64,000 bases of DNA from Salinarchaeum sp. Harcht-Bsk1 (GTDB taxonomy: Archaea; Halobacteriota; Halobacteria; Halobacteriales; Salinarchaeaceae), in contig NC_021313.1 of the NCBI RefSeq assembly GCF_000403645.1, forward strand, positions 2,499,014 to 2,563,013, written 5' to 3'. This document shows positions 1-64,000 of the stretch, one piece after another. The notes beneath the pieces are model-generated. The model did no database searches. It was not told where the DNA came from and saw nothing but the letters and a program-made list of their open reading frames with translations. Made by a program: the position numbers and the translations under genes. Positions within the stretch are counted from its first letter, which is position 1, and every line of letters begins with the position of its first letter.

Positions 1-294
1 GACGTAGCCGACTCCCTTCGCCGTCGTTTGCCCGGGCTCGGACGCGAAGGCGTCCTGCACTCCGTCGTTGTCCGGGTCGGGGTACGCTTCGATCTTCGTC
101 CCGTTGTACCACTCCTGCCAGTCCACTTTGAGATCGAGCGATCCCGCGGCGAGGCTGTTCCCCTCGAACGCTTCGTCGTCGGTGAAGTACGCGCTCGTCC
201 CGAGCGCTGCCCCGGTAGCGGCGACGCCGATGCCGCCGAGTCCGCCGAGGACCGTCCGCCGTGACAGCTCGATCGTGGTGTCGTCGTCGGTCAT
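1..294 (-). CDS. SipW-type signal-peptide secreted protein (partial, runs off the window)
   Basis: Only the first 98 codons are present; the 3' part lies outside the window. The N terminus has a short charged stretch, an SRR pair near residues 11-13, a Gly/Ala-rich hydrophobic core and then ALGTSAYFTDDEAFEGN, followed by AGSLDLKVDW. This is the pattern of haloarchaeal SipW-dependent (TasA/CalY-like) exported proteins, so a cell-surface or secreted product is inferred. It is a paralogue of the next gene upstream on the same strand (ends at 391), sharing the same leader and the SLDL motif, with 96 bases between them. The ATG at 294 directly precedes the leader. The mature-domain function cannot be seen. 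Confidence 0.75.
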   Translation of the reverse strand, partial: MTDDDTTIELSRRTVLGGLGGIGVAATGAALGTSAYFTDDEAFEGNSLAAGSLDLKVDWQEWYNGTKIEAYPDPDNDGVQDAFASEPGQTTAKGVGYV

Positions 295-390
295 TGGTGA
301 TCCCTTCGTAGGGAAACCCACCGGCGGAGTCGAACCGCCGTGCTCCGAGTGGGCCGGTCGTTCGTCGGCGATTCCACTGCCGTGACGTTT

Positions 391-1755
391 CTACTGCCAG
401 TCGATCCCGACGAAGTCCTGGCCGTCGAAGTCACTCGTGGAGCCCTCGAACCGGAGGGTGCCCTCCACTGTCACCGTATTCGTCGCTGGAACGTTTTCGA
501 TGGCCAGGAATGTGAGCCCATCCGTGGCATCGATATTGTCAGGGTTGACTGAAGCTCCATTGAGATCGACCTCTTTCACCACGGTCGTCACATTTGCGTC
601 GCCGCTGGAGGCGGTCAGCGCGACATTGACCTCATTGGGGACACCACCCGGCCACTCCGGTTCTCCAGTGGACGCGCCATTCGCGGTCCCATCCGTGACG
701 TCGTTGTCGGTGACGGTCTCTCCGTTGACGGTGAGCGAGGCGGTTTCAGCTACCGGATCGACCGTTGCGATGAAGTCCACATCGGTGTTGGCGGGGAACG
801 TATCGCCGGGATTCGATCCCCACAACGTGGTGTTTTCGACGCCACCGCTGTCGCCATGAATTTGTATCTCGCCGCGACCCGATCCTGCCCGTGACAGGGC
901 CTGCATCGAGAACGCCTTGTTATAGGAAATCTCGGAGAAGTCACCGGTGCCTACGGTTCCCTGGGGCAAACACGGGTTGTTCGTGCCGTCGTTGTGGCGG
1001 CACTGCTGCGCGTAGAACTCGAGGTCGAACTCGAGGGTGTCCGTCTGGATCTCGTTCCCGACGCTGGTGGGAATTTCCCAGTCGATGCACACACAGGGAC
1101 TCTCCCACTCCGATCCGGTGCCGCTGAAGCACTCCTGGTTGCCGGGTTCGAAGAAGCCGCCGTTCTCGCCGTCCTGGACCCGACCGTGGCCGTCCAGTGG
1201 GACGCCGGTACGGATCCGGGCGAGGAACTCCGCGAGCGTTCCGCTCCAGACCGCGTTGCAGTCGGAGACGGAATCTGGTCCGAACCCGCCGTCGTTGTTC
1301 TCCTCGATCTCGCAGTACTTGACCGTGAGCTGGATGCTCTCGGCGAGTTCGCCCTGCCCGTTGTTGTCTCTGGGCTCGGGCTCTGTGTAGCCGTTCTCGA
1401 AGTTGGCGGTCATCTGGCCGCAGAGCCAGAGGTAGGCCGGGTTCGTCTCGATGCGGGGACAGAAGGCGAGCAGACCGCTATCGCCCGGCTTCACGTCGTC
1501 GAGCTCGGCGGTGACGGCGTTGCCGTCGGCCGTGCCGGAGACGAGACCAGTGCCGGCCCGCCCCTGGTTCCAGTACGAGTAGTAGTCGACCAGCAGGTCG
1601 AGGGATCCGGCCGTGATGACGTTGTCTTCGAACGATTCCTCGTCTGTGAAGTACGCGCTCGTCCCGACGGCAGCACCCGCGGACGCGACGCCGATGGCGC
1701 CGAGTCCGCCGAGCACCCGTCGTCGGGTCAGATTGACGGTCTCTTTGTCGGTCAT
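391..1755 (-). CDS. SipW-type signal-peptide secreted protein (TasA/CalY-like)
   Basis: A 454-residue exported protein. The start at 1755 is chosen because it places the leader (MTDKETVNLTRRRVLGGLG, then a Gly/Ala core and GTSAYFTDEESF) at the N terminus; the reading frame stays open upstream but has no leader-like sequence. After the leader comes the AGSLDLLVDY motif, then a long acidic, Thr/Asp/Gly-rich extracellular region with several Cys residues (CPRIETN, WLCGQ, CVCIDW, QQCRHND) that could form disulfides or bind metal. The family is cleaved by SipW-type signal peptidases and is often assembled into surface layers or fibres. It lies just upstream of a paralogue on the same strand, so co-transcription is likely. 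The exact role is unknown. Confidence 0.8.
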   Translation of the reverse strand: MTDKETVNLTRRRVLGGLGAIGVASAGAAVGTSAYFTDEESFEDNVITAGSLDLLVDYYSYWNQGRAGTGLVSGTADGNAVTAELDDVKPGDSGLLAFCPRIETNPAYLWLCGQMTANFENGYTEPEPRDNNGQGELAESIQLTVKYCEIEENNDGGFGPDSVSDCNAVWSGTLAEFLARIRTGVPLDGHGRVQDGENGGFFEPGNQECFSGTGSEWESPCVCIDWEIPTSVGNEIQTDTLEFDLEFYAQQCRHNDGTNNPCLPQGTVGTGDFSEISYNKAFSMQALSRAGSGRGEIQIHGDSGGVENTTLWGSNPGDTFPANTDVDFIATVDPVAETASLTVNGETVTDNDVTDGTANGASTGEPEWPGGVPNEVNVALTASSGDANVTTVVKEVDLNGASVNPDNIDATDGLTFLAIENVPATNTVTVEGTLRFEGSTSDFDGQDFVGIDWQ

Positions 1756-1773
1756 GGTTGGCCCCGATCGAGA

Positions 1774-1814
1774 CCGGAACGGTCGGTTCCGGCCGTCGGG
1801 TTGGATCGTCCAAC
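1774..1814. promoter_or_regulatory. Two perfect inverted repeats in the leader of the SipW-type gene
   Basis: CCGGAAC-5 nt-GTTCCGG at 1774-1792 and GTTGGA-TCG-TCCAAC at 1800-1814 lie 19-59 bases upstream of the ATG at 1755. They could be operator half-sites or leader hairpins. This is a sequence observation only; no regulator is identified. Confidence 0.35.
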
Positions 1815-1915
1815 GGAGGACACCACCTTTGTTACACGATCTGATCCACGGACCGAACCCGTCGTTCGACGCGGCCTCGCGAGTCCGAACGTCGCGTTCG
1901 GCGACCGTCGATTGG

Positions 1916-1934
1916 GTCGAACGGACCGTTCGAC
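1916..1934. promoter_or_regulatory. Perfect 19-base palindrome, candidate operator
   Basis: GTCGAACGG-A-CCGTTCGAC: 9-base arms around one central base in the middle of a divergent intergenic region. A dimeric regulator site is a reasonable guess; no factor is known. Confidence 0.35.
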
Positions 1935-2381
1935 GAGCGCATCGACGGGTGAACGGCCGATTCACCGAGCTGGATGCGTCCCTCTGTCCAGGGTTGTCAC
2001 GGGCTACGGGCGGCTACGGGCGCACCCGCTCCCCGACGCACTCCCACGAATAGGGCTGTCGGCACGTCACCCCGATCGCAGGTCCGCCTCGAACGGTCGG
2101 AAGCAGTACCGTCGTCGTCCAGGTGGCATCGACCCGCTCGGGCCGTCGGCGGATCCGTCCAACAGCCTTCTGGCGACATCGCGGTCCTCGGACGGACGGT
2201 TCCTGGTAACCGCAGTACTCATAGTGGAACGAAGCAGGCGTCTACGACGGGCGTAGTCGGATCGTACTGATAGGGGACCACTGATATGGGGCCACTGGGG
2301 TGGGAGGGAGACCGGGCCGCCGCGTGCAGGTTCGCGTTCTCCGTCGAGGACCGCCGCTCCAGTAGCCCAGGTACCACACGG

Positions 2382-2912
2382 ATGTTCCGAACGTCGACGA
2401 TCCCCGAAGCCGAGATCTACGAGGTGCTGGCGAACGATCGCCGTCGCGCGACGCTCCGCGCGCTTGCGCGGTCCTCCGAGGACCGCGGGATCCCGCTCTC
2501 GGATCTCGCCACGGCGGTCGCCGAACGCGAGACGGGAGCGTCGCCACCGCCGGCCGCCGCCAGGGAGAGCGTGTACAACTCGCTCCACCAGACGCATCTC
2601 CCGATGCTCGACGAACTCGAGATCGTCCGGTACGATCACGACGCGCGGACAGTCTACCGGCGGGACCGGGTCCGCGACGTCGAGCGGTACATGGAGGTCG
2701 TCTCGGCGCTCGGGATCAGCTGGAGTGAGCTCTACCGCACGCTTGGCGTCTGCTCACTCGGGCTCGTGACGACCGCGCTCGCTGGCGTCGACCCGGTGGC
2801 GGGCGTCGACCCGCTGCTCTGGGCGATCGCGTCGCTGGTGACCTTCGCCGTCGCGATCGCAGCCCAGTTGTGGTCGAACCGGCGGTACGTCCGGCGCGGG
2901 CGCTCCGGGTAA
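2382..2912 (+). CDS. DUF7344-type winged-helix protein with C-terminal membrane segments
   Basis: A 176-residue protein starting at MFRTSTIPEAEIYEVL. Residues 8-105 look like the haloarchaeal DUF7344 winged helix: NDRRRATLRAL, then LSDLATAVAERE, then a LHQTHLPMLDELEIVRYD recognition/wing segment and a VYRRDRV tail. The last third has two hydrophobic stretches (LGVCSLGLVTTALAG and LLWAIASLVTFAVAIAA) ending in a basic NRRYVRRGR tail, so it is probably a membrane-anchored transcription regulator. The ATG at 2382 is preferred over an in-frame upstream start at 2286, which adds 32 residues unlike the family. A soluble paralogue lies at 25522. Confidence 0.75.
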   Translation: MFRTSTIPEAEIYEVLANDRRRATLRALARSSEDRGIPLSDLATAVAERETGASPPPAAARESVYNSLHQTHLPMLDELEIVRYDHDARTVYRRDRVRDVERYMEVVSALGISWSELYRTLGVCSLGLVTTALAGVDPVAGVDPLLWAIASLVTFAVAIAAQLWSNRRYVRRGRSG

Positions 2913-2991
2913 CCGGGCTCACTGCAACCGGAATCCCCAGGGAGCACCTGACCGAGGTTGTCACCGTTCGAACGAAGGTGAGCAGCAGCGT

Positions 2992-4023
2992 TCACAGCAC
3001 GACGCGCTCCACGTCCGCGTGCCCAGCGCGCCGGACGACGGCCCGCACGGGGTCCTTCGCACCCGCGAGGTTGTCGGTGTCGCCGTCGAGCACGCACAGC
3101 TTCGCCGGTCGGCCTGCCTCGAGCACGCCCCAGTCGAGGCCCGCGATCTCCGCCCCGCGGTAGGTCGCCATCGCGAGCACCTCGGCGCTGGGGAGACCGG
3201 TCCACTTCGCGGTGAACGCCATCTCCCGGAACATCGACGGCGAGTTGAGGAACACGTTGTCTGTGCCGAGCGCGACGGTGGTCCGCTCGGCGAGGTCGGC
3301 GATCGGTGGCAGCCCGACGTCGGTGACGAGGTTCGATCGCGGACAGACGACCACCGGCGTCTGGCGGTCGTCGAGTCGGTCGAGGTGGTCATCCGTCGCG
3401 TGGACCATGTGAACGAGGAAGTCGGGGTCGAGATCCATCGCGGGATCGACGTCGCTCGCGTCGACCTCGCCGGCGTGGATGCCGAAGGGCTTCCCAGCTT
3501 CGCGGGCTGCGGCGCGCTCGGCCTCGAAGTTCGCGTCGTTCGCGCCGGAGGCGCCGTAACCGTCGGCAGTATCGAGCACCTCGATCTCCTCCCGGCCCAT
3601 GATCACCGGCTCGAGGTCGACGCCCTCCGCGTCGGCGGCCGCCCGCAGCTGTTCGACGCCCGCGACGCCGCCTTCACGAAATTCGATGCATGCGCCCGTA
3701 CCGCCGGCCTGCATATACCGAAGGGAGCGTTCCATCGCCGCAATCAACTCCTCGGGGTCGGCCTGGCGGAGGAGTCGGTGTTTCAGTCCGTCCGGCGGTG
3801 CGACGAGTTCCTCGAGCGAGAGTCCCTCACCGGCCCCCTTGGCGATGGAGTCTCCGAGGTGCGTGTGAGCGTTGACGAACGCCGGCAGGACGATCCGGTC
3901 GGAATCGACGCCGTCGCTCGACGGCGCCTCCTCGATCGCGCTGATCTCGCCGTCCTCGACGTAGATGGTCCCCTCGACCGGTTCGAAGTCCCGTCCGCGC
4001 AGGATCGTCCCCGACAGCTCCAT
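2992..4023 (-). CDS. Amidohydrolase family protein (cytosine deaminase/chlorohydrolase-like)
   Basis: A 343-residue metal-dependent hydrolase. It has the short N-terminal beta domain (SGTILRGRDFEPVEGTIYVEDG), then the metal motif FVNAHTHLGDS near residues 50-60, GIHAGEVD for the third ligand, HMVHATDDHLDRL for the fourth, and GTDNVFLNSPS carrying the catalytic Asp, followed by a TIM-barrel end (MATYRGAEIAGLDWGVLEAGRPAKL). This set is typical of the ATZ/TRZ-guanine deaminase superfamily, which hydrolyses C-N bonds of purines, pyrimidines or triazines. The substrate cannot be assigned. It is a single gene on the minus strand, next to an aldo/keto reductase in the same direction. Confidence 0.85.
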   Translation of the reverse strand: MELSGTILRGRDFEPVEGTIYVEDGEISAIEEAPSSDGVDSDRIVLPAFVNAHTHLGDSIAKGAGEGLSLEELVAPPDGLKHRLLRQADPEELIAAMERSLRYMQAGGTGACIEFREGGVAGVEQLRAAADAEGVDLEPVIMGREEIEVLDTADGYGASGANDANFEAERAAAREAGKPFGIHAGEVDASDVDPAMDLDPDFLVHMVHATDDHLDRLDDRQTPVVVCPRSNLVTDVGLPPIADLAERTTVALGTDNVFLNSPSMFREMAFTAKWTGLPSAEVLAMATYRGAEIAGLDWGVLEAGRPAKLCVLDGDTDNLAGAKDPVRAVVRRAGHADVERVVL

Positions 4024-4145
4024 GCCCGCCCGTTCGGCGGCCGGTGCTTAGTACCCGACGCTCGCGGAGCTGCCCGCTGTGCCACGTCCCGTCGTCCCTC
4101 GCTCCGCTCGGTCCTTCCCTCGGTGCGTCGTTCGCCGGGTGCGCC

Positions 4146-5003
4146 CTACTCGCTCAGTCGCGCGTACTCCTCGTCCGTCAGTTCGATCTGACTGGCTGCC
4201 ACGTTCTGTTCGAGGTGTTCGACGCTGGAGGTGCCGGGGATCGGGAGGATCACCGGCGAGTGTTCGAGCAGCCACGCTAGCGCGATCTGCTGGGGCGTCG
4301 CGTCGTGGGCCTCGGCGACGTCGGCGACGACGGACTCCTTCGAACCGAGGTCGCCACCGCCGAGCGGGAACCACGGGATGAAGCCGATGCCGGCGTCTTC
4401 GCAGGCCTCGAGCACGGCCTCGTCCTCGCGGTTCCCGACGTTGTACTGGTTCTGGACGGTCGCGATCTCGACGACGTCCCGGGCCCGTTCGAGCTGCTCG
4501 ACGGAGACGTTGCTGAGTCCGATGTGCTCGACGAACCCGTCGTCTTTGAGTTCCGCGAACGTCTGGACGGCCTCCTCGAAGTCCACGTCGGGATCGGGCC
4601 GGTGGTACTGGTAGAGGTCGATCGTGTCGACGCCGAGCCGGTCCCGGCTGACGAGCACCTGATTCCGAACGTAGTCCGGATCGCCGTGCTTGAGCCACTC
4701 GCCGCCGGCTTCCCGAAGCAGACCGGCCTTGGTCGCGAGGACGACGTCGTCCTGGTCGTACTCGTCGTGGGCCTCGATGGCCTCGCGGAGGATGCGCTCG
4801 CTGACGCCGGGGCCGTAGGAGTCTGCAGTGTCGATCACGTCAACGCCGAGATCGAGTGCACGCTGGACCACCCGGCGGGCTTCGGCCTCGTCGTTTGGCC
4901 GGCCGATGATATTCTCGCCGGTCAGTCGCATCGCACCGAAGCCGAGCCGGTGGACGGTCAGGTCGCCGCCGATGTCGAACGTGCCGCTCTCGTTTGCTGG
5001 CAT
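4146..5003 (-). CDS. Aldo/keto reductase
   Basis: A 285-residue NADPH-dependent oxidoreductase of the AKR fold. The catalytic tetrad is visible: Asp and Tyr in DTADSYGPG, Lys in LATKAGLL and His in YQYHRPDPD. The family signature GIGFIPWFPLGGGDLG and the C-terminal PIPGTSSVEHLEQN cofactor loop are present. The start at 5003 (MPANESGTFDIGGDLTVHRLGFGAMRLTG) is preferred over one nine codons upstream because the family begins close to the LGFGAMRLTG strand. It probably reduces small aldehydes or ketones; the substrate is unknown. Confidence 0.88.
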   Translation of the reverse strand: MPANESGTFDIGGDLTVHRLGFGAMRLTGENIIGRPNDEAEARRVVQRALDLGVDVIDTADSYGPGVSERILREAIEAHDEYDQDDVVLATKAGLLREAGGEWLKHGDPDYVRNQVLVSRDRLGVDTIDLYQYHRPDPDVDFEEAVQTFAELKDDGFVEHIGLSNVSVEQLERARDVVEIATVQNQYNVGNREDEAVLEACEDAGIGFIPWFPLGGGDLGSKESVVADVAEAHDATPQQIALAWLLEHSPVILPIPGTSSVEHLEQNVAASQIELTDEEYARLSE

Positions 5004-5093
5004 GCATCGAGCTGCGTACGGCTGGGTCAAGGGGTTTTGCGTCGGCGAACCCCGGAACGTGCGTCGGCGAACCCCGGCCGAGGATGCTCTCCG

Positions 5094-6344
5094 CTACTCC
5101 TCGCCAGTGAACTCCGAGAGCGTCGCGGGATAGCCGCGGACCTCGGTGACGAGTACGTCGTCGACGTCGATGCCGAGCACGTCGACGGCGGCGGGCCCGA
5201 CGGCTTCGGTGCGTGTCTGGGGCGCGTAGACACCCAATCGCCCCTGGGAGTGCTGGGCGGCTCTGAGGGCCTCGACGAGCGGAGACTGCTCGGCGAGGGG
5301 TCGGACCTCGCCATTGACGACGACCCGGGAACTGCTCTCGGGCATCGAGGGTCGTTCGGGAACGTCGAGGATCACCGCCTCCTCGGGGACGCTGGCCTTC
5401 CGGGCGATCTGTCCCTCGAGTTCCCGGACGGTCTCGTGGTCGGCGTCGACGACGTGCTCCGGAACGTCTTCGAGTTCGGCCCAGACCGCCCGCTTGAACA
5501 GTTCCCGGTCGTCGAGGCGGCGCGCGTAGATGGCGGCGGGTTCGCAGTTCCGGAGCGCGACGAGCAGTTCGGGATCGTCCATCTCGCTGACGGCCTCGGC
5601 GTCGATCTCGCCCTCGTCGATGAGCGCTTCCGTTCCCCGCCGGAGCATCGACTTGCTGATCCGGGCGACGTGATGGCGGTAGACAGTCGGGTTCATCAGC
5701 GCCCGGGCGATCAGCAAGCTCTCCGCGGTCTGGACGTTGCCCTCCCCGAGCACGAGCCGATTGTCGCGGAAGGTTAGTTCGCGCACGAGTCGGCTGTGAT
5801 CGATCGTCCCGTAAGGAACGCCGGTGTGGTGGGCGTCCCGGACGAGGTAGTCCATCCGGTCGACGTCGAGTTCGCCGGAGACGAGCTGGCCGTAGCGACC
5901 CTCGCCGGCGACGAGGTCCGCGACCTCGGCGGGATCGACGTCGTACTCGCGGAGCACGTCGCCGACCTCGCCCGAATCGAGACGATCGTGGACCTCGTCG
6001 TGGTACGTCCCGGTCCGGCGGGCGAGCAACTCCTCGACGTTGTGTGAGAACGGCGCGTGGCCGACGTCGTGGAGTATGGCGGCGGCACGGACCCGCTTCG
6101 CGCGCTGCTGTCGAGCGGGGAGGTGAGCGAGCGCCCGGTCGGCGAGGTGATAGACGCCGAGGCTGTGCTCGAAGCGGGTGTGGTTCGCCGACGGGTAGAC
6201 CAGCGACACGGTTCCAAGCTGCGATATCCGGCGTAACCGCTGGAGGGCCGGCGTGTCGAGCAGGGCTCGGGCGATACCCTGCACGTCGATGTGGTCGTGG
6301 ACGCTGTCCTTGATCGTCTTCACTGGCGACAGATTCGTCGGCAT
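5094..6344 (-). CDS. HD-domain phosphohydrolase
   Basis: A 416-residue protein of the HD superfamily (COG1078 type). N-terminal signature IKDSVHDHIDV, then the family motif PSANHTRFEHSLGVYHLA (first His), ILHDVGHAPFSHNVEE (HD pair) and a later DRMDYLVRDAHHTGVPYG (Asp ligand). Relatives are dGTPase-like or nucleotide phosphohydrolases that need a divalent metal. The C-terminal third (about residues 290-416) is poorly conserved and may be regulatory. Nothing in the neighbourhood narrows the substrate. Confidence 0.88.
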   Translation of the reverse strand: MPTNLSPVKTIKDSVHDHIDVQGIARALLDTPALQRLRRISQLGTVSLVYPSANHTRFEHSLGVYHLADRALAHLPARQQRAKRVRAAAILHDVGHAPFSHNVEELLARRTGTYHDEVHDRLDSGEVGDVLREYDVDPAEVADLVAGEGRYGQLVSGELDVDRMDYLVRDAHHTGVPYGTIDHSRLVRELTFRDNRLVLGEGNVQTAESLLIARALMNPTVYRHHVARISKSMLRRGTEALIDEGEIDAEAVSEMDDPELLVALRNCEPAAIYARRLDDRELFKRAVWAELEDVPEHVVDADHETVRELEGQIARKASVPEEAVILDVPERPSMPESSSRVVVNGEVRPLAEQSPLVEALRAAQHSQGRLGVYAPQTRTEAVGPAAVDVLGIDVDDVLVTEVRGYPATLSEFTGEE

Positions 6345-6792
6345 CGTTCAAAAGGGTGTGCCGCGCGATTGCAGGGTAGGTCGTCATCGTCGGCGGCAGG
6401 AAGCACGGCGATCCGGCGGCAGGGAGGGTGACGATTGTGATCCGTCGGTCAGACTGGCAGGGCCGACTGGGTTCCGTTGGCCAGATTGACAGGGTCGATT
6501 GGGTTCCGATGGCCAAGCTGGTACGGCCAATTCCGAGCCGTCGGCGCTGGGTTCTGATCCGTCGGCAATGGGTTCCGAGCCGTCGGCAATGGGGAGTTTC
6601 CGGTCACTCGCACGAGCGAGGCCCGCCAGCGATGGCGAACCAGTTCGGCTGATTGCTTTCGACGATTGCCGATAGTAATACAGCATCGCTGCACCGCCGT
6701 CCCCCTCTTTTCACTGCCGATCTGGGTGGGACGGCCACCGGACGTAAGTAGGGGGTGCCCCAATTCCAGCACAACCCAGCGGTATCGCCACC
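6345..6792. other. Divergent intergenic region holding a degenerate tandem repeat
   Basis: 448 bases between the HD gene (minus) and the PAS-GAF gene (plus). The main content is the imperfect repeat array at 6450-6596, described separately. No convincing gene or RNA was seen. Confidence 0.5.
6450..6596. repeat. Degenerate tandem repeats (about 32-base and 21-base units)
   Basis: Two to three copies of a roughly 32-base unit containing GGGTTCCG(T/A)TGGC are followed by about three copies of a 21-base unit of the form TGGGTTC-GA-CCGTCGGCAA. The units share the GGGTTCCGA core, suggesting stepwise slippage expansion. They have no spacer structure, so this is not a CRISPR. Confidence 0.6.
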
Positions 6793-8643
6793 ATGCCAGA
6801 GCACCCGCCCGCCCGCTCCTCGCGCGTCTCTTCGCTCCTCGATCGCATGACCGAGGGCTTTCTCGCGATCGACGACCAGTGGCGGGTCGTCGAGTGCAAC
6901 GGCCACGCCGCCGCGTTGCTCGGGAGCGAGCGCGTGGACCTGCTCGGGGCGGAACTGTGGTCGGTGGCGCCAGACGTCGTCGAGACGACCTTCGCCGACC
7001 ACTGGCAGCGCGCGATGGCAGAGCGGGAGTCGATCGCTTTCGAGTCGTTCTGGCCCCATACCGAGACCTCCTATCGCGTCCGGGTCTACCCGACGGACGA
7101 CGGCGGCATCGAGGTGTACCTCCGTGACGTGGACGCCCGACTCCCCGACAGGGACGGTCCGCGCCACGCGACCGTCGTCGAAGCGGTGACCGACGGCGTC
7201 GTCGCGTTCGACGCCGAGGATCGCGTGGCGCTCGTCAACGACGCGATCACCGGACTGCTCGACGCGAGCCGGACGACCTTGCTCGGGACGAGTCTGGACG
7301 CGCTCTCGACGGCGACCAAGCTCACCGACGCCGACGTCCAGGCGCTCCGCTCGGGAATCGAGCACGTCCGGACGAGCGACGTGGACGATCACAGCCTGCA
7401 GCTCTCCCTGCCCGACACCGAGGGTCGCCCCGGCGTCGTCGAGGTCCGGCTCTCGCCACTGCCCGGAAACGACGATCGGGTCGCTGCCGTCATCCGGGAC
7501 GTGACCGAACGGCGCGATCACGAGCGGATCGTCCGCTCGCTCCACGCCGCTACGCGAGAGCTATTCCGCGCGGAGGACACGATCGGCGCCTGTGCGGCCG
7601 CCGTTCACACCGGGGCGGACCTGCTCGACCTCCAGATCAGCGGCATCTGGTTGCTCGACGAAGAACGCAACCGGCTCGAACCCGTCGCGGCCACCGCAGG
7701 CGCCCACGACGTCGTCGGTGGGCTGCCCGTCTTCGGCGACGGCGAAGGGCACGCCTGGACGGCCTACCAGCGTGACGAGGTGATGTCGTTCGACGACGTG
7801 ACCACGACGGCGGACCTCTACAACCCCGACACGCCGATCCGGAGCGAGCTGATCGTCCCGATTGGGAATCATGGCCTCCTCATGGCCGGCGACACGGAGA
7901 TCGGCCAGTTCGACGACACCGACGTCGAACTCGCCGAGATCCTCGCGGCCAACACCGAGGCAGTCCTCGATCGGCTGCAGCGCGAGCAGCTCCTCGAGGA
8001 GCGAGCGACCGAACTCGAACGCCAGAACGAGCGGCTCGCGTCGCTCGAAGGCGTCCTCTCCGGGCCGATCAGTGCGACGCTCGACGAGGTCGAGGAGACG
8101 TTCGACTCCGGCACGATCGAGGAGGCCCGCGACGCCGTGGATCGCGGCCGCCGACTCGTCGACGTCGCCGGGACGTACGCGAGCCGCCCGGACGCCACGA
8201 GCGCCCGCACCGGGCTCACGCTCGGTGAAACGCTAGAGACGGCCGTCCACGAGACGGAACGTCAGTCCCCGACCGTCGTCGTCAGCCACGACGGCACCCT
8301 CCGGGCCGACCACGATCACCTGCTCGAACTGTTCAGGGCGCTCGTTCGGAACGCGACGGAACGCGACGCCAGCGCGATCAGCCTGGGCGTCCTCCAGGCG
8401 ACGAGTTCGCGGGTTCGCCGCCTCTCGGGCTTCTACGTGGAGGACGACGGCGACGTGATCCCCCGACGGGTCCGCGATCCGCCCTTCGACCCGTACGCCG
8501 GCGACGTGACGGTCGGCCTCGAACTCGAACTCGCGCGCCTGCTCGCGCGGGATCACGGCTGGGAGTTGACCGCCGATCCGACACAGCACGGGATGCGCTT
8601 CGAGATCACCGACGTGACGACGCTCTCGCCGACGAAGGAGTGA
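6793..8643 (+). CDS. PAS-PAS-GAF sensor with degenerate histidine-kinase core
   Basis: A 616-residue soluble sensor. PAS domains lie at about residues 10-115 and 124-240 (ending VIRDVTERRDHE), a GAF domain at about 250-395 and a coiled linker LEERATELERQNERLASLE. The following dimerisation region (415-435, EGVLSGPISATLDEVE) aligns with a kinase H-box but has no His. The ATPase part keeps an N-box-like LVRNATER (N520) and FYVEDDGDVIP (549-556), but the Gly-rich lid is poor. It is therefore inferred to be a signalling adaptor or pseudokinase, not an active kinase. No partner response regulator is adjacent; the nearest, on the minus strand at 9544, is separated by a methyltransferase gene. Confidence 0.8.
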   Translation: MPEHPPARSSRVSSLLDRMTEGFLAIDDQWRVVECNGHAAALLGSERVDLLGAELWSVAPDVVETTFADHWQRAMAERESIAFESFWPHTETSYRVRVYPTDDGGIEVYLRDVDARLPDRDGPRHATVVEAVTDGVVAFDAEDRVALVNDAITGLLDASRTTLLGTSLDALSTATKLTDADVQALRSGIEHVRTSDVDDHSLQLSLPDTEGRPGVVEVRLSPLPGNDDRVAAVIRDVTERRDHERIVRSLHAATRELFRAEDTIGACAAAVHTGADLLDLQISGIWLLDEERNRLEPVAATAGAHDVVGGLPVFGDGEGHAWTAYQRDEVMSFDDVTTTADLYNPDTPIRSELIVPIGNHGLLMAGDTEIGQFDDTDVELAEILAANTEAVLDRLQREQLLEERATELERQNERLASLEGVLSGPISATLDEVEETFDSGTIEEARDAVDRGRRLVDVAGTYASRPDATSARTGLTLGETLETAVHETERQSPTVVVSHDGTLRADHDHLLELFRALVRNATERDASAISLGVLQATSSRVRRLSGFYVEDDGDVIPRRVRDPPFDPYAGDVTVGLELELARLLARDHGWELTADPTQHGMRFEITDVTTLSPTKE

Positions 8644-8682
8644 CTGCTGACTGTCGACGTTCTCCGATCCCGAGCCGATCGC

Positions 8683-9480
8683 TCACGCCGGCCGTGCGTC
8701 CACGATCAGCGTCGTCGGCAGCTTCGCCATCAGGTCGGCGGTGAACTCGCCCCACGGCCCGTCCTCGTACGCCTCGGGGGCGTCGGTGCCCGGTTCGCGG
8801 AGCTGCTCCACCGCGAAGTTCGCTGCACGGAGATCGGCGAAGACGTCGCTGATCCGGTGTCGGTAGGTCACCATCGGCGTCTCCATCCCCTCGACGTCCT
8901 CGACCTGCCTCGGCTCGCCGAAGTAGCTCTCGACGACCTCGTGGGTTTCCGGGTCGACCAGGTCGTACGTCGGATGCGGCATCGAGAAGACGAACCGGCC
9001 GTCGGGCCGAAGGACGCGACGTGCCTCCTCGAAGCACGCACGGAGGTCGTCGACCCACTGGAAGACCCAGGCGTCGCACGCCACGTCGAAACTGTCGTGT
9101 TCTAGCATCGACAGGTCGCGGACATCGCCCTCGACGAACTCGATGGATTCCGCGACGTCGTGTTCGGTGGCCAGTTCACGGGCGTGCTCGAGTTCCGAAG
9201 GCGAGACGTCGATTCCGGTACCGTCGGCGCCCCGCTTCGCGAGCGCGACGGTGCACTGGCCGCCGCCACAGCCGAGTTCGACGACCTCTGCACCGTCGAC
9301 GTCGGGCAGGAGATCGAGGTCGGCTGGTCCGTGCTCGCCGGTCCGTGGAACGTGGGTGCCCAGGCCCATCCAGTTGAGTTCGACCGGCAGATCCAGCTCT
9401 CGCTGGAAGTCGTCGGCGGTCGCCTCCCACCAGGCGCGGGCTTCCTCGGTCATGGCCGTCGCTTCCGAAGGATTCGGCAT
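8683..9480 (-). CDS. Class I SAM-dependent methyltransferase
   Basis: A 265-residue methyltransferase of the UbiE/Methyltransf_11 type. SAM-binding motif I is VVELGCGGGQCTVALA, motif II GTGIDVSPSELEHAREL, and the acidic post-II segment IEFVEGDVRDLSML; FDVACDAWVFQWVDD matches motif IV. Translation may instead start at residue 10 (MTEEARAWWEATADDFQREL), where the family usually begins. The acceptor is unknown; C-terminal residues such as YRHRISDVFADLRAANF resemble small-molecule methyltransferases. It stands alone between the PAS-GAF gene and a response regulator. Confidence 0.87.
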   Translation of the reverse strand: MPNPSEATAMTEEARAWWEATADDFQRELDLPVELNWMGLGTHVPRTGEHGPADLDLLPDVDGAEVVELGCGGGQCTVALAKRGADGTGIDVSPSELEHARELATEHDVAESIEFVEGDVRDLSMLEHDSFDVACDAWVFQWVDDLRACFEEARRVLRPDGRFVFSMPHPTYDLVDPETHEVVESYFGEPRQVEDVEGMETPMVTYRHRISDVFADLRAANFAVEQLREPGTDAPEAYEDGPWGEFTADLMAKLPTTLIVDARPA

Positions 9481-9543
9481 ATCTCTTCTGTCGGAGTGGC
9501 AACGGGTCGCGAGGGCCGTTGCCGGGTGATTGCTCGACGCGCT

Positions 9544-10113
9544 TCAGGAGAGGTCTTCGAGCACTTGGCGATACGATTCGTTTTCGGAGAGCTGGAGCAG
9601 TGCCTCGTCGCTCTCCTCGCGGATGACGGCGAGGCGGTCGACGAGTCGGGCGTATTCCTCGCTGGCGCGCAGTTCCGGTTCGGTCTTCTCCGAGTCGAGT
9701 AGCGCCTTCTTCGAGGCGAGCGCGAAGAACTGCTGGATCCGGTCGTCGTACTCGCCGCGGAGGAGCAACTGCTCGACGGTGTCGACGAGGTCCTCCCGCG
9801 AGACCGGCTTCACGAGGTAGTCGTCGAACCCCATTTCGACGATGTCGAAGTCGGGCTCGACCGCGGTGACCATCGCGACCTTGGACTCGATCCCCCGTTC
9901 CCCGATGGCGTCGAGCACCTCGTCGCCGGAGAGGCCGGGCATCCGCCGGTCGAGCAGGACGACGTCGACCGTCTCGTCGATCGCTTCGACCGCCTCGTCG
10001 CCGTCGTAGGCCGTCCTGACGGCGCAGTGATCGCCGAGCCAGGCGCTATAGAGGTCGGCCAGATCCGATTCGTCCTCCACGATGAGCACGACGGGCTGGC
10101 GCGCGCCGGTCAC
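9544..10113 (-). CDS. HalX-domain response regulator
   Basis: A 189-residue protein. The receiver domain covers residues 6-120, with acidic pocket EDE, phosphoacceptor D55 in VVLLDRRMPG, the T/S position in MVTAVEPD and Lys102 in YLVKPVSRED. The C-terminal 70 residues (DDRIQQFFALASKKALL ... LRASEEYARLVDRLAVIRE) form the helical HalX domain found in halobacterial response regulators. Its output role is unknown; HalX has no DNA-binding motif. The cognate kinase is not adjacent, as usual for haloarchaea. A candidate TATA element (minus-strand TTAAAATATC) lies at 10161-10170. Confidence 0.9.
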   Translation of the reverse strand: MTGARQPVVLIVEDESDLADLYSAWLGDHCAVRTAYDGDEAVEAIDETVDVVLLDRRMPGLSGDEVLDAIGERGIESKVAMVTAVEPDFDIVEMGFDDYLVKPVSREDLVDTVEQLLLRGEYDDRIQQFFALASKKALLDSEKTEPELRASEEYARLVDRLAVIREESDEALLQLSENESYRQVLEDLS

Positions 10114-10196
10114 GAGCGATCACCGAGGGACCAATACATTGTGCGATTACACGAAGGCCCGATATTTTAACCCGTCGCCCGTCTCGATTGGGTCCT

Positions 10197-10219
10197 CCGG
10201 TGGGATCGCACCACCGGAA
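10197..10219. terminator. Hairpin downstream of purL
   Basis: TCCGGTGG-7 nt-CCACCGGA forms a perfect 8-bp stem about 10 bases beyond the purL stop codon. Archaeal termination mainly uses T-runs, which are absent here, so it may instead be a 3'-end processing or stability element. Confidence 0.35.
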
Positions 10220-10229
10220 GACGGGAGGC

Positions 10230-12485
10230 TTAGTCCAGCGCGCGGTCGATCGTCGACCGCTGGCCGGCAATCTCGTCGGCTGCGAGGACGATCTCGTGGT
10301 CGCCGGCGGCGATCCGGAGCCGGCCGTCGTCGCTGCCCGCGCCGATCCGGCTGACGGGTGCGATGCCGTCGAATGCTGCCTCGACCGCCGCCGGATCGGT
10401 CGTCTGGACGAGCGCGCGGCCCGCGGCCTCGGAGAACAGTTCGCCCGCGGGATCCTCGCCGGGAAGCGCGACGTCGAGACCGGCGTCCTCGGTCACCATC
10501 TCCGCGAGGGTGACGGCGAGGCCGCCGTGGGAGACGTCGTGGACCGCGAGGGTCGCGTCCTGACGAGCCACCTCGGCGATCGCCGTGACGGTCGCCGACG
10601 GATCGTCGGGCACGGCGGGGAAGCGATCGGTGCCGCCGACCTGCGCGAGGTACTCCGAGCCGCCGAGGTCCTGCCCTGCGTCGGACTGCTCGATCGCGTC
10701 TCCGTCCTCGTCGAGTGCGGGACCGCCGACGAGCAGGAGTTTGCCCTCCGATTCGGCGGCGATGCCGGGGGTATCGTACCCCTTGCGCGTGCCGACCATC
10801 GCGAGCGTCGGCGTCGGCGGGATCGGGCCGGCCACGGAGTCGTTGTACAGCGAGACGTTGCCGCCGACGACCGGCGAATCGAGCGCTGCGCAGCCGTCGG
10901 CGAGGCCGTCGACGATCGCACCGAAGCCGCCGTAGACGTCGGGCTTCTCGGGATTCCCGCCGTTGAGGCAGTTGACCGCCGCGAGCGGAGTCGCACCCGT
11001 CGTCGCGAGGTTCGTCGCGTTCTCGACGGCGACTGCGCGGGCACCCTCGTAGGGATTCGCGTCGGTCCAGTTGGGGGCGGCGCCCGCGGAGATGGCGAGT
11101 CCGACGCCCTGTCCGCTCGCGTCGCCGTCCTCGTGGATGCCGGCGGCCTCTCGGATCGTCATCAGAGCCGCGTCGTCGCCGGGCTTGACCGCGGTCCGGG
11201 TACCGACCTCGTGATCGTACTGCCGGTAGACCCACTCCTTGCTCGCGGTGTTCGGGCTCGCGAGCACGGCCTCGAACGCGTCCTGGAGGTCGACGCCCTC
11301 GGGCCGGTCGCGGGGCTGGGATTCGGGCTCCTCCATCGGGAAGTCGTTGAACGGCGCGCCGTCGCCGAGGAACTCCGCGTCGGCGTCGACGACCGTCTCG
11401 CCGTCGAAGGTGCAGACGTAGTTGCCCTCGGTGACCTCGCCGATGACCGAGCAGCCGAGGTCGTAGCGATCGGCGACTGCCTCGACGCGCTCGACGTTCT
11501 CCGGCGTGACCTCGTAGCACATCCGCTCCTGGCTCTCCGCGAGCAGGATCTCCATCGCGTTCATATTTGGCTCGCGCTGCTGGACTTGCTCGAGATCGAT
11601 CTCCGCGCCGAGGCCACCCTGTGCGGCCATCTCGCTGGAGGCACCGCCGAGTCCCGCGGCGCCGAGGTCACGTGCGGCCTCGATCAGGTCCTCGTCGACG
11701 AGCTGCTCGTTGCACTCGATGAGAAGCTTCTCCGTGTAGGGGTCCCCGACCTGGACCGCGGGGCGGTCCTCCGTCTCCGCGTCCTCGTCTAAGTCCTCGC
11801 TCGCGAACGACGCACCGCCGAGGCCGTCCCGGCCCGTCGAGTTCCCGACGAGCACGAGTTTGTTCCCTGGTTCGTTGACTGCCGCGCGGACGAGGCGGTC
11901 CTCGCTCGTCAGGCCGACGCAGGCCACGTTCACGAGCGGGTTGCCCTCGTAGTCCGGGTGGAAGTCGACGCTCCCGCCGACGGTCGGAACGCCGATCGCG
12001 TTGCCGTAGTCGGCGATGCCCTCGACGACGCCCTCGAAGAGGTAGCGGGAGTGCTCGCGATCGAAGTCCCCGAAGTACAGCGAGTCCGTGAGCGCGATTG
12101 GGTACGCGCCCATCGAGAGCGTGTCGCGGACGATCCCACCGACGCCGGTCGCGGCGCCGTCGTAGGGATCGACGTAGCTCGGGTGGTTGTGGCTCTCGAT
12201 GCCGAGCGTGACGTAGACGTCGCCGTTGGGCGCGTCGGAGAGGTCACCGGCTGCATCCGCTACTTCTTCAGCCAGCGGATCGGGCAGCGCGACGACAGCC
12301 GCGTCGTCACCCGGCCCGACGACGATCCGCTCGCCCTCGGAGTCGAAGGCTCCGAGCAGCGGGCGCGAGGAGCGGTAGGCGCAGTGCTCGCTCCAGAGGT
12401 TCTCGAACAGCGCGGCCTCCGCGCGAGTGGGCTCCCGACCCAGTTCGTCGACGACGAGTTCCCGGTCTGCCTCGGCGAGGGGCAT
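10230..12485 (-). CDS. purL: Phosphoribosylformylglycinamidine synthase subunit PurL
   Basis: 751 residues. It converts FGAR, glutamine and ATP to FGAM in purine synthesis, acting with PurQ and PurS (not in this window). The N-terminal [20 protein letters not shown] (catalytic His34) and [16 protein letters not shown] are signatures of the PurL/PurM fold. [25 protein letters not shown] and [21 protein letters not shown] are the conserved ATP-binding loops, and a second PurM-like half carries [13 protein letters not shown] and [14 protein letters not shown]. The length matches the archaeal small-PurL type without a glutaminase domain. It is a single gene with its own TATA-like promoter at 12511-12519, immediately followed upstream by a foldback repeat. 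Confidence 0.97.
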
Positions 12486-12510
12486 TCTTGGGCGGAAGTT
12501 GCCGTAGACC

Positions 12511-12519
12511 GAATAAATG
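12511..12519 (-). promoter_or_regulatory. TATA-like box of purL
   Basis: CCATTTATTC on the minus strand, centred about 30 bases before the purL ATG (12485). This spacing suggests a leaderless transcript. Confidence 0.5.
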
Positions 12520-12595
12520 GCTTCCCATGTGCGAGGCGGCTAGGAACGATTGCTGTGATGGCGCGGTGAGAGAATGGGGGCTATAAGATGTGCTC

Positions 12596-12996
12596 CGAAA
12601 GCCCCCGAACGCTCGACATTCCGGGGCTTGCTGCGGTCCTCAGTCGCTTCGCTCCCTGCGGTCCTTGCATCGCCCGGGAACGATCGACCGCCCGGCCCCT
12701 TTCGAAGTCCCACCCACCGCACCTCGTGCCTCCCCAACCTCCTGCGCTGCTCGGGCTCGCTCCGCTCACCGCTGCGCTGCTCGTCCCTCGCACGCTACGC
12801 GACGGCTTCGCCGCCGCGAAACGCGCGCCACTGCACCTTCGCCGGGTATCGACCACCTCGAAAAGCTATACGGGTGGGACTCCGGAAGGGGCCGACCGCT
12901 CGTCGCAGGTAACGACGGAAGCACTGCAGCGAAGGAGCGTAGCGACTGAGCGAAGCGCGCAGCGAGTTAGCTTCGACGAGCGGGAGGGGGCTTCCG
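12596..12996. repeat. Foldback dispersed repeat, copy A
   Basis: About 400 bases with imperfect inverted arms (12596-12715 and 12872-12996) around a 155-base centre. The arms begin with CGAAAGCCCCCGA and end with GGGGGCTTCCG, and share GCTCGAC, TCAGTCGCT, a C/T-rich stretch and CGGCCCCTTTCG-GTCCCACCC. A second copy in the same orientation is at 59126-59533. A central hairpin sits at 12798-12818. The arms may extend outward to the GGCTATAA-like sequences at about 12578 and 13008. Translations of this DNA are low-complexity and look spurious. It could be a non-autonomous mobile element or a structured regulatory or RNA element; no transposase is present. Confidence 0.85.
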
Positions 12997-13085
12997 AAGG
13001 CGGCTATAATCAAATCTCCACCATTCACCGGCGAATTCGGAGGGGGAACCGGGAACTATCAACGCCGGAGCCGAACCGTCGAATC

Positions 13086-13940
13086 ATGAACGTCCTGATC
13101 ACGGGAGCGCACGGAACGGTCGGCACAGCAATAACGAACCATCTCGAACACGACGACCGCTTCGAGTTCACGCTGCTCGACGTCGCGGAGCCCGACGGCG
13201 TCTACGACGGCGAGCCGCCAGGCGAAGTCGTCACTGCGGACGTCACCGATTACGACGACATCCGACCCCACTTCGACGGCCAGGACGCCGTCGTCCACTT
13301 GGCGCTGATCCCCGGAACCGGCGGCGCGGGCTCTCGCGAGATCCCGTGGAACCAGGCCCAGACGGACAATCTCGAGGCACTGCACAACGTCGCGAAAGCG
13401 GCCGAGGACGCAAACGTCGACTCCTTCCTGTTCGCCTCCTCGAATCACGCCGTCGGGCTGGTCGAGGTCACCAACCAGCCCGAGGTCTACCACGACCAGG
13501 GAATCGTCGCGGGCCACGACGAACCGCACCGCCCGGACTCCCGGTACGGACTCACCAAGAGCTACGGCGAGGACCTCGGGCGCTTCCTCGCGGAGGTCCA
13601 CGACGTCAGCTTCTACGGGCTCCGGATCGGCGCAGTCCGCGATCCCGCCTACGACCATCCCTTCGGCGACGCCGAGCGCGGCGTCGATGAGGGTCGCTGG
13701 GAGCGTGGCAGTGAGGACTACGACGAGATGGTCGCGCGCATGAAGGGGCTCTGGCAGTCCCGCCGGGACATCGCCCAACTCGTCGAGTGCTGTCTGGTCG
13801 ACGACTCCGTCGAGTGGGACCACTTCTACGGCGTCAGCGCGAACGAGCGACGCTGGCTCGACGACCTCGAGTACGCGAAGGAAACGATCGGCTACGAGCC
13901 GGCGGACGAGGGCGAGGAGTGGGACGCGCCGCCGGAGTGA
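13086..13940 (+). CDS. Azf-like NAD-dependent epimerase/dehydrogenase (extended SDR)
   Basis: 284 residues. Rossmann motif VLITGAHGTVGTAI at the N terminus, ADVTDYDD acidic loop, VVHLALIPG, FASSNHAVG with the catalytic Ser, YGLTKSYGE with the catalytic Tyr-x3-Lys pair, then LRIGAV and YGVSANERRW near the C terminus. The SSNHAVG and YG(V/I)S-N-R motifs match the haloarchaeal Azf family (NAD-dependent glucose-6-phosphate dehydrogenase of Haloferax) and related uronate dehydrogenases. The substrate is inferred, not shown. The ATG at 13086 follows the foldback repeat by 90 bases; an open frame through that repeat is not considered coding. Confidence 0.8.
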   Translation: MNVLITGAHGTVGTAITNHLEHDDRFEFTLLDVAEPDGVYDGEPPGEVVTADVTDYDDIRPHFDGQDAVVHLALIPGTGGAGSREIPWNQAQTDNLEALHNVAKAAEDANVDSFLFASSNHAVGLVEVTNQPEVYHDQGIVAGHDEPHRPDSRYGLTKSYGEDLGRFLAEVHDVSFYGLRIGAVRDPAYDHPFGDAERGVDEGRWERGSEDYDEMVARMKGLWQSRRDIAQLVECCLVDDSVEWDHFYGVSANERRWLDDLEYAKETIGYEPADEGEEWDAPPE

Positions 13941-14084
13941 GACGCGTTTCGTCGGGGCGAGATCTGGGGACCTCCGACGAGCCGAAACCATCGACGCTGC
14001 CGCCCGATCCCTGGTAACGAACGCCTACGGCCCAGCCCCTCGCGTTCCGATCCCCTTTTGGCGACAGCACGCCAACGACGACCT

Positions 14085-14768
14085 GTGCTGTCGTGCGAGC
14101 TCCACACGCACTCGAAGCTGTCTCACGACGGGCGTGACCCCGTCGACCTCCTCGTCGAGCAGGCCGACGCGGTCGGCCTCGACGCGCTCGCCGTCACCGA
14201 CCACGACGAGATCGAGGCCAGCCTGGAGGCAGCGGAGCTCGCGGAGGAACGCGGTATGGTCGGCATCCCCGGCATCGAGGTGACGAGCCGGGCCGGCCAC
14301 ATTCTGGGCCTCGGCGTCGACGAGCAGATCCAGCCGGGGCTCCCCTACGAGAACACGCTGAACCTGATTCGGGACGCCGGCGGGATCGCGGTGATCCCAC
14401 ATCCCTTCCAGGAGGCCCGCCACGGCGTCATGGCGAACATCACGCTCGACCAGCTCGCGATGGCCGACGCGATCGAGGTCTACAACTCTCGACTGCTCAC
14501 CGGGCGCGCGAACCGGCAGGCGAAGCGGTTCGCCCAGGAGAACGGGCTGCCGATGGTCGCCGGGAGCGACGCCCACATCAGCGAGATGGTCGGGCAGGCC
14601 CGCACGCTGATCGACGCGACCGAGCGCTCCGTGCCCTCGATTCTCGACGCCATTCGCGCTGGCGGCACCGAGATCGACGGCAAGCGAACGCCCTGGCGAA
14701 TCAGCTTCCGCCAGCTCGCTGGCGGCGTCTCTCGGCGCATCCAGCGCCGGCTGGCGTTCTTCGGGTGA
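14085..14768 (+). CDS. PHP-domain metal-dependent phosphoesterase
   Basis: 227 residues beginning at a GTG (VLSCELHTHSKLSHDG), the usual PHP start; an in-frame TTG at 14058 would add nine residues. Metal ligands are visible in ELHTHSKLSHDG, VTDHDEIEA, GIEVTSRAGHILGLG, IPHPFQEARHG and AGSDAHISE. Relatives are histidinol-phosphatase or 3',5'-nucleoside bisphosphate phosphatases. The C-terminal tail (ISFRQLAGGVSRRIQRRLAFFG) is basic and amphipathic. The stop lies only six bases before the next gene, so the two are probably one transcript. Confidence 0.87.
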   Translation: MLSCELHTHSKLSHDGRDPVDLLVEQADAVGLDALAVTDHDEIEASLEAAELAEERGMVGIPGIEVTSRAGHILGLGVDEQIQPGLPYENTLNLIRDAGGIAVIPHPFQEARHGVMANITLDQLAMADAIEVYNSRLLTGRANRQAKRFAQENGLPMVAGSDAHISEMVGQARTLIDATERSVPSILDAIRAGGTEIDGKRTPWRISFRQLAGGVSRRIQRRLAFFG

Positions 14769-14774
14769 TCGCGG

Positions 14775-15971
14775 ATGGGAGGAGCGCCCGACGACGAGTA
14801 CTCGAAGCCTCCCGCCGAGGAGACGCTACGCGCGGACGATCCAGCAGCGGTCGAGCTCGCGGTCCGGCAGGGCGACCCGCTCTCGGGCGCCAACGGCTTC
14901 GCCGGCCTCGTCGACCTCGGCTCCCCGGGATCCGACGGGGACCGTGCGCTCGTCCGGGACGTGCTCGGCCGCGAGCCGCTGTACATCGAAGCGGACGCGC
15001 CGACAGACGGCATCCCGGCGGACGACGCCTGGGCGTTCGACCCGACGGCGCTCGACGATCCGGTGCTGTTCCCGGCCGGTGCGATCCAGGACGAGGCGGG
15101 CCGACGGGACCGACTCCGCCTCCCCACGAACTCCGGCGTCGGCGACGTCGGCGGCTCCGCGGCGGCGGTCCCTGGGTCCGCGGTCGACGAACTCCGCGAC
15201 GCGATCGACGCAGCGCTCGGCGCCCTCGACGACGCGACGCCGGTCGCCTTCTCCGGCGGCGTCGACTCGGGCCTCGTCGCGACCGGGACCGACGGACCGC
15301 TGTTCGTCGCCGGCTTCCCGGAGAGCCACGACCTCGAGGCCGCCCGCGACGCTGCCGCGGCGATGGACCGCGAGCTACGGGAGGTGCGACTCACCCACGA
15401 CGCGATCGAGCGGGCCGTTCACGCGGTCGCGGAGGCCACCGGCCGTACGAATCCGATGGACGTCTCGATCGCGATCCCGCTGTACCTCGTCGCCGAACGG
15501 GTCGCGGCGGACGGCCACGAGACGCTCGCGGTCGGACAGGGCGCCGACGAACTGTTCGGCGGCTACGCCAAGGTCGCGAAGGCTCCCGAGGACGACCGGG
15601 TAGAGGCCGACAGCGTCGCCGGCGCACGCGACGAACTACTCGGGACGCTCCCCGAGCAGCTTCCCCGTGACGTCCTCGCGATTCGCGCGGCTGGCGTCGA
15701 GCCGATCGCACCGCTGCTCGACGATCGGGTCGTCCGCGCCGCCCTCGCGCTCCCGGAGGCACTGTTGGTTCGCGACGAGGAGCGGAAGGTCGCTCTCCGA
15801 CGGGTCGCGACTGACCGGCTCCCGGAATCGGTCGCCATTCGCGACAAGAAGGCGCTTCAGTACGGCAGTCTGGTCTCGCGAGAACTCGATCGACTCGCGC
15901 GCCAGCACGGGTTCAAACGGCGGATGGACGACCACGTCGGCCAGTACGTCCGGGACCTGGTCGAGGAGTAG
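14775..15971 (+). CDS. Asparagine-synthase-like protein (C-terminal synthetase domain)
   Basis: 398 residues. The PP-loop ATP pyrophosphatase motif PVAFSGGVDSGLVA is at about residues 155-168, with the Asn-synthase signatures VGQGADELFGGYAKVAK and PLLDDRVVRAALALPEALLVR, then the typical KVALRRVA and IRDKKALQYGS segments. The first 140 residues occupy the place of the glutaminase domain but lack the N-terminal Cys and look degenerate (LGREPLYIEADAP, WAFDPTALDDPVLFPAG). Amide transfer from glutamine is therefore doubtful; ammonia-dependent ligation or another ATP-dependent modification is possible. It is paired with the PHP gene upstream. Confidence 0.85.
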   Translation: MGGAPDDEYSKPPAEETLRADDPAAVELAVRQGDPLSGANGFAGLVDLGSPGSDGDRALVRDVLGREPLYIEADAPTDGIPADDAWAFDPTALDDPVLFPAGAIQDEAGRRDRLRLPTNSGVGDVGGSAAAVPGSAVDELRDAIDAALGALDDATPVAFSGGVDSGLVATGTDGPLFVAGFPESHDLEAARDAAAAMDRELREVRLTHDAIERAVHAVAEATGRTNPMDVSIAIPLYLVAERVAADGHETLAVGQGADELFGGYAKVAKAPEDDRVEADSVAGARDELLGTLPEQLPRDVLAIRAAGVEPIAPLLDDRVVRAALALPEALLVRDEERKVALRRVATDRLPESVAIRDKKALQYGSLVSRELDRLARQHGFKRRMDDHVGQYVRDLVEE

Positions 15972-16079
15972 ACTGGTGGCGTCGACCCGGGCGGTTGCGT
16001 CCGTCGCTACGGGCGATGCCGACCATGCGGAAGCGTTCGTCGAGGCTGGCGACGGAGTTGGAAGCGTCGATCCCGCTGC

Positions 16080-16973
16080 TCAGTCGTCTCGAAGGCGCTC
16101 GTAGGCCTGCTGGACGAGCATGAACTCGGAACGACTGCCGTCGGAGCGATCGGGGTGGACCTCCTTGACCTGTTCGAGGTACGCTTGCCGAACGTCGTCG
16201 CTGGAGGCGCTGCCTTCGAGCCCGAGCGCCTCGTAGGCCTGGGCGCGACGGAGTTCGACGTCGCTGACGATCCCCTGTTCGATGCCGTCGTCCTTGCAGT
16301 CCGGGCAGAACCGCTCGGTACGGCCGTCGACGGTCGTCACGCGGTAGAGTTCGATCGAGTAGAGGCCGCCACACTGGTCGCAGGCGGTTTGCGTCGTCGC
16401 GGGCTTGCCGGTCGCACCGTCGGTGACGGCCTCACCGGTTGCCGCGGATCCGCAGGCGTCAGTTCCCGTCTTGCCGTTCGATCCTGTCCTGGCATCCGAT
16501 CCCGCACTTGCGGACGCGTCGCCAGTGGCACCAGGATCGTGCGCGGTGCTGGGTCCACCACTGCCGGTGGCCCTTTTCGAGCGACCCGTTTCCGAGCCGG
16601 CTCCCGCCGACGCGTCGTCGGGCGTCGAGCCTGCTTCGTTCGCCGTGGTGTCCTCCGGGGTCTCGCTCCCGTCGGCCTCGGAGCGCCCGTCTGCGTCGCC
16701 GGGCCGTTCGCCCGCGGAGACGTCCGTACGGCAGTTCGAACAGAGGATCATGTCGGTCCCGTCGGGGAGCGCCGTCCGCGAGAGATCCGTCGCCGTCACT
16801 GTCTCGCCACAGCCCTCGCAGTCGACGGTCGAGCGCGCTGCGAGCTCCTCGGCGTGGTAGCGACACTCCGGACAGACGGTCATCGGGCCGCTGGGCAGGA
16901 TCACTTCCGCGAGCTGCTGTACCGGCCCCTCCCGGTCGCAGGCGTCGCAGATTGCCGTCCCGGCGGCGGTCAT
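16080..16973 (-). CDS. Zinc-ribbon protein with C-terminal J domain
   Basis: 297 residues. Three CxxC...CxxC ribbons are visible: CDACDREG/CPECRYH and CEGCGETV/CSNCRTD in the first 85 residues, and CDQCGGLY/CPDCKDD at about 190-225. A low-complexity Gly/Ser/Thr/Ala linker (about 85-185) separates them. The last 60 residues are a J domain (AYEALGLEGSASSDDVRQAY, helix II, VKEVHPDRSDG with the HPD motif, then FMLVQQAYERL). The HPD motif should stimulate an Hsp70 (DnaK). Unlike classic DnaJ, the J domain is C-terminal and no substrate-binding domain is recognised. Confidence 0.85.
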   Translation of the reverse strand: MTAAGTAICDACDREGPVQQLAEVILPSGPMTVCPECRYHAEELAARSTVDCEGCGETVTATDLSRTALPDGTDMILCSNCRTDVSAGERPGDADGRSEADGSETPEDTTANEAGSTPDDASAGAGSETGRSKRATGSGGPSTAHDPGATGDASASAGSDARTGSNGKTGTDACGSAATGEAVTDGATGKPATTQTACDQCGGLYSIELYRVTTVDGRTERFCPDCKDDGIEQGIVSDVELRRAQAYEALGLEGSASSDDVRQAYLEQVKEVHPDRSDGSRSEFMLVQQAYERLRDD

Positions 16974-17079
16974 ACGTTGGGAAGTGGTCGCCTCCCTACT
17001 AAATTCCTTTCGCGGCGCCGTCGGCGGTTCCAGGCGGACGCCTCCCGACGACCAGCGGCCCGACCCGCCGTCGACGGTC

Positions 17080-18285
17080 TCAGAACGTCGAGAGCTCGCC
17101 CTCGATGACGCGCTCTGTGATCGAGGTGACGTCGGCGAGGTGCTCGTCGACGATATCGACGACGTCGGCCTCGATGTCTTCGACGGCGACGTCTTCCTCG
17201 GTCACGACGTGGACGTCCGCGACGTGTGGCTGGTCGATCGGTCGGCCGATCTGGGAGAGGAGTCGGACGCGGAGGTCGCGGATCCCGCCGACCTCCGCGA
17301 CGACGTCCTCTGCGATCTCCGTCGAGAGGAGGTTGTAGATCTTCCCGATGTGGTTGACCGGGTTCTTGCCGGAGGAGGCCTCCATCGACATGGAGCGGTT
17401 GGGCGTGATGAGGCCGCTCGCGCGGTTTCCACGGCCGACGGAGCCGTCGTCGCCCTGCTCGGCGCTCGTTCCCGTGACGGTGAGGTAGACGGACTCCTCC
17501 TCGTAGTCGTCGGCGGTGTTTACGTACACGTCGACGGAGCGGTCGGTGATCTCGTCGGCGACGGATTCGACGAAGGAGCGGACGCCGCGGACGGCCTCGT
17601 CGTACTCGTCGAGGTTGCCGACGTACTCGTCGACGATCGCTGCGGCGACGGTCACGTCGATGTGGTCCCCCTCGCGCTTGCCCATGATCTTCACGTCGGG
17701 GCCGAGTTCGGGATTGGTGTCGGCGTACTCCGTGTTGAGGCGGTGCTCGGCCTCGTAGACGATACGCTCGGTTTCAGTGAGCGGCGCGTGGCCGACGCCG
17801 AAACTGGTGTCGTTGGCCATCGGGACGGAGGCGCCGTCCTCGCCGAAGACCTCTTGCAGGTCGCCGCTGCCTTCGCCCAGTTTGACGTCGACGACGATGT
17901 CCGAGCCGAGCGTGAGTTCGGGGATGGTCTCGGAGAGGTACTCACGGGCGGCTTCCAGGGCGATCCGTTCGGTCGGGATCTTGGTGCCCTGGTACTCCTT
18001 CGTCGCACGCCCGACGATCAGCATGTAGATCGGGGACTGGACCTCGCCGCCTCCGTAGGCGGGTGCGGCCTCGCCCGCCACGAGCTGGGTCTCGTCGGTG
18101 TTGAAGTGCAGGACGGTGCCGACGCGATCGAGGTACGCCTGTGCGAGCGCCTCCGAGACGTGCTCGGCGACCCCGTCGCAGATAGAGTCCGGGTGGCCGA
18201 TGCCCTTTCGCTCGACGATCTCCACCTCCTGGTCCTCGACCGCGTCGCGATCGATCGCTTCGACGCGGATGTTCCGATCGGTCAT
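17080..18285 (-). CDS. mat: Methionine adenosyltransferase, archaeal type
   Basis: 401 residues. It makes S-adenosylmethionine from methionine and ATP. The sequence matches the archaeal MAT family (COG1812): [20 protein letters not shown] at the N terminus, [46 protein letters not shown], the glycine-rich [19 protein letters not shown], and [14 protein letters not shown]. The ATG at 18285 is supported by a TATA-like box at 18312-18318; longer upstream frames are not family-like. A single-gene unit. Confidence 0.97.
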
Positions 18286-18311
18286 TGCACTGCCATTCCG
18301 CATCCCTTCGC

Positions 18312-18318
18312 CTATAGC
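18312..18318 (-). promoter_or_regulatory. TATA-like box of mat
   Basis: GCTATAG on the minus strand, 27-33 bases upstream of the mat start codon, which fits a leaderless message. Confidence 0.5.
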
Positions 18319-18385
18319 TTGCGATAGTGGCGACGATGGACGGCGGTTCCGAGATTTCGCCGGCGGAGTGCCGAGCGTGGCGGGC

Positions 18386-18934
18386 TCACTCGCTCTCGAC
18401 CAGTGCGGACTCGACGGTCTCGTGGAGCCAGGCGAGGCTGTCCGATCCGAACCGCCGTCTGTGGACGTCGGTGAACCGTGCCTCGGCATCGGCGAACTCC
18501 ACGGGGCTCCAGAAGCGGGCGTCCGTCGCGTCGCTGCCCGCCTCGACGGTACCCGTGGTCGCGGCCCGGCGGGCCGCGAAGGTGACGTTCGCGTGGTGTT
18601 TCCCCTCGACGGGTTCGACCGCGTTGTTCGTCACGTAGGCGAGGTCGGACGGAGCCACGGAGAGCCCGGTTTCTTCGGCCAGCTCTCGGATCGCTCCTTC
18701 GGCTGGTGATTCGCCCGATTCCAGCACGCCGCTCGGGAGCTTCCACTCGTTCTCGTACCGGAAGTCCTCGACGAGCAGCAACCGATCGCCATCGACTACT
18801 GCCACGCTTCCGCCCGGCGTCGGGTTGTAGAAGACGTAATCCTCACAGCGCCCACAGTAATGAGACGTCGGGGGTTCGACCTCGTCGAGCTCGCTCCCGC
18901 AGTACGGGCAGTACTCGGGCGGGAAGTTCGACAT
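18386..18934 (-). CDS. NUDIX hydrolase with N-terminal zinc ribbon
   Basis: 182 residues. An N-terminal zinc ribbon (CPYCGSEL/CGRCEDYV, residues 9-35) precedes the NUDIX fold. The NUDIX box GVLESGESPAEGAIRELAEETGL is complete, with the REx2EE metal site. The ribbon plus FYNPTPGGSVAVV arrangement resembles NADH-pyrophosphatase-like (NudC-like) proteins and small haloarchaeal NUDIX enzymes. The substrate is not determinable. It stands alone downstream of mat on the same strand, with about 100 bases in the gap between its stop and the window's next minus-strand gene start at 19612 excluded. Confidence 0.9.
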   Translation of the reverse strand: MSNFPPEYCPYCGSELDEVEPPTSHYCGRCEDYVFYNPTPGGSVAVVDGDRLLLVEDFRYENEWKLPSGVLESGESPAEGAIRELAEETGLSVAPSDLAYVTNNAVEPVEGKHHANVTFAARRAATTGTVEAGSDATDARFWSPVEFADAEARFTDVHRRRFGSDSLAWLHETVESALVESE

Positions 18935-19018
18935 CGTCGGGTGATCGTGAGGGATTCACGTAGTTCTGCCGTCGAATCGACCGTGAGGATTCATCGATCG
19001 CTGCGGCTCGACGGACGG

Positions 19019-19612
19019 TCAGGAATCGTCGGCGAGCAACAGCCCGAGATACGATGTCCGGATCTGTTCGCCGGGATCGCATCCGAGGCGCTCCAGCACG
19101 GCAAGCGCCTCCTTACGGGGACCGTCGATCGCGTCGACGCCGTCGGTCGCCTCGATTTCCGTCTCGACTTCGACGAATTCGCCGAGCCCGGCGACAGCGT
19201 CCAGTGAGACGATGAACTCGCCGACGGCGTACCGTTCCCGTTGCTTCTCGACGGTCGCTGCCGGCTCGAAGCCGAGACGGTCGAGTGCTCCCTCCATCGC
19301 TTCGCCGTCGAGGACCTCCGTCTCGAGTTCCTCGCGGCTCTTCGATTCGGCCTCGAGGAGTGGACCCTTGTAGGTGAGTTCCGTGGTCCACCCGCCGTCT
19401 CCGTCCGGCTGCCCTTCGTCAGCCGCGGAGCCACTGTGCAGGCGTCGCTCCCGGCGGAGTCGCAGGGCCTCGTCGGTCTCGGCGAAATCGCGGTGGGGTG
19501 CGTCGAAGTACGTATCGACCTGCTCGACAGTCCCGAGCGCCTCGGCGTCGTCGGGAAGTCGCTCGCGGACGACGTCGTGCTCCGCAGCGACCTTCACCTC
19601 CACCTCGTACAT
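19019..19612 (-). CDS. CYTH-domain protein (class IV adenylate cyclase/CyaB-like)
   Basis: 197 residues. The defining ExExK strand (YEVEVKV) is at the N terminus, which supports the start at 19612. It is followed by VDTYFDAPHRDFAETDEALRLRRE, the basic triphosphate-tunnel strand, then TELTYKGPLLEAESKSREELET, YAVGEFIVSLDAVAGLGEFVEVETE and a C-terminal helix with YLGLLLADDS. CYTH proteins bind triphosphate substrates; archaeal members may be cyclases or thiamine- or inorganic-triphosphatases. The exact reaction is not assigned. Confidence 0.87.
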   Translation of the reverse strand: MYEVEVKVAAEHDVVRERLPDDAEALGTVEQVDTYFDAPHRDFAETDEALRLRRERRLHSGSAADEGQPDGDGGWTTELTYKGPLLEAESKSREELETEVLDGEAMEGALDRLGFEPAATVEKQRERYAVGEFIVSLDAVAGLGEFVEVETEIEATDGVDAIDGPRKEALAVLERLGCDPGEQIRTSYLGLLLADDS

Positions 19613-19734
19613 GGGAAGCACCGGGGTCCCCGGGCGAATAAGGGTGTCTTTCCACGGCACGACGAACCATACCGCCGACTGCGGTTCGGTACCGTCCGGC
19701 TACTAATTCGGGGCCGGTGCCTCGGGTTCGGAAA

Positions 19735-20331
19735 ATGGCAGACGACAAGCGGGGCCGAGAGGCACAGGCGCGACAGGCCGATCGCAGACAGCGTGACAGG
19801 GAGCTTCGCGAAGCCCTCGCACGCGCGGACGAACCGGAGCCACCGGAACCGGAACCGTTCGTCGAAGCCGACCTCGACGAAGAAATCAAGACTGCCGACT
19901 ACCCCATGACGGAACGCGAACTCGTCGCGGCACACGGAACCCGGACGGTCGAGACGTCGTCCGGGGAGGAGCCCCTCGAAAACGTCCTCTTGCCGACGCC
20001 GGGGACCTACACGTCGCCCCGGAGCGTCGAACGACGCATCGGACGTCCGACGGTCGCGTCGGCGATGCGGCGTATCGACGCGGCGAGCAAAGCGGCTGGC
20101 GTCGAGCGCATGGAGTCCAGGCGCTCGGCCTACGAGCACACCCTCCACGAACTCGCGGAGATCGACGCCGACGACGATGACGAGGGAATCGAAGTGGTGA
20201 CGGACTGGATCGTCGAGCAGGTCGAGGAGACGGGGTCGCTCCCGTCGTCGCGGCGTGTCCGCCACCGCGCCGCTACCTTCTGTCGGTCGAACGGCTATCC
20301 GGTGCCGGTCGACTCGTGGCTTGGGGCCTGA
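19735..20331 (+). CDS. Conserved haloarchaeal protein (possibly DUF5789-like)
   Basis: 198 residues. The N terminus is a charged helix (MADDKRGREAQARQADRRQR, then ELREALARADEPEPPEPEP), which is a pattern I associate with a conserved halobacterial family. Downstream is a segment with TERELVAAHGTRTVET and PRSVERRIGRPTVASAMRRIDAAS, and the C-terminal part (IVEQVEETGSLPSSRRVRHRAATFCRSNGYPV) looks helical and basic. The start at 19735 is the first ATG; a GTG six codons upstream is possible. No catalytic motif is seen and the function is unknown. It is divergent from the CYTH gene. Confidence 0.75.
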   Translation: MADDKRGREAQARQADRRQRDRELREALARADEPEPPEPEPFVEADLDEEIKTADYPMTERELVAAHGTRTVETSSGEEPLENVLLPTPGTYTSPRSVERRIGRPTVASAMRRIDAASKAAGVERMESRRSAYEHTLHELAEIDADDDDEGIEVVTDWIVEQVEETGSLPSSRRVRHRAATFCRSNGYPVPVDSWLGA

Positions 20332-20470
20332 GCGCCGGAACCGGCGACTGGCGTTGGACTCTGGCACCGACTACACTGCAGGAAACGGCCCGATCGCCTC
20401 GTCGCAGTGAGCGAGCGACGCGCGAAAGAGCGAGCGGGTGAGAGAGAAGAGAGAGAGCGTGGACCGAGAT

Positions 20471-22432
20471 TCACTCGGCGACCCTGACGTCGCTCACTTC
20501 GAAGCGTGCGCCTCCGTCGCTCCCATCGAGAACCTCGATCTGCCAGTCGTGGGCTTCGACGATCTCCGCGACGATGCTCAGCCCGAAGCCCGTCCCCTCC
20601 TCGGACGTCGAGTAGCCGAAGTCGAACAGGTGTTCGCGCTCCTCGAGCCGGATCCCGGGCCCATCGTCCTCGATAAAGAAGCCGTCTGAATCGTCGAGTT
20701 CGCCGACAGTGACGGTCACCGACGGCCCGGCGTGTTCGACCGCATTCCGGAAGCAGTTCTCGAACAGCTGGCGCAGGCGGGTGTCCTCGGCACGTATCCG
20801 CAGGTCGATATCGGTCTCGAGAGACGCGTCCGCCGTTTCGACGGCCGCCCAGCAATCGTCGACGAGGGTTGCGAGGTGGACCGGCGACAGCTCCGTCGGC
20901 GTTTCACCGTGGCGGGCAAGCGCGAGCAGGTCGTCGATCAACGACTGCATCCGGTCGTGAGAGCGTTCGACTGCGTCGAGGTGTTCGGCGACAGCTGCCC
21001 AGTCGTCGCCAATCCGCTGGTCACCCGTCCGCTGCTCGGCCTCGATCGCATCACGGGCGAGTTCGAGCCGACCGTCTGCGACCGACAGCGGGTTCCGGAG
21101 GTCGTGGGAGACGACGCTTGCGAACTCGTCGAGGCGATCGTTCTGTCGCTCGAGCTCGCGCTGCCGTTCGCGGAGTTCGGTCTGCTGTTCGAGCCGATCG
21201 ATCGTGGCGAGCATCGAGGAGACTAGTAACTCGGCGTGCCGTCTGTCCTGTTCGTCGAAGGCGCCACGGCTGGTCGCGACCGCCTGGAAGATTCCCCAGT
21301 CGGCGACCGGCACCGTCAGGGCCGCCCGAATCTCGTCGTTGGTCGGCTCGCCCTGGTCGGAATCCTGCGCGTTTTGGACGACGCTCGCTTCTTTCGTCTG
21401 GTAGACGTGGCCCGCGACCCCTTCGTCGACCCCGAAGGGCCTGTCGCCGAGTTCGAGCGGCGCGCCATCTGAGATGGCCTGGATCTCGAACATCTCCTCG
21501 TCGTCCTCGGCTGGTGCGGCCAGCGTGCACCAGTCGAACCCGAGGATCGTGACGGCGGCGTCGATCATGACGTCGTAGCACTCCTCCGCCGAGTCCGCCA
21601 CGTAGAGGCGGTTGGCGGCCTCGTGGAGCCCTTCCAGGTTCTCCCGGTGGCGCTCCAGTTGCCACTCGCGCTCCTTGCGCTCCGTCACGTCCTGAAAGAG
21701 CGACACCATGGTGACCACGTCGCCGGCCTCGTCGGTGATCACGCGGTTGTGCCACTCACAGACGATCACCGTCCCGTCCGCTCGGCGGTTCTCGTTCACG
21801 TTGTGATAGCCGCCCTCGTCTCGGAGCACGGCCTCCGTCACTTCGCTGACCTCCCTCTCCTGTGATTCCGGGACGATCCTGGTCCACGATTCACCGAGGA
21901 GCGCCGACTCATCGTACCCGAGAATCTCCTCGGCCGCGTCGTTGAGCCGTTCGAACTCGAAGGCTTCGTTCCACTCGACGACGCCGAGTGGCGACTGCTC
22001 GAAGAGGAGGTCGAGCCGTCGTCGACTCGACTCGAGTTCCCGCATCGAGCGATACTGCTCCACGCTATTGGCGATCCGATTCGCCAGCACCGTGTACTGG
22101 CTCGTGCCGGTTTCCTTCTGGAGGTAGTCGGTGACGCCAGCGGAAATCGCCTCGCTCGCGACTTCCTCGCTGCCCTTGCCAGTGAACAGCAAGAACGGTA
22201 GCTCTGGATAGTCCTCGCGAACCGCCTCGAGGAACGCCACCCCGTCGGTCCCCGGCATATCGTAGTCGCTGACGATGCAGTCGACGTCGTCGTCGAGCAG
22301 TTCGAGCCCCTCACTCGCGCCCGTGGCGGTCTCGACGACGAACCGATCGTCTTCGCGCTCGAGGAACGTCGCAGCGAGCTCCACGAGGCCGACCTCGTCG
22401 TCGACGTGGAGGATTCGCACCGGGCCACGCAT
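20471..22432 (-). CDS. Hybrid receiver-PAS-GAF histidine kinase
   Basis: 653 residues, soluble. An N-terminal receiver domain has the acidic pocket DDE at 11-13 and phosphoacceptor D56 in CIVSDYDMPG. A PAS domain (about 125-245) ends FQDVTERKERE, and a GAF domain follows (about 265-415). HisKA carries FASVVSHDLRNPL with phosphoacceptor His443. The HATPase domain has FENCFRNAVEHA (N box), FIEDDGPGI (G1) and EEGTGFGLSIV (G2), so it is intact. The MRGPVRILHVDDE start fits the receiver family better than a GTG seven codons upstream. It probably acts in a phosphorelay; the signal is unknown. Confidence 0.93.
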   Translation of the reverse strand: MRGPVRILHVDDEVGLVELAATFLEREDDRFVVETATGASEGLELLDDDVDCIVSDYDMPGTDGVAFLEAVREDYPELPFLLFTGKGSEEVASEAISAGVTDYLQKETGTSQYTVLANRIANSVEQYRSMRELESSRRRLDLLFEQSPLGVVEWNEAFEFERLNDAAEEILGYDESALLGESWTRIVPESQEREVSEVTEAVLRDEGGYHNVNENRRADGTVIVCEWHNRVITDEAGDVVTMVSLFQDVTERKEREWQLERHRENLEGLHEAANRLYVADSAEECYDVMIDAAVTILGFDWCTLAAPAEDDEEMFEIQAISDGAPLELGDRPFGVDEGVAGHVYQTKEASVVQNAQDSDQGEPTNDEIRAALTVPVADWGIFQAVATSRGAFDEQDRRHAELLVSSMLATIDRLEQQTELRERQRELERQNDRLDEFASVVSHDLRNPLSVADGRLELARDAIEAEQRTGDQRIGDDWAAVAEHLDAVERSHDRMQSLIDDLLALARHGETPTELSPVHLATLVDDCWAAVETADASLETDIDLRIRAEDTRLRQLFENCFRNAVEHAGPSVTVTVGELDDSDGFFIEDDGPGIRLEEREHLFDFGYSTSEEGTGFGLSIVAEIVEAHDWQIEVLDGSDGGARFEVSDVRVAE

Positions 22433-22610
22433 TGGTAGCAACTTACATGCCACAACAATAGCGTTGGTGGTACACCCGGTGCCGATTCGCTGTGCTGAAC
22501 GGGCCGACGATCGACCGCGGAAGATCGCCCGGGGTCGTCAGTAGCGACCGGATCGTCGGCTCGCATCCGACCGGTTCCGCCGCTACCCGTCTGGAGCGAC
22601 CGCGCTTTCC

Positions 22611-25274
22611 TCACTCCATCGACCCGTCGAGCGCAGCGTCGATGAGTTTTCGTTCTGCCTTCCGGAGATGCTGGTGGAACGTCGCCGGCGTGACGTCCAG
22701 CGTCTCGGCGATCTCTTGACCCGAATTCCGCCGCGGACGCTCGAAGTAGCCCATCGCGTGGGCTGCTTCGAGAGCGGCCTGCTGGCGCTCGGTGAGCGTG
22801 CCTTCGACGGTCCGGTCGAATCGGGCGGATCCGTGGTCGGGCCGACCGATCTGTCGCCGCGAGAGCATCTTCGCCGCTGGATATCGGTCCTGGATGACGT
22901 CGATGATCTCCCGCACTTCGCCCCCCGGAGCCATCTGGACGCGGAAGTGCATGTCGTCGTCCTCGATATGGAACTCCTCGACGATGCCACCTCGCGATGC
23001 GATCGGGGCCAGCACCGGTGATTCGGTAAGTCGGATCTGGACGCGCCGCTCGTCGCCGTGGTCGTCGAACACGTCGACTCCGTCCCAGTGGGGCAACGTC
23101 GCGACGAGCGCTTCGAGCAGTTCGACGCCGGGGTCGTCCGCAGTGCCGAAGAGGAGGAACTGGCTGTCTCCGATCGAGACCGTCCGATCGAGCGCGAAGT
23201 GCCCACGGTCTGGCCCACCGAGCTCGAGCTTCGACGATACGTCGGACAGTCGGAACTCGAGTTCCACGACCTCGTCACTCATCAACGCCCGCTTGCGCTC
23301 GAGCGCGGCGATGGCGTGGCCGAGCACCGTACCGAGCTGTTCGATCACGTCGCGTTCTTCTCCCTCGAACGCACTGGGGCGGTCGGTGTAGACGTTCAGA
23401 ACGCCGTACATCGACTCCTCGTGCACGATCGGGACGGCAGCAGAGGATCGGAACCCGTGGGAATCGAGGACGTCTTCCCACGGCTCGAACCGGGACTCGG
23501 CCTGTGCGTCCCGGGAGGTCTGGACCGACTCGGTGAGGAACGCCTGTCCGGCCGGGCCCTGGCTATGAGGGTCGTCGGGATCGACCGAGATCGTGACGCC
23601 GTCGAGGTATCCCTCGACGCCTGCCTCCGTCCGGAGGGAGACGGTCTGGGAGCCGACGTCGACGTCGCCGATCCAGGCGAACTGGTACGAGTCCGACGCA
23701 GCCAGTCCCTCACACACCGTCTCCTCCATCTCCGCTCGCGTCGACTGCTCGATGGCGTCGGTCGTAATCTGCCGGACGACGGCGTTCAGGTCGTCGAGAG
23801 CCTCGAGGCGTTCGCGACGGCGCTGGAGTTTCCGTTCGCGCTCGACCCGCTCCGTCACGTCCCGCACGACGCCGACGCGTTCCGTCGGCGATTCGGCACC
23901 GTCCCCATTGGGCGTCGCCTCGTCAGGGAGCACCGCGAAGGTCGCCTCCGCGCGGATCCGCTCGCCGTCCGCCCGCACGAGGTCGGCCTCGAATCTGGCG
24001 CTATCGCGGTCGCCCTCGACGAGTTCCCGCTCGTACTCCCGGGCCCGCTCGATGGTGGCCTCGTCGGCGACCATCGAGACGGGCGCACCGAGCAGTTCCT
24101 CGCGGTCGTAGCCGGTCATCTCGGCGTACTCGTCGTTGACCATCGTGAACTCGCCATTGCTCGTGACGTAGATGCCCTCGTCGACCGTCTCGACGATGGC
24201 CTCGTGTCGCTCGAGTTCCTGCTCGCGCTGCCTGCGTTCGGTGACGTCCCGGAGGTAGATGGAAAGCCCGCTGGCGGAAGGGTAGGTTCTGACCTCGATC
24301 CAGTGATCGAGCAGATCGCAGTAACAGACGAACTCCAGGGACTCACCGCGGGCTGCGGTCTCCTCGATCCGCGATCGGTGCTGTTCGTCGGCGAGGTCGG
24401 GGAGCAGATCCCAGACCGGCGCCCCGACCGCGTCGCCGACCGTCGTCTCGAGCAGTTCGGTCGCGCTGTCGTTGACGTAGGAGACGTCGAACTCCTGGTC
24501 GAGCGCGAGGAAGGCGTCGTCCACGCGCTCGAAGACCTCGTCGAGTTCGGACTCGAGGTCGTCGCGCTGCTGGCGTAGCCGCTCTTCGAACGTCCGCCGC
24601 TCGGTCATGTCTCGCGTCACCTTCGCGTAGCCCGCGAGGTCGCCCTCGTCGTAGAGTGCAGTGATCGTGACGGACGCCCAGAATCGAGAGCCGTCCTTCC
24701 GGACGCGCCATCCCTCGTCCTCGATCCACCCCTCGCGTGCGGCGGCCTCGAGGTTGTTCTGGGGAACGGCCTCCGCGAGGTCGTCGTCGGTGTAGAACGT
24801 CTCGAAGGACCGCCCGACGATCTCGTCCCGTTCGTAGCCCTTGATGCTCTCCGCACCTGCGTTCCAGGTCGTCACCACCCCGTCGGGGTCGAGGTGGAAG
24901 ATCGCGTACTCCTCGACTGCGTCGACGAGCGCCTCGAACGATCGAGCGGTGTCGCCCATCGCCCCGGTCGAATCGGCGGCCACTCGTTCGCGTCCGTCTC
25001 CAGCGTTCCCCGACCCTGGGTCGTGCTCGCCCACCTCGGAAGCGTCGCCACCAGCAGGGTCCCTCGGCAACCACCAAACCCGACCGCGGGCGCCGACCTC
25101 CTTCGTCTCGATGTACTCGCGCTCGGCGAGTCGGTCGAGACGGTCGTACGTGCTCCGGCGGCCCATCTCCAGCCGATCGGCGACCTCGCTCGTGGTCAGT
25201 GGCTCGCCGTCGGTGTGCCCCTCGAAGACCGCGAGCGTCTCCTCCAGAGCGTCGGTTAGCGCGCTGGTCGACAT
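22611..25274 (-). CDS. HTH-PAS-GAF-BAT regulator (bacterio-opsin-activator type)
   Basis: 887 residues. The N terminus is a winged helix (ALEETLAVFEGHTDGEPLTTSEVADRLEMGRRSTYDRLDRLAEREY, then GRVWWLP). Three PAS domains follow (about 90-235, 240-355, 360-480), ending VTRDMTERR, YLRDVTERR and VVRDVTERV. A GAF domain (about 490-655) contains FAWIGDVDVG and GVLNVYTDRP. The BAT GAF/HTH region then ends in the HTH_10 motif LTERQQAALEAAHAMGYFERPR and ETLDVTPATFHQHLRKAERKL. It is a one-component transcription regulator with DNA-binding folds at both ends. MSTSALTDALEE at 25274 is preferred to an upstream start. It lies upstream of the hybrid kinase on the same strand. Confidence 0.92.
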   Translation of the reverse strand: MSTSALTDALEETLAVFEGHTDGEPLTTSEVADRLEMGRRSTYDRLDRLAEREYIETKEVGARGRVWWLPRDPAGGDASEVGEHDPGSGNAGDGRERVAADSTGAMGDTARSFEALVDAVEEYAIFHLDPDGVVTTWNAGAESIKGYERDEIVGRSFETFYTDDDLAEAVPQNNLEAAAREGWIEDEGWRVRKDGSRFWASVTITALYDEGDLAGYAKVTRDMTERRTFEERLRQQRDDLESELDEVFERVDDAFLALDQEFDVSYVNDSATELLETTVGDAVGAPVWDLLPDLADEQHRSRIEETAARGESLEFVCYCDLLDHWIEVRTYPSASGLSIYLRDVTERRQREQELERHEAIVETVDEGIYVTSNGEFTMVNDEYAEMTGYDREELLGAPVSMVADEATIERAREYERELVEGDRDSARFEADLVRADGERIRAEATFAVLPDEATPNGDGAESPTERVGVVRDVTERVERERKLQRRRERLEALDDLNAVVRQITTDAIEQSTRAEMEETVCEGLAASDSYQFAWIGDVDVGSQTVSLRTEAGVEGYLDGVTISVDPDDPHSQGPAGQAFLTESVQTSRDAQAESRFEPWEDVLDSHGFRSSAAVPIVHEESMYGVLNVYTDRPSAFEGEERDVIEQLGTVLGHAIAALERKRALMSDEVVELEFRLSDVSSKLELGGPDRGHFALDRTVSIGDSQFLLFGTADDPGVELLEALVATLPHWDGVDVFDDHGDERRVQIRLTESPVLAPIASRGGIVEEFHIEDDDMHFRVQMAPGGEVREIIDVIQDRYPAAKMLSRRQIGRPDHGSARFDRTVEGTLTERQQAALEAAHAMGYFERPRRNSGQEIAETLDVTPATFHQHLRKAERKLIDAALDGSME

Positions 25275-25521
25275 CGATACGAGTATATCGGTCACGAAGA
25301 TTAAAGCCTCCGTCAACGGAGCCTCTGACGGAAAGCAGGTGGTAGCCACCCGAAAACCGGATCGCATGGAAGCATCGGTACCCGTTACGATCCGATACCC
25401 GATGTGTGCTATCTCGCTGGTGGTCCCAGATTAGCGCCGCCTCATATTTCACAGCCAGTGCTTACCCCCGTATGGGTCTTCGAAGGAAGTACGCTTCCGG
25501 CGGGGCCGGAAGCACCAACCA

Positions 25522-25854
25522 ATGTCTCGGACCTCACCCACCAAATCGGAGTCCTCGAACGCCGTACAGGACCTCGATCGCTTCTACAGAGCGCTCGCCG
25601 ACGGACGACGACGCACTGCGATCGACGTGCTGAAACAGCGCACCTCTCTGGACCTCGACGCGCTCGCGAACGAGATCGTCGATCGAGAGTCGGACGTCGC
25701 CGACCCGACGTCGGTCAAGATCACGCTCGTCCACCAGCACCTCCCGCTCCTCGCGGAAGCGGGCATCGTGCACTACGACGAGGACGCTGGCGACGTGATG
25801 CTCCGACAGTCGATCGTGGATCTCCTCCCACCCGCCGGTCTCCCTGCCCAGTAG
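25522..25854 (+). CDS. DUF7344 winged-helix protein
   Basis: 110 residues. The core RFYRALADGRRRTAIDVLKQ, LDLDALANEIVDRES and ITLVHQHLPLLAEAGIVHYDEDAGDV is the haloarchaeal DUF7344 winged helix (compare the related gene at 2382, which has two extra membrane segments). It lacks a membrane part, so it is probably a soluble small transcription regulator. It is divergent from the PAS-GAF-BAT gene, with a 247-base gap. Confidence 0.8.
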   Translation: MSRTSPTKSESSNAVQDLDRFYRALADGRRRTAIDVLKQRTSLDLDALANEIVDRESDVADPTSVKITLVHQHLPLLAEAGIVHYDEDAGDVMLRQSIVDLLPPAGLPAQ

Positions 25855-26073
25855 GCCCTCCCCACTCGTCCAGCGACGACAGAACGCCCTGAACTGGTGA
25901 CGCTCGGCCCTCCCACGACGATCCCCAGCCGCCGTCACGAACGCCACTGCGGCCGCGAAATCGCTGCTTCTCCGCCGATAGCCGGTCGGATAGGTTGGTA
26001 ACCGGGACGACCAGCGAATCGTCACTATCCCATCCGCTCCGTGCAGACCGTCGTCGAACCAAATTGTCGTGTA

Positions 26074-26092
26074 ACCGAATACTCATATCGGT
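26074..26092. promoter_or_regulatory. Inverted repeat overlapping TATA region of the luciferase-like gene
   Basis: ACCGAATA-4 nt-TATCGGT, a near-perfect inverted repeat including an AT-rich TATA-like core, ending 20 bases before the GTG start at 26112. It is placed where a regulator could block TBP/TFB. Confidence 0.4.
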
Positions 26093-26111
26093 GCCCGCTG
26101 CTAGTGCGGTC

Positions 26112-27161
26112 GTGCAGTCTCGTATCGAATTCGGGGTTCATCTCAACAGTCACGGGGAGGATATTGATACGTGTATTCGGGAAGCGAAAACCGTCGAGCG
26201 CAGCGGATTCGACCTGCTCTCGCTCCCCGACCACCTGTTCTCGGACGCACAACCCGACTGGGAAGTGTGGACGATGCTCGGAGTCCTGGCGGCCGAAACT
26301 GACGAGATCGACCTGATGCCAGGCGTGGCCGACTCCGTTCGTCGCCACCCGACGCACGTCGCGCACGCCACGGTCACGCTCGATCAGGCGACGCACGGCC
26401 GAGCGAGAATCGGGATGGGAGCGGGGGAAGCGTTCAACTTCCGCGGGATCGAGGACTTCGACTGGTCGAAGCCGTTCACCAGGTTCAAAGAGCACGTCGA
26501 AGTCATGCTCCGCCTCTGGGAGTCGACCGAGGACGACCGCGTCGACTACGACGGCGAGTACTTCCAGCTCGACGACGCGTATCTCGGCTTTCGCTCCTCG
26601 CAAGAACCCCACCCGCCGCTCATCCACGGTGGGTACGGGCCGAAGATGCGGCGGTTCCTCGGCGAAGTAGCAGACGGGTGGCTCCCGTGGATCCACACGC
26701 CGGAGAAGTACGAGGAAGACCTCGACCTCATCTTCGAATCGGCCAGGGAGAGCGGACGTGATCCGAGCGACATCCGCTGTTCGCTCATGATCCCGAGCGC
26801 CATCTCCGAAACGAATCCAGCGAAAGTCGAGCAGGACCTGGTCGATAAGCGGGCGTCGAACCTCGTGCTTCGCCCGCCGCTGCTCGAGTCGCTCGGCTAC
26901 CCCGACCTCGCCGAGGAGGCGCCGATCATGTGGCAGATGGACCACGGCGAGGAGAAAACGGCGGCCATCGAGGACATCGTGGATCAGGTGGCGTACGAAG
27001 ACATCCTGGAAATCTTCATCGCTGGCACGCCGGAGTCGGCCATCGAACAGATCGAGCGATTCGTCGACGCGGGCGTGGACGAACTCGTCATCATTCCGGA
27101 GGGCGATTTCACGGAGACGATCGAGCACTATCGCGAAACGATCATTCCGCATTTCTCGTAG
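26112..27161 (+). CDS. LLM-class flavin/F420-dependent oxidoreductase
   Basis: 349 residues. A GTG start (VQSRIEFGVHLNSHGEDID) is chosen because the family begins at the first beta strand and a promoter-like motif lies just upstream. Bacterial-luciferase-like TIM barrel: FDLLSLPDHL, VWTMLGVLAAETDEIDLMPGV, RRHPTHVAHATVTLDQATHGRARIGMGAG, then RFKEHVEVMLRLWE and LIHGGYGPKMRRFLGEVADGW. Typical of haloarchaeal F420-dependent reductases; cofactor and substrate are not proven. A single gene. Confidence 0.87.
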   Translation: MQSRIEFGVHLNSHGEDIDTCIREAKTVERSGFDLLSLPDHLFSDAQPDWEVWTMLGVLAAETDEIDLMPGVADSVRRHPTHVAHATVTLDQATHGRARIGMGAGEAFNFRGIEDFDWSKPFTRFKEHVEVMLRLWESTEDDRVDYDGEYFQLDDAYLGFRSSQEPHPPLIHGGYGPKMRRFLGEVADGWLPWIHTPEKYEEDLDLIFESARESGRDPSDIRCSLMIPSAISETNPAKVEQDLVDKRASNLVLRPPLLESLGYPDLAEEAPIMWQMDHGEEKTAAIEDIVDQVAYEDILEIFIAGTPESAIEQIERFVDAGVDELVIIPEGDFTETIEHYRETIIPHFS

Positions 27162-27398
27162 AACGGTTCGTCGGATCGACGCGGGCCTGGGGCACCGAGG
27201 AACTGCCGAAGGATTCGTCGTCGGCTGCGCCGTCCTCTCGGCAGCACGCGACCGCGATCCGTCTCGCAGGATGAACATATCAGGAGGTAGTTACGTGTCG
27301 CTGGATCTGGTGACGAGACCCTCTCGCACGACTGCTCGCTTCCCGCTGGCACTGGAATGGCTCTGCCTAACAAAGTGTTCGAGATCGATACCGAACGT

Positions 27399-27671
27399 AT
27401 GGACAGCGATACCGACGACCAGATCGTCCATCGAGGACTCGATACCGACGTGGAGGAGCCCGCAGTCCGGATCTCGGAGCACGTCGGCGACCTCGAAGAC
27501 AGGGATCCGACCTCACTCGCGACCATGCACGACTGCGTCGACGGCGTCCTCGATCACATCTTCTCGACGCCACCGTCGCCCGAGGCCCAGATCGAGATCA
27601 CGTTCAGCTACGAGGGCTATCGTATCACCGTCGAACAGAACGGGCACGCGCGCTTCGTCGACCTCGACTGA
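27399..27671 (+). CDS. HalOD1 output-domain protein
   Basis: 90 residues from MDSDTDDQIV; an ATG at 27357 would add 14 residues and cannot be excluded. The sequence PAVRISEHVGDLEDRDPTSLATMHDCVDGVLDHIF followed by ITFSYEGYRITVEQNGHARFVDL is the HalOD1 fold, a small domain found in haloarchaeal signalling proteins and as stand-alone proteins. No partner is adjacent. The role is unknown, presumed to be protein-protein output in signalling. Confidence 0.75.
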   Translation: MDSDTDDQIVHRGLDTDVEEPAVRISEHVGDLEDRDPTSLATMHDCVDGVLDHIFSTPPSPEAQIEITFSYEGYRITVEQNGHARFVDLD

Positions 27672-27739
27672 GCTACTTCTTCCCGACCGGAGTCGAGGAT
27701 CGCGCGGGTGCAGTCGCTGCTGGCGGTGCTCGCCAGAAG

Positions 27740-27966
27740 GTCGGCGAACGACTGGAAGGAGTGCGCCAGGAGACTCTCTTCGTTCGTCTCCTGAACCCTG
27801 GCTCGCATGCGCTCGCCAGGACGCCGACCGGGACTGAGCAAATCCGTCGGATTTGCGAGGGTCGGTCGGCAAACGACTGGAAGGAGTGTGCCTGGAGACT
27901 CACTTCGTTCGTCTCCTGAACCCTGGCTCGCATGCGCTCGCCAGGACGCCGACCGGGAATTGAACC
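27740..27966 (-). repeat. Duplicated unit with tRNA-Gly 3'-end fragments and hairpins
   Basis: Two copies (about 27740-27835 and 27865-27959, offset 125 bases) of a unit. In each, a GGAGAC...GTCTCC hairpin with a GAACGAA-type loop and a CCTGGC-12 nt-GCCAGG hairpin precede a truncated tRNA-Gly 3' end (GCCGACCGGGA). The second copy's tRNA fragment (27947-27966) matches 19 of 20 bases of the intact tRNA-Gly 3' part. A separate hairpin, GCAAATCC-GTC-GGATTTGC-like, lies between the copies at about 27838-27857. Confidence 0.75.
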
Positions 27967-28019
27967 ATTGCCAGCGGTTCCTGCTCGGGCCCCTGGCCCT
28001 GCGCGGGCTGCCACTGGCA

Positions 28020-28042
28020 GGATTCAAATCCCGGCGGGCGCA
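28020..28042 (+). repeat. Inverted copy of the tRNA-Gly 3' end
   Basis: Opposite in orientation to the intact tRNA-Gly gene. It matches 20 of 23 bases of its T arm and 3' acceptor strand (core TTCAAATCCCGG and GGCGCA). It is preceded (in tRNA sense) by the 18-base motif at 28045-28062 that also occurs at the tRNA-Cys locus. Confidence 0.75.
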
Positions 28043-28044
28043 GT

Positions 28045-28062
28045 CGCTCCTCACGTTCGTTC
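28045..28062 (-). repeat. 18-base motif shared with the tRNA-Cys locus
   Basis: On the minus strand this reads GAACGAACGTGAGGAGCG, identical to 62450-62467 downstream of tRNA-Cys and in the same relative orientation to its tRNA. Confidence 0.8.
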
Positions 28063-28122
28063 ACCGAAGCGGCTCCGCCGCTTCGAGCCGTGTCTCACGC
28101 TGTTCGACACGACGCCGCGACA

Positions 28123-28193
28123 TGCGCCGACCGGGATTTGAACCCGGGCCATGAGCTTGGAAGGCTCAGGTCCTCCCACTAGACCACCGGCGC
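28123..28193 (-). tRNA. tRNA-Gly (UCC)
   Basis: The minus strand folds as a cloverleaf: acceptor GCGCCGG pairs with TCGGCGC (one G-U), discriminator A; D arm GGTCTAGTGGGAGGACC; anticodon stem TGAGC/GCTCA around loop CTTCCAA, giving anticodon UCC; T arm CCGGG-TTCAAAT-CCCGG. No encoded CCA and no intron. It lies 66 bases downstream of the archease gene on the same strand and is followed by tRNA-derived repeat debris. Confidence 0.95.
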
Positions 28194-28258
28194 TCACTCA
28201 CAGATTTTGTGGTCCGGGATAAGGGCCTTACTCTTCGCGGCCAGCATCGAAGGGTCGT

Positions 28259-28672
28259 TCACACGTCGAAGACGACGTACGCCCGCCACCCGTCGGCGGT
28301 CTCCTCCAGCGCGAGGTCGGAGTAGGTCACCGCCTTGATCTCTCGGGCCTCGACGTCGTCGAACGGGATCCCACGAGCGCTCGCATCGACCGCCCACCGG
28401 TCGCCGTCCTCGGTGACGGTCGCGTCGTTCTCGACCGGGAGCACCGAGCGCACGTCCCGCTCGTAGATCAACTGGTCGAGGTAGTCGAAGAGGAGCGCTT
28501 CCCGGCTCTCGGCCTCGACGGAAAGCTGGAAGCGGTCGCCGCCGGTCTCCGGGATGGAGTCGCACATGGTCGACGCGAGGCCGTCAGCGACCGCGGCGAA
28601 GACGCCGTCGAGCGTCTGGGCCTCGGCCTCGACCGCGACGTCGGCGGTGTGCTCCCGGAGCCAGTAAGGCAT
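28259..28672 (-). CDS. Archease
   Basis: 137 residues. Archease family: YWLREHTADVAVEAEAQTLDGVFAAVADGLASTMCD at the N terminus with the conserved HTAD metal-ligand motif, LLFDYLDQLIYERDV in the middle, and the conserved C-terminal IKAVTYSDLALEETADGWRAYVVFDV. Archease activates the tRNA/RNA ligase RtcB, speeding guanylylation and allowing multiple turnover in tRNA splicing and RNA repair. rtcB is not in the window. The neighbouring tRNA-Gly on the same strand might share its transcript. Confidence 0.92.
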   Translation of the reverse strand: MPYWLREHTADVAVEAEAQTLDGVFAAVADGLASTMCDSIPETGGDRFQLSVEAESREALLFDYLDQLIYERDVRSVLPVENDATVTEDGDRWAVDASARGIPFDDVEAREIKAVTYSDLALEETADGWRAYVVFDV

Positions 28673-28905
28673 GGCTTTCGGTTCGGCGTCGACGCTCTTG
28701 GTTCGGTCGATCGCTCGCGACTGGAGCGGTGGCTATTCGATGCTTCGCTGCCGCGGATCGGCCGGAGCGCCCGACAACTGTTCTGCCTTCGAGCGACGGG
28801 GACAAAACCGCCGGCAAGCGGGCCGATACCATCTGATGCCATTCAATGCCATCACCGAACAAGCGACACGTAGTTACCGCGGGCGGCCGCAGTTCGACGT
28901 AGACC

Positions 28906-30468
28906 ATGCAGGCGGCGCTGATCATCCTCGACGGCTGGGGCCTGGGCGACCACGACCGGCGCGACGCCGTGAAGGCAGCGAACACGCCGGTCTTCGATCG
29001 CGTCGCCGAACAGGGCGCCTACGGCACGCTGAACGTCTCCGGACGCGACGTCGGCCTTCCCGAGGGCCAGATGGGCAACAGCGAGGTCGGCCACCTGAAC
29101 ATCGGCGCCGGCCGGGTCGTCAAGCAGCCGTTCACGAAGATCAACGACGCCATCGCTGCGGGCGAACTCGACGACAACAACGCGCTCCTCGGGGCCATTG
29201 ACGGCGCACGCGACCGAGGTGGCCGGGTGCACTTCATGGGCCTCGTCAGCGACGGCGGCGTCCACTCCTCCCAGCAACACCTCCACGCGCTGATCGACCT
29301 CGCCGCCGAACGGGGCGCTACGGCCGTCACGCACGCCTTCACCGACGGCCGGGACACCGACCCTGATTCCGGCGCGGGCTACGTCGAGGAACTCGAAGCC
29401 CACGTCGCCGAGGCGGGCACCGGCGACGTCGCCACGCTCGAGGGTCGGTACTGGGCGATGGATCGCGACACGAACTGGGAGCGAACCAAGAAAGCCTACG
29501 ACGCGATCGTGGCTCGGGAGGCCGAGTACGAGGCCGAGAGCGGGCTCGACGCCGTCAGCCAGGCCTACGATCGCGACGAGACGGACGAGTTCATCGAGCC
29601 GACGCTGATCGAGGGCCAGCCCGCTCTCGAGGACGGCGACGCGGTCGTCTTCTTCAACTTCCGGCCGGATCGCGCCCGCCAGCTCGTCCGGATGCTCACG
29701 AACACGGAGCCCGACTGGGAGTACGACCTCGACCCGCCCGAGATCGACCTCGCCACGCTCACGGAGTACGACGAGACCTTCGACTTCCCCGTGGCCTTCC
29801 CGCCGGACGAGCCCGAAGCTACCCTCGGGAGCACCCTCGCCGACAACGGCCGCACGCAGCTTCGCACCGCCGAATCCGAGAAGTATCCCCACGTCACCTA
29901 CTTCCTCAACGGCGGTCGCGAGGTCGCCTACGAGGGCGAGCTACGGAACATCGTCGAGTCGCCGGACGTGCCGACCTACGACCGCCAGCCCGAGATGAGC
30001 GCCGCGGGAGTCACCGACCAGGCAATCGAGATCGTCGACGCCGAGGACCCCGACGTGCTGGTCCTCAACTACGCGAACCCGGACATGGTCGGTCACACGG
30101 GCGATTTCGGCGCGGCCATCGCCGCCGTGGAGACCGTCGACGAGCAACTCGGCCGCCTGCTCGGGATGCTCGAGGACCACGGTGCACACGTCCTGATCAC
30201 GGCCGATCACGGGAACGCCGACGACATGGGGACCGAAGACGACCCGCACACGGCCCACACCACGAATCCGGTGCCGTTCGTCTCTGTAGCGCCCTCGCCG
30301 GCCGATCCCGACGCCGACGTGGGCGATCCAGCCGCGGTCGACCGCACCGGTGGCTTCCGGGTCCGGGACGGTGGACGACTCGCAGACATCACGCCGACCA
30401 TCCTCGCGTTGCTCGGGATCGATCAGCCGCCGGTGATGACCGGCGAGTCGCTGCTGGTCGGTCGGTGA
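28906..30468 (+). CDS. gpmI: 2,3-bisphosphoglycerate-independent phosphoglycerate mutase
   Basis: 520 residues. It interconverts 3- and 2-phosphoglycerate in lower glycolysis/gluconeogenesis with two metal ions. The N-terminal metal site LIILDGWGLGDH, the phosphoserine motif QMGNSEVGHLNIGAGR (Ser59), VHFMGLVSDGGVHS, THAFTDGRDTDPDSG, YWAMDRDTNWERTKKAYD, FFNFRPDRARQL, the C-terminal metal sites NPDMVGHTGDF and ITADHGNADDM, and the final HTTNPVPFV all match GpmI. Full length. It is divergent from archease. Confidence 0.97.
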   Translation: MQAALIILDGWGLGDHDRRDAVKAANTPVFDRVAEQGAYGTLNVSGRDVGLPEGQMGNSEVGHLNIGAGRVVKQPFTKINDAIAAGELDDNNALLGAIDGARDRGGRVHFMGLVSDGGVHSSQQHLHALIDLAAERGATAVTHAFTDGRDTDPDSGAGYVEELEAHVAEAGTGDVATLEGRYWAMDRDTNWERTKKAYDAIVAREAEYEAESGLDAVSQAYDRDETDEFIEPTLIEGQPALEDGDAVVFFNFRPDRARQLVRMLTNTEPDWEYDLDPPEIDLATLTEYDETFDFPVAFPPDEPEATLGSTLADNGRTQLRTAESEKYPHVTYFLNGGREVAYEGELRNIVESPDVPTYDRQPEMSAAGVTDQAIEIVDAEDPDVLVLNYANPDMVGHTGDFGAAIAAVETVDEQLGRLLGMLEDHGAHVLITADHGNADDMGTEDDPHTAHTTNPVPFVSVAPSPADPDADVGDPAAVDRTGGFRVRDGGRLADITPTILALLGIDQPPVMTGESLLVGR

Positions 30469-30650
30469 GCCAGTCACTGCTTCTGGGTCGGTGAGCCAGC
30501 CGCTACCGGTTGCTCGGTGAGCGAGTCACATCGCGGGGGATCACAGTCGGACCCATCGAGTCCGACCGATCATGTCGTTCCGTTCCGCTGTAAGACTGTA
30601 CGCGTTACGGCAATTCACGAATTCATGTCAGGGAATTAAGCCCGGAGCGC

Positions 30651-30657
30651 TTTACTT
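30651..30657 (+). promoter_or_regulatory. TATA-like box of the thiolase gene
   Basis: TTTACTT lies 23-29 bases before the ATG at 30680, a leaderless spacing. Upstream at about 30548-30568 is a GTCGGAC-7 nt-GTCCGAC hairpin, and the gpmI-thiolase gap carries three imperfect copies of a TCGGTGAGCCAGTC-like unit. Confidence 0.4.
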
Positions 30658-30679
30658 GACCCCTCTGCTACGAGAGGCC

Positions 30680-31840
30680 ATGGTACGCATCGTCGGCGTG
30701 GGACTCACGCCGTTCGGAACGACGCCCGAGCGGACCGGGCGAGCCATGTTCGCGGAGGCCAGCGAGGAGGCGTTCGCGGACGCAGGCGTTCCGAGGGGAG
30801 ACGTGGAGGCGCTGTACTACGGAAACTTCATGGGGGAACTCGCGGAGCACCAGGGCCACCAGGGCCCGCTGATGGCCGAGGCCGCCGGGATTCAGGCACC
30901 CGCGACGCGATACGAGACGGCCTGCGCGTCGAGCGGAGCGGCCGTCCGGAGCGCGGTGCAGACGCTCCGGAACGGCGAGGCCGACCTCCTGCTGGTCGGC
31001 GGGGCCGAGCGGATGACCAACCTCGGGACGGGCGGCGCGACGGAGGCGCTCGCGATCGCCGCGGACGATCTCTACGAGGTCCGCGCCGGGGTGACCTTCC
31101 CCGGTGCGTACGCGTTGATGGCGAACGCCTACTTCGAGGCCTTCGGCGGGTCTCGGGAGGATCTCGCCGAGATCGCGGTCAAGAACCACGAGAACGCTCT
31201 CGAGAACGAGTACGCCCAGTACCAGAAGCGCATCGACGTTGATACCGTGCTCGAGGCCCCGATGGTCTCCGCGCCGCTGGGCCTCTACGACGCCTGTCCG
31301 ATCACCGACGGCGCGAGCGCTCTGCTCCTCGCGAGCGACGAGTACGCCGAACGGAACGACCTCGACGCACCGGTCACGATCACCGGGTCGGGCCAGGGCG
31401 GCGACAACCTCGCGCTGCAGGATCGCGAGCACCTCGCGCGCTCCCCGGCCGCGGACGAGGCTGCCGCCGAGGCCTACGAGGACGCCGGCATCGGCCCCGA
31501 CGACGTCGGCGTCGCAGAGGTTCACGACTGCTTCACGATCGCGGAGGTGCTCGCGCTCGAATCGCTGGGCTTCTACGAGCCCGGCGAGGGCATAGGCGCC
31601 GCACGCCGGGGCGAAACGACCGCCACCGGCGACCGTCCGATCAATCTCTCGGGCGGTCTCAAGGCGAAGGGGCACCCGGTCGGGGCGACCGGGGCCGCCC
31701 AGATCGCAGAACTCGCGCAGCTCCTCCGAGGTGACCACGTCAACAGCGACGCCGTCGCCGACGTCGACGTCGGCGTCGCGCACAACGCGGGTGGCACCGT
31801 CGCGAGTGCGTTCGTCCACGTCGTGGAGGTGGACGCATGA
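30680..31840 (+). CDS. Thiolase-family acyl-CoA acyltransferase
   Basis: 386 residues. The nucleophile Cys82 is in YETACASSGAAVRS; other thiolase signatures are LLVGGAERMTNLGTG, ITDGASALLLAS, VGVAEVHDCFTIAEVLALE, GGLKAKGHPVGATGAAQI (catalytic His) and GVAHNAGGTVAS. It is of the SCP2/archaeal acetyl-CoA acetyltransferase type, which works with a DUF35 zinc-ribbon/OB partner encoded directly downstream. The start follows a promoter-like box; an earlier ATG at 30572 would add a non-conserved 36 residues. Probably beta-oxidation or acetoacetyl-CoA formation. Confidence 0.9.
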   Translation: MVRIVGVGLTPFGTTPERTGRAMFAEASEEAFADAGVPRGDVEALYYGNFMGELAEHQGHQGPLMAEAAGIQAPATRYETACASSGAAVRSAVQTLRNGEADLLLVGGAERMTNLGTGGATEALAIAADDLYEVRAGVTFPGAYALMANAYFEAFGGSREDLAEIAVKNHENALENEYAQYQKRIDVDTVLEAPMVSAPLGLYDACPITDGASALLLASDEYAERNDLDAPVTITGSGQGGDNLALQDREHLARSPAADEAAAEAYEDAGIGPDDVGVAEVHDCFTIAEVLALESLGFYEPGEGIGAARRGETTATGDRPINLSGGLKAKGHPVGATGAAQIAELAQLLRGDHVNSDAVADVDVGVAHNAGGTVASAFVHVVEVDA

Positions 31841-32262
31841 GCGACGATGCGTCGCCAAGGATCCTGACCGATGGTGGCGAGGACGCCGCCGGCGACGAGG
31901 GGTACGACGAGTGGCTCGCCGCGGTTTCCGACGGCGAGGGCTACTACCTGGCCTGCGAGAACGGCCACGGCTCACTGCCGCCGCGTCGGCGCTGTCCCCA
32001 CTGCGGCAGCGGCGAACTCGACGAGAAGCCGCTCCCGGCCAGCGGCACGGTCGAGACCTTCACCGAGACGCAGGTCCCGATCCCGAGCTTCGAGGAGGAC
32101 GCTCCCTACGTCGTCGCGATCGCCTCCTTCGGCGACGTCCGGATCACCGGGCAGTACCGCGAGATCGACCCGGGTGAGGTGGCCGTCGGTCAGTCGGTCC
32201 GGGTGGACGTCAGCGAGCGGGAGACGACGGGCGAACCGCTGGTCGTGTTTCGTCCTGCCTGA
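31837..32262 (+). CDS. DUF35 zinc-ribbon/OB-fold acyl-CoA-binding protein
   Basis: 141 residues. A zinc-ribbon part (YLACENGHGSLPPRRRCPHCGSGEL) is followed by the OB fold (LPASGTVETFTETQVPIPSFEEDAPYVVAIASFGDVRITGQ ... VRVDVSERETTGEPLVVFRP). It overlaps the thiolase stop by four bases (ATGA), so translation is coupled. In archaea DUF35 proteins form complexes with thiolase (and HMG-CoA synthase) and channel CoA thioesters; by position this is the thiolase partner. Confidence 0.92.
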   Translation: MSDDASPRILTDGGEDAAGDEGYDEWLAAVSDGEGYYLACENGHGSLPPRRRCPHCGSGELDEKPLPASGTVETFTETQVPIPSFEEDAPYVVAIASFGDVRITGQYREIDPGEVAVGQSVRVDVSERETTGEPLVVFRPA

Positions 32263-32298
32263 CCACGGGTCGATCCGGGCCGACTGCCGGACCGCTTC

Positions 32299-33231
32299 TC
32301 ACGCGTTCGCAGGAACGAGCCCGAGTTCGAGCGCAGCGAGCGTCTCCGTCGGGTGCTCGAGGTGCGGGAGCCGTTTCGCGTAGTCGACCACGACGAGCCG
32401 CGCGTCCGTCGCCTCTGCCAGCGCGCGCCCCTCGGCCAGCGAGGGGTCGGTCGACTCGCGGCCCCAGAGCAAGGTCACGTCGGCGTCGACGTCCGCGAGT
32501 GCCGTCTCGAGGTCCATCGTCGGGTCGAGGTAGCCGCTCAGGTACGACGCCGGGGCGAATCTCGCGCCGGGCTGGTGGGCGCTCTGCCAGCAGTACTCGA
32601 CGTACTCCTGGTCCGGACGACCGTAGTATCGGTCGCCGACGGCACCGTTCCGCAGGCCGGCGGTACTCGTCAGCCAGTTGTAGATCGCGGTGCCGAGCAC
32701 GGGCGAGCGCACCAGTGCGCGCCGGGCGACGGATCGCCCGTCGGTGTCGGCGGCAGGCGTGACGAGGACGAGCCGTTCGACGTCGGCTCGCGGAGCGGCG
32801 AGCGCCGCGTAACTCGCCGTCAGTCCCGACGCGACGACTGCCGGCCGACCGGCGTCGTGATCGGGCACCTCGGCGAGGAAGTCGCCGACGAACGCCTCGT
32901 AGATGCTCGCGGAGTAGGTCAGCGGAGGACGGTCCGAGCGGCCGTAGCCCGGCAGATCCGGCGCGTAGACGCGGTGATCCTCGGCGAGGGCCTCGGCGAC
33001 GCCCGCGAACTCCCTGCTCGTGCCCACGACGCCGACGTCGTGGAGTAATACCACCGGCGGGTCGTCCGGATCGCCGAGCGCGGCGTAGGCCACCTCCATC
33101 CCGCGCCAGCGATAGTAGTCCTGGTCGCCGGCGAGCGCAGGCGGGAGCGCACCACCGGCGCGCCCGAGCGCCCGGTTTCCGATCGCGGCGATTCCGGCAC
33201 CAGCGGCGAGCGCGAAGGACCGGCCTCTCAT
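32299..33231 (-). CDS. Alpha/beta-fold hydrolase-like protein (nucleophile apparently missing)
   Basis: 310 residues starting MRGRSFALAAGAGIAAIGNRALG, an N-terminal hydrophobic helix that may anchor it to the membrane. The fold is clear: PPVVLLHDVGVVGTSREFAGVAEAL, RVYAPDLPGYGRSDRPPLTYSA, LLWGRESTDPSLAEGRALAE and a final RLPHLEHPTETLAALEL with the His. The nucleophile elbow, usually GxSxG, reads VVASGLTASYAAL, and the expected Ser aligns with Leu. It may be a non-hydrolytic binding protein. The start at 33231 is preferred because upstream codons cross into the next intergenic region. Confidence 0.8.
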   Translation of the reverse strand: MRGRSFALAAGAGIAAIGNRALGRAGGALPPALAGDQDYYRWRGMEVAYAALGDPDDPPVVLLHDVGVVGTSREFAGVAEALAEDHRVYAPDLPGYGRSDRPPLTYSASIYEAFVGDFLAEVPDHDAGRPAVVASGLTASYAALAAPRADVERLVLVTPAADTDGRSVARRALVRSPVLGTAIYNWLTSTAGLRNGAVGDRYYGRPDQEYVEYCWQSAHQPGARFAPASYLSGYLDPTMDLETALADVDADVTLLWGRESTDPSLAEGRALAEATDARLVVVDYAKRLPHLEHPTETLAALELGLVPANA

Positions 33232-33499
33232 ACCCTGGATCTCAGCCGCACGGGACTTAGGCGTGCCGACGTTGGGCTCGACGAACGACGTCCTCCGAAA
33301 CTCCGACGATCGAGCGGTCGTACCAGTTCCGACCGTCGCCGGAACTGCCAGCACCGTTTCCCGCTGTCCTCCAGCGTGGTTGCAATGGCTGGCTGGCGGC
33401 CTCGATTCCCCGTTCGCTGGAGGCACAGACGGCCGATTCCTGGTCGGTCCTGGAGCCTGTGCCGCCAACGCTTATCCGCCGACCAGCCGTAGTTCGGGT

Positions 33500-33955
33500 A
33501 TGGCACTCGACGTGAGCACTCCCGCGCCGCCCGAACTGGAGCCGATCGACCCCGAGGAGTACGACGACGTCGAGGTCGTCTCGGACACGGACTACCGCAG
33601 AGAGGAGATCGGCGATTTCCTCGAGGACGGCGCCTGGGAGGAGTCGTTCGACACGTGGCGAGAGGACTCCGACATGGACGAGGACACCTTCGCCGTCGTC
33701 GAGGATCTCGGCCTCTTCGAGGACTTCGACTTCTTCTGGGACTCCTTCGCTGACCGCGTCGGCTACCACTCGCCCGGCGTCCCCGAGAACTGGAAGGAAC
33801 GGGACATCCACCCCGAACTCGACACCTGGGAGCGGGCGTCGACGATCAACGCGGAACTCGCGGAGCTGGGCCAGATCGTCTGTGACGTGCTCAAGGCCGA
33901 CTACATCGACTGGGAGAGCGAGTACGAGGCACCGGACGACCTGCCCGACTACTAA
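33500..33955 (+). CDS. Conserved acidic haloarchaeal protein, function unknown
   Basis: 151 residues, extremely acidic (PIDPEEYDDVEVVSDTDYRREEIGDFLEDG), rich in Trp, Phe and Tyr: WEESFDTWREDSDMDE, FEDFDFFWDSFADRVGYHSP, then TWERASTINAELAELGQIVCDVLKADYIDW. No transmembrane segment, Cys cluster or catalytic motif. The low pI is extreme even for a haloarchaeal cytosolic protein. The ATG at 33500 starts just after the intergenic GC-rich stretch. Likely a small helical protein conserved in haloarchaea. Confidence 0.7.
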   Translation: MALDVSTPAPPELEPIDPEEYDDVEVVSDTDYRREEIGDFLEDGAWEESFDTWREDSDMDEDTFAVVEDLGLFEDFDFFWDSFADRVGYHSPGVPENWKERDIHPELDTWERASTINAELAELGQIVCDVLKADYIDWESEYEAPDDLPDY

Positions 33956-34057
33956 CTCGTCGTTGCGCAGGAGCCTCACCGCTCGCCTGGCTCGTCTGCG
34001 CTTCTCGAATCGGGATCCAGAAGCTCGAACTGAGGTCCTCTTGTCCGAACTGAGGTC

Positions 34058-34408
34058 CTACTCCTCGTACGCGAGGTTCATGATCCACTGCGAGAAGGCG
34101 TCGCTCTGTGGATCGATCTCTTCCTCGCCGATGAAGGGTGAGAGCATGTCGCCGGCCATCAACAGCGAGAAGTCGAGGTCGCGGGCGACAGGTGCGATGA
34201 AGTAGGTGTTGTGTCCCTGGTAGACGGCCTCCTCGCGGTCGACGAGCCCTTTCTCGTCGAGGGACTCGACGATCCGGCTCCCCTTTCGCGAGGAGACGTC
34301 GAGTTCCTTCCAGAACTCGCTCTGGTGGATCCCGCCGGTCTCACGGACGAGTTCCAGTCCGGCGAGCTCGTCCTCCGAGAGCTCCGTCTCGGCGGCCGTC
34401 GCGCTCAC
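34058..34408 (-). CDS. Winged-helix transcription regulator (MarR/Lrp-like)
   Basis: 116 residues. ELAGLELVRETGGIHQSEFWKELDVSSRKGSRIVESLDEKGLVDREEAVYQGHNTYFIAP forms a complete winged helix, with helices 2-3 at HQSEFWKELDVSSRKGSRIVESLDE and a wing near YQGHNTY. The C-terminal 45 residues (LLMAGDMLSPFIGEEEIDPQSDAFSQWIMNLAYEE) may dimerise. It resembles short haloarchaeal Lrp/MarR-like regulators. The target is unknown. Confidence 0.83.
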   Translation of the reverse strand: MSATAAETELSEDELAGLELVRETGGIHQSEFWKELDVSSRKGSRIVESLDEKGLVDREEAVYQGHNTYFIAPVARDLDFSLLMAGDMLSPFIGEEEIDPQSDAFSQWIMNLAYEE

Positions 34409-34492
34409 GGCTCACCACCCGAGAAGTCGCGGTCGCTGAGCATACGTATGCACACAGACCGCCGCGGAGTTACTTAACCCCTCCTGTCGAGG

Positions 34493-35269
34493 TTACCCGC
34501 TGGCCTCGCGCAGTACCGCTGGCATCTCCACCGGCGCGTACGCCGTTTCACACGGTGGTCCGTCGGCGAAGTCGTAGGTCGTGGCGCCGTCGGCGCCGAT
34601 CGTCACGAGCGACGACGATCGCGTGCCGAACCGATCGTGGTGGAGACACACCTCGTAGTCGTGGTCCCGGAGCCGCTCGGTCGCGGCGTCGAGCCACGTC
34701 GACGGTGACGACGCGTCCGCAACGCCTTCCGCCTCCGTAGCGTTTCCCGCCCCCGAAGCAACGGACGCGAGTTCCCCTCGGAGCCGCACCGCTCGCTCGT
34801 CTGCCTCGTTCTTTCCGGGGTTGACGATCACGTGGACGCCAGGGTCGAGTACCTGGACGCGGAGGTCGCCGTCCCACTCGAGGTAGCTCGCCTCCTCCCG
34901 ATCGGCGACGAGGAGATTGAACCCCGCGTACTCGAACTCGGCGACCTGCTCCTGGACGAGCGCTACGGCTGCGGCGGCGTCGTCCGCGCGGAGGGCGTCC
35001 CGGACGAGCAGGCCGCGCGAGCGCTCACCGGCGAGGTCGGGGGCGCCGTCCTCGCGGTTCCAGCGGTTCGTGATCCCGACGAACAGCCCACGCTCGGAGA
35101 CGCCGATCCAGGTGCCACCGGCCTCGGCGTCCTGTGGCGCAAGTACGGTCGGATCGCTCTCGAGTACGCGCGGGGGATGCGACTCGCGGTCCAGCGCCTC
35201 GTCGCGGTTCGCTGCGACGGCGATCGGCGCGTCGTCGAGCACCTGCCACGCGAACGCGATCGTACACAC
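34493..35269 (-). CDS. NRDE/TANGO2 family protein
   Basis: 258 residues. The family hallmark AANRDEALDRESHPP is near the N terminus after MCTIAFAWQV (Cys2), followed by APQDAEAGGTWIGVSERGLFVGITNRW. Later FNLLVADREEASYLEWDGD and ATERLRDHDYEVCLHHDRFGTRSSSLVTIGADGATTYDFADGPPC match the C-terminal domain. These proteins adopt an Ntn-hydrolase fold; eukaryotic TANGO2 has been linked to heme and lipid metabolism, but the archaeal role is not known. Confidence 0.9.
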   Translation of the reverse strand: MCTIAFAWQVLDDAPIAVAANRDEALDRESHPPRVLESDPTVLAPQDAEAGGTWIGVSERGLFVGITNRWNREDGAPDLAGERSRGLLVRDALRADDAAAAVALVQEQVAEFEYAGFNLLVADREEASYLEWDGDLRVQVLDPGVHVIVNPGKNEADERAVRLRGELASVASGAGNATEAEGVADASSPSTWLDAATERLRDHDYEVCLHHDRFGTRSSSLVTIGADGATTYDFADGPPCETAYAPVEMPAVLREASG

Positions 35270-35373
35270 GCGCGCAAGTACGGGGGTGAATGGAATAAGG
35301 ATGTGGTCGGGTCGGGCGTCGACGCGTGCGAATCGGGGTGTCGTCGGACGACTGGCGGCCGGAAGGAGCCGAT

Positions 35374-35760
35374 TTAATCGAAGTCGTGGTCGGGATCGTC
35401 CTCGACCTGGCGCTTGAGGGACTCGCGGCGGGACTTGGCGTCGCGACCGGTGGCGGCCTCGAGGAAATCGTTCTTCAGAGAGACGGCCTCCTCGGCGGCC
35501 TCGAGTTCTTCGGGGCCGAGGTCCGCGACGTCGCGCTCGTGGAACTCGACGGCGATCTTGTCCTTCTTGGACCCGTACTCGGTCTTGCCGACGACGATGC
35601 GCTCGAACACGGGGTTGTCGGGTTCCTCGACGACGTTGAGGTCGTTCCCCTTGAAGGACTCCGTGGTGGTGATCGGTCCGAAGTACTCCTCGATCTCGCC
35701 CTCCAGGTCGGGCATCCGTTCGTCGAGGTACTCGCCGCGGCGCATCTTGTACTCCTTCAT
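35374..35760 (-). CDS. DUF5611 family protein
   Basis: 128 residues starting MKEYKMRRGEYLDERMPDL, a start conserved in haloarchaeal relatives I recall as DUF5611; in-frame codons further upstream are not. The core EEYFGPITTTESFKGNDLNVVEEPDNPVFERIVVGKTEYGSKKDKIAVEFHERDVADL and the basic-acidic C-terminal tail (GRDAKSRRESLKRQVEDDPDHDFD) have no known catalytic motif. Function unknown. Confidence 0.78.
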   Translation of the reverse strand: MKEYKMRRGEYLDERMPDLEGEIEEYFGPITTTESFKGNDLNVVEEPDNPVFERIVVGKTEYGSKKDKIAVEFHERDVADLGPEELEAAEEAVSLKNDFLEAATGRDAKSRRESLKRQVEDDPDHDFD

Positions 35761-35879
35761 GGAAACACTGTCCTGCCCGAACTGGTATACCTGTTGCGCT
35801 CTCGGGGCCGTTGCCGTCGCCACAGTTCGCGGGGAGCCGTGGGGTAATCGAACCGATTCTCGCCGACGCACCGGCGAGT

Positions 35880-36590
35880 CTAAAGCAGCGCCTGGAGTTC
35901 AGAGAAGGGTGGAAACCACAGCGTCTCGTCGGCTTCGGGATCGCGAACCGCGGGCCGGAATCGACGGATCTCGGCGAGCAGCGGCGACGCGGGATCCCCG
36001 GTGCGACTCCCGTTGAGTACTGTTCCCCGTGCGAGGCGGTTGAACGCCGGGAGTGCGAACACCGACGCGTCGCCGTCGGGCGCCGGACCCTCCAGATAGC
36101 AGGCGTGACGTTGCCCCTCGATGACGATCGCCGGGTGTTCGTGACCGATCACGTAGCGGTCAGCGTCGAGGTCCGCCAGTTCGAGAGCACTCGGCTGCTC
36201 GTCGCCGTGGATCACGACGGTCCCGTTTCCGAGGTCGGCGGCCTCGACGACCCGACTCTCGGTGACCGATTCCAGCATCCCGTCGTGGTTGCCGGCGACG
36301 AGGAGGAGCTCCGCACCCGCGTCCGCCACCGCCTCCTCGACCGCAACGAGCGCGTCGGTGACGCCCTCCGGCACGCTGTCGAAGGCGTGGAGGACGTCGC
36401 CGGCGACGACGACCGTTCCAGGCTCGAAGCGGTCGAGCAAAGCACTGACGCGTTCGGGAATTCGGCTCGCCTCGCCCATCGGCAACTCGACGTTCGAGTT
36501 CGCGTCGCGGCCGAGGTGAAGGTCGGCACAGACCAGGGCGTCTGCGTCGGCGACGTACGCTGCTCTGTCGGCGAGTTCAGGGGTCGTCAT
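35880..36590 (-). CDS. Metallophosphoesterase
   Basis: 236 residues. Calcineurin-like signature: DALVCADLHLGRD (first ligands), VVVAGDVLHAFDSV, LLLVAGNHDGML (GNHD) and a distal VIGHEHPAIVIEGQ (GHxH-like). It is of the ICC/SbcD-like small type, with no additional domain. The 3' end of artA (36577) overlaps its first codons by 14 bases on the same strand, so they are probably co-transcribed. The substrate is unknown. Confidence 0.88.
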   Translation of the reverse strand: MTTPELADRAAYVADADALVCADLHLGRDANSNVELPMGEASRIPERVSALLDRFEPGTVVVAGDVLHAFDSVPEGVTDALVAVEEAVADAGAELLLVAGNHDGMLESVTESRVVEAADLGNGTVVIHGDEQPSALELADLDADRYVIGHEHPAIVIEGQRHACYLEGPAPDGDASVFALPAFNRLARGTVLNGSRTGDPASPLLAEIRRFRPAVRDPEADETLWFPPFSELQALL

Positions 36591-37665
36591 CCTGCGATTC
36601 CCCGGCGGTCCCACCGTCAGGCTGGACGTCGTCAGTCCGGGTGCCGTGGACGCCGCCGGGACCACCGGAATCGTCGGCGCCGCCGAGACTGCCCGGGTCG
36701 TCGGCCCCGTCGGGATCCTCACTGCCGAGGGCACTCGAGTCGCCATCTCCCGATCGGGGCTGGCCGATCGCCTCGGCGAGGTCGTACTCGGTGTTCGTGA
36801 TCACGAACAGGACCTCCTCGAGTGGGTCGACGACTTCTGGAACGACCCGCACCACGACGAGCGTGATGGCGACGAGTGCGACCACCGACAGCGACTGCGA
36901 GATCAGGTGGTGGGCGATGAAGAAGGACGTGTGCACGTCCCCGGCCATCGTCGTCGCGATGGTCTCGGAGACGCTCCCGTCGAACCAGCCGAAGGGCGCC
37001 GCGATGCCGACGAAGACGTTCCGGAAAATGTTGAGGACGTAGATGATCCCGGTGGCGGCGAGGAAGCCCTTCAGTTTCCGGCGTAGCGGGGCTCGAACGG
37101 CCGCGGTGAGCCCGCCGAAGATCGAGATCGAACCGATGCCGGTGCAGGCGAGGACGATGTACGTCGTGTAGCTGTCCTCCGGCCGACTCGCGAAGGTGAA
37201 CCGGCCCTGGTAGCCGTTCGCACCTTCGGTGAGCGTCACGTCGTACCCGAGGAGCTCCATCCCCCAGGCAGACTGCTGGGCGACGGACTCGATGAGGAAG
37301 ACCTTGACTGGCTCGATGGTCGCCACCGGGAGGTAGATGAGGCCCATAGCCGCGACTGCCCGCGAGACGACGAGGAGGGAATCGCGACCGCTGAGCAGGA
37401 GGTAGGCCGCGTACCAGGTCAGCGGGAGCGCCGCGAGACTGAGGACCCCTTCGAGTGGGCTCCCGAACTCGACGTAGAAGTAGTGGAACTTCGAGAGCCA
37501 GAAGACGCCGAAAGCGATCCAGCCGGCAGCGGCCACGCGCACCGCGAGCGCGCGGCGCTCGCTGACTTCGAGTATCGCCCCTGCGAAGAAGGCGACGATC
37601 GAGAGCCAGGCGAGTGGCCACGAGTACGTGGAGAGGGCTTCGAGCGCACCGACGACGGAGACCAT
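36577..37665 (-). CDS. artA: Archaeosortase A
   Basis: 362 residues. A polytopic membrane transpeptidase that removes PGF-CTERM tails and allows lipid attachment of surface proteins such as the S-layer glycoprotein. Around eight hydrophobic segments are visible. The catalytic Cys174 lies in VLACTGIGSISIF, Arg215 in LNIFRNVFVG, and a conserved His pair in FFIAHHLISQ; these correspond to the residues defined in Haloferax ArtA. The hydrophilic C-terminal tail (about 65 residues, Gly/Asp/Ser-rich) is variable. The MVSVVGALEALS start fits the family. No PGF-CTERM substrate is seen complete in this window. Confidence 0.93.
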   Translation of the reverse strand: MVSVVGALEALSTYSWPLAWLSIVAFFAGAILEVSERRALAVRVAAAGWIAFGVFWLSKFHYFYVEFGSPLEGVLSLAALPLTWYAAYLLLSGRDSLLVVSRAVAAMGLIYLPVATIEPVKVFLIESVAQQSAWGMELLGYDVTLTEGANGYQGRFTFASRPEDSYTTYIVLACTGIGSISIFGGLTAAVRAPLRRKLKGFLAATGIIYVLNIFRNVFVGIAAPFGWFDGSVSETIATTMAGDVHTSFFIAHHLISQSLSVVALVAITLVVVRVVPEVVDPLEEVLFVITNTEYDLAEAIGQPRSGDGDSSALGSEDPDGADDPGSLGGADDSGGPGGVHGTRTDDVQPDGGTAGESQDDDP

Positions 37666-38132
37666 CGTGTTGGCGATACTGTGCGAGCGCGGGACAAGAA
37701 GGTGACGACTCCGTGAGTGCGCCGCGCACGGGCGTCCGCCAGGACCGGTCTCTCGTCGGGGAGCACCTTGCATCGACCGACGGAGCCACGAATCGATGCC
37801 GCTGGAACTCGCAACGTCCCCCGTGCCCCGTGGCGACCGATCGTCGCCACCTGCTTCCCACGTAATTCCGGACAGCTCTATTCTGTTATACGTCTCCTTT
37901 CGGTTCCGTCCTCACAGGTGTTAAAGCGCTGCTTCTCGAATTCGGCGGGTACGTGTCCGAACGCCGGAAGCGACGTATCAGATGAAGATACATAGTGCCA
38001 CGCCACAGTCACGGGTCGTGAGATACCGCTCCTCCGATCCGGGGTCCACCGACTCGTGCGATCGTCCTCCGAACGACCGGGTCCCTCGCGCGCTCCAGGC
38101 TCTGGCCGCCGATTCCACGGGGTGATCCCGCG
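37666..38132. other. Divergent intergenic region between artA and a membrane protein gene
   Basis: 467 bases with no convincing gene. It holds an inverted repeat GTGGCGA-7 nt-TCGCCAC at 37830-37850 and an AT-richer stretch near 37865-37990. Confidence 0.5.
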
Positions 38133-39242
38133 ATGGCACAGGAATCGGATTCGTCCCCGCCACCGCTGGCGTCTGACACCGACAATCCACTGAAGCGGTG
38201 GTTACTCATGACGGGCCGGCGGCTCTCCGTCACGCTGGCGCTCATGCTGGCCGTGTTCGTCACCATCCTCGCGCTCGCGCTACTGGACCCGGTCAAGGTG
38301 CACGACCTCTTCGACGAGAAGACTGCAGGCCAGCAACTGTTCACAGCGCTCCTCAGTGGTGCGATTCTCCTGGTGTCCATCGTCGTTTCGATCAACTCGG
38401 TGACCCTCTCGGAGGAGATCACCGATCTCGAGAATCAGGAGCAGCGCATCCAGGCGACGCTCGACTACCATCGCCGCATCGAGGAGTACATCGAGGCCGA
38501 GGTCACCCCGGCGCGACCTGCGGATTTCTTGACTGCGGTGCTCTACGGCCTCGACCAGCAGGCCGAGGTCCTCGAAGAGACCGTCGACGCCGGCGGCAAC
38601 GAACGGCTCAAGGAAGACGTCGCGGCTCTCACGTCGGGGATATCCACCGACGTCTTGCAGGCGCGCCGGCGACTCGAGGCCGCAGAGTGGGGAACGTTCG
38701 ACGTTCTGCTCGCGGGATTGAACTACGACTACTCGAGCCACCTTCACGCGGTTCGGGGGCTGCGACACGAGCACGGGGACGCGCTCTCCGACGAGGAGCG
38801 ACAGGCGCTCGAGGGCGTCGTCGACGTGCTCACCCACATCGGCACCAGTCGCGAGTACTTCAAGTCCCTCTACTACAAGCGAGAACTCGCCCTCCTCTCC
38901 AGTCGACTGCTCTACGTCGGCCTCCCGGTCATCGTGTTCACGTCGTACGTGATCCTCGCGCTGGACGCACAGCTATTCCCGCAGGTGTCGATGTTCGGGC
39001 TCTCGCCGGTGTTGCTCAGCGTCGCCTTCGCCTTCACCGTCGCGCTGGCGCCGTACCTGGTGCTCACGTCGTACGTGCTGCGAGCGACGGCGGTCACGCT
39101 CCAGACGCTCGCCGCGGGGCCGTTCATCCTCCACGACGGCTCCAACATCGAGGGGCTCGACTGGGAAGTCTCTGGGGACGGTCGCGAGTGGACGGCCGTC
39201 GGCGGACACGAACAGCTCTCGGAGGAACTCGACGACGATTAG
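38133..39242 (+). CDS. Membrane protein of unknown function with coiled-coil region
   Basis: 369 residues. Two N-terminal membrane segments (LALMLAVFVTILALALLD and FTALLSGAILLVSIVVSI) frame a short loop, and two more near the C terminus (LLYVGLPVIVFTSYVILAL and SPVLLSVAFAFTVALAPYLV) follow. A long cytoplasmic helical part (about 85-240) contains EEITDLENQEQRIQATLDYHRR and LQARRRLEAAE. No enzyme motif. The end (LQTLAAGPFILHDGSNIEGLDW) is soluble. I do not recognise the family; the layout resembles haloarchaeal conserved membrane proteins. Confidence 0.75.
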   Translation: MAQESDSSPPPLASDTDNPLKRWLLMTGRRLSVTLALMLAVFVTILALALLDPVKVHDLFDEKTAGQQLFTALLSGAILLVSIVVSINSVTLSEEITDLENQEQRIQATLDYHRRIEEYIEAEVTPARPADFLTAVLYGLDQQAEVLEETVDAGGNERLKEDVAALTSGISTDVLQARRRLEAAEWGTFDVLLAGLNYDYSSHLHAVRGLRHEHGDALSDEERQALEGVVDVLTHIGTSREYFKSLYYKRELALLSSRLLYVGLPVIVFTSYVILALDAQLFPQVSMFGLSPVLLSVAFAFTVALAPYLVLTSYVLRATAVTLQTLAAGPFILHDGSNIEGLDWEVSGDGREWTAVGGHEQLSEELDDD

Positions 39243-39292
39243 CCCGTCGCTGGCGGCGGGTGGCCCTGCAGCCCTTTCCGCGGGGCCAACGT

Positions 39293-39302
39293 CTTAATAC
39301 GG
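39293..39302 (+). promoter_or_regulatory. TATA-like box of the MATE gene
   Basis: CTTAATACGG lies 20-29 bases before the GTG start at 39322, supporting GTG as a leaderless start. Confidence 0.4.
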
Positions 39303-39321
39303 GACCGGGCTACCGCCGTCC

Positions 39322-40767
39322 GTGTCGGTCCCCAACCCCCTCCGCTGGCTCCTGCTGGCGGTCGGCCGGCGGCTCGCCGCCCTCGACCTGGTCGATCGCG
39401 AGCGGATCGAGCGGGCGACGGACCTCTCCTGGCCCCGGATCGTCACCGGCCTCGCCAGGATGTCGAAGTCCGTGGCCGACGTCGCGATGGTCGGCATCGC
39501 GCTCGGGCCCGCTGCGATCGCCGGCGTCGGCTTCGGCGGGGCGTTCTGGGGGCTCGCCTTCGCGCTCGGCGGCGGCGTCGCCGGGGGGACGATCTCGCTG
39601 GTCTCCCAGCGCTACGGCGCTGAAGCCTACGACGAACTGAGCACCGTCGTCACCAGTTCCGCCGTCGCAGCCGTCCTGATTACGATGCCGATCGCCGTCC
39701 TCTTCGCAGCGATTCCGGAGACGCTCATCGGCCTCGTCGGCAGTGGCGCGGGCGACCAGTCCGTCGAATACGGCGCAACCTACCTTCGGATTCTCTCGAT
39801 CGGCGTTCCACTCGCCGGCCTCAACCTCATCGGGTCCCGGGCGCTGGTCGGTGCCGACGACGCGTGGACGCCGATGCTCGTCCGCGGGGGCGGCGCCATC
39901 GTGAACATCGGGCTGAACGCGACCTTCATCTTCGGTCTGGGGCTGGGTGTCACCGGCGCTGCGCTGGGGACGGTGCTCGGAAACGTCCTCGTCGCCGGAA
40001 CGTTCGCCGCGGGGCTGCTCCGTGGCAGCCTCCCGGTAATCGGCGAGTTCCCGGTGACGGTGTCACTTCGAGACGCACCGATCTTCGACCGGGGAATCCT
40101 CCGGGATCTCGGGCGGATTGCGAGCCCCCTCGTCCTCTCGAACACGGCCGGTAATGCCGCCCGATTCCCGCTCCTCTTCCTCGTCGGACAGTTTGGCGAG
40201 ACGACGGTTGCGGCGTACGTCATCGGGCGGCAGGTCCGGAACCTGTTGAACACGCCGGGGTGGGGATTCAGCCTCGCGTCGTCGAGTCTCGTCGGTCAGG
40301 AACTCGGGGCCGGCGACGAGCAGGCGGCCGGCGCGTACGGTCGTGACATCCTCCGCTACGCTGTCACCGTCTACGCGATCGGCGCGATCGGCGCGGTGAT
40401 CTTCGCGCGACCGATTGCGATGGCCTTCGTCAACGAGGCGTCGACGCTGCCACTCGCGACGACGTTCGTGCGGGTCGCGTCGCTGAGCGTCATTTTCTGG
40501 GGCGTCAGTGGCGCGGCGACGGGGCCGCTCCGGGCGAGTGGCGACACCCGATGGCCCTTCTACGCAAACTTGCTGGGTCGCTACGGGTTCGCCATCCCGC
40601 TCGCGATGGCCGGGGTCTGGACGCCGCTGGGACTCTGGGCGATCTACGCGTCGATCCTCGCGGAGACGGTCGTCCCCGCGGCGGTGAACTACCACCGCTT
40701 CGCAACCGGCAAGTGGAAAGCAGTCAGTCGGGAGTTCCGCCCGGACACCGTCCCGGCTGACGATTGA
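39322..40767 (+). CDS. MATE family efflux transporter
   Basis: 481 residues with about twelve hydrophobic segments in two repeats. Start is GTG. MATE features: RIVTGLARMSKSVADVAMVGIALGPAAIAGVGFG, GGVAGGTISLVSQRYGAEAYDEL, YLRILSIGVPLAGLNLIGSRALVGADDAWTPM, LGVTGAALGTVLGN, and in the second half VIGRQVRNLLNTPGWGFSLASSSLVGQELGAGD. It exports organic cations or drugs using a Na+ or H+ gradient. It is a single gene; the preceding membrane protein is close enough to share a transcript. Confidence 0.92.
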   Translation: MSVPNPLRWLLLAVGRRLAALDLVDRERIERATDLSWPRIVTGLARMSKSVADVAMVGIALGPAAIAGVGFGGAFWGLAFALGGGVAGGTISLVSQRYGAEAYDELSTVVTSSAVAAVLITMPIAVLFAAIPETLIGLVGSGAGDQSVEYGATYLRILSIGVPLAGLNLIGSRALVGADDAWTPMLVRGGGAIVNIGLNATFIFGLGLGVTGAALGTVLGNVLVAGTFAAGLLRGSLPVIGEFPVTVSLRDAPIFDRGILRDLGRIASPLVLSNTAGNAARFPLLFLVGQFGETTVAAYVIGRQVRNLLNTPGWGFSLASSSLVGQELGAGDEQAAGAYGRDILRYAVTVYAIGAIGAVIFARPIAMAFVNEASTLPLATTFVRVASLSVIFWGVSGAATGPLRASGDTRWPFYANLLGRYGFAIPLAMAGVWTPLGLWAIYASILAETVVPAAVNYHRFATGKWKAVSREFRPDTVPADD

Positions 40768-40810
40768 TGAAGCCGCTGGTGCCGATCGTCGGACCGACCG
40801 GACGCGGATG

Positions 40811-41470
40811 CTACTGGACGCCGTCGAGGAGGTCTATCAGCACGGCTTCCAGTTCGGCGGCGTCGTGTACGACGGCGGTCGCTTCGTCCATCGCGTCGGC
40901 TGCCACCCCGATCTCGAACCGGATCACGGTCGCCCCCGCGGCAGCCGCGGCGCGCACCCCGTTGGTCGAGTCTTCGACGACGATCGTCTCGGCAGGGTCG
41001 AGGCCGAGTGCTGCGGCGGCGTACTCGTAGACGTCGGGCTCGGGTTTGCCGGGCCCCGGCGCGTCGAACGCACTCTGGCAGAGGTCGAGTGGGCCGAGGC
41101 CGAACCGGTCGACGACCGTCTCGATCCAGTCCGGCGGTGCGGAAGAGACGATGCCGACCGCGAGTCCGCGGTCGCGGACGACGTCGAAGAGGTCGTGGAC
41201 CACCGGTGCGCCGTCCGCAGCCTCGGCATAGAGGTCGTCGGCCTGGCGCTCGACGAGGTCGACGTAGTGCTGTGGCTCCTTCGCGAGCGTGTAGTTCTCG
41301 TGGAGGTCCGGGATCGAGTCCGTGTAGCTCCGGCCAGTCACATCCTCGAGCGACGGCTCGCCGTCCGCGACGTCGGGGAAGACTTCGTTGCGCCAGAGGT
41401 CCTTCCAGTGGGGCTCGGTGTCGATGAGGACGCCGTCCATGTCGAAGAGGACGGCCCGGAATTCGGTCAC
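40811..41470 (-). CDS. HAD-superfamily hydrolase (phosphoglycolate phosphatase/beta-phosphoglucomutase-like)
   Basis: 219 residues. A GTG start (VTEFRAVLFDMDGVLIDTEPHW) places motif I at the N terminus; an ATG nine codons upstream is less likely. Motif I DMDGVLIDTE, motif II GIVSSAP, a motif III Lys in PGPGKPEPDVYEYAA, and motif IV VVEDSTNGVRAA define a subfamily I HAD phosphatase or mutase. A helical cap (about residues 20-85) is present. The substrate is unknown. Confidence 0.88.
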   Translation of the reverse strand: MTEFRAVLFDMDGVLIDTEPHWKDLWRNEVFPDVADGEPSLEDVTGRSYTDSIPDLHENYTLAKEPQHYVDLVERQADDLYAEAADGAPVVHDLFDVVRDRGLAVGIVSSAPPDWIETVVDRFGLGPLDLCQSAFDAPGPGKPEPDVYEYAAAALGLDPAETIVVEDSTNGVRAAAAAGATVIRFEIGVAADAMDEATAVVHDAAELEAVLIDLLDGVQ

Positions 41471-41617
41471 GATCTCCGATTCCCACCCGCCGGGCAAGAC
41501 GGTGACGATGCGGGGTCGGCGTGGTCGTTCGGGTCCGGCACGCGCGCTGCCTGCGGGTTTCCCTGCTGCTGCGAGCGGACCACAACACCCATCGGACCCG
41601 ACTGCTCACCTCTCCGC

Positions 41618-42118
41618 ATGGAACAGACGCGGCACTTCACTGCGACGACGTACGTCGTGGTCGAGGGTGCGGTCGCGTTGCACCGCCACGTTCGGATCGG
41701 AAAGTGGCTGCCGCCGGGTGGCCACGTCGACCGCGGCGAACTTCCCCACGAAGCCGCCCTGCGCGAGGTCGAGGAAGAAACCGGGCTCGACGCGACCATC
41801 GTCGCGGAACAGGACGACGTCGGCTCGCCCACCGTCGAACCGCTGCCACAGCCCCATCACCTCCAGCTCGCCGACGTGAATATCTACGGCGAGGCGGGCA
41901 GTGCCGACGCACAGGTCGGCCACCAGCACGTCGATCTGGTCTACTACGCCGCGGCGGACGAACGGACGATCGATCCAGCATCGGACGAGGAACCCGCAGA
42001 CGCCTGGGAGTGGTTCGACGCCGACGACCTCGCCGAGGACGGTGCCCTCGATCCCGACGTCGCCGAGATCGGGCAGCGAGCGATCGCGACGGTCGGGGAG
42101 TGGCGCGACTCGCGCTGA
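41618..42118 (+). CDS. NUDIX hydrolase
   Basis: 166 residues. NUDIX box GGHVDRGELPHEAALREVEEETGL is complete. The N terminus (MEQTRHFTATTYVVVEGAVALHRHVRIGKWLPPGG) begins at the ATG at 41618, since codons further upstream cross the intergenic region. The C-terminal segment (EWFDADDLAEDGALDPDVAEIGQRAI) is a small helical cap. Probably a house-cleaning pyrophosphohydrolase; substrate unknown. Confidence 0.9.
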   Translation: MEQTRHFTATTYVVVEGAVALHRHVRIGKWLPPGGHVDRGELPHEAALREVEEETGLDATIVAEQDDVGSPTVEPLPQPHHLQLADVNIYGEAGSADAQVGHQHVDLVYYAAADERTIDPASDEEPADAWEWFDADDLAEDGALDPDVAEIGQRAIATVGEWRDSR

Positions 42119-42221
42119 GTGCGTCCGCGGTCTTCCCCGAGGCGTAGCGATCGATCCTACAGAGCGGCGTCGTTCCGGTACCCGCAACGGATTGCCGATT
42201 TACTACGAAGTGAATACGAGT

Positions 42222-42229
42222 GTTTATCC
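42222..42229 (+). promoter_or_regulatory. TATA-like box of the gdh-gfcR operon
   Basis: GTTTATCC lies 24-31 bases before the gdh ATG at 42253, giving a leaderless transcript. GfcR itself may act near here, by analogy with its known role. Confidence 0.5.
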
Positions 42230-42252
42230 CCTGGCATGTGCATCACTGTCGC

Positions 42253-43368
42253 ATGAAGGTCGTCGCAGTTCGCGAAGGGGAGCAAACGCCGACCGTGATG
42301 GAGAAGCCATGCCCGGAACCGAGCGAGGGAGAGGCGCTCGTCCGGACGCTCCGGGTCGGCGTCGACGGAACGGACCACGAAGTGCTGAGCGGTGGCCACG
42401 GCGGCTTCCCGGAGGGCGAGGACCACCTCGTGCTCGGCCACGAGGCCGTGGGCGTGGTCGAGGACCCCAACGGCACCGACTTCGAGGCGGGCGACGTCGT
42501 CGTGCCGACGATTCGACGGGCGCCCGAACGGGTCAGGAGCGACGGCGGCGCAAGCGCCGAGTCCGTCGCCGCCAACGAACCGAACGAGTACTTCGCACGC
42601 GGAGAGCCGGACATGGCGCCGGACGGCATGTATCACGAGCGGGGCATCGTCGGCGCCCACGGGTTCATGGCCGAGTACTTCACCAGTCCAGCGGAGTACC
42701 TGGTTTCGCTTCCGCCGGAACTCGCCGACGTCGGCTTTCTGGTCGAACCACTGTCGATCACGGAGAAGGCGCTGGAGCTCTCCTACGCTTCCCGCTCGAC
42801 GTTCGAGTGGGACCCCGAGTCGGCGATCGTGCTGGGCAACGGCTGTCTCGGGCTGTTGACGCTGGGGATGTTCGAGCACACCGAGGGCATCGAGCGGAGC
42901 TACTGTCTGGGTCGTCGGGATCGGCCGGATCCCACGATCGACATCATCGAGGAACTCGGCGCGGAGTACGTCGACTCCAGGGAAACGCCGGTCGACGAAC
43001 TGCCCGAGGCCGTCGAGCCGATGGACCTCGTCTACGAGGCGACCGGCTACGCCCCGCACGCGTTCCAGACGATCGACGCCCTCGCACCCAACGGCGTCGG
43101 TGCGCTACTGGGTATCCCCGGCTCCTGGGAGTTCGAGATCGACGGCGGCGCGCTTCACGAGGAGTTCGTCCTCCACAACAAGGCGCTGATCGGTTCGGTG
43201 AACTCCCACGTGCGGCACTTCGAGACCGCGATCGAAGATCTACAGGCGCTGCCGGACTGGCTGATCGACGCCGTCGTGACCGGGGTGTACGGCACGGACG
43301 ATCTCGAGCAGGCGTTCGACGACAGCAACACGACTATAAAAACGGCCGTCGAACTCTCGACGAGATGA
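42253..43368 (+). CDS. gdh: Glucose 1-dehydrogenase
   Basis: 371 residues. A zinc-dependent medium-chain dehydrogenase that oxidises glucose to gluconolactone, the first step of the haloarchaeal semi-phosphorylative Entner-Doudoroff pathway. GVDGTDHEVLSGGHGGFPEGEDHLVLGHEAVGVV matches the catalytic domain, with GEPDMAPDGMYHERGIVGAHGFMAEYFTSP and LVEPLSITEKALELSYASRS typical of the haloarchaeal Gdh family. The NAD(P)-binding motif is LGNGCLGLLTLGMF. About 14 extra residues (RVRSDGGASAESVAANEP) lie after VVVPTIRRAPE compared with Haloferax Gdh as I remember it. It overlaps gfcR by four bases. Confidence 0.93.
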   Translation: MKVVAVREGEQTPTVMEKPCPEPSEGEALVRTLRVGVDGTDHEVLSGGHGGFPEGEDHLVLGHEAVGVVEDPNGTDFEAGDVVVPTIRRAPERVRSDGGASAESVAANEPNEYFARGEPDMAPDGMYHERGIVGAHGFMAEYFTSPAEYLVSLPPELADVGFLVEPLSITEKALELSYASRSTFEWDPESAIVLGNGCLGLLTLGMFEHTEGIERSYCLGRRDRPDPTIDIIEELGAEYVDSRETPVDELPEAVEPMDLVYEATGYAPHAFQTIDALAPNGVGALLGIPGSWEFEIDGGALHEEFVLHNKALIGSVNSHVRHFETAIEDLQALPDWLIDAVVTGVYGTDDLEQAFDDSNTTIKTAVELSTR

Positions 43369-43994
43369 AGAACGTCGACGACCTCATCGACTCCGCCTCG
43401 GAGCTAGCCGAGCAGGGGCTCTCCAAGGGCGAGATCGCGGACGAACTGAACGTCTCCCGGGAGACCGCGAGCTGGCTGGTCGAACGCGGTGGCGGCAACG
43501 CGAGCACGGCGCCCGCCGTCAGCTCCTCCGCCGGCGACATTCACGTCGACTGGAGCGCCTTCGGCCGGGACAGCACTCGCCTGGAGCACCTCGGCGCGGC
43601 GATGGCCGACATGCTCCAGAGCGAGGCCGAGAACGTCGATCTCACCATCGGCATCGAGAAGGCCGGCGTCCCACTCGCGACGAGCGTCGCCCGGATCCTC
43701 GACACCGACCTCGGCGCCTACGCCCCGCGGAAACACCAGTGGGACGAGGGCGACATCGAGGATCACGGCGGCACCTTCTCCCGGAACTTCGCCGGCATTC
43801 GCGGCCGGGAGTGCTACGTCGTCGACGACACAATCACCTCCGGGACGACGATGACCGAGACCGTCGAGGCGATCCGCAGCGAGGGCGGCGAGCCGGTCGC
43901 CTGCATGGTGCTCGTCGACAAGCGCGGCGTCGACGAAATCGAGGGCGTCCCCGTCCACTCGCTGCTCCAGGTCCTCTCCGTCGCCGGCGAGTAG
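43365..43994 (+). CDS. gfcR: GfcR, transcriptional activator of sugar catabolism
   Basis: 209 residues. An N-terminal HTH (ASELAEQGLSKGEIADELNVSRETASWLVERGG) is fused to a type I phosphoribosyltransferase domain with the PRPP loop VVDDTITSGTT (152-162). It resembles orotate phosphoribosyltransferase but works as the transcriptional activator GfcR, which in Haloferax controls semi-phosphorylative Entner-Doudoroff and glycolytic genes. The ATG overlaps the gdh stop (ATGA), so translation is coupled. This gdh-gfcR pairing also occurs in Haloferax. Confidence 0.93.
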   Translation: MKNVDDLIDSASELAEQGLSKGEIADELNVSRETASWLVERGGGNASTAPAVSSSAGDIHVDWSAFGRDSTRLEHLGAAMADMLQSEAENVDLTIGIEKAGVPLATSVARILDTDLGAYAPRKHQWDEGDIEDHGGTFSRNFAGIRGRECYVVDDTITSGTTMTETVEAIRSEGGEPVACMVLVDKRGVDEIEGVPVHSLLQVLSVAGE

Positions 43995-44700
43995 CCGAGT
44001 GCGGAACCGGCAGATCGAGGAACGCCACGGGGTCCTCTGCGGTGATGACGTCGGCAGTCGACGTTCTCTACCTCTGCTGCCTTGCTCCCATCGCGCCTCA
44101 CTTAGATCGTGCTTCGTCCCCATCGTATCTCGCTCAGATCGTGCTTCCTTCCCACCGTATCCCGCTCAGATCGTGCTTCGTTCTGATCGCACCCGTTACC
44201 CCGTTCTCGACCGCTCTGAAGGCCCCGTCCGTATCGTGGAATCGCGAATCGACAGTGCGACACCGGACCGGCGGGTTCGGGGCTCGCGACCGTTCACCAG
44301 GGCTTACCGCTTCACACGACGCGATTACCTGCGGCCGCTCTTTCACACGGCGAGGTTTTCCTCACGCTCGAACGCGCCCAGTTGGCTCGCGCCCGTCCGA
44401 ACTGGACGCGACGGTTGTCGCTGCCGAGTTCGTGCGTCCTGGCCCGCGAGGTCGCCGGAACACCGCCTCATTGGTCACCGTGGGCACCGTCTCGTGCACG
44501 GAGTAAGCCGAGCCAATCGAGGGACTGTGCGACGTTCCGACGGCCTGCCCGCCGGTGCACGAACGTGCAGTTTGTGAACGAATGGCTCGCTACTGCTTGC
44601 TTTTTCCGAAGGTTTCTGGACCGCAACGAATGGTAGCCACTATAAGTTCCCGAGCCGTAGTATCGACCGACTGCTTACCCGCCGCAGCTTTCACCCAACC
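43995..44700. other. Intergenic region with a short tandem repeat and no gene
   Basis: 706 bases. I see the 33-base tandem repeat (44085-44188) and a TATA-like box CTATAAGTT at 44640-44648 that probably belongs to the gene at 44701. Open frames through here are not family-like. No RNA gene was recognised. Confidence 0.5.
44085..44188. repeat. Tandem repeat, about 33-base unit, three copies
   Basis: Three imperfect copies of a unit of the form CTCAGATCGTGCTTCGT followed by CCCATCGTATCTCG. Adjacent with no spacers, so not a CRISPR. Confidence 0.65.
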
Positions 44701-45291
44701 ATGTCATCGGAACCCACAGCGAGCGTCTACCGGCTCCACTCCACACTCGAACTACCACTCGAGGACGTCCACGATCTCGTGGACGAGGCGAACTTTCCGG
44801 AGGGGGTAGCGGACGTCGACGTGACCCGACGAAACAACACGCTCATTCTCAGCGCGACGGCGGAGGACACCTCGATCAGCAAGTACACGCCCACGGCGCA
44901 GCTCAAGGCCAGCGTCGTCGAGAACCGCGTCTACGAGGAGGACCCCGAGGAGGTCCGCCGACGCCAGGGCGGTCCTTCCTGGGGCGAGGAGGAAGAAGAG
45001 GAGATCGAGTCCGAACTCGTCGAGTACGCCGCGTTCAAGGGCGACCGCGAGACCGTCCTCCAGAACACCCAGCTCCAGTACGAGATGTTCCAGGTACTCC
45101 GCGAGATCGCACTCATCTCCGAGAAGGGCACCCTCACCGCGATCACCTGCGAGGACGGCGAACTCGACTCCTGGCGCATCGTCGAGGGCGACGAGCGCCC
45201 CTCCAGCATCGAAGTGGTCGAGGGCCCCGCCGACGAGGACGCCGCACAGAGTGGCGTCAACTGGCGGGACAACAAGTTCATCTCGGACTGA
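44701..45291 (+). CDS. DUF7110-like conserved haloarchaeal protein
   Basis: 196 residues. The N-terminal segment (YRLHSTLELPLEDVHDLVDEANFPEGVADVDVTRRNNTLIL) and YTPTAQLKASVVENRVYEED are what I recall for the haloarchaeal DUF7110 family. A run of acidic residues (WGEEEEEEIESELVEYAAF) follows, then GDRETVLQNTQLQYEMFQVLREIALISEKGTLTAI, and the end GVNWRDNKFISD. The last six codons are repeated about 4.2 kb downstream (49451-49471), so this gene's 3' end looks like the integration site of the next island. Function unknown. Confidence 0.75.
   Translation: MSSEPTASVYRLHSTLELPLEDVHDLVDEANFPEGVADVDVTRRNNTLILSATAEDTSISKYTPTAQLKASVVENRVYEEDPEEVRRRQGGPSWGEEEEEEIESELVEYAAFKGDRETVLQNTQLQYEMFQVLREIALISEKGTLTAITCEDGELDSWRIVEGDERPSSIEVVEGPADEDAAQSGVNWRDNKFISD
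45271..45291 (+). repeat. Left att-like repeat (3' end of the DUF7110-like gene)
   Basis: AACAAGTTCATC-TCG-GACTGA, the last codons (NKFISD stop) of the host gene. 18 of 21 bases match the right copy at 49451-49471. Confidence 0.6.
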
Positions 45292-45406
45292 GGCTACCTA
45301 GGTCTTATACACCTAGTTGGCCTTGAACCGCCAACATTGTTCGGTGATTGAGCTGAGATCATAGCCGTGCGCAATGCTTAACTGAGTCTCATCATCATAC
45401 CAGGGC

Positions 45407-45541
45407 ATGGCTATTTCGGGGGATTCTAACGGAGAGCTCGAACGGAAACTCTGGAACAATTGCAGAAGAGAAAATTAGCACTGAAACGGGAATACGGAGT
45501 TGCTGAGGAGGAGATAGTCGTTGAGGATCGCCTGCTGTAGC
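45407..45541 (+). pseudogene. Frameshifted remnant of a small gene
   Basis: An ATG at 45407 opens MAISGDSNGELERKL, and a +1 shift after that gives LEQLQKRKLALKREYGVAEEEIVVEDRLL to a stop at 45539-45541. Both halves look like genuine charged coding sequence, but a stop interrupts the first frame. The family is not recognisable. It could instead be two chance frames in AT-rich DNA. Confidence 0.3.
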
Positions 45542-45652
45542 CGATATTGGGGTAAGCAATCTGGTGTTCGTTGCCTATTCTATACCAAGTGAAGGGGTTA
45601 CAATCAGGACAGTGCGGTAATAGCAGAGGGGTGGGAGCGGACACTACTCAAG

Positions 45653-46606
45653 TCAGCTAAGGTCCAATGATGCAATTCGAGGTTCGAATTCATCTTGGAA
45701 TGAATCCATAGCGTCCACCCCCCATTCGATCAGTTGCCCCTGTTGATCTCCATCTAACTCGGTGATCTTCCCATCAATTGATTTCGACCATTTGATCCGG
45801 CAGGCACGCTTTTCTGGCAACCGTTGCCACACTAAATCCGTGTCAAGGTTGGACTCGATCTCTGCTCTTTGCTCTTTCAGCGCCTCAAAGATAGCTAAAT
45901 TCTGCTCGGCGTCTGCGGTCTGTATATATAGCTCAACGCAGTACTCTGGCCCTTGGTGAAAGACCCATCCGAAGCTAACTCCGGCGATCCCTGCGCTGAA
46001 GGTGAGATAATTTCGAGGACCAGGTTTTAGCTCCGACCAGCGTGGCCGTCGTTCTGAGTATGCTTCTACCAAGTCTGCGAAATACTCCCGATAGCTCCGT
46101 TCCGTTTCCGAAAGTGATTCATCTGTAATTTCGCGCTCCCAGTCATTAGGTTCCACGACAATTTCGAATTCGAAGCCACGCTCATCTGTGTCCGCAATAC
46201 TGAGCACCCGCGGTTTTATCGCGAAGAACTTCACATCGTTGGGACCGCTTTCGTTGAGCCACTCGAGGACACTCCGATGTTCGGGTCTGAAGTGTTCAGC
46301 GAGCCATATTGAGAACCCGGCGTCCTTCCCAGAGGAATACGTTAACAATTTGCCGAGGTGGTCGTGATCGGTATTCCCGTACTGGTTCTCTATAACGACT
46401 GTTTCACCGGTGTTCATTTCTCGCGCCACAATGTCCGAAGAGAAGTCTCCCACGGTTTCTTCGGTACGAGCGTCTTCAATTTCGATCCCTAGCTCTGCCC
46501 CGAGCAACTCGATATTGTCCCCGAGCCAACGGGTGAAGCCGCGCTCCTCGTTTTCCCACACTGTTCGAAGCTGGTGTTCCTGAATCCGTGCAATGTGTTC
46601 GTCCAT
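45653..46606 (-). CDS. DUF4268-domain putative PD-(D/E)XK nuclease
   Basis: 317 residues. A PD-(D/E)XK-like core lies in the first third: D58 in FSSDIVARE, then VVIENQYGNTDHDHLGKLLTY with E73-N-Q75 in place of ExK. The rest matches the DUF4268 region (RSYREYFADLVEAYSERRPRWSELKPGPRNYLTFSAGIAGVSFGWVF, then EALKEQRAEIESNL and a C-terminal helix). DUF4268 proteins are typically linked to restriction or other defence loci. Codon use is AT-rich compared with the chromosome. Probably a restriction or nickase-type enzyme; target unknown. Confidence 0.8.
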   Translation of the reverse strand: MDEHIARIQEHQLRTVWENEERGFTRWLGDNIELLGAELGIEIEDARTEETVGDFSSDIVAREMNTGETVVIENQYGNTDHDHLGKLLTYSSGKDAGFSIWLAEHFRPEHRSVLEWLNESGPNDVKFFAIKPRVLSIADTDERGFEFEIVVEPNDWEREITDESLSETERSYREYFADLVEAYSERRPRWSELKPGPRNYLTFSAGIAGVSFGWVFHQGPEYCVELYIQTADAEQNLAIFEALKEQRAEIESNLDTDLVWQRLPEKRACRIKWSKSIDGKITELDGDQQGQLIEWGVDAMDSFQDEFEPRIASLDLS

Positions 46607-46770
46607 ATGGATATGCTACGCTGGGAACGACATCAACAGAGGGGGTTTCGTAAGTGACCTAGCCCAAGCCCGTTGGGTGAGTTGAATTTGAATTCTGACA
46701 GAGGGGAGTGGGATCGCCAGTGGTAGCAGATGGGTGAATAGTTCATATGGTTAATCCACGAAGAAGTCGG

Positions 46771-48051
46771 TCAATCCAGGGATGCACCCCCAACTGCCTC
46801 TTGATGAATCTGGTCAGCGATTTCAGCAACTTGCTGATGCTCCTCAAAAGCTGTTGCAAGCGTCTCGAAGTAACTTCCCGGTAGACGCGACTGATTTACG
46901 TCGTAGGTCTTTGTGGTGTAATCCTGTTTGTTCCCCTTATTGGTGATGTCCCGCTTCCCAAGCATTGGCTTCAGTTGTTCCTGCCACCGATCGCTATTGA
47001 AACGGCGATGAAACTCCGAGCGGATGTCGTTATTGGTGGATGACCGAAGTTTCATCGTCAGTTCCCCGTCTCGGAAAGAGCTCTCATTCCGTATGAGATG
47101 GATCAAATGAAGGCGATGACCACCATCTTCCCGGGTATCAGACACTTCCGTAGTTGGATCGCCTTCTCCGTCTAGATACCAGCCATCACGGAATAGACAG
47201 CCATACTTGTCAGGCCGGGCGTGCCATTCCTCTGACCAGATATCCCGTTCCTCGGCGATCTCAAGGAAGGGTGGCGCCCACTCGCCGTTTCTGGCAAGAG
47301 AACTTCGGAGCGAATCAGCTGCACCGAATAGCTCGTCGATTTCGTCGCGATACTCGGCGAGTAGCTGGATCTTCTCTTTCTGTGTCTCCGTGAAATCGTC
47401 TGGTTCCATGTTTGTGACTCCACGTATTGTATTGAGGAAATCGGCCAACTGGTTTACACTCAGTTCTGGATACTGCCCTCGGTTTCTGTTCAACTCCGTC
47501 TGAAGGACGGTAGCGACGTCCTCCCAATACAGATCAGCAAAACCATCGGAGCCAGCGTGGTTCCCCCCACGGCGAGAGAGAAATACGTAGAAGTCCCCAT
47601 CATCAGGATAATCCTCTTTCTCTTCACCGCCTATATTTGGGTCGTTGAGGTATCTCTGAAGCTGGTTCTGCCCCTCCGGTGCGTCTACCTTACATTCGAT
47701 GCAGACGAACCACTTGTCTGGGACACGAATTACAATATCTGGCCGGTTGTTCTGCGGAGAGGAAACCTCACTATCGACACGAACCGTCTGAAGGTCCCGG
47801 TAGTAGTAATCGAGAGGCGCTACCGTGTGTTCGTCCACTAAATCCAAGAATTGCGTGAGCAAGGAGGCGTCGAAGCCATGCGGCTGGTCCGGATCGAGAA
47901 AATAGGTCAGGAGCGTGTTCCAGGACTGCTCAGACCGTGCAGAACCCAGCACTCGGAGCAGTGGCTGGGGTGGCTCTTCGACAGCTGGAATGGCCTCCAA
48001 ACTCTCGCGCAACTCTCGAAGTTCGTTTTGAAGGTCAATACTCTCTGCCAT
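46771..48051 (-). CDS. PD-(D/E)XK nuclease superfamily protein (PDDEXK_4-like)
   Basis: 426 residues. The nuclease core is near residues 100-135: NRPDIVIRVPDKWFVCIECKVDAPEGQNQLQRYL, with D105 and E119-C-K121. This NRPDI and ECK-x-QL arrangement is that of the PDDEXK_4 (PF14281) family. Downstream GFADLYWEDVATVLQTEL and a long C-terminal domain (residues 200-426, helix-rich, FHRRFNSDRWQEQLKPML) are not recognised. It is upstream of, and in the same direction as, the DUF4268 gene (164-base gap), so possibly in one transcript. Its role in DNA degradation is inferred from the fold. Confidence 0.82.
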   Translation of the reverse strand: MAESIDLQNELRELRESLEAIPAVEEPPQPLLRVLGSARSEQSWNTLLTYFLDPDQPHGFDASLLTQFLDLVDEHTVAPLDYYYRDLQTVRVDSEVSSPQNNRPDIVIRVPDKWFVCIECKVDAPEGQNQLQRYLNDPNIGGEEKEDYPDDGDFYVFLSRRGGNHAGSDGFADLYWEDVATVLQTELNRNRGQYPELSVNQLADFLNTIRGVTNMEPDDFTETQKEKIQLLAEYRDEIDELFGAADSLRSSLARNGEWAPPFLEIAEERDIWSEEWHARPDKYGCLFRDGWYLDGEGDPTTEVSDTREDGGHRLHLIHLIRNESSFRDGELTMKLRSSTNNDIRSEFHRRFNSDRWQEQLKPMLGKRDITNKGNKQDYTTKTYDVNQSRLPGSYFETLATAFEEHQQVAEIADQIHQEAVGGASLD

Positions 48052-48293
48052 CGGTATGTCTGAGACAAGCTACGTTCATTAGTAGGAGGGAAGTGATAAC
48101 AGGCAGCACGAACAAGAGAAGAGTTCAGCTTACCATCCGGGTGTGGACAGAGCGAATGCGTAGATGAATAGAAGGTACCACATCACCTGGGACTAAATCC
48201 ATCCCAGAACTCCGCTTCGGCCGAACAATCCACAATGCAGCCATATTAGTACTGAAGAAATACCTATTGCTATCGACATTCAAGATTGGCCTG

Positions 48294-49349
48294 ATGATCT
48301 TCTCCGTTGATCAAGACACCGACGAGCTCCAATATCTATCGGGGCAAGATTTCGCACAGTTGGATATTCTCGAACGCGAGCATCTGGAGGAGTGGGCGAT
48401 CGAGGAGCCTCGAATTCTGGGCGAAGAACTTCTGGTGATCGCTTCAGAGTATGCCAAGTTCCAAGACTTACGAGAACGCCTGGATATTCTAGCTCTCGAT
48501 TTGGAGGGGAAGCTAGTCACGATCGAACTCAAGCGTGACAAGGCCGATCGTACCACCGATTTGCAGGCGATCAAATACGCCAGCTACTGTGCGACGCTTA
48601 CGGCAGAGGATGTACAGAAGGATTATCGGAACTTCTGGAACGAGCGTAACGGTACTGATCTTACGCCAGAGGATGTTGGCGAAGAGTTCGTAGATTTCCT
48701 TCCGCAGGATGTGCTTGACGAGGTGTCATACACCGATGAGGGATGGGCGAATTTTGAGTTGGATGATAGGCCGAGGATCCTGCTTGTCGCTGGTAGTTTC
48801 GGACCGGAGATCACCTCGCCAGCAATGTGGCTCAGGGAGGAGTACAACATGGACATCACCTGTACGAGGATTGAGGCATACAAACATCGAGACAGAGTGA
48901 TCCTCAATAGCCAGCAGGTGATCCCCATTCCCGAAGCAGAAGAGTATCTGACCAAGCGGCGTGAAAAAGAAGAGAAGCAGAAGAAAACCTCGGTGACGTA
49001 TACCCTTCCAGCGCTTCTGGACCGGGGAGTATTGACGGAGGGCGATATCGTTGTGTTTCAAGAATCAAAGGTTCCTGCGGATTCGTCCAAAGAGTGGGAT
49101 CCCGAGAGCGATTATTGGCGGGCCCGGATTACTGGAGAGACCGGTCAGCAAGACAACGTTGAGTGGCTAGAGAACGGAGAGATATACTCGTTTACGGGCT
49201 TGACGAGGGAGATTCTCAACCGTCTCGTCGATCGAGACAAGGACAAGCCATTGAACGGGTATTCCTACTGGATACATCCGGAATTCGGTGGGAGAACGTT
49301 GTTAGAATTACGTCAGGAGAACGTCAAGGGGGAAGACCGAGAAAGGTAG
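48294..49349 (+). CDS. NucS/DUF91-like nuclease fused to a RAMA domain
   Basis: 351 residues. The N-terminal domain (about 1-185) resembles the DUF91/NucS endonuclease fold: LEREHLEEWAIEEPRILGEELLVIASE, then D64 in ERLDILALD and E78-L-K80 in VTIELKRDKADRTTDLQAIKYASY. A charged linker (KRREKEEKQKK) is followed by a RAMA-like domain (about 235-341): LPALLDRGVLTEGDIVVF, WRARITGE, then GEIYSFTGLTREI and NGYSYWIHPEFGGRTLLELR. RAMA domains are found in restriction systems and are proposed to read adenine methylation. It is probably a modification-sensitive defence nuclease. ATG at 48294 is chosen; TTG at 48267 is an alternative. Confidence 0.82.
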   Translation: MIFSVDQDTDELQYLSGQDFAQLDILEREHLEEWAIEEPRILGEELLVIASEYAKFQDLRERLDILALDLEGKLVTIELKRDKADRTTDLQAIKYASYCATLTAEDVQKDYRNFWNERNGTDLTPEDVGEEFVDFLPQDVLDEVSYTDEGWANFELDDRPRILLVAGSFGPEITSPAMWLREEYNMDITCTRIEAYKHRDRVILNSQQVIPIPEAEEYLTKRREKEEKQKKTSVTYTLPALLDRGVLTEGDIVVFQESKVPADSSKEWDPESDYWRARITGETGQQDNVEWLENGEIYSFTGLTREILNRLVDRDKDKPLNGYSYWIHPEFGGRTLLELRQENVKGEDRER

Positions 49350-49450
49350 CTTATAACAATAAATATATTGAAATAATTGGGCATAGAGTCGCCAATTTGG
49401 TGTCTTATGAAACTGAATGTTATATGATACATAGGCACCTATCCAGCCGG

Positions 49451-49471
49451 AACAAGTTCATCAGCGACTGA
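49451..49471 (+). repeat. Right att-like repeat
   Basis: AACAAGTTCATC-AGC-GACTGA encodes NKFISD stop, the same six codons as the DUF7110-like gene's end, with a synonymous Ser codon (AGC for TCG). It is preceded by CCAGCCGG and followed by GC-rich chromosomal DNA, which marks the island's right edge. Confidence 0.6.
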
Positions 49472-49558
49472 CGGACGCCGCGCAGTCACGTTCTCTGGAC
49501 CGAATCCGTTCGTGAGCCTGGCCACGACGACCGCCGTTCCATCGACGACGTCTCACAG

Positions 49559-50791
49559 CTAACCGTCCGTCGGAGCCGCGCCGACCTCTTGCATGTATCC
49601 ATCCAGCGTCTCCACGAGTAGCTGGGCGAATGCCTCGTCGTTGACGTGTGCATCTGCTTCGATGAGTTCGACGCCGTTCTCGGCCACCTCGGACCGCAAC
49701 GTATCGAACAGCGCGCCGTCGGCTTCGGCGTCGTAGAAGTCCTCGCCAACCGCGTCGATAGCCGAGACGCCCTGGAGCGGCAGCACGAGCGCGGTCGGTC
49801 CAGTGGCGTCGTTCAGCTTCCCGGCGATGATCTCCCCGAGTTCGACGTTCTCCTCGACGGTCGTCCGCATAAGCGTGACTTGCGGGTTGTGAACGTGGAA
49901 CTGCCGCTCCTCGAACTCCTCCGGAACCGAGTCGCGCGGCCCGAAGTTGACCATGTCGAGGGCGCCGGTCGAGACGACCTGCGGAATCCCCGCCTCGCCC
50001 GCCGCTTCGAGGCGCTCCTCGCCAGCGTTGAGGACGCCCCCGACCAGTTCGTCGGCCCACTCCGTCGTCGTCACGTCGAGCACGCCGTCGATGACGCCCT
50101 CCTCGATGAGCGACTCCATCGCACGCCCGCCGGTGCCGGTGGCGTGGAACACGATCGTCTCGTACCCTCGGTCTTCGAGCAGCCCCCGGGCCTGCTGCAC
50201 GCAGGGCGTCGTCACGCCGAACATGGTGATCCCGATCGTCGGCCGCTCCTCGACCTCCACGTCGGGTTCGTTCGCGACCATCCCGACCATCGCGAGCGCG
50301 GCATTGGCGATGACCTGCCGGGAGAGCTGGTTGAGCCCCTCGATGTCGGCGACGGAGTACAGCATCGCAACGTCACGTGCACCCACGTAGGGCTCGGTGT
50401 CGCCGGAGGCCATCGTCGAGCACATCAGCTTCGGCACGCCGACCGGCAGACTGCGCATCGCGGTCGTCGCGATCGAGGTGTTCCCGGATCCGCCGAGGCC
50501 GAGCACGCCTTCGAGGACACCGTCGTCGTAGAGCTGCTGGCAGATGGCGGTCGCGCCCTCGCCCATCGCCTCCATCGCAGCCCCGCGATCCTCGTCCTCG
50601 CGGAGCTGTTCGAGCGTCGTCCCGGCGGCCGCAGCGACGTCGCTCGCAGGGGTATCCGGATCGATCTCCGGGTCGCCGAGCACGCCCACGTCGACGAGGT
50701 GGACGTCCAGCCCCTCGGCCTCGATCACGTCCCGGGCGAACGCGATCTCCTCGCCCTTCGTGTCGAGCGTGCCGACGATGACGACGCTCAT
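49559..50791 (-). CDS. Tm-1-like ATP-binding protein (UPF0261)
   Basis: 410 residues. The N-terminal half is a UPF0261 fold: VVIVGTLDTKGEEIAFARDVIEAEG, then GEGATAICQQLYDDGVLEGVLGLGGSGNTSIATTAMRSLPVGVPKLMCSTMASGDTEPYVGARDVAMLYS. The second half (PTIGITMFGVTTPCVQQARGLLEDRGYETIVFHATGTGGRAMESL) completes the family. The tomato antiviral protein Tm-1 joins this domain to a PEP_hydrolase-like TIM barrel; here the partner is a separate gene at 51249. It is third in an operon: its start overlaps the cupin stop by four bases. Confidence 0.9.
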   Translation of the reverse strand: MSVVIVGTLDTKGEEIAFARDVIEAEGLDVHLVDVGVLGDPEIDPDTPASDVAAAAGTTLEQLREDEDRGAAMEAMGEGATAICQQLYDDGVLEGVLGLGGSGNTSIATTAMRSLPVGVPKLMCSTMASGDTEPYVGARDVAMLYSVADIEGLNQLSRQVIANAALAMVGMVANEPDVEVEERPTIGITMFGVTTPCVQQARGLLEDRGYETIVFHATGTGGRAMESLIEEGVIDGVLDVTTTEWADELVGGVLNAGEERLEAAGEAGIPQVVSTGALDMVNFGPRDSVPEEFEERQFHVHNPQVTLMRTTVEENVELGEIIAGKLNDATGPTALVLPLQGVSAIDAVGEDFYDAEADGALFDTLRSEVAENGVELIEADAHVNDEAFAQLLVETLDGYMQEVGAAPTDG

Positions 50792-51252
50792 TCGTCTCCC
50801 TCACTGGCGGCCGGATCGTTTCCGCCGTCCGACCGGCCGCGGTCAGTCGTCGGTATCTCGCCAGGCGGCACGATCTCGCACTCGGGGAGGTCCCCGAGGA
50901 CCTCCTCGGGTCCGGGCGGCGCGTAGACGGCCAGCAGGAGCAGCGGCTCCCAGTCGGTGTTGACGGTCCCGTGTTCGACGCCCTCGGGGACGAACACCAG
51001 GTCGCCGGCCTCGACGTCGAACGTCTCGTCGGCGACCTCCTGCTCGCCCTCCCCGCGGACGACGTAGAGGATCTCGTCGCTGTCAGGGTGGGTGTGTCGC
51101 TCGTGGCCCCGTCCCGGTTCGAGTTTCACGATGCCGGCGCTGAAGCGCTCGCCGCCGGTCACTGCGGGCGTGCTCAGCCACTTCAGCACGCCCCAGTCGA
51201 AGACCTGGCTCTCGACGTCGTCGGGGCCGACGAGGTACTCGGGGTCGCTCAT
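50788..51252 (-). CDS. Cupin-domain protein
   Basis: 154 residues. Cupin motif 1 is GHERHTHPDSDEILYVVRGEGE, and motif 2 GDLVFVPEGVEHGTVNTDWEPLLLLAVYAPP. The metal-binding His residues are present. It lies between the PEP-hydrolase-like gene (stop overlap ATGA) and the Tm-1-like gene (ATGA), suggesting a shared function in small-molecule metabolism. The tail (TTDRGRSDGGNDPAASEGDE) is disordered and acidic. Confidence 0.9.
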   Translation of the reverse strand: MSDPEYLVGPDDVESQVFDWGVLKWLSTPAVTGGERFSAGIVKLEPGRGHERHTHPDSDEILYVVRGEGEQEVADETFDVEAGDLVFVPEGVEHGTVNTDWEPLLLLAVYAPPGPEEVLGDLPECEIVPPGEIPTTDRGRSDGGNDPAASEGDE

Positions 51253-52085
51253 GTGACGTCGATCTCCTTGAAGGCGCGGGCCTGTTCCTCGATGGCCTGC
51301 TCCGTGGGGAGCCGCTCCAGGCTGGAGGCGCCGAAGAAGCCGAAGACGCCGTCGGTGTGCTCGAGCACGTACTGGGCGTCGTCTGGCCACGCGATCGGCC
51401 CGCCGTGACAGATCACGAGCACGTCGTCGTTCTCTGCCGTCGCCGCGTCGTGGTGTGCCTGGACGCGCTCGGCGGCGTCGTCGAGGTCGAGTGCCGTCTC
51501 GGCGCCGATGTCCCCGGAGGTCGTCAGCCCCATGTGCGAGACGATCACGTCGGCGCCGGCTGCCGCCATCGACCGGGCCTGTTCCTCGGAGAAGACGTAC
51601 GGGCAGGTGAGCATCCCCCGGTCCGACGCCGCCTGGATCATCTCGACCTCCTTGTCGTAACCCATCCCGGTTTCCTCGAGGTTCTGCCGAAACTGGCTGT
51701 CCTCGTCGATGAGGCCGACGGTGGGGAAGTTCTGGACGCCGGAGAAGCCTCGTCGGTCGAGTTCCTCGAGGAAGACGTCCATCTGGCGGAACGGATCGGT
51801 CCCGTTGACGCCCGCGAGGACCGGCGTGTCCTCGACGACGGGCAGCACCTGTCGACCCATGTCGACGACGATCTCGTTCGCGTCGCCGTAGGGAAGCAGG
51901 CCGGCGAGGGATCCGCGGCCGTTCATCCGGTAGCGCCCGGAGTTGTAGATGATCAGCAGGTCGACGCCGCCGCGTTCCGCGAACTTCGCCGACATGCCGG
52001 TTCCGGCACCCGCGCCGATGATCGGTTCCTCGTTCGCGACGGTTTCGGTGAGTCGCTCGAGCGACTCGTCACGCGTAAATTGCAT
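51249..52085 (-). CDS. Phosphoenolpyruvate-hydrolase-family TIM-barrel protein
   Basis: 278 residues. It starts MQFTRDESLERLTETVANEEPIIGAGAGTGMSAKFAERGGVDLLIIYNSGRYRMNGRGSLAGLLPYGDANEIV, the signature of the PEP_hydrolase family (PF09370), later VVEDTPVLAGVNGTDPFRQ, GVQNFPTVGLIDE, AGADVIVSHMGLTTSGDIGAETALDL and VLVICHGGPIAWPDDAQYVL. This domain is the C-terminal half of plant Tm-1-type proteins. It is the first gene of the operon with the cupin and UPF0261 genes. Its reaction is not established here. Confidence 0.9.
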   Translation of the reverse strand: MQFTRDESLERLTETVANEEPIIGAGAGTGMSAKFAERGGVDLLIIYNSGRYRMNGRGSLAGLLPYGDANEIVVDMGRQVLPVVEDTPVLAGVNGTDPFRQMDVFLEELDRRGFSGVQNFPTVGLIDEDSQFRQNLEETGMGYDKEVEMIQAASDRGMLTCPYVFSEEQARSMAAAGADVIVSHMGLTTSGDIGAETALDLDDAAERVQAHHDAATAENDDVLVICHGGPIAWPDDAQYVLEHTDGVFGFFGASSLERLPTEQAIEEQARAFKEIDVT

Positions 52086-52168
52086 CGTCGGCTGCGCGCT
52101 ACGGCAGCGGCGGAGTTCACTATGCGCAGGATACTGGGCTCTGTCCCGATTTCCTGCAGCGTCGCGGG

Positions 52169-52411
52169 TTACTCGCCCGCGTCGTCGAGCACAGTCCTGA
52201 GGGCGTCCAGTCCGATCGTCGCGACGAAACAGCAGATCCCCAGATAGAGCAGCACTCGCGACTCGAGCGGGTGAGAACCCCCGGGAGCGTCGCCGTACCA
52301 GATCAGCGAGCCGATGAACCCCAGCGTCGACGCGGTCCATCCGAGACCGGTGATGCCGGCCAGCTCGTGGAGAAACTGCTCGTCCGACAGGATCTCGGGC
52401 TTCAGTGGCAT
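52169..52411 (-). CDS. Small membrane protein
   Basis: 80 residues starting MPLKPEILSDEQFLHELAG. Two hydrophobic segments (LGWTASTLGFIGSLIWYG and VLLYLGICCFVATIGLDALRTVL) predict an inner-membrane hairpin. Family unknown. It stands 83 bases upstream of the PEP-hydrolase-like gene on the same strand, so it may be the first gene of that transcript, but has no sequence link to it. Confidence 0.6.
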   Translation of the reverse strand: MPLKPEILSDEQFLHELAGITGLGWTASTLGFIGSLIWYGDAPGGSHPLESRVLLYLGICCFVATIGLDALRTVLDDAGE

Positions 52412-52612
52412 TCGTGGCTCGTCCTCGCGGTAATCCACCCATACCGGGGTGAATGTAAGAAGCTATTTTCGGGGTGGGTAGCAACCCACTACCACGTCGA
52501 ACCGGTTGCTGGAGAATCGGTGACGATTGCTGTAGATTCGGATACGGTTGGTTACCGGGGGAGCAACCACGGCCCGGATCGCGGCCCAGGCCGCGCCGGC
52601 CAGTAGGGCCGG

Positions 52613-52825
52613 TCAGGGTTCCTGATGGTGGACGGGGAACGCGACCTCGAGCGTCGTCTTGAACTCCGTAATCTCGCCGTCCTCGACGGTCGCCGTGCGG
52701 TCTTCTACCTCCACCCCGTGGACGTCCTCGATGGTCTCGCTGGCCGTCGCGACTGCTTCCCGCGCGGCGTCGTCCCACGATTCCTCGGAGGTGCCGAGCA
52801 GTTTGATGATCTTGACTGTGGTCAT
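52613..52825 (-). CDS. Dodecin family protein
   Basis: 70 residues. MTTVKIIKLLGTSEESWDDAAREAVATASETIEDVHGVEVEDRTATVEDGEITEFKTTLEVAFPVHH is the dodecin fold: a three-stranded sheet wrapped on one helix, with the conserved GTSEESWDDA motif. Dodecins form hollow 12-mers that store riboflavin or lumichrome (haloarchaea) or flavin cofactors. Full length. The short next gene downstream is unrelated. Confidence 0.93.
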   Translation of the reverse strand: MTTVKIIKLLGTSEESWDDAAREAVATASETIEDVHGVEVEDRTATVEDGEITEFKTTLEVAFPVHHQEP

Positions 52826-53011
52826 GCAGGTCGGCTTCGTGGGGGCGCCGTTTAGCTAGGTGGCCCGTAGCCCAGAGGTGGGCGTTCCTACTGACCGAAC
52901 CCGTCGAAGACGTGTTCTCGAACCGATCTCTGGGATCGTTTCAGCCCAGGAGCCAACCCGCCTCGCAGTTCTCGACGACGCGTGCGTGCCGCCAGATCGA
53001 ACGCCGATCGA

Positions 53012-54130
53012 TCACAGCGGTACGTGACGCTCCAGCTCGACGGTCGGGACGCCCGGCAGTTCCACGGACTCGACCGTCGTCGTCGGCCAGTCGCCGGTGA
53101 TCGTCAATGGCTCGACGTCGTTCGCGGTCACCAGCTGGGTGTCCTCGCTCTTGGCGCCCTGGACCGTCGGATTCCAGGAGTAGGCCATCGGCGCGTGGAC
53201 GGGGTCGGTGGCCTCGGGCGTAGCGATCCACTCTCTGCCGGCGAACCCGGCGGCGCCGCCCTGGTGGTGGAGCTCCCACTCGCCCTCGTAGCCGACGGCG
53301 GCGTAGGCCTCCTGGATCGCGCCGAACACGTCGCCGGCGGTGCCGGAGCCATCGGCGTTCCGGGGATACTCGCCCGTCGCAGCAGCCTGCGTCGCCGCGA
53401 GCGCAGTGGCCTCGACGCGTGCCGCTTTCCGGGTCCGCTCGGCGAGCCACGATGGCGGATCGAACGCGACCGTTCGCGTCGTCGAGGCGTAGAGCCCCTC
53501 GCGCTGGGCGGTGACGGAGACCAGCGCGTACTCGCCGAGTTCGTCCTCCCGTGCGGTGTAGTGGCGGTAGGCCTGCGCACGGCGAGCACCGCCCACGAGT
53601 GCGACCGGTGCCTCGATGCCCCGCCGGCGGAGTTCGGCGGTGAGGTCGGTCGCGCCGTCGGCCTCGACCGTCGTCGGTTCGAGCCTGCGACACACGGCCT
53701 CCACGGCCTCGGCGGTGTCTGCACAGAGCGCCCGGTAGCGCTCGACGTCGTCGTCGGTCAGTGGCTGGCGGAGTTCGCTGGCCTGGAGGGCCTCGAAGCC
53801 CGGGACGTCGAAGTCCGCGGCCGCCGGCGACGGCGAGCGGTCCGCGAGCGCCGCCCCGAGATCCGATTCGTACCAGGTAAAGCGCTCGACCTCGAACGCG
53901 TCGGGCACCTCCTCGTCTGCGATGCGCTGGGCCTCGATCGAGTCGGTGAGGACGCGGAACTCGCCGTCGTACCCCGCGGCGGCGACGCCGACGTCGCCGT
54001 CGCGATCGACGACGTTCGAGCCGCCAGTGAGCCATGCGAAGCCGTTCGGGCGTGCGAACCAGACCGCCTCGAGGTCCGCTGCGTCGAGATAGGCGTCGAG
54101 GCGATCCGCTCGGGCGTCGAGGTCGGGCAT
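53012..54130 (-). CDS. M24-family (Xaa-Pro aminopeptidase-like) protein lacking metal ligands
   Basis: 372 residues. The N-terminal creatinase-like domain (RADRLDAYLDAADLEAVWFARPNGFAWLTGGSNVVDRDG) and the C-terminal pita-bread fold (DVERYRALCADTAEAVEAVCRRLEPTTVEADGATDLTAELRRRG) are clear. The metal sites are not: the usual DxG...SDxTRT reads ALVSVTAQREGLYASTTRTVAF, so both Asp ligands are missing, while a His pair (H288-H289) and E329 remain. It is probably a catalytically inactive or binding paralogue. It lies alone. Confidence 0.85.
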   Translation of the reverse strand: MPDLDARADRLDAYLDAADLEAVWFARPNGFAWLTGGSNVVDRDGDVGVAAAGYDGEFRVLTDSIEAQRIADEEVPDAFEVERFTWYESDLGAALADRSPSPAAADFDVPGFEALQASELRQPLTDDDVERYRALCADTAEAVEAVCRRLEPTTVEADGATDLTAELRRRGIEAPVALVGGARRAQAYRHYTAREDELGEYALVSVTAQREGLYASTTRTVAFDPPSWLAERTRKAARVEATALAATQAAATGEYPRNADGSGTAGDVFGAIQEAYAAVGYEGEWELHHQGGAAGFAGREWIATPEATDPVHAPMAYSWNPTVQGAKSEDTQLVTANDVEPLTITGDWPTTTVESVELPGVPTVELERHVPL

Positions 54131-54204
54131 ACCTGCGCGTTGCCCCGCGGGGACTTGAACCGCACGGGGCGCTCGCGAGGGAGAACGAGCGGTAACTCGG
54201 TCGG

Positions 54205-54561
54205 TCAGGCGGTGCCGACCACGGTCGCGTCCGCGGAGGTCCGACCGCGGTTGAACGAGTCGACGCGAGCGCAGACGACGGTTCCCTCGCTCGCGCTGCC
54301 GGGGACGTCACCGGCGAAGAGGACGAACCCCTCGACCTTGCCGACCGCGACCTGCTTGCCGGAGTGGTGGTCGGTGAACTCCGTGATCGCGAACTCGTAG
54401 GTCTCGCCGATCTCGACGGGCGGTTCGCGCTCCTGGGCCTGTTCGTGGGCACGTTTGGAGGCCGCCGCGCCCGACGATCGATGCCGCTTGAGCACGAGCA
54501 GGAAGAATCCGAGGAGTACGAGCAGGCCGGCCCCGCCCGCCGCGACGTAGAGCTGGTTCAT
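54205..54561 (-). CDS. Membrane-anchored TRAM-domain protein
   Basis: 118 residues. An N-terminal membrane helix (YVAAGGAGLLVLLGFFLLVLKRHRS) precedes a linker and a TRAM domain (about 45-118): PPVEIGETYEFAITEFTDHHSGKQVAVGKVEGFVLFAGDVPGSASEGTVVCARVDSFNRGRTSADATVV. TRAM binds RNA (tRNA-modification enzymes, TRAM0076-type cold-shock-like proteins). Membrane-anchored TRAM proteins are common in haloarchaea. Function unknown. Confidence 0.87.
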   Translation of the reverse strand: MNQLYVAAGGAGLLVLLGFFLLVLKRHRSSGAAASKRAHEQAQEREPPVEIGETYEFAITEFTDHHSGKQVAVGKVEGFVLFAGDVPGSASEGTVVCARVDSFNRGRTSADATVVGTA

Positions 54562-54709
54562 AGAAGGCCCTGCTCACCAGGGGACTGTATACGTTGGCGG
54601 TTCGGATCGGATGGGGTGCTCGTGTACGTCTCCTGGGAGCCGGTGGGTACGTACCGGCACGACGCCGGATACCAGAAGCTTCATCGGTTCAGTATTTGAT
54701 ATTTGGTCT

Positions 54710-55036
54710 ATGGATGCCCTCCAGACGAACTGGACGAAACCGACCCTCTCCGAATCGAGTGTCGTACTGGTCGGCCTGCTGTTTGCCGTGGTCGGTCTGA
54801 CGTTCCAGGACTCGGTCGGCGTCAGTTCACTCCTGCTGGCGCTCGGCATCGGACTCGTCGTCGCTGGCACTGTCTACCTCACCGTCGAAGGATCTGCGGC
54901 CGTCCGTCTATCGCTGACATTTCTGGCTCTCGTTGCGCTGCCGTTGCTATTCTTCGGCGGCCTCGTGCGATTACTCGGCGTGCTCGGGATTGGGGCCGTC
55001 CTCGTCGGTGCCCTCTACAGTCGACGCTCGCACTAA
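54710..55036 (+). CDS. Small membrane protein
   Basis: 108 residues starting MDALQTNWTKPTL. Four hydrophobic segments (VVLVGLLFAVVGLTF, LLLALGIGLVVAGTVYL, LSLTFLALVALPLLFFGG and VLGIGAVLVGALYS). No family or motif is recognised. The start follows an AT-rich stretch at 54693-54710; upstream codons of the frame are GC-rich and not family-like. Confidence 0.6.
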   Translation: MDALQTNWTKPTLSESSVVLVGLLFAVVGLTFQDSVGVSSLLLALGIGLVVAGTVYLTVEGSAAVRLSLTFLALVALPLLFFGGLVRLLGVLGIGAVLVGALYSRRSH

Positions 55037-55127
55037 CCGATCGACGACCTCCTGATATCGGCCGCTCGGATGGATCGTTCGATAGCGTGAACGAGACGAG
55101 CTTCGAGGACACCGGACCGACGCTACG

Positions 55128-56393
55128 CTACTCGAACGCAGAGAGCTGGGACTGCACGCCCGCCACCAGTTCCGATTTCCGCCGTAGCTGATTCCAACCG
55201 ACGGGCAGCTCGGAGGACACCCCTTTCACCGCATCGTGGAACGTCTCCGCCGTCGCGGGCCGGTCCATCACGCCGTCGCCGAAGGCGTTCCGGACGGCCT
55301 CCCGGACCTGCCAGACCCCGACGGGCGCCCAGTACTCGTCGGTGACCTCCCGGAGGACGAGCGCTTTCGCCTGCCGATCGCGCTCGACGAGTTCCTCGAG
55401 GACGCCCATCCGCGCGGCGTAGTACGCGCCTGCGGTCTCGTCGACGTAGCCGGTGCGCCCCTCGTAGCCCTCGCTGGCGGATGCGAGGAAGTACTCGGAC
55501 TCGTCGGGGTTCCAGACGCTCCCCGGGCCCTTCATCTCGACGAGTTCGTACTCCCACTGGCCGGGCGCGAGGACGACCCAGTAGCGGTTGCCGACGTACT
55601 CGTTGTACCAGACCTCCACCTCGTCGATCGACTGGCTGTTCCGGATCTGGCCGCGCATGAACTGCCCGACCGTGTCGTCGACGGCGGTGATCGACCAGCG
55701 GGTCGGGACGAGTCGCCGGTTCTCCGAGCGACCGAGCGCGCCGGCCGAGAGGATGGTGTTGATCTCGTAGACGTCGAACCCGCGCTGCCAGAGGTAGTTC
55801 ATCGCGCCCTGTGCCTGCCAGTCGTCGTCCTCGAGGGTCTTCTTGACCGGGCGGGGGACGTACGGGTTCTCCGTGAGATCGACGCGGTCGGCCTTCGCGT
55901 TCGGCCCGGTGGGCGTCGCGACGTCGTCGGTCGTCAGGTCGATCTCCGGGCGGTCGTCGAGACCGATCTCGACGCCGACCGGGCGATCGGCGATCGCGAC
56001 CTCGCGTTGTGCGCCGACGAACCCGTCCCAGACGTCGTCGACCTGGACCTTGGTGCGGCGCTGGGAGTTGAGGAGGCCCGTCCGCTTCTGGAGGACGTCG
56101 CTGACGCCGAGGCCACTGTCGTACCACTGCCCGCTCGTCGCGTACGCTTCCGCGTCGTCCTCGTCGCCGACCGGCGAGAGCACGCCCGTCGAGATGTTCG
56201 GGTAGCCGGCGCGGCCGACGAAGATCTCCGGGGACGTGGAGCCGACGAGCGTGTCGTCGGAGAGCACGTCGTTGAATCGCGTCTCAACGTCTTCGAGGTG
56301 GTCCGTTATCGCGTAGGACTTCTCCTGGGCGAGGCGACGCTTCTCGGCGTCGAGGTCTCGATCGAAATCGTCCAGGAACTCGTCGAGCCGCAT
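55128..56393 (-). CDS. nreA: DNA repair protein NreA
   Basis: 421 residues. The archaeal Nre family: MRLDEFLDDFDRDLDAEKRRLAQEKSYAITDHLEDV, LVGSTSPEIFVGRAGYPNISTGVLSPVG, YATSGQWYDSGLGVSDVLQKRTGLLNSQRR, and VEVGLDDRPEIDL near the start; WSITAVDDTVGQFMRGQIR, GNRYWVVLAPGQWEYELVEMK and SVWNPDES in the middle. The end VQSQLSAFE resembles a PCNA-binding PIP box, as reported for Nre proteins that act in mitomycin/UV damage repair. The symbol is used with the family name in mind. It is divergent from the HAD gene. Confidence 0.9.
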   Translation of the reverse strand: MRLDEFLDDFDRDLDAEKRRLAQEKSYAITDHLEDVETRFNDVLSDDTLVGSTSPEIFVGRAGYPNISTGVLSPVGDEDDAEAYATSGQWYDSGLGVSDVLQKRTGLLNSQRRTKVQVDDVWDGFVGAQREVAIADRPVGVEIGLDDRPEIDLTTDDVATPTGPNAKADRVDLTENPYVPRPVKKTLEDDDWQAQGAMNYLWQRGFDVYEINTILSAGALGRSENRRLVPTRWSITAVDDTVGQFMRGQIRNSQSIDEVEVWYNEYVGNRYWVVLAPGQWEYELVEMKGPGSVWNPDESEYFLASASEGYEGRTGYVDETAGAYYAARMGVLEELVERDRQAKALVLREVTDEYWAPVGVWQVREAVRNAFGDGVMDRPATAETFHDAVKGVSSELPVGWNQLRRKSELVAGVQSQLSAFE

Positions 56394-56573
56394 CTACAAC
56401 CGAGGTGGTCGTGCAGTCGCTTGAATCCCCCGCTCGGAGCCGTCGTCGCCGGATCGCTTCGAAACGGGAAACGCGGCTGTGGGGGAGACGGCCGAGTGCA
56501 CACCCGTGGTACTCACATCCGGAGCAACGTTGCCGGTGGCAACCCTTTTGCCCCGGACCCCCACCGTCAAACC

Positions 56574-57893
56574 ATGGAGCAGTACGACCGCCTGTATCGA
56601 CTCTACTCGGAGTTCGACACGGAGCGGCTCCGAGATCACCAGGCGTTCGTCGACCTCTTTCCGCCGCTGGACTCGCGGGTGGCTCTCCAGCACTGGCAAG
56701 AGGTCAGCGACGCGCTCGCCGAGCAGCGGGCCGAGATCGTCGAGGCGTTCACGACCGACGCCCCGCGCTCGCTCGCGACCCGACCGGACGTCGCCGCGAT
56801 CACGGAGGAGGCCGGGCAGGTCTACGCCGACATCGCCGCGAAGGCCTCGCGGGATCAGGCGTTCACCGCGCTCGACCTGCTGCGAACGTACGAGCGTCCG
56901 GTCAACGTCCTCGTGCTCGACGTCGACGAGACGCTCAGATCCGCAGGCAGCACGGACAACGAGATTCCACGCGAGGTGCTCCACCTCCTGACCGAGTTCC
57001 ACGAGGCCGGCGTCCCGATCGTCATCTGCACGGGCCAGACCCTCGAGAACGTCAAGGGATTCCTAATCCAGGGGCTGGGCAGCGAACTCGTCCACTCCGG
57101 CACCTGCTCGATCGTCTACGAGTCCGGCAACGGCGTGTTCACGCCCGGCCACGGCGCTGATTCGAAACAGCTCCTCTACGAGGACCTCGACGACACCGTC
57201 ATCGCCATCTTCGAGGGCGTCCGCTCCCGGGTGTTCTCCGACGCCGCTCCCGAAACGCGGCGGGGCTGTCACCTCCAGGGCAACGAGTTCAACGTCACGA
57301 TCAAGCCCAACGCGGCCACGGGCAGCGAGCGAGCCAGGGCGCTCATCGACGACGCGCTCGTCCACCAACTCGACGTGCTCGGCGCAGTCGCCGCCGACCA
57401 ACTCGACGGCGACCTCGATCTCGATCCCGTCGTTGCCGGCGAGTGGGCCCGGGCGACCTACGCCGCCGCGGACCCCGAGATCCGGGGCGTCCTCGAATCT
57501 CGCGACGCGGTCCCGGATCGCGACCTCGGCAACGCGCCACCCGCGCTCGCTTCCCTCTTCGAACGCATCGACGTCGCCTACTACGAGGCAGACGCCGCCG
57601 AACTCACGAGTCGCGAGCTGACGAAACCCGACGGCGTCGACGCGGCCTACGACGTGCTCGGGATCGACGATCCGTTCGCGCTCGTCATGGGCGACTCGAA
57701 GACCGACCTCCGCGTGATGCAGTGGGCAGCGACGGAGGACGCAGGGATCGCCGCCGCGCCCGAGCACGCCTCGCCGGACGTCCTCGAACACGTCCGCTCG
57801 ACGGACGAACTCGTCTTCGACCGCGGCCACGCGGCGGACACGCTCCGCGTCGCGTACGCGCTGAACCGGCTCGCTGAACTCGAAGCGGAGTGA
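56574..57893 (+). CDS. HAD-superfamily hydrolase
   Basis: 439 residues. The N-terminal helical part (DRLYRLYSEFDTERLRDHQAFVDLFPPLDSRVALQHWQEV, about 1-110) precedes the HAD core: motif I VLVLDVDETLRSAG, a motif II ICTGQTL, and FALVMGDSKTDLRVMQWA as motif IV. A large cap (about 190-340) contains KQLLYEDLDDTVIAIFEGVRSRVFSDAAPE and HQLDVLGAVAADQLDGD. It resembles a Cof-like or sucrose-phosphatase-like HAD. Start is the ATG at 56574. The substrate is unknown. Confidence 0.85.
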   Translation: MEQYDRLYRLYSEFDTERLRDHQAFVDLFPPLDSRVALQHWQEVSDALAEQRAEIVEAFTTDAPRSLATRPDVAAITEEAGQVYADIAAKASRDQAFTALDLLRTYERPVNVLVLDVDETLRSAGSTDNEIPREVLHLLTEFHEAGVPIVICTGQTLENVKGFLIQGLGSELVHSGTCSIVYESGNGVFTPGHGADSKQLLYEDLDDTVIAIFEGVRSRVFSDAAPETRRGCHLQGNEFNVTIKPNAATGSERARALIDDALVHQLDVLGAVAADQLDGDLDLDPVVAGEWARATYAAADPEIRGVLESRDAVPDRDLGNAPPALASLFERIDVAYYEADAAELTSRELTKPDGVDAAYDVLGIDDPFALVMGDSKTDLRVMQWAATEDAGIAAAPEHASPDVLEHVRSTDELVFDRGHAADTLRVAYALNRLAELEAE

Positions 57894-58019
57894 GGAGAAA
57901 GCGTGTGGGGGAGCGGGGGAGGAGAAAGCGGGTGAGAATGCAGCGGGCGGGGAGAATGCGGGCGAGGATGGAGCGGGTGAAGCGGTTGGCGAGGTGGCTC
58001 GCGAGTCGGCGCTGCGGCC

Positions 58020-58997
58020 TCAGGTCCGGAGCCGTCGGCGATCCCCGGTGCCACCCGTCATCGCGCTCGCGACGGCGCCCTTGACGACGACGTCGTCGCC
58101 GAGCGTCGTCAGCGTGACGTCGGGGATGTTCGTGAACACCATGTCGTCGAGGCGCTCGCGGATCGGTTCGAGCGTGAGTTCGGGGTTGTTGATCGCGACG
58201 GCGCCGCCGACGTAGATGACGATCGGCGCGTACGCGTGGACGACGTTCGTCACGCCCATCGCGTTCCAGTGGGCGACCTGGTCGACGACGTGATCGGCGA
58301 ACTCGTCGGAGCCGGCGTGTTCGAACACGTCGGCGGCGGAGAAGTCGGGGTCGTCGAGGGGAACGTCGGTCTCGATCGGATCGTCCTCGTGGAGGAACTT
58401 CGCGTACTTCGGGATGTTGTTGCCGGAGCAGTAGGCCTCCCAGTGGCCGTCGGAGCCACAGCCACAGGTGAGGTGGCCCATCGGGTCGAGCATCATGTGT
58501 CCCACCTCGCCGGCGTTCCCGTCCCAGCCGTCGAGGACGTTGCCGTCGACGCAGACGCCCGCGCCGATCCCCGAACTGATCGTCAGGTAGACCATGTCGT
58601 CGGGGTTCCGGTCGCTGAAGAAGCGCTCGCCGATGACGCCGGCGTTGGTGTCGTTGTGCAGGTGGACCTCGTCGCTGTCGATGAGGTTGCCGATCGGCCC
58701 CGTCAGCGGGATGGTGCCGATGTTGTCCGGGAGGTTCGCTGGGTCCTCGATCGTCCCCTCCGCGAGGTCGAGCGGCCCGATCGAGCCGATGCCGGCGGCG
58801 GCGATCGACTCGGGTGCCACGCCGGCCCGACCTGCCGCGGTCCGGAGCGCGTCGAGGATCTCCTCGGTCACCGCGATCCCGGTCGGCCCCCGTGGCGTCG
58901 GACGGACGTCCTCGCCGACGATCTCGCCCTCGTCGTCCGCGACGGCGACGTGCGTGTTCGTGGCGCCCAGATCGACGCCGGCGAAGTACATACTCAT
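58020..58997 (-). CDS. ROK family sugar kinase
   Basis: 325 residues. ATP motif GVDLGATNTHVAVADDEGEIVGE, catalytic-loop ASIGSIGPLDLAEGTIEDP-like, HNDTNAGVIGE, and the ROK zinc-binding motif GHLTCGCGSDGHWEAYCSG. The C-terminal part has VIYVGGAVAINNPELTLEPIRERLDD. Probably a glucokinase or sugar kinase; it could supply glucose-6-phosphate to the Azf-like enzyme in this window. Start at MSMYFAGVDLGA (58997). It is divergent from infB, with the second foldback repeat between them. Confidence 0.88.
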   Translation of the reverse strand: MSMYFAGVDLGATNTHVAVADDEGEIVGEDVRPTPRGPTGIAVTEEILDALRTAAGRAGVAPESIAAAGIGSIGPLDLAEGTIEDPANLPDNIGTIPLTGPIGNLIDSDEVHLHNDTNAGVIGERFFSDRNPDDMVYLTISSGIGAGVCVDGNVLDGWDGNAGEVGHMMLDPMGHLTCGCGSDGHWEAYCSGNNIPKYAKFLHEDDPIETDVPLDDPDFSAADVFEHAGSDEFADHVVDQVAHWNAMGVTNVVHAYAPIVIYVGGAVAINNPELTLEPIRERLDDMVFTNIPDVTLTTLGDDVVVKGAVASAMTGGTGDRRRLRT

Positions 58998-59658
58998 CAC
59001 AGCGGCGCCCCACCACTTAAACAGCATTCTTCGCTCCCGAGTGAACGTTCGCCAGGTGGTGTTGGAGTTCGATACGGTGGCGAAATTCTTGGTGGCTGCT
59101 GTGGGTTTCCGTCCACTATCGCCTTCGAAAGCCCCCGAGCGCTCGACATACCGGGGCTCGCTGTGCTCCTCGCTCAGTCACTTCGCTCCTTCACTGCGGT
59201 GCTTGCTTCGCCCGGGAACGACCGACCGCCCGGCCCCTTTCGATGTCCCACCCACCGCATCCTCGGCCCTCCCCAGCCTCCTGCGTTGCTCGCTTCGCTC
59301 CGCTCGCTGCGCTACTCGTCCCTCGCACGCTACGCGGCTGTTGAAACAGCCGCGAAACGCGCGCCACCGCACCCGCCGGGATTTTGGCTAACTCGACTAT
59401 CTCCCTGGGTGGGGCTCCGGAAGGGGCCGACCGCTCGTCGCAGGTAACGAAGTAAGGACCGCAGCCGAACGAGCGAAGCGAGTGAGGCGAGGACCACAGC
59501 GAGTTAGCTGCGTCGAGCGGGAGGGGGCTTCCGTAGGAGTTTGCGGTCGCGTTCAAGCCAACGACCCAAGCAACTCCCTTCCATAGCGAATCAGCACTTG
59601 AAAAGAGTTAATGCCGCTGCAGGGCTCGATTCCACCAAGCACTTTCTGAGGGTTCACG
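58998..59658. other. Divergent intergenic region between ROK kinase and infB
   Basis: 661 bases occupied mostly by foldback repeat copy B (59126-59533). The 128 bases before and 125 after hold promoter sequence for the two genes, with no further gene seen. Confidence 0.6.
59126..59533. repeat. Foldback dispersed repeat, copy B
   Basis: About 408 bases, a second copy of the element at 12596-12996 in the same orientation, again in a divergent promoter region. Arms at 59126-59253 and 59407-59533 pair imperfectly along most of their length; they share GCTCGAC, CTCGCTGTG-TCCTCGC, CTGCGGT-CTT, and CGGCCCCTTTCG. A central hairpin CGCGGCTGTT-GA-AACAGCCGCG (59333-59354) has 10 perfect base pairs, replacing the different 9-pair hairpin of copy A. 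Confidence 0.85.
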
Positions 59659-61464
59659 ATGGCAGATACACCCACACCGGAGGGCGGCGACGAGCAGCTT
59701 CGCACCCCGATCGTCGCCGTGCTCGGGCACGTCGATCACGGCAAGACGAGCCTCCTCGACGAGATCCGGGGCTCGGCGGTCGCGGCCGGGGAGTCCGGCG
59801 CGATCACGCAGCACATCGGCGCGACGGCGGTCCCGCTGGACACGATCTCCGGGATCGCGGGCGCGCTGGTCGATCCGGACGACTTCGACCTGCCCGGGCT
59901 CCTCTTCATCGACACGCCGGGGCACCACTCCTTCTCGACGCTGCGCTCTCGCGGGGGCGCGCTCGCGGACATCGCCGTCCTGGTCGTCGACGTCAACGAC
60001 GGCTTCCAGCCCCAGACCGAGGAGGCGGTCGACATCCTCCGCCGGACGGAGACGCCGTTCGTCGTCGCGGCGAACAAGGTCGACACGGTGCCCGGCTGGC
60101 GCCCCGAGGAGGGCGCACCGATTCAGCAGCGATACGAGGCCCAATCCGACCGCGTTCGTTCGATGCTCGACGAGGGCCTCTACGAGATCATCGGCCAGCT
60201 CTCGGACGCGGGCTTCTCCGCTGACATGTACTGGCGCGTGCAGGACTTCCAGGCGAACGTCGGCGTCGTTCCGGTCTCCGCTGAAACCGGCGAGGGCATC
60301 CCGGACCTGCTGGCGGTGATGATGGGGCTCTCCCAGCGCTACATGCGCGAGGCAATGGAGATCGACACGGAGGGTCCTGGCGTGGGCACCGTCCTCGAAG
60401 TGAAGGAGGAGAAGGGCTTCGGGACGACGATCGACGTCGTGCTCTACGACGGCCAGCTCCGGCCCGGGGACCGGATCGTCGTCGGCGGCGAGGACGAGCC
60501 GATCGTCACGGACGTCCGTGCGCTTCTGCAACCGAAACCGCTCGCCGAGATTCGCACCGAGAGCCGCTTCGAGCAGGTCGACTCCGTCTCCGCCGCGGCC
60601 GGGATCAAGGTCGCTGCGCCGGAACTCGAGAAGGCGATGGCGGGTGCGCCACTGCGGGCCGTCCGGGATCGTCCGGTCGAGGAGGTCATCGCCGAGGTTC
60701 AGGAGGAACTCGCGGAAGTCGCCGTCGCGACCGGCGAGGAGGGCGTCGTCGTCAAGGCCGACACGCTCGGCAGCCTCGAGGCGATCGCCAACGCCACGGA
60801 GGAGGCCGAGATCCCGATCGTCCGGGCGGAAGTCGGCGACGTCGCGCCGCGGGACGTCGCCGTCGCCGAGACCGCCGACGATCCCATGCACCGCGCGATC
60901 CTGGCGTTCAACGTCGACGTGCTCGACGACGCCGCGCGCGAGGCCGAGGACGCCGAGGTCCGAATCTTCGACGACGACGTCATCTATCAGCTCATCGAGG
61001 AGTACGAGGAGTTCGTCACCGCGCGCGAGGAGGCCCAGCAGGAGCAGATCCTCGACAACATCACCCGCCCCGCGCGCTTCCAGATCCTCCCCGATCACAC
61101 CTTCCGGCAGTCCGATCCCGCCGTCGTCGGCGTCGAGGTCGTCGCGGGCACGCTCAAGAACAACTCCACCGTCGCCCGGTTCACCGGGAGCGAACCCGAG
61201 CGCATCGGCGAACTCTCCGGCATCCAGGAGCAGGGCGAAGACGTCTCGGAAGCCCGCCGCGGTGACCGGGTCTCCGTCGCGATCGACGGCCCGACGGTCG
61301 GCCGCCAGATCGACGAGGGCGACGAACTCTGGACGCTGATCCCCGAGAAGCACGCGAAGATCCTCGAGCAGGAACTCACCGACGACCTCCCTGGCGACGA
61401 GATCGAGGCGCTGAACATGTACCTCGAGAAGCACCGGAAGCGCGACCCGTTCTGGGGGAAGTAA
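59659..61464 (+). CDS. infB: Translation initiation factor IF-2 (aIF5B)
   Basis: 601 residues, short archaeal aIF5B form without the long bacterial N-terminal extension. GTPase motifs: G1 VLGHVDHGKTSLLD (23-30), G2/switch GAITQHIGATAVPL, G3 FIDTPGHHSF, G4 VVAANKVDTVPGW. Domains II-IV follow, with VGTVLEVKEEKGFGTTIDVVLYDGQLRPGDRIV and GVVVKADTLGSLEAIANATEEAEIPIVRAEVGDV. It promotes subunit joining of the ribosome. Essential housekeeping gene. Confidence 0.97.
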   Translation: MADTPTPEGGDEQLRTPIVAVLGHVDHGKTSLLDEIRGSAVAAGESGAITQHIGATAVPLDTISGIAGALVDPDDFDLPGLLFIDTPGHHSFSTLRSRGGALADIAVLVVDVNDGFQPQTEEAVDILRRTETPFVVAANKVDTVPGWRPEEGAPIQQRYEAQSDRVRSMLDEGLYEIIGQLSDAGFSADMYWRVQDFQANVGVVPVSAETGEGIPDLLAVMMGLSQRYMREAMEIDTEGPGVGTVLEVKEEKGFGTTIDVVLYDGQLRPGDRIVVGGEDEPIVTDVRALLQPKPLAEIRTESRFEQVDSVSAAAGIKVAAPELEKAMAGAPLRAVRDRPVEEVIAEVQEELAEVAVATGEEGVVVKADTLGSLEAIANATEEAEIPIVRAEVGDVAPRDVAVAETADDPMHRAILAFNVDVLDDAAREAEDAEVRIFDDDVIYQLIEEYEEFVTAREEAQQEQILDNITRPARFQILPDHTFRQSDPAVVGVEVVAGTLKNNSTVARFTGSEPERIGELSGIQEQGEDVSEARRGDRVSVAIDGPTVGRQIDEGDELWTLIPEKHAKILEQELTDDLPGDEIEALNMYLEKHRKRDPFWGK

Positions 61465-61541
61465 CGCGTTTTTCCCTCCCATCCGCCCCGTGCTAATCGC
61501 CCAGCCAAAGAGCCAGGGCGCTGGCTGCACTCCGTTCTCCC

Positions 61542-61850
61542 ATGGAGCGAATCGACACGACGGCGCAGACCGGCTTCTTCGACGTCGTCGCCGGCACGGA
61601 TCGCTCGCAGGCGGCGACGATGACGCTCGAACCGGGCCAATCGACGGGCGGTCCCTCGAACCGCCACGCCGAGAGCGACCAGTGGCTGTTTGTGGTCGAG
61701 GGAAGCGGCGAGGCGACGATCGACGGCGATACGCACGACCTGCAGGCGGGCACGCTCGTCCTCATCGAACCGGGCGAACCCCACGAGATCACTGCGACGG
61801 GCGACCAGCCCCTCGTCACGATCAACGTTTACGCGCCGCCGGAGTACTGA
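61542..61850 (+). CDS. Cupin-domain protein
   Basis: 102 residues. Motif 1 NRHAESDQWLFVVEGSGEATIDG and motif 2 GTLVLIEPGEPHEITATGDQPLVTINVYAPPEY. A one-cupin protein with the typical metal-binding His residues. It is a separate transcription unit from infB and does not belong to the cupin in the Tm-1-like operon (sequence unrelated in detail). Confidence 0.87.
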   Translation: MERIDTTAQTGFFDVVAGTDRSQAATMTLEPGQSTGGPSNRHAESDQWLFVVEGSGEATIDGDTHDLQAGTLVLIEPGEPHEITATGDQPLVTINVYAPPEY

Positions 61851-61907
61851 GGTCGCTGGCAGATTCGGAGGCTACAGCGGGTCGCGCGGGCCAGGACGCT
61901 GTAATAA

Positions 61908-61915
61908 TATTTAAT
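61908..61915 (+). promoter_or_regulatory. TATA-like box of the small membrane protein gene
   Basis: TATTTAAT lies 25-32 bases before the GTG at 61940, which supports that start. Confidence 0.45.
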
Positions 61916-61939
61916 TAGCTCGCGACAGACAGTGGTCAC

Positions 61940-62125
61940 GTGCAGCGTTCGGTCTCCCGCTACGACCTCCTGCTCGCGGTGATCGCCCTCCCCATCGCCC
62001 TCGCTGGCGTCCTCGGCGCAGTCTCGACGCTGGCGATGTCCACGGCGCTCGCGGTCGGCAGCGTGCCGGCGACCGGCGGCATCGGCTACGCGATTTTCGT
62101 GGAGCAGCCGACGCAGGGTAGCTGA
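61940..62125 (+). CDS. Small two-helix membrane protein
   Basis: 61 residues (GTG start, VQRSVSRYDLLLAVIALPIALAGVLGAVSTLAMSTALAVGSVPATGGIGYAIFV). Two hydrophobic segments. The Q-R-[ST]-V-S-R-Y-D start and length match a conserved haloarchaeal family of unknown function that I recall. A promoter box lies at the expected distance upstream. Confidence 0.65.
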   Translation: MQRSVSRYDLLLAVIALPIALAGVLGAVSTLAMSTALAVGSVPATGGIGYAIFVEQPTQGS

Positions 62126-62149
62126 CTGGCCTCGGTTCCAGCTTGCGGA

Positions 62150-62310
62150 TTTCATCGCAATGCATAAGCCGACCACTGACCGATTTTGAACTGCGCCACG
62201 GTGGCAGAGTCCGGCCGAACGCAGCGGCCTGCAGTTCTGTCGGACTCGCTGTCGCTCGCCCGACAGCGTCGCACCCTCGCTTCGCTCGCGTGCGACAGCC
62301 GCCCATCCCC
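62150..62310 (+). pseudogene. Interrupted tRNA-Cys copy with duplicated promoter
   Basis: 62150-62194 repeats the 45 bases upstream of the intact gene (62320-62364). 62195-62234 is the 5' half of tRNA-Cys (identical to 62365-62404) up to G37, and 62297-62310 is the following 14 bases (A38 onward). Between them, 62 bases made of two tandem hairpins (62237-62266 and 62268-62296) sit exactly at 37/38, the canonical archaeal intron site. The T arm and acceptor 3' strand are lost, so it is probably non-functional. Confidence 0.8.
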
Positions 62311-62364
62311 TCGCGTGGTTTTCATCGCAACGCATAAGCCGGCCAGTCTCGGATTTGTACCTGC

Positions 62365-62440
62365 GCCACGGTGGCAGAGTCCGGCCGAACGCAGCGGCCT
62401 GCAGAGCCGCCCATCCCCGGTTCAAATCCGGGCCGTGGCT
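62365..62440 (+). tRNA. tRNA-Cys (GCA)
   Basis: Acceptor GCCACGG pairs with CCGTGGC, discriminator U; anticodon stem GCGGC/GCCGC around loop CTGCAGA, anticodon GCA; T arm CCCGG-TTCAAAT-CCGGG. No CCA encoded, no intron. Its 5' half and upstream region are duplicated at 62150-62310, and its 3' end recurs at 62467-62494 (inverted) and 62536-62559 (direct). Confidence 0.96.
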
Positions 62441-62449
62441 TGCTGCGAC

Positions 62450-62467
62450 GAACGAACGTGAGGAGCG
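62450..62467 (+). repeat. 18-base motif shared with the tRNA-Gly locus
   Basis: GAACGAACGTGAGGAGCG, identical to the reverse complement of 28045-28062. It forms the loop between the GTGGCTTGC and GCAAGCCAC arms at 62435-62475, where the left arm is the tRNA-Cys 3' end itself. Confidence 0.8.
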
Positions 62468-62559
62468 CAAGCCACCGCCGGATATGAACCCCGGAAGTCG
62501 CAGCGGCCGAGCGGAGCGAGGCCGACCGTCTTCCTCCGGTTCAAATCCGGGCCGTGGCT
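62467..62559 (+). repeat. Inverted then direct copies of the tRNA-Cys 3' end
   Basis: 62467-62494, read in reverse complement, is an imperfect copy of the tRNA-Cys T arm and acceptor end including the following TTGC. A short hairpin follows (CGGCC/GGCCG, loop GAGCGGAGCGA, around 62504-62523). Then 62536-62559 is an exact 24-base direct copy of 62417-62440. Confidence 0.8.
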
Positions 62560-62606
62560 TTCCGTTCGATACCTCGGTGCGCGTCCTGAACGATGCCGCT
62601 TCATCG

Positions 62607-62614
62607 ATATTTAT
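62607..62614 (+). promoter_or_regulatory. TATA-like box of the terminal Tat-substrate gene
   Basis: ATATTTAT lies 33-40 bases before the GTG start at 62647, which would give a short leader. Confidence 0.4.
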
Positions 62615-62646
62615 CAGCGATACCTGAATAGATCCGAACGAAACGC

Positions 62647-64000
62647 GTGACACAGCACGATCAAGGCGACGAGCGACGCCGGAACGACGACGAATCGAAC
62701 GCGGGTTCGGGTTTGTCCCGACGCGGTCTTCTCGGTGTTACTGGCTCCGCGATCCTCGGCACCTCGCTCGCCGATCCAGCATTCGCGAGGTCGACGCAGA
62801 GCGACGACGAAACCGACTCGATCTCCTACGGGACCGTCACCTGGGTCGAGGTCGACGAGGACGACCCCGAGGGCCTCCGGGGACACTACGAGTCCGTCTC
62901 GTTCCAGGGCGAGGCCGGCGACGTGGTCGAGATTCGGGTCTACCCACCGAGCACCGCAGCAGACTACGGTGTGACCCTGGTGCTCGAGGCGGAGTCGGTC
63001 GTCGGGAGCGAGCAGTTCACCGACGGCCAGGCCGAAGGCCGCCGGATTGGGCCGTACGAACTCCCCGAAACGAAAGCGTACCAGATCCTCGTGACGACGA
63101 GCGAACCAGCCGACACCGGGGCCTTCCAGCTGGAACTCGAGAAGGTCGGCAGCGGCGGTTCGACGCCGGCGGAGACGGCCCCACCCGACGCACCCTTCGC
63201 CGCGCGGCTCGTCGATTCCCGGGCGAACGCACTGGCTGGCGGCACGGTCCGCGTCTACCGCGACGAGGACGACGAGCAACTCGCCTCCAGTGAGGTGGGT
63301 GACGGTGGCTGGGTCACGCTCGACGCGGGCACGCTCGAATCGATCGGCGCAGCCGACAGGGTGCACGTCCTCGCACGCTCCGGCGACTGGTTCGACGGCT
63401 TCACGTTCGAGGGCGGATCGCTGGCTGAGAACCACGGCGAGGACCTGCCGCTCCGCCGAGAGCTACTCTACGGCCCGGAAATCGCCGACTCCGGCTCCGG
63501 GCCGCTGGGCGTCGTCTCCGTCTGGCGGCAGATCGGATTTCCCGATCCCGCCCTCCAGACGATCTGCGTCGAGGTGACGAACGCCGCCACCGCCGCGGAG
63601 CCCAGCAACGTCGGCACCCGAGCGTTCGACCTGACAGACGGGCTGATCAGCCTCTCCTACCCGGAAGACGACGTACTGGTCAGCTACGGCGCGTATACCG
63701 ACGTCGAACACCCCCGCGAGATGGACGTCGCGTCGGTCGGCACGCCTCACGAGGGGTCGATGAGCCGTGACCGGGAGGAACGCCCACGCTTGCCCGTCGA
63801 GGTCTACCACCCCGCGAGGACTGGGGTTCCGATGGGTGGCACCTCGATCGTGTCCTACGAGCCGCTCGAAACCTCCGCGGCGGAAGAGCGGATCAACGAA
63901 GGTACCGGTCGGATCGTGAGCAGCCTCCCGTTCGTCGGAATGGCGCTGGGTATCGGCGACCTCCTCCACTGGGGCTTCGGCGACCCGGTCGAGCGTTCTG
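62647..64000 (+). CDS. Tat-exported protein of unknown function (partial, 3' end missing)
   Basis: At least 451 residues; the gene runs off the window. GTG start (VTQHDQGDERRND) followed by the twin-arginine leader SRRGLLGVTGSAILGTSLADPAFA near residues 24-47. The mature part is acidic with beta-rich stretches (SISYGTVTWVEVDEDDPEGLRG, VVEIRVYPPSTAADYGVTLVLEAE) and a domain resembling surface carbohydrate-binding or peptidase-associated beta sandwiches. DVEHPREMDV and later segments match no named family I can state. Secretion through Tat is typical for haloarchaeal surface proteins. Confidence 0.75.
   Translation, partial: MTQHDQGDERRRNDDESNAGSGLSRRGLLGVTGSAILGTSLADPAFARSTQSDDETDSISYGTVTWVEVDEDDPEGLRGHYESVSFQGEAGDVVEIRVYPPSTAADYGVTLVLEAESVVGSEQFTDGQAEGRRIGPYELPETKAYQILVTTSEPADTGAFQLELEKVGSGGSTPAETAPPDAPFAARLVDSRANALAGGTVRVYRDEDDEQLASSEVGDGGWVTLDAGTLESIGAADRVHVLARSGDWFDGFTFEGGSLAENHGEDLPLRRELLYGPEIADSGSGPLGVVSVWRQIGFPDPALQTICVEVTNAATAAEPSNVGTRAFDLTDGLISLSYPEDDVLVSYGAYTDVEHPREMDVASVGTPHEGSMSRDREERPRLPVEVYHPARTGVPMGGTSIVSYEPLETSAAEERINEGTGRIVSSLPFVGMALGIGDLLHWGFGDPVERS

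Follow-up and report, generated by a model that had tools for sequence, protein, structure and literature searches.

The window, meaning the whole stretch of 64,000 nucleotides of Salinarchaeum sp. Harcht-Bsk1 analyzed here, contains two copies of a GC-rich element, each located between two genes. Copy 1 is flanked by purL on the minus strand and an NAD-epimerase-like gene on the plus strand, copy 2 by a ROK-kinase-like gene (minus) and an infB homolog (plus), with gene names taken from the translations. The infB product is 90% identical to that of Salinarchaeum laminariae, the nearest named genome. In both copies, the two arms (12597-12716 and 12871-12995 in copy 1, 59127-59254 and 59406-59532 in copy 2) represent a single ~123-nt sequence in inverse orientation, which confirms the inverted arms described in the initial annotation. 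A credible coding frame was not found within the element, as had also been stated there. The space between the arms is not featureless; it holds a further structured module that goes with the left arm and is read on the minus strand. Two models are used in the following: R1, a covariance model of the ~123-nt hairpin D3, and R2, which describes the 5′ module D1-D2 and was trained only on G006, a genome from another family. The features of the two copies are as follows.

Copy 1:
12597..12838, minus strand: type-A unit consisting of D1-D2, linker, and D3, read on the G-rich strand
12835-12701, minus strand: 5′ module D1-D2 (R2 match 12701-12835, E 1.5e-4)
Between D1-D2 and D3, minus strand: linker GAGGTTGGGGAGG...GGGTGGGACT
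12716-12597, minus strand: 3′ hairpin D3 of the type-A unit (R1 match, 106 bits)
12871..12995, plus strand: type-B hairpin D3 in opposite orientation to type A (R1 match, 129.6 bits; this hairpin is included in training alignment A2)
12579..12586, plus strand: GGCTATAA just beyond the left end, the same 8 letters as at 13002-13009
13002..13009, plus strand: GGCTATAA just beyond the right end, partner of 12579-12586

Copy 2:
59127..59371, minus strand: type-A unit consisting of D1-D2 and D3
59371-59242, minus strand: D1-D2 (R2 match 59242-59371, E 6.6e-5)
59254-59127, minus strand: type-A hairpin D3 (R1 match, 120.4 bits)
59406..59532, plus strand: type-B hairpin D3 (R1 match, 119.2 bits)

The basic building block is a ~255-nt unit that folds as a single strand and comprises, in 5′ to 3′ order, a two-stem module (D1 and D2), a G-rich linker (CTGGGGAGG...GGGTGGGACT), and the long 3′ hairpin D3. 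The copies of G006 are clean ~255-nt units of these three domains. D3 consists of short Watson-Crick stems that alternate with conserved GA/GA mismatches, plus a GGG/GGG internal loop. Two hairpin subtypes occur, A (GAAAG...CTTTC) and B (GGAAG...CTTCC); since they differ on both sides of the closing stem, the closing stem itself covaries. Units are found alone, as D3 only (type B), or as divergent inverted pairs like those in the window. Somewhat more than half of the 41 elements examined in the Harcht-Bsk1 genome (G000) are inverted pairs, and the rest are solo hairpins. All 38 pairs counted in two genomes are arranged alike: they are divergent, and their G-rich strands face outward. R2 matches the minus strand of both window spacers directly 5′ of the type-A hairpin and, in addition, several other loci of the Harcht-Bsk1 genome and several of the same-genus genome G001, where the match likewise adjoins an A hairpin. 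Many type-B hairpins carry, instead of D1-D2, the motif CCACCGGGGTTTCGCGA ~34 nt upstream. A second CTGGGGCTT, the 3′ end of the hairpin, follows at most 110 nt downstream in 23 of 67 G006 units.

Tandem repeats lie 3′ of the unit at the G006 loci L233, L235, L252, L256, L360, L372, L373, and L384. They contain the 3′ strand of the hairpin (CCGAGCGACTGGGGCTTCGG...) and are near-identical within a locus while differing between loci.

The fold is strongly conserved. In D3, 95.9% of cells are paired, and covariation amounts to 0.464 compared with 0.05-0.09 when the partners are slid by 1-3 columns; for the whole G006 unit, the corresponding values are 97.0% and 0.329, compared with at most 0.05 for slid partners, and RNAalifold yields a z of -13.5 relative to column shuffles. 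Each whole element, folded as the initial annotation had suggested, scores better than all of its 100 dinucleotide shuffles, with z between -3.4 and -8.3. G·T pairs far exceed A·C pairs on the G-rich strand (47:11 in the MAFFT alignment, with further counts of 74:24 and 64:20-23, and ~3 to 1 in G001). Hence, the G-rich strand is the folding strand, and such an excess is unexpected for a double-stranded cruciform.

Compensatory change is also seen between species. The Harcht-Bsk1 genome and G001 share about eight orthologous sites that carry an element in both. Within 13 orthologous hairpins, 69 base pairs have changed on both sides and still pair, and 29 are broken; 75 double changes compare with ~27 under independent change (maximum 37 in 2000 trials). 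At L093, an entire helix has been exchanged in situ, relative to its G001 counterpart, for another that pairs equally well. Some of the paired changes at such shared sites could also stem from conversion between copies. Template switching, which copies one side of a hairpin onto the other and to which GC-rich palindromes are prone, would yield paired changes in the absence of selection. As the origin of the paired changes, this mutational artifact is nevertheless scarcely credible: mismatches should disappear under it, but those of the GGG/GGG loop and the GA/GA positions are retained in nearly all copies, being either nearly invariant or alternating with Watson-Crick pairs, which argues against a simple palindrome-correcting mutation. 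Nor would it be expected to prefer G·T to A·C by ~4 to 1 on a single strand.

The initial annotation had left a choice between a foldback/MITE-like element and a structured one. Covariation, strand asymmetry, and the presence of several domains bear out the structured part, whereas the foldback part is hardly borne out. A nonautonomous MITE or foldback transposon, whose arms would be long terminal inverted repeats moved by a DDE transposase, would account for inverted arms, dispersed copies, differences in copy number, and positions that have changed between species. The two hairpins of one element are, however, no more similar to each other (0.685 identical) than hairpins of different elements (0.711) in the Harcht-Bsk1 genome, with the same outcome in G001, and these values weigh against a foldback pairing between the arms. 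About half of the elements are solo arms, and there is no near-identical burst. The fold is retained within each arm and not between arms, which counts against an ordinary foldback transposon; the long foldback would simply result from the head-to-head position of two hairpin units. Target-site duplication is usual in MITEs and foldback transposons. For the present family, a duplication at constant offset was not found over 32 pairs, and flank repeats around 67 G006 units are near chance (5.93 compared with 5.74 +/- 0.13). Flank repeats do exist at a few copies, namely, GGCTATAA at copy 1 of the window and TTATAAACAG at L234, and ~5 G006 copies have TTTATAA-like ones that are suggestive only. 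The GGCTATAA pair is a possible target repeat, not significant as a feature of the family. Taken as a whole, the transposon explanation is very unlikely.

A clean empty site was not found in the comparison with G001: the site of copy 1 is devoid of the element there but holds other sequence. At L095, the site is vacant but diverged, and a clean junction is given by neither of the two sites.

The family is far larger than the two copies initially noted. A DNA search of the Harcht-Bsk1 genome returned 73 matching pieces at ~40 places, and R1 finds at least 101 hairpins in it. The corresponding numbers are at least 111 in G001, at least ~95-96 in G006, at least 70 in G010, at least 39 in G027, and at least 35 in G004; G002, from the same family as the Harcht-Bsk1 genome, has none among the matches listed. 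In a phylum-wide scan, the element occurs in 28 of 42 haloarchaeal genomes, the 42 being the same-order genomes among the matches listed, and in 0 of 194 others. A segmental duplication confined to this genome, which the initial annotation had named as a reading that would speak against a mobile or structured element, is incompatible with this order-wide distribution. Individual copies are heterogeneous: hairpins range from 57 to 93% identity with the fold conserved, the median pairwise identity is 0.73 for the hairpins of the Harcht-Bsk1 genome and 0.79 for the G006 units, and the maximum is 0.93. A burst of near-identical copies is not seen in these pairwise identities; the copies are old and individually diverged. 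Dispersal, differences in copy number between genera, and changes of position between species point to past mobility, and dispersal together with the differing copy numbers suggests that a trans-acting enzyme has spread the family.

Plasmids from more than 10 haloarchaeal genera carry single hairpins as well; a plasmid of Halobaculum has most of a unit, and one of Halorubrum salinarum has part of a unit. The phage records searched gave no hairpin match (HRTV-DL1 being covered only if it is among those records), and a phage origin was rejected for this reason. On plasmids of six genera (L222, L223, L224, L227, L228, and L229; ~3001-3580), the same conserved gene for a "DNA-binding protein" (OB-fold in DL31) is preceded by a single hairpin at a distance of ~460-560 nt. 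The other neighbors vary at these loci, and the stretch from hairpin to gene is itself highly conserved. In CP002989.1, an annotated "hypothetical protein" (Halar_0093, 70808-71341) spans a plasmid copy of the hairpin; this gene is probably spurious.

Well-known elements with a comparable anatomy are the REPs and BIMEs of enterobacteria and pseudomonads. These are intergenic, present in many copies per genome, and formed by a hairpin with conserved mismatches; they occur solo or as inverted pairs of two subtypes, and their copies are heterogeneous. To our knowledge, no target duplication has been seen for REP/BIMEs, and we know of no 5′ two-stem module as part of a REP. The present family shares with them the intergenic position, the strand-specific hairpin with conserved mismatches, and the occurrence as solo copies or inverted pairs of two subtypes. 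It differs in a hairpin that is ~3 times longer, in the structured 5′ module D1-D2, in the long linker, and in being archaeal. Moreover, a RAYT/Y1 transposase was not found in the copy-rich genomes tested (G000, G001, G006, and G010; PF01797). By analogy, the family may be regarded as working like an oversized REP/BIME with an added 5′ module, except that the defining RAYT partner was not found in these genomes.

Among haloarchaeal elements, the PATEs of Haloquadratum and other haloarchaea have near-terminal palindromes related to IS605 ends, and they are heterogeneous, contain palindromic parts, show no target duplication, and are too short for a transposase (PMC3119063). One PATE of 489 bp is strongly transcribed in one direction (PMC10544981). 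The present family is likewise haloarchaeal, heterogeneous, and palindromic, with neither target duplication nor transposase gene; unlike for PATEs, a link to IS605-type ends was not found, the search for Y1 and TnpB genes in the Harcht-Bsk1 genome gave none, and the hairpin is missing from 30 TnpB loci. The SMRs of Haloquadratum have no transposase, measure ~110 bp or more, contain inverted repeats, and are present in many copies; they show no target duplication, and their copies are reported to be mostly >95% identical (PMC3119063). The MITEs of Haloquadratum have ends in common with a transposon, and their target is often duplicated (PMC3119063). Like SMRs and MITEs, the family is short, transposase-free, and present in many copies with inverted repeats, but its hairpins are, unlike those of SMRs, 57-93% identical with a conserved fold. 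In a literature search that covers few subscription papers, PATEs and SMRs were the nearest descriptions, and none of the family itself was found.

These likenesses lend some weight to a single-stranded DNA element of the REP/BIME or PATE kind, recognized by an HUH (Y1) transposase, or to an IS200/IS605 derivative that has kept its end or omega-RNA. Solo and inverted intergenic copies of a strand-specific hairpin with conserved mismatches are found in REP/BIMEs, and heterogeneous copies with no target duplication are found in REP/BIMEs and, according to PMC3119063, in PATEs. Furthermore, the fold tests, both covariation and G·T excess, fit single-stranded DNA as well as RNA. This explanation is nonetheless doubtful. 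No Y1 transposase was found in the four copy-rich genomes and no TnpB in that of Harcht-Bsk1, the 2.7-Mb genome G002 shows the inverse pattern of 51 TnpB matches and zero elements, 30 TnpB loci gave no hairpin match, and the 5′ two-stem module is not known from REPs. An origin from IS200/IS605, omega-RNA, or RAYT was rejected on the evidence of these enzyme searches.

With large structured Rfam RNAs, the family has several domains, strong covariation, and a strand-specific fold in common; it differs from them by ~100 copies per genome and by the lack of a match in Rfam 15. Against Rfam 15, no family reached threshold in the window except two tRNAs, and matches within the element are weak and far below threshold. 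RNA gene families do not usually reach ~100 copies in one genome.

All 41 elements examined in the Harcht-Bsk1 genome are intergenic according to a simple codon-usage gene caller; their distance is mostly 90-115 nt to gene starts and 45-65 nt to gene ends. This placement would suit a cis-acting element of the neighboring genes, such as a terminator, an insulator, or a UTR stabilizer acting as folded DNA or RNA, and all eight solo copies in tandem gaps of this genome are indeed co-oriented with the genes. Such a role is unlikely, however, because the elements fall into divergent, convergent, and tandem gaps as often as the background predicts, site occupancy changes from one species to another, and the distances also fit plain avoidance of promoters and 3′ ends. 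The orientation of solo copies relative to tandem genes is 6:5 in G001 and 4:13 in G006 (recounted by strand). A 3′-UTR element, promising from the 8:0 orientation, was rejected on these two ratios. AT-rich TTTATAA-like boxes are found at fixed distances on both sides of the G006 units, and they may reflect either a preference for certain targets or a motif at the ends of the unit. A promoter signal specific to the 5′ side was not found, with the AT boxes being alike at both ends of the G006 units, and an own promoter of the element was rejected on that basis.

Resting on the observed fold and its compensatory conservation, the folding strand, the domain architecture, the intergenic confinement, and the distribution, the reading preferred here, with a probability of roughly 0.52, is an order-wide family of old dispersed elements that would be selected as a folded single strand, probably RNA. 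RNA is favored over single-stranded DNA, since a fold comprising several domains and a linker goes beyond a single hairpin. The folded molecule would be made from the G-rich strand, and a protein may recognize the GA-mismatch hairpin. New copies would be rare products of a trans-acting enzyme, presumably neither a Y1 transposase nor a TnpB of the expected kind. The element would, hence, be mobile in origin and later have been preserved between genes owing to some function of the folded strand. Against RNA stands the absence of a 5′-side promoter signal, although any copy lying between divergent genes would have to bring its own promoter. The inconsistent orientation toward neighboring genes across the Harcht-Bsk1 genome, G001, and G006 speaks against the preferred reading as a whole. 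More specifically, and with the odds tilted against it, the family might be an undescribed class of three-domain ~255-nt RNA with a GA-mismatch hairpin, encoded by ~100 diverged, structure-conserved genes per haloarchaeal genome.

GC-rich repeats are numerous in haloarchaeal intergenic DNA and easily taken for noise or annotated as hypothetical proteins. One such class now proves to be one family spread across the order, for which the fold, the folding strand, and the limits of the domains are defined, and its fold is retained by compensatory change even at sites common to two species. A family defined in this way opens tests of the transcribed strand, of a binding protein, and of the mobilizing agent. 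It would represent an archaeal counterpart of REP/BIMEs devoid of the expected transposase.

At several sites, only one flank of the element is syntenic with G001, which places some elements at rearrangement points. One-flank synteny is seen for L217 with L074 and L078, for L061/L182, for L068/L218, and at 59540-59660 of the window; for the G001 element L217, the two flanks match two different elements of the Harcht-Bsk1 genome. It looks as if the elements sit at or mediate rearrangements, and their presence at several synteny breakpoints may bear on the rearrangement of haloarchaeal genomes.

Two further small structures are associated with the element. At L068 (2964-3147) and L091 (1830-2011), a nested ~60-nt double hairpin (TCGTCCGAGAGATC...CTTTCGAACGA) is inserted at exactly the same position, and it may be a small mobile repeat with the element as its target. 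At L203 (~2664-2705) and L066 (~3003-3043), an additional inverted repeat (GCGGCG.AAGCCGCGACGTCGGGAGATCT.TGATCTCCCG), identical at both loci, follows the 3′ end of the hairpin and might be a further small element.

Follow-up and report, generated by a model that had tools for sequence, protein, structure and literature searches.

The DNA analyzed here (the window, 64,000 nucleotides of Salinarchaeum sp. Harcht-Bsk1) contains on the plus strand a DUF7110 gene encoding 196 aa (44701..45291; PF23422, E 2.8e-96), which we regard as the target of an integration that very probably supplied its last codons. The gene ends in AACAAGTTCATCTCGGACTGA at positions 45271-45291, and this sequence recurs in direct orientation as AACAAGTTCATCAGCGACTGA at positions 49451-49471. 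The first copy completes the gene and the second forms the far end of an islet; together they enclose 4,180 bp with about 51% GC in a chromosome of 65-70% GC. The GC content was 0.49-0.55 between about 45.3 and 49.4 kb and amounted to 0.62-0.71 in both flanks. Both copies encode NKFISD followed by a stop codon, so that the reading frame of the target is kept by the tail, and the exact core common to them is 12 bp. The two 21-mers are thus located where a previous sequence-only reading of this DNA had placed them, bounding about 4.2 kb of AT-richer sequence, and the synonymous serine codon that it described (TCG versus AGC) was borne out. Within the window they were the only matches at up to 3 mismatches, with 0.01 matches expected from shuffling. 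A degenerate pattern for NKFISD plus stop gave 2 matches in the whole 3.26-Mb genome, which are both junctions, and the reversed control pattern gave 0. A search of the window revealed no tRNA near the islet.

The left, attL-like junction (45271..45291, plus strand) consists of the core AACAAGTTCATC followed by the tail TCGGACTGA, which would be supplied by the element; the sister species has AGC where TCG is found here. Directly after the stop codon lies an inverted repeat (45291..45323, arms 45291-45303 and 45311-45323), a candidate recombinase arm site.

Between the junctions three long open reading frames with matches to nuclease families were identified, in agreement with the description of this region as a nuclease islet, and all three are uninterrupted. 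The first encodes a DUF4268 protein of 317 aa on the minus strand (45653..46606; PF14088, E 1.9e-33; PADLOC model PDC-S11, E 7e-100) with a variant nuclease-like motif, IENQ, recognized by eye. The second, also on the minus strand, encodes a protein of the PD-(D/E)XK nuclease family with 426 aa (46771..48051; PF14281, PDDEXK_4, E 3e-13; PADLOC model PDC-S26, E 3e-22). The third encodes on the plus strand a NucS-C-like nuclease of 360 aa, counted from the first TTG (48267..49349), which matches the N-terminal half of PDC-S11 (E 2e-67) and falls just below the cut-off for the Pfam family NucS_C. Its motif E87-L-K89 is conserved in 19 homologues. Of 283 genomes of the order, 19 contain this NucS-like gene, the window genome among them, and both relatives from the family lack it; where the positions of both genes were listed, no homologue elsewhere was located beside DUF7110. 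Relatives of the three cargo proteins were found singly, on different haloarchaeal plasmids. A sequence match in the PDB was obtained neither for the first nor for the third protein. The three PD-(D/E)XK-type nucleases all match PADLOC candidate (PDC) defence models and are candidate defence genes, with a role in defence suggested by these matches.

Close to the left end, at positions 45445..45537 on the plus strand, we identified a remnant of 31 residues which corresponds to the C-terminus of a protein encoded beside the right border of a larger element in another genome, G325 (tblastn E 1e-4). The BLOSUM62 score of this alignment was 85, compared with a maximum of 42 in 1000 shuffles. A TnpB-like interpretation of the segment 45440-45650, made by eye, was dropped in favor of this tested homology. 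As the remnant lies near the left end here and its counterpart near the right end in G325, the islet appears to be rearranged or mosaic.

The polarity of the two copies could be derived from Salinarchaeum laminariae, which belongs to the same genus as the window organism. Strain R26 of this species contains an unbroken DUF7110 gene without an islet, and its gene ends in AACAAGTTCATCAGCGACTGA, identical at 21/21 positions to the right, attR-like junction of the window (49451..49471, plus strand). The right copy is accordingly the displaced native 3' end of DUF7110 and the left copy the element tail. The topology leads to the same assignment, since in a Campbell-type integration everything left of the crossover remains that of the gene and the part to the right is contributed by the element, which makes the gene-attached TCG copy the element tail. 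The serine codon alone would leave the polarity undecided, because a more distant member of the family (G001) has TCT at the end of its DUF7110 gene; topology and sister sequence fix it. The origin of one copy from another allele, as proposed in the sequence-only reading, was therefore confirmed, but the foreign copy is the first one, attached to the gene, and the second is native.

The same reading had suggested a search for genomes with an unbroken gene end followed directly by the Tm-1-like operon. The unbroken end was found in S. laminariae, but the operon does not follow it there; a dodecin-like gene is located 132 bp past the DUF7110 stop codon instead. In the window the right copy and the dodecin-like gene are separated by about 3.1 kb of GC-rich sequence, part of which is the UPF0261 (Tm-1-like) operon. 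This GC-rich cluster of UPF0261 (Tm-1-like) and cupin genes (49559-52600) is absent from the locus in S. laminariae, and a search run without a positive control gave no match for the first protein of the operon in G002 or G001. Immediately beyond the displaced copy the sequence did not align with the S. laminariae flank. Because this flank is unaligned and 3.1 kb intervene compared with 132 bp in the sister, the comparison does not show the empty site at the level of single bases. The 3.1-kb segment probably represents a separate gain or loss.

As far as the core, the DUF7110 gene of the window is 91% identical to that of S. laminariae. The gene is widespread, being present in 368 of 392 sampled genomes of the order, and few parts of the protein are as well conserved as its C-terminal block GVNWRDNKFIS. 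In an AlphaFold model this block is predicted to come after a linker of low confidence, and a Foldseek search with the AlphaFold model yielded no relative of solved structure (best E 0.03). At the DNA level AACAAGTTCAT was present exactly in 68 of 80 DUF7110 genes, a degree of conservation that would suit an attachment site with a broad host range. One genome (G413) contains two matches to the DUF7110 end, on two replicons.

To look for comparable arrangements we performed pattern searches for the DUF7110 end in the 392 genomes. A second copy on the same strand, at most 15.1 kb downstream, was detected in the window genome (G000) and in G325, G355, G383 and G322. The arrangement in G325 (11.57 kb), G355 (15.06 kb) and G383 (14.31 kb) is the same as in the window, so that the search for other islets ending in a copy of the tail, also suggested beforehand, yielded three among the 392 genomes of the order. 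The reversed 21-nt control pattern matched once in the 392 genomes. A shorter pattern of 18 nt was used for G383 and had about ten control matches; this case therefore leans mainly on position and flanks. A set of 125 genomes from the family of G325, which largely overlaps the 392, gave no new case. In all four elements the copies agree over AACAAGTTCAT, which is common to all junctions, and similarity is lost immediately to its left.

The intervals in genomes without these elements are short. The gene right of the G325 element is located 71 and 129 bp past DUF7110 in two Natrinema loci and 11.7 kb past it in the carrier, and the gene right of the G355 element 43-44 bp past it in Haloarchaeobius and 15.1 kb in the carrier. 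For the G383 element the gene on the right is PAPS-reductase-like; it lies 101-151 bp past DUF7110 in several genera and 14.5 kb in the carrier. Among haloarchaea the PAPS-reductase-like gene is found at distances of about 0.1 to 7.6 kb from DUF7110 (loci L008-L086), mostly without a detectable copy of the tail; the downstream neighbourhood is variable in general.

The fifth hit, in G322 (locus L059, 8400-11170), was not counted with these, as it represents another type of event. Here the duplication is longer: about 130 bp from the 3' end of DUF7110 recur 2.6 kb downstream, and the two copies enclose GC-rich DNA with a GC-rich membrane-protein gene. In G014, a fragmented genome with a completeness of 78%, DUF7110-tail sequence was found without a preceding gene (L119, 4393-4413; L120, minus strand, 4219-4239). 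Downstream of this orphan tail, 72 bases show 93% identity with the corresponding flank of the real gene, which is located on another contig.

Comparison of the two copies in each of the four elements showed seven nucleotide differences, all of which are synonymous when stop codons are counted. Assuming random substitution outside the 11-base core, the probability that all are synonymous is about 8e-6 as the product over the four elements. The tail agrees in each case with the host's own ending (NKFISD, NKFITD, NKFISD and NKFIS). Since the tail of the element encodes the same peptide, the DUF7110 product is unchanged by the insertion.

Two of the larger elements encode a candidate for the inserting enzyme. 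Inside the elements of G325 and G355 we found tyrosine recombinases of 311 and 313 aa (Pfam Phage_integrase) which are 85% identical to each other and are preceded in both cases by a partner protein of 190 aa. A recombinase of this type was detected only in G325 and G355 among the 392 genomes; no other match exceeded 53% identity (next best 52-53%). The chance of such a co-occurrence of the recombinase with the occupied site is about 8e-5, and from this co-occurrence we infer that the longer recombinase acts at the DUF7110 end. Each full element contains in addition a second, short protein with a Phage_integrase domain (L116, 7354-8025, plus strand; L117, 11773-12396, minus strand), which lacks the N-terminal SAM-like domain present in the longer one. 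A relative of the recombinase was not found in viral contigs, and the best match in phage and plasmid records was 42%, on a Natrinema plasmid.

Neither the recombinases (four queries) nor the partner protein of G325 and G355 matched the window islet at E 0.1, and to this threshold the islet is without a detectable integrase, as the sequence-only reading had stated. The nearest recombinase above the cut-off in the window genome is 40% identical and located 1.27 Mb away. The G383 islet likewise gave no match to the G325 and G355 recombinases at E 0.1. Adjoining its right junction, a decayed fragment of the partner gene with an in-frame stop codon was observed (L152, 15654-15743, minus strand). 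No intact gene is common to the window islet and the G325 and G355 elements.

The element borders were compared with tests that were chosen after inspection of the sequences and cover four elements. The right arm of the window islet, meaning the 50 bases preceding the right core (49401..49450), aligns to the right arms of the G325 and G355 elements; with G325 the alignment scored above all 2000 shuffles, and with the G355 arm p was 0.018. The inverted repeat just past the stop codon was present at 4/4 left borders, compared with 4/72 element-free control genes at the same score.

Taken together, the best explanation for these observations as a whole, in which we have high confidence, is that the islet is a mobile element integrated into the 3' end of the DUF7110 gene with a restoring tail. 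The sequence-only reading had proposed such an event, and the proposal is now backed by the gene end of the sister species, three more genomes, a common recombinase, similar borders and differences that are exclusively synonymous. In the proposed mechanism a tyrosine recombinase would join the site of the element to the last DUF7110 codons within AACAAGTTCAT(C), the likely position of the crossover. By this step the gene would gain the element's TCG-GAC-TGA, and its native AGC-GAC-TGA would be pushed 4.2 kb downstream. The probable recombinase is found in the larger relatives that occupy this site in G325 and G355; the window copy retains both junctions and the three nuclease genes. As this copy contains no integrase, the enzyme was most likely lost by internal deletion or else was supplied in trans. 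The window islet most likely belongs to these insertions as a mosaic or as a form with an internal deletion. At least four such insertions are thus found at the DUF7110 gene end across haloarchaea, two of which retain the probable inserting enzyme.

An alternative that we consider unlikely is that the islet never carried an integrase of its own and was mobilized in trans, as a satellite-like element borrowing the enzyme from larger elements at the same site. Both junctions are kept without a recombinase, the right arm is similar to the one in an element that has an integrase, the nuclease genes are uninterrupted, and G383 provides a second integrase-less islet at the same site. However, the protein remnant in the window and the decayed partner-gene fragment in G383 point to loss from larger elements, and a second copy of the islet was not found. 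Somewhat less probable still is the more general proposal that defence islets which lack an integrase at the DUF7110 site behave as mobile satellites: their junctions would be compatible with those of full elements, and they would be excised and inserted in trans. If this were true, the DUF7110 end would be a common docking site at which nuclease cargo is exchanged between haloarchaeal genera.

It is very improbable that the gene end was duplicated locally, or that it recombined homologously with a DUF7110 fragment of foreign origin, and that unrelated insertions came later. The duplicated end of about 130 bp lying 2.6 kb away in G322 indicates that a different case of this kind may exist, but identity between the copies is limited to the core of 11-19 bp in all four clean cases; leftward, where gene meets element arm, they diverge at once, and two of the four carry the same recombinase. 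That the 21 bases bordering the AT-rich islet are alike by accident, a case which the sequence-only reading had itself considered, can be dismissed: 0.01 matches are expected in the window, both copies are on one strand, the match lies exactly where the composition changes, and the arrangement is repeated at the same gene in three other genomes.

Integration into the 3' ends of protein genes, the reading preferred here, is already known from e14 in icd and from the thaumarchaeal element NitEve-E2. The e14 prophage of E. coli inserts in icd (PMC11148124, citing Hill et al. 1989), and this insertion lies in the reading frame of a conserved gene, with a mostly silent replacement 3' end and displacement of the native end to the far side, as in the islet. 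It differs in being a bacterial prophage with a duplicated segment of 165 bp, whereas the haloarchaeal islet has a tail of 21 bp with an identical core of 11-12 bp and no integrase in the window copy. In thaumarchaea 14 of 68 integrated elements, including NitEve-E2, are located in 3'-distal regions of protein genes (PMC6563490). NitEve-E2 likewise is archaeal and occupies a protein gene at its 3' end, with an att site of 13 bp; the frame is rebuilt by element sequence, and the element was identified via an empty relative. In contrast to the tail described here, which encodes the same peptide, it brings non-homologous codons, and its target gene and host phylum are different (PMC6563490). The Halorubrum virus BJ1 has its att site in the HMG-CoA reductase gene (review PMC8371274); it shares with the islet the combination of haloarchaeal mobile DNA and an att site in a protein-coding gene, but the gene is another one and BJ1 is a virus. 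A classical (non-suicidal) haloarchaeal tyrosine integrase accompanied by small accessory genes may be a further likeness, to SNJ2-type systems (PMC8371274). According to the same review, recombination at archaeal att sites in protein genes has still to be tested. In the open-access literature searched we found no account of elements repeatedly using the DUF7110 end, and DUF7110 itself is unmentioned there.

The comparison indicates how such elements spare their host, namely by bringing a synonymous copy of the codons that they displace. The end of the widespread haloarchaeal DUF7110 gene emerges as a recurrent docking site for which a candidate recombinase, element ends and both occupied and empty sites are at hand, and with these components an archaeal attachment site in a protein gene becomes directly testable.

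Follow-up and report, generated by a model that had tools for sequence, protein, structure and literature searches.

Analysis of the tRNA-Cys locus of Salinarchaeum sp. Harcht-Bsk1, together with a search of 392 Halobacteriales genomes, showed that the interrupted tRNA-Cys copy lying just upstream of the intact gene is a recurring, patchily distributed module and more than private local decay. At about even odds (a probability of roughly 0.5), we interpret the module as a gene-restoring insert, or else an equivalent local duplication, located within the anticodon loop of the one tRNA-Cys gene. Positioned between the original nt 40 and 41, the block would comprise two hairpins, a 3'-half stub (nt 41-54), and a further promoter with nt 1-40 repeated behind it. 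The 5' half of the original gene would thereby be stranded upstream as a tRNA impossible to complete, and the working tRNA would be read from the promoter and 5' half of the block, joined to the original 3' half.

In the window (the whole 64,000-nt stretch analyzed, from the complete 3.26-Mb haloarchaeal chromosome of the host, G000), a direct repeat of 88 nt with 89% identity (62147-62234 and 62317-62404) spans the promoter region and nt 1-40 of tRNA-Cys, the upstream copy lying 170 bp 5' of the intact gene. The tRNA part of this repeat is 100% identical between the two copies (62195-62234 and 62365-62404). The only intact tRNA-Cys occupies 62365-62440 and matches Rfam RF00005 with 50.1 bits; ARAGORN places its GCA anticodon at gene nt 37-39, so that a break after gene nt 40 falls at the canonical position 37/38. 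A sequence-only reading of this DNA had described a promoter region and 40 bases of tRNA-Cys repeated upstream, a break after G37, 62 nt with two hairpins, and resumption at A38 for 14 bases before the T arm is lost, all of which was borne out: beyond the insert, the upstream copy continues with AGCCGCCCATCCCC, corresponding to tRNA-Cys nt 41-54 and identical to 62405-62418. The features are as follows.

62147..62194, plus strand: promoter region of the upstream copy (direct repeat D1)
62161-62169, plus strand: TATA-like box TGCATAAGC of the upstream copy, at -34 to -26
62195..62234, plus strand: tRNA-Cys nt 1-40 (acceptor 5' strand, D arm, anticodon-stem 5' strand, and loop to G37), from identity to the intact gene
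62235..62296, plus strand: 62-nt insert at canonical 37/38, beginning TTC, with homologous inserts in eight other genomes
62237..62266, plus strand: hairpin A, CTGTCGG/CCGACAG, arms 62237-62243 with 62260-62266
62268..62296, plus strand: hairpin B, GTCGCAC/GTGCGAC, loop CCTCGCTTCGCTCGC, arms 62268-62274 with 62290-62296, its end abutting A38
62297..62310, plus strand: tRNA-Cys nt 41-54 (anticodon-stem 3' strand, variable region, and start of the T stem; direct repeat D4, 100%)
62311..62318, plus strand: TCGCGTGG, without a T arm; perhaps a remnant of the acceptor 3' strand
62317..62364, plus strand: promoter region of the intact gene (direct repeat)
62331-62339, plus strand: TATA-like box CGCATAAGC of the intact gene, at -34 to -26
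62365..62440, plus strand: intact tRNA-Cys (GCA), from ARAGORN and Rfam RF00005

The short tail after nt 54 could be what is left of the acceptor 3' strand; its counterpart in the congener G001 reads TCTCACGTGG. Perfect 7-bp hairpins, taken singly, are common in the window (121, versus 67-103 in Markov-1 sequences), so the two hairpins by themselves are weak evidence. The repeat and its conservation in other genomes are far beyond chance.

Searches with a DNA pattern and subsequently with a covariance model trained on eight copies recovered the layout in 8 of the 392 genomes, with scores of 75-152 bits for the carriers versus at most about 63-69 for intact tRNA-Cys genes. These are G000 and G001 in one family (f1), G005, G118, G142, G270, and G211 in a second (f4), and G100 in a third (f12); a decayed copy in G154, a congener of G100, brings the occurrence to nine genomes, which belong to five genera in three families. 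Model matches in G040 and G073, which begin at the intact tRNA and extend into downstream sequence, were left out of this count. An initial broad pattern scan of contigs yielded a single true copy, in Halorhabdus amylolytica (L141; the same copy as in G270), the remaining matches being mostly chance hits in GC-rich bacteria. In all eight intact copies, CTGCAG is followed by T(T/A)C at the break, and the tRNA sequence picks up again at AG(C/G)C, with inserts of 59-127 nt (142 nt in the decayed copy), and the T arm and acceptor 3' strand of the upstream copies are absent or replaced. The 37/38 junction, whose conservation in related genomes the sequence-only reading had made its point of reference, is thus common to all nine genomes at a single base.

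Two Halorhabdus genomes, one filled (G142) and one empty (G074), match nearly base for base through the promoter, here called P1, and nt 1-40. G142 alone then carries the hairpins, nt 41-54, a hairpin at the T position, a second promoter (P2), and a second nt 1-40 ahead of nt 41-76. The block therefore lies exactly between nt 40 and 41, and the tRNA-Cys gene stays whole. The empty G074 gene has P1 of G142 as its promoter. P1 is therefore the promoter that the filled gene had originally, and its working copy is now placed behind P2. The site is also empty in G194, G197, and G318. Downstream of tRNA-Cys, the flanks of G142 and G074 differ. Recombination between the nt 1-40 repeats would exactly regenerate the empty site, which means that the direction, gain or loss, is not proven; in the mechanism that we propose, such recombination between the 40-bp repeats would later remove or multiply the block and would also prevent the two 5' halves from diverging.

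The promoters bear on whether the module arose in one step. In G142, G118, G270, G100, and G211, P1 shows no relation to P2 (global alignment over 48 nt gives 40-45% identity), whereas the tRNA parts of the two copies are 95-100% identical in the same genomes. This is at odds with a rather unlikely alternative, in which tRNA-Cys was duplicated in tandem, a palindromic, transposase-free mobile repeat of the PATE/SMR kind entered the anticodon loop of the first copy, and this copy subsequently shed its T arm and acceptor strand. The two promoters resemble each other (79-88%) in G000 and G001, as would be expected if the unit itself had been duplicated again; we propose that this happened once more in Harcht-Bsk1, giving both copies the same promoter, and the remnant of a third tandem unit beside the unit in G001 counts in favor of the gene-restoring insert. 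The duplication scenario would account for the persistence of nt 41-54 3' of the hairpins and for the T-position hairpins of G211, G270, and G142, which resemble remodelled T arms. It also draws on the existence of mobile repeats of this kind in haloarchaea (PMC3119063) and on the dispersed hairpins of the host genome that share the loop CGAGCGAAGCGAG (31 exact copies). However, the 62-nt insert has no second copy in its own genome at an E value of 0.001 or less, only the loop motif recurring, and a break common to nine genomes would require that the insertion was single and ancient or that it spread as a unit. On balance, we lean somewhat toward an origin as one insertion over tandem duplication followed by hairpin insertion.

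PATEs and SMRs are short, non-coding, transposase-free haloarchaeal mobile repeats with palindromes near both ends and no target duplication (PMC3119063). The insert is likewise short and non-coding, has palindromes near both ends (the two hairpins fill it, with no inverted terminal repeat), and shows no target duplication around its junctions, CTGCAG-TTC and GAC-AGCC. Unlike those repeats (PMC3119063), it is single in its genome, its hairpins abut the junctions, and its mobility is putative; given the lack of a second copy, we do not assign it to this group. The 31 occurrences of CGAGCGAAGCGAG lie partly within repeated intergenic elements, and around this motif we observed dispersed intergenic palindromic repeats of about 90-130 bp (L314, L321-L324; L311, L326, L334; L316, L317). 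The purine strand of these repeats contains d(GCGAAGC), flanked by tandem GA; d(GCGAAGC) forms a very stable DNA mini-hairpin. A literature search with the CGAGCGAAGCGAG string returned only unrelated work on plants, animals, and viruses.

Several observations count against the gene-restoring reading. No integrase was found among the eight flanking ORFs scanned in the window, and no free or vector-borne form was detected in plasmids, phages, or IMG/VR with the probes used. The block also includes nt 41-54, for which an ordinary attP would have no need, and its hairpins are conserved above neutral sequence, which passive debris would not predict. A plasmid, phage, or virus carrier was considered and rejected, as BLAST gave no match; pattern matches in IMG/VR had no tRNA-Cys context and scored at most 27.7 bits, versus 130 for a true copy.

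Archaeal introns of the bulge-helix-bulge (BHB) type are recognized by a 4-bp central helix between two 3-nt bulges, with helices at the junctions. The sequence-only reading had offered two options, a decayed intron-bearing gene and an insertion favoring this position. The first would make the 62 nt a former BHB intron; the position is exactly canonical, and insert lengths of 59-142 nt would be plausible. We scored BHB motifs with the cut placed after the second bulge nucleotide, and two genuine introns of the same genome served as positive controls: tRNA-Gln and tRNA-Met (G000:C1:2490865-2490968 and 928354-928458), with introns of 30-31 nt, gave perfect outer, central, and inner helices (4/4/4) at 37/38. 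At the junctions of the upstream copies, by contrast, the central helix had 1/4 pairs in seven of the eight intact copies and 3/4 in G211, and a free scan found no proper BHB in any of the eight. No intron was seen in any intact tRNA-Cys of the related genomes examined, and removal of the insert would leave an incomplete tRNA, the T arm and acceptor 3' strand being absent or replaced as well. The intron option thus failed, and we consider it very improbable and reject it. The other option fared better: the break at 37/38 in nine genomes and the placement of the G142/G074 block at that same base make insertion the better of the two.

Both hairpin stems carry compensatory changes. Across eight genomes, seven base pairs of the two stems are changed on both sides (three in hairpin A and four of seven in hairpin B), and hairpin B is paired in 100% of cells; its GTCGCAC/GTGCGAC becomes GTGCCGC/GCGGCAC in G005, GTCGACC/GGTCGAC in G211, and GTCACAC/GTGTGAC in G100. 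The covariation score was 0.311 versus 0.090 in shuffles, none of 500 shuffles reached it, slid controls were at background, and RNAalifold recovered both stems unprompted. The hairpins are 92% identical between G142 and G118 (left flank, 69%; P2 segment, 70%) and 95% identical between G000 and G001 (left flank unalignable; downstream, 55%), and their loops are near-identical among the three Halorhabdus carriers. Such conservation above the neighborhood is a real argument that the hairpins may be under constraint and may do something. Correction of palindromes at the DNA level could explain the stems, although it would not easily explain the near-identical Halorhabdus loops.

This conservation could be interpreted as the mark of a functional structured RNA, in which the tRNA-Cys 5' half, with its GCA anticodon, precedes the two hairpins; such a transcript might, for instance, imitate a tRNA and thereby titrate CysRS, a modification enzyme, or an anticodon nuclease. 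Besides the covariation and the conserved loops, this interpretation is favored by the TATA-like box before the upstream copy, which is kept in seven of nine genomes (in the window, both copies have it at the same distance) and from which we predict that the upstream copy may be transcribed in most carriers. We nevertheless consider this reading unlikely. Decay of the upstream copy is observed in two genomes: G270 has AACCTCACT at the aligned position of the box, against AACATAAAT in empty relatives, and G154 has lost the box along with much of the half, including the D arm, so that the upstream half is dispensable in both. The anticodon stem of the upstream copy is broken in G270 and G005 without compensation, and very close relatives have an empty site. 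Palindrome correction could keep the hairpins perfect, and gene conversion with the intact gene could keep nt 1-40. A conserved half-tRNA product is unproven and would not be essential in G270 and G154; the upstream half is most likely a by-product. An Rfam search over the feature gave nothing above threshold except the intact tRNA. H/ACA and C/D guide RNAs were rejected as candidates, since no curated match was obtained and neither k-turns nor box elements were visible by eye. More speculatively, and with considerable doubt, one could imagine a hairpin module that enters haloarchaeal tRNA genes at the anticodon loop, brings a promoter and 5' half that keep the gene whole, and leaves behind a tRNA-Cys half that is transcribed together with the two conserved hairpins attached to it and has its own function.

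Repeats also occur on the 3' side of tRNA-Cys. In the window (62417-62560), the last 25 nt of the gene are repeated exactly 119 nt downstream, and between these direct repeats lie an inverted partial copy of the 3' end (at about 62467-62485) and a GAGCGGAGCGAG hairpin. The same direct-inverted-direct zigzag follows tRNA-Cys in many Halobacteriales families, with at least two extra copies in G285, G168, and G097. Another, low-scoring tRNA of the host genome (L309, G000:C1:2859298-2859700) has two extra 3'-end copies downstream, spaced by similar hairpin segments, indicating that the 3'-end repeat process is not specific to tRNA-Cys. Within the speculative reading just given, these repeats of tRNA ends, which surround similar hairpins, may represent another form of the process that produced the anticodon-loop module. 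Mobile DNA classically lands in tRNA genes, and in archaea it mostly does so at their 3' end. tRNA-Cys is itself a landing site of large islands, with copies of nt 32-76 lying 58 kb (G124:C8) and 25 kb (G180:C1) away; on G074:C1, nt 53-76 recur about 75 kb downstream, which would be consistent with an island at the 3' end.

Compared with known systems, the module resembles archaeal BHB introns at 37/38 in position only; the upstream copy lacks a bulge-helix-bulge, and its second exon is incomplete. This serves as a warning that not every interruption at 37/38 is an archaeal intron. In split tRNA genes of the Nanoarchaeum type, the 5' half ends at position 37 and carries a trans-pairing tail, with a matching 3'-half gene and no intact gene. 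The upstream copy shares the 5' half ending at 37; however, it stands beside an intact gene, a complementary 3'-half gene was not found, and palindromes take the place of the trans-pairing tail. Partial tRNA genes are also left by the integration of mobile elements, with fragments kilobases away across an island (PMC9897764). A tRNA fragment beside or flanking a restored full gene is common to both situations, but here the fragment is a 5' half just 170 bp away, upstream of the full gene, and the hairpins stand at a fixed base. The closest geometry is that of pTN3-like, suicide-type integration in Thermococcales, in which, according to the review PMC8371274, the tRNA 5' half is the attB, the tRNA is restored, and the promoter comes to lie on the element side; the same review describes this integrase geometry as unique in archaea. 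As there, the identity block is a tRNA 5' half ending in the anticodon loop and an uninterrupted tRNA is restored. We found an attL/attR-like sharing of the 5' half (the direct repeats of nt 1-40) and a restored tRNA (G142/G074), and P2, with its TATA-like box, is unlike P1 in most carriers, P1 and P2 being alike in the window. Unlike the pTN3 type, the inserted block measures only about 170-240 bp (130-200 bp between the repeats), has no integrase gene and no known element body, and includes nt 41-54; for these reasons we do not assign it to that type. The present and absent alleles in near-identical genomes make the module testable, and, if our interpretation is true, a very small recurring block that splits tRNA-Cys at one base and mends it from the 5' side would extend this rare 5'-half mode of integration to an enzyme-less element.

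Follow-up and report, generated by a model that had tools for sequence, protein, structure and literature searches.

Cis-mobilizable elements (CIMEs), described together with site-specific accretion (PMC5704250, PMC3146451), carry no integration gene, lie between direct copies of an RNA gene's 3' end and are stacked beside mobile islands at the same site. At the attachment sites of archaeal tyrosine integrases, for example that of SNJ2 (PMC8371274), the tRNA 3' end serves as the site and a direct repeat restores the tRNA. The REP and BIME palindromes, including the CGTC-tagged REPs (PMC3733652), are small, non-coding sequences with conserved tags and no resident enzyme. The haloarchaeal units described here share all of these features with the respective systems. 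Unlike CIMEs, they are only about 100 bp long, contain no genes, are built around a covarying palindrome, occur at many tRNA isotypes and have arms that follow the host tRNA. Unlike SNJ2-type elements, they encode no integrase, and the first of the two unit types combines repeats of 22-25 nt with an inverted copy. REPs are scattered through intergenic DNA and have stems that are not copies of the target, whereas the units lie at tRNA 3' ends.

The window, a stretch of 64,000 nt from the genome of Salinarchaeum sp. Harcht-Bsk1, contains two tRNA genes followed by such units (Table 1). An initial annotation, made from the letters alone, had described, behind tRNA-Cys, a conserved 18-mer followed by the tRNA 3' end in inverted form, a hairpin and a copy in direct orientation, and all of these parts are present where it had placed them. 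The order behind the gene is the 3' end, TGCTGCGAC, the 18-mer GAACGAACGTGAGGAGCG, GCAAGCCAC and the bases following it, the core GGAAGTCGCAGCGGCCGAGCGGAGCGAGGCCGACCGTCTTCC and the direct copy of the 3' end. Pairing is exact between GTGGCTTGC at 62435-62443 and GCAAGCCAC at 62467-62475. The inverted copy was said to reach past this 9-base stem into the T arm, and it does so imperfectly: the continuation reads CCGGATATGAACC, with 3-5 nt mismatched at the junction of acceptor and T arm. The direct copy is exact, as claimed, but comprises 25 nt instead of the 24 reported, 62417-62441 being identical to 62536-62560. The covariance model R1 matches the unit with 75.2 bits (E 7e-17, genome positions 2561491-2561563).

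Table 1. Units behind tRNA-Cys and tRNA-Gly, and islands located at tRNA genes. Positions are those of the window, except in the last four rows, where they refer to contig C1 of Harcht-Bsk1 (G000) or of Salinarchaeum laminariae R26 (G001).
Feature	Position	Strand	Evidence
tRNA-Cys(GCA), host gene of the unit	62365-62440	+	ARAGORN; RF00005 50.1 bits
Left repeat copy flanking the unit: tRNA-Cys 3' end (T arm and acceptor strand)	62417-62441	+	25-nt exact direct repeat D2
Hairpin 1: GTGGCTTGC (acceptor end and trailer) paired with GCAAGCCAC	62435-62475	+	own-versus-permuted stem test
Conserved loop module GAACGAACGTGAGGAGCG (18-mer) behind tRNA-Cys	62450-62467	+	
Inverted tRNA-Cys 3' end, imperfect: acceptor followed by T arm, with mismatches at their junction	62467-62490	+	
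Hairpin 2: core GGAAGTCGCAG..GACCGTCTTCC (inner hairpin GAGCGGAGCGA) between the inverted and the direct T arm	62479-62560	+	R1, covariation and folds
Right repeat copy flanking the unit: tRNA-Cys 3' end, exact and direct	62536-62560	+	
tRNA-Gly(TCC), second host gene of the window	28123-28193	-	
tRNA-Gly unit, nested hairpins and core hairpin	27947-28122	-	R1 82.9 bits, E 5e-19
18-mer GAACGAACGTGAGGAGCG, exact, behind tRNA-Gly(TCC)	28045-28062	-	
Inverted copy in the tRNA-Gly unit	28020-28042	-	
Direct copy in the tRNA-Gly unit	27947-27973	-	
Core of second-type unit, GACCCTCGC..hairpin..GCTCAG, then shorter direct copy TCCCGGTCGGCG	27820-27868	-	read from sequence
Island at tRNA-Phe	G000:C1 2714037-2722604		
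Island at tRNA-Val-CAC	G000:C1 1339121-1374510		
Island at tRNA-Arg-TCG	G000:C1 3160244-3163854		
Island at tRNA-Arg-TCT	G001:C1 1228295-1234173		

The arrangement at tRNA-Gly had been reported to be the same, and the 18-mer, the inverted copy and the direct copy are all found there. The origin of the two loci from one block duplication is rejected, as the tRNAs and the arms differ. A second type of unit has a direct copy of 14-15 nt (TCCC and the acceptor strand) and a core of the form ACCYTCGC..hairpin..GCTCRG, and is present at other tRNAs too. Units of this type were seen at 27820-27868 on the minus strand of the window and at loci L030, L131, L133, L143 and L153; they stack with units of the first type in either order, and the length of their repeat resembles that of SNJ2-type attachment sites.

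Across the genome of Harcht-Bsk1, 24 of 42 tRNAs are followed within 300 nt by a direct copy of their own 3' end, with 0.83 expected, and no tRNA of the 42 has such a copy upstream. In the congener S. laminariae R26 the count is 20 of 42 (0.51 expected); the assignment of G001 to this strain follows from extended runs of 40-mers that its loci have in common with locus L220 of R26. Copies were counted at a score of at least 28, and the expectations were computed from the ends of other tRNAs. The counts bear out the view of the initial annotation that the arrangement is an element; chance as the source of the copies is rejected by the own-versus-other counts, by permutation and by the placement of the motif. 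The 18-mer, with up to two mismatches, has six sites in the 3,255,260-bp genome, five of which lie directly behind a tRNA (Gly, Cys, Lys, Glu and Leu).

Most Harcht-Bsk1 sites have a common spacer architecture: hairpin 1 with the conserved loop, the inverted T arm, the core, and the direct T arm with the acceptor strand. The stems of the core vary (GGAAG/CTTCC, GCCAG/CTGGC, GCGAG/CTCGC and others), and the core hairpin covaries strongly. Among 20 cores, 55 cells changed on both sides, compared to 17 in shuffles, and the covariation score is 0.364, compared to 0.151 for shuffled cores and 0.04-0.08 for slid structures. A T-loop change, GGTTCACAATCC replacing GGTTCAAATCC, recurs in the direct T-arm copy (Ile, Arg-TCG and Cys in S. 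laminariae; Phe at locus L093). Covariation would also be compatible with an RNA device in which the inverted arm switches its pairing between the 3' half of the tRNA and the direct copy and so controls 3' processing or termination. The inverted copy is able to pair with either neighbor, and the unit folds better than shuffled sequences, more clearly as RNA (z -3.5) than as DNA (z -2.05). Nevertheless, such a device appears unlikely: half of the tRNAs carry no unit, orthologous tRNAs differ in having one, the structure is kept in units displaced by 3.6-35 kb, and identical tandem copies exist.

At E <= 1e-8, R1 finds matches in 108 of 117 Halobacteria genomes, with up to 32 copies in each. In a phylum-wide draw of 295 genomes 50 match the model, and among the matches listed all belong to one order and none lies outside the class. 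Because R1 includes T-arm sequence, its matches have a bias for tRNA-like sites. An independent test was made with the 17 nt at the core of the 18-mer, in which there is no tRNA sequence. This motif is present in 37 of the 117 genomes, representing 20 genera, and its reversed control gave no matches in the same 117 genomes. The initial annotation had pointed to other haloarchaeal genomes as the place to look for the motif next to tRNA 3' ends, and there 28 of 30 examined loci lie within 290 nt behind a tRNA (Lys, Val, Gln, Met, Pro, Arg, Gly, Cys, His, Ser and Leu), with arms that fit the local tRNA. The 18-mer is one among several loop modules in the family.

The pattern of the core taken alone recovers 126 sites, 44 of them behind a tRNA. 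Most of the remaining sites are members of a second family of haloarchaeal repeats, and some, in bacteria, match by chance. As this second family carries the core with other arms, the core is a module that is not restricted to tRNAs. Members of the family (loci L083-L091 and many Halorubrum loci, e.g. L198, L204 and L246) have the same covarying core, GGAAGTCGCAGCCCG..GGAACGTCTTCC, lie away from tRNAs and are often adjacent to GGGTGGGACTCAAAGGGGC or CTTCGAAAGGGGCC. The core pattern has no match in the IMG/VR viral contigs and phage records contain no convincing copy of the unit; transport of copies by viruses is rejected on these grounds. Plasmids gave a single weak haloarchaeal match (E 0.03, Natronorubrum bangense). 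In Rfam 15, tRNA aside, nothing matches above threshold, the best score being 20 bits against a gathering score of 80. As no earlier description was found in Rfam or by keyword search of open-access papers, the family is apparently undescribed so far.

The units are palindromic, short, gene-free and multi-copy, as REPs and MITEs are, and their hairpins and target-derived ends recall the biology of REPs and of IS605. This raises the question of whether they could be moved by reverse transcription or by single-strand transposition of the IS200/IS605 type. An associated transposase (RAYT/TnpA in the case of GTAG REPs) or transposon terminal repeats would be expected of REPs and MITEs. The Y1 transposase TnpA is missing from the five high-copy genomes G000, G001, G091, G072 and G024, unlike what is seen for transposase-linked REPs, and it is found in most zero-copy genomes. 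A host reverse transcriptase is absent from all 19 genomes searched, which carry from zero to more than 30 unit copies each. Both enzymes are excluded as general movers, and we give this route almost no credence.

The inverted and direct copies were proposed to track the local tRNA. To quantify this, the site of the inverted arm was located by a neutral consensus, and the arms of 33 units were found to match their own tRNAs at 373 positions in total; shuffling the tRNAs among the units gave a mean of 322 and a maximum of 345 in 20,000 shuffles. The arms thus fit their own tRNA better than others, as in His (CGAGAATCGAAC..GTTCGATTCTCG) and Val-GAC (GCGGAGTTGAAC..GTTCAACTCCGC). Hairpin 1 pairs the acceptor end and trailer over up to 17 bp (Met), with a mean of 7.3 for own and 4.4 for mismatched pairs. 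For the 17-nt motif, 44 distinct sites in many genera were compared; the stems have a mean of 5.05 bp with their own flanks, versus 2.63 (maximum 3.14) after permutation. For a single loop module to sit at many isotypes with arms that match, either the arms must be re-templated at each tRNA or the lineages must be old, specific to one tRNA and altered by compensatory change, and the units raise the question of how a mobile sequence gains arms that match its tRNA.

Small hairpins with fixed loops bear on this question. Around tRNAs, loops of the form GARCGNAGYGA have own flanks complementary over at least 5 bp at 30 of 117 sites, compared to 0.9 after permutation; the loci were picked around tRNAs, which biases their frequency and leaves the own-versus-permuted comparison unbiased. 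The closing pair is mostly G-C or A-T and covaries. Such hairpins with arbitrary stems are common, one example lying near 27908 on the minus strand of the window. The loop includes GCGNAGC flanked by tandem GA, and GCGNAGC forms an exceptionally stable DNA mini-hairpin. Fold-back at the level of DNA is therefore favored, short of proof, as the origin of matching arms, and fold-back copying is our favored guess for their source.

In its strongest form, this process would account for the units as a whole: a polymerase would stall at the tRNA gene, and the nascent strand would fold at a mini-hairpin (GA-RCGNAGY-GA or the 18-mer) and copy its own flank, so that units and arms are written locally by template switching or quasi-palindrome correction and not brought in. 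Fixed loops with arbitrary matching stems, the same 17-nt loop with local arms at many isotypes, and hairpin 1 stems that extend past the tRNA into the trailer all agree with such copying. We find it doubtful, however, as a complete explanation. Fold-back alone leaves unexplained the exact direct copy of 22-25 nt, the exact unit-sized empty sites described below and the conserved core, and a fresh copy would lack the interruption that the inverted copy shows at a fixed place. A related and still tentative possibility is that the units represent mobile DNA of a categorically new kind, in which the ends of a unit are written anew at every tRNA gene from that gene's own sequence, with the mini-hairpins acting to re-template them. 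If this is true, the rewritten ends would let one loop module colonise any tRNA without breaking the gene.

Comparison of the two Salinarchaeum species, restricted to sites with aligned flanks, reveals exact empty sites in S. laminariae. The missing sequence amounts to 121 nt at Glu-CTC (unit of 121 nt), 123 nt at Leu-TAA (unit of 123 nt) and 244 nt at Lys-TTT, the last corresponding to two stacked units. Apparent empty sites at Arg-TCT in S. laminariae and at Val-CAC and Arg-TCG in Harcht-Bsk1 are not counted, as a larger island has displaced the unit there. At Met, Ser-GGA and Gly-TCC, an additional unit separates the older unit from the tRNA in S. laminariae, and this is probably the case at Cys and Lys-CTT as well; the order at Ser-GGA is less certain, since recombination between the two species' versions seems to have affected loops and cores there. 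In other genera identical tandem units occur at lags of 111, 125 and 129, with an identity of 1.00. Whole units that are present or missing, duplicated in tandem or stacked are what the genomes directly display; the element proposed in the initial annotation stands, and the physical copying back and forth across the loop that it envisaged does not follow. Integron attC sites, which recombine as folded single strands through IntI at a conserved R box, and cassette arrays bear a structural resemblance to the units, in an imperfect hairpin with an unpaired spacer and in exact stacked units with additions at a fixed gene. Unlike integron cassettes, the units contain no cassette gene and their site is a tRNA gene.

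Units are also found away from their tRNAs. In Harcht-Bsk1, copies of the tRNA-Phe end flank a unit 8.6 kb behind tRNA-Phe, a unit 35 kb behind tRNA-Val-CAC is preceded by the Val-CAC end, and a unit 3.6 kb behind tRNA-Arg-TCG carries copies of the Arg-TCG end; in S. laminariae, a unit about 6 kb behind tRNA-Arg-TCT carries copies of the Arg-TCT end. Tyrosine-recombinase genes lie 0.2-1 kb from five of the six off-tRNA units examined, with an estimate of about 1% for a random site. The larger islands obey the same placement rule as the extra units: they are located next to the tRNA and push the older unit away. The four islands in Table 1 are bounded by tRNA-end copies of 13-22 nt, and three of them have a tyrosine integrase near the far end. 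Repeats of 13 nt flank the larger islands, and repeats of 14-15 nt flank the second-type units.

Like CIMEs and other tRNA-integrated elements, the units are bounded on both sides by direct repeats of the target gene's end and have precise unit-sized empty sites in a relative. They might be remnants of integrated viruses or plasmids after deletion of their genes, as in a classic cis-mobilizable element. Site and stacking are as for the integrase-bearing islands, and the 13-22 nt end repeats resemble published archaeal attachment sites. However, deletions occurring independently would not leave the same covarying hairpin behind many tRNAs of 108 genomes, the sequence adjoining the tRNA in the Phe and Val-CAC islands is unlike the unit, and no viral contig has the core pattern. 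Decay from larger elements is thus improbable. We do not assign the units to the CIMEs, because derivation by deletion from an ICE, IME or virus was looked for in the shared covarying structure, the viral contigs and the two island ends and was not seen.

We propose, with about as much confidence as doubt, that the units are gene-free palindromic micro-integrants of about 80-170 bp whose site is the tRNA 3' end. Each consists of hairpin 1 (acceptor end and trailer, conserved loop, complement), the inverted T arm, the covarying core hairpin and the direct 3'-end copy. Units would be gained and lost through recombination at the tRNA-3'-end repeat, in the manner of a very small cis-mobilizable element. 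This recombination may be site-specific, with resident tyrosine recombinases acting in trans, may be plain homologous recombination between the copies of 14-25 nt, or may be both. The least certain part is that fold-back (quasi-palindrome) copying across stable loops could adapt the arms to each host tRNA. The units would require no host function and would behave as passengers. Several observations weigh against the proposal: neither enzyme action on a unit nor a circular unit form has been seen, loss explains presence and absence equally well, and a plain integrase leaves unexplained how one loop module sits at many isotypes with fitting arms. In addition, the core module occurs off tRNAs in the second repeat family and was not found in viral contigs, integrases are also present in zero-copy genomes, and integrase counts do not separate these from high-copy genomes.

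About half of the tRNA genes in the two species carry a unit, as do tRNA genes in most of the 117 Halobacteria genomes sampled. No smaller occupant of the tRNA integration niche would be known. As the extra units seen to date adjoin the tRNA, the arrays provide a natural record of the order in which units were inserted. They mark integration hot spots, and they can mislead the annotation of tRNAs, terminators and small ORFs.

Upstream of tRNA-Cys in the window (62147-62310, plus strand), the promoter and 5' half of this gene are duplicated in tandem (repeats D1 and D3). The duplicates are decayed, and the hairpins GTCGGACTCGCTGTCGCTCGCCCGAC and GTCGCACCCTCGCTTCGCTCGCGTGCGAC are inserted in them directly after the anticodon. 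Similar copies are found upstream of tRNA-Cys in S. laminariae (locus L165), at least one of them with the same kind of hairpin. These duplicates are the 5'-side counterpart of the arrays at the 3' end.
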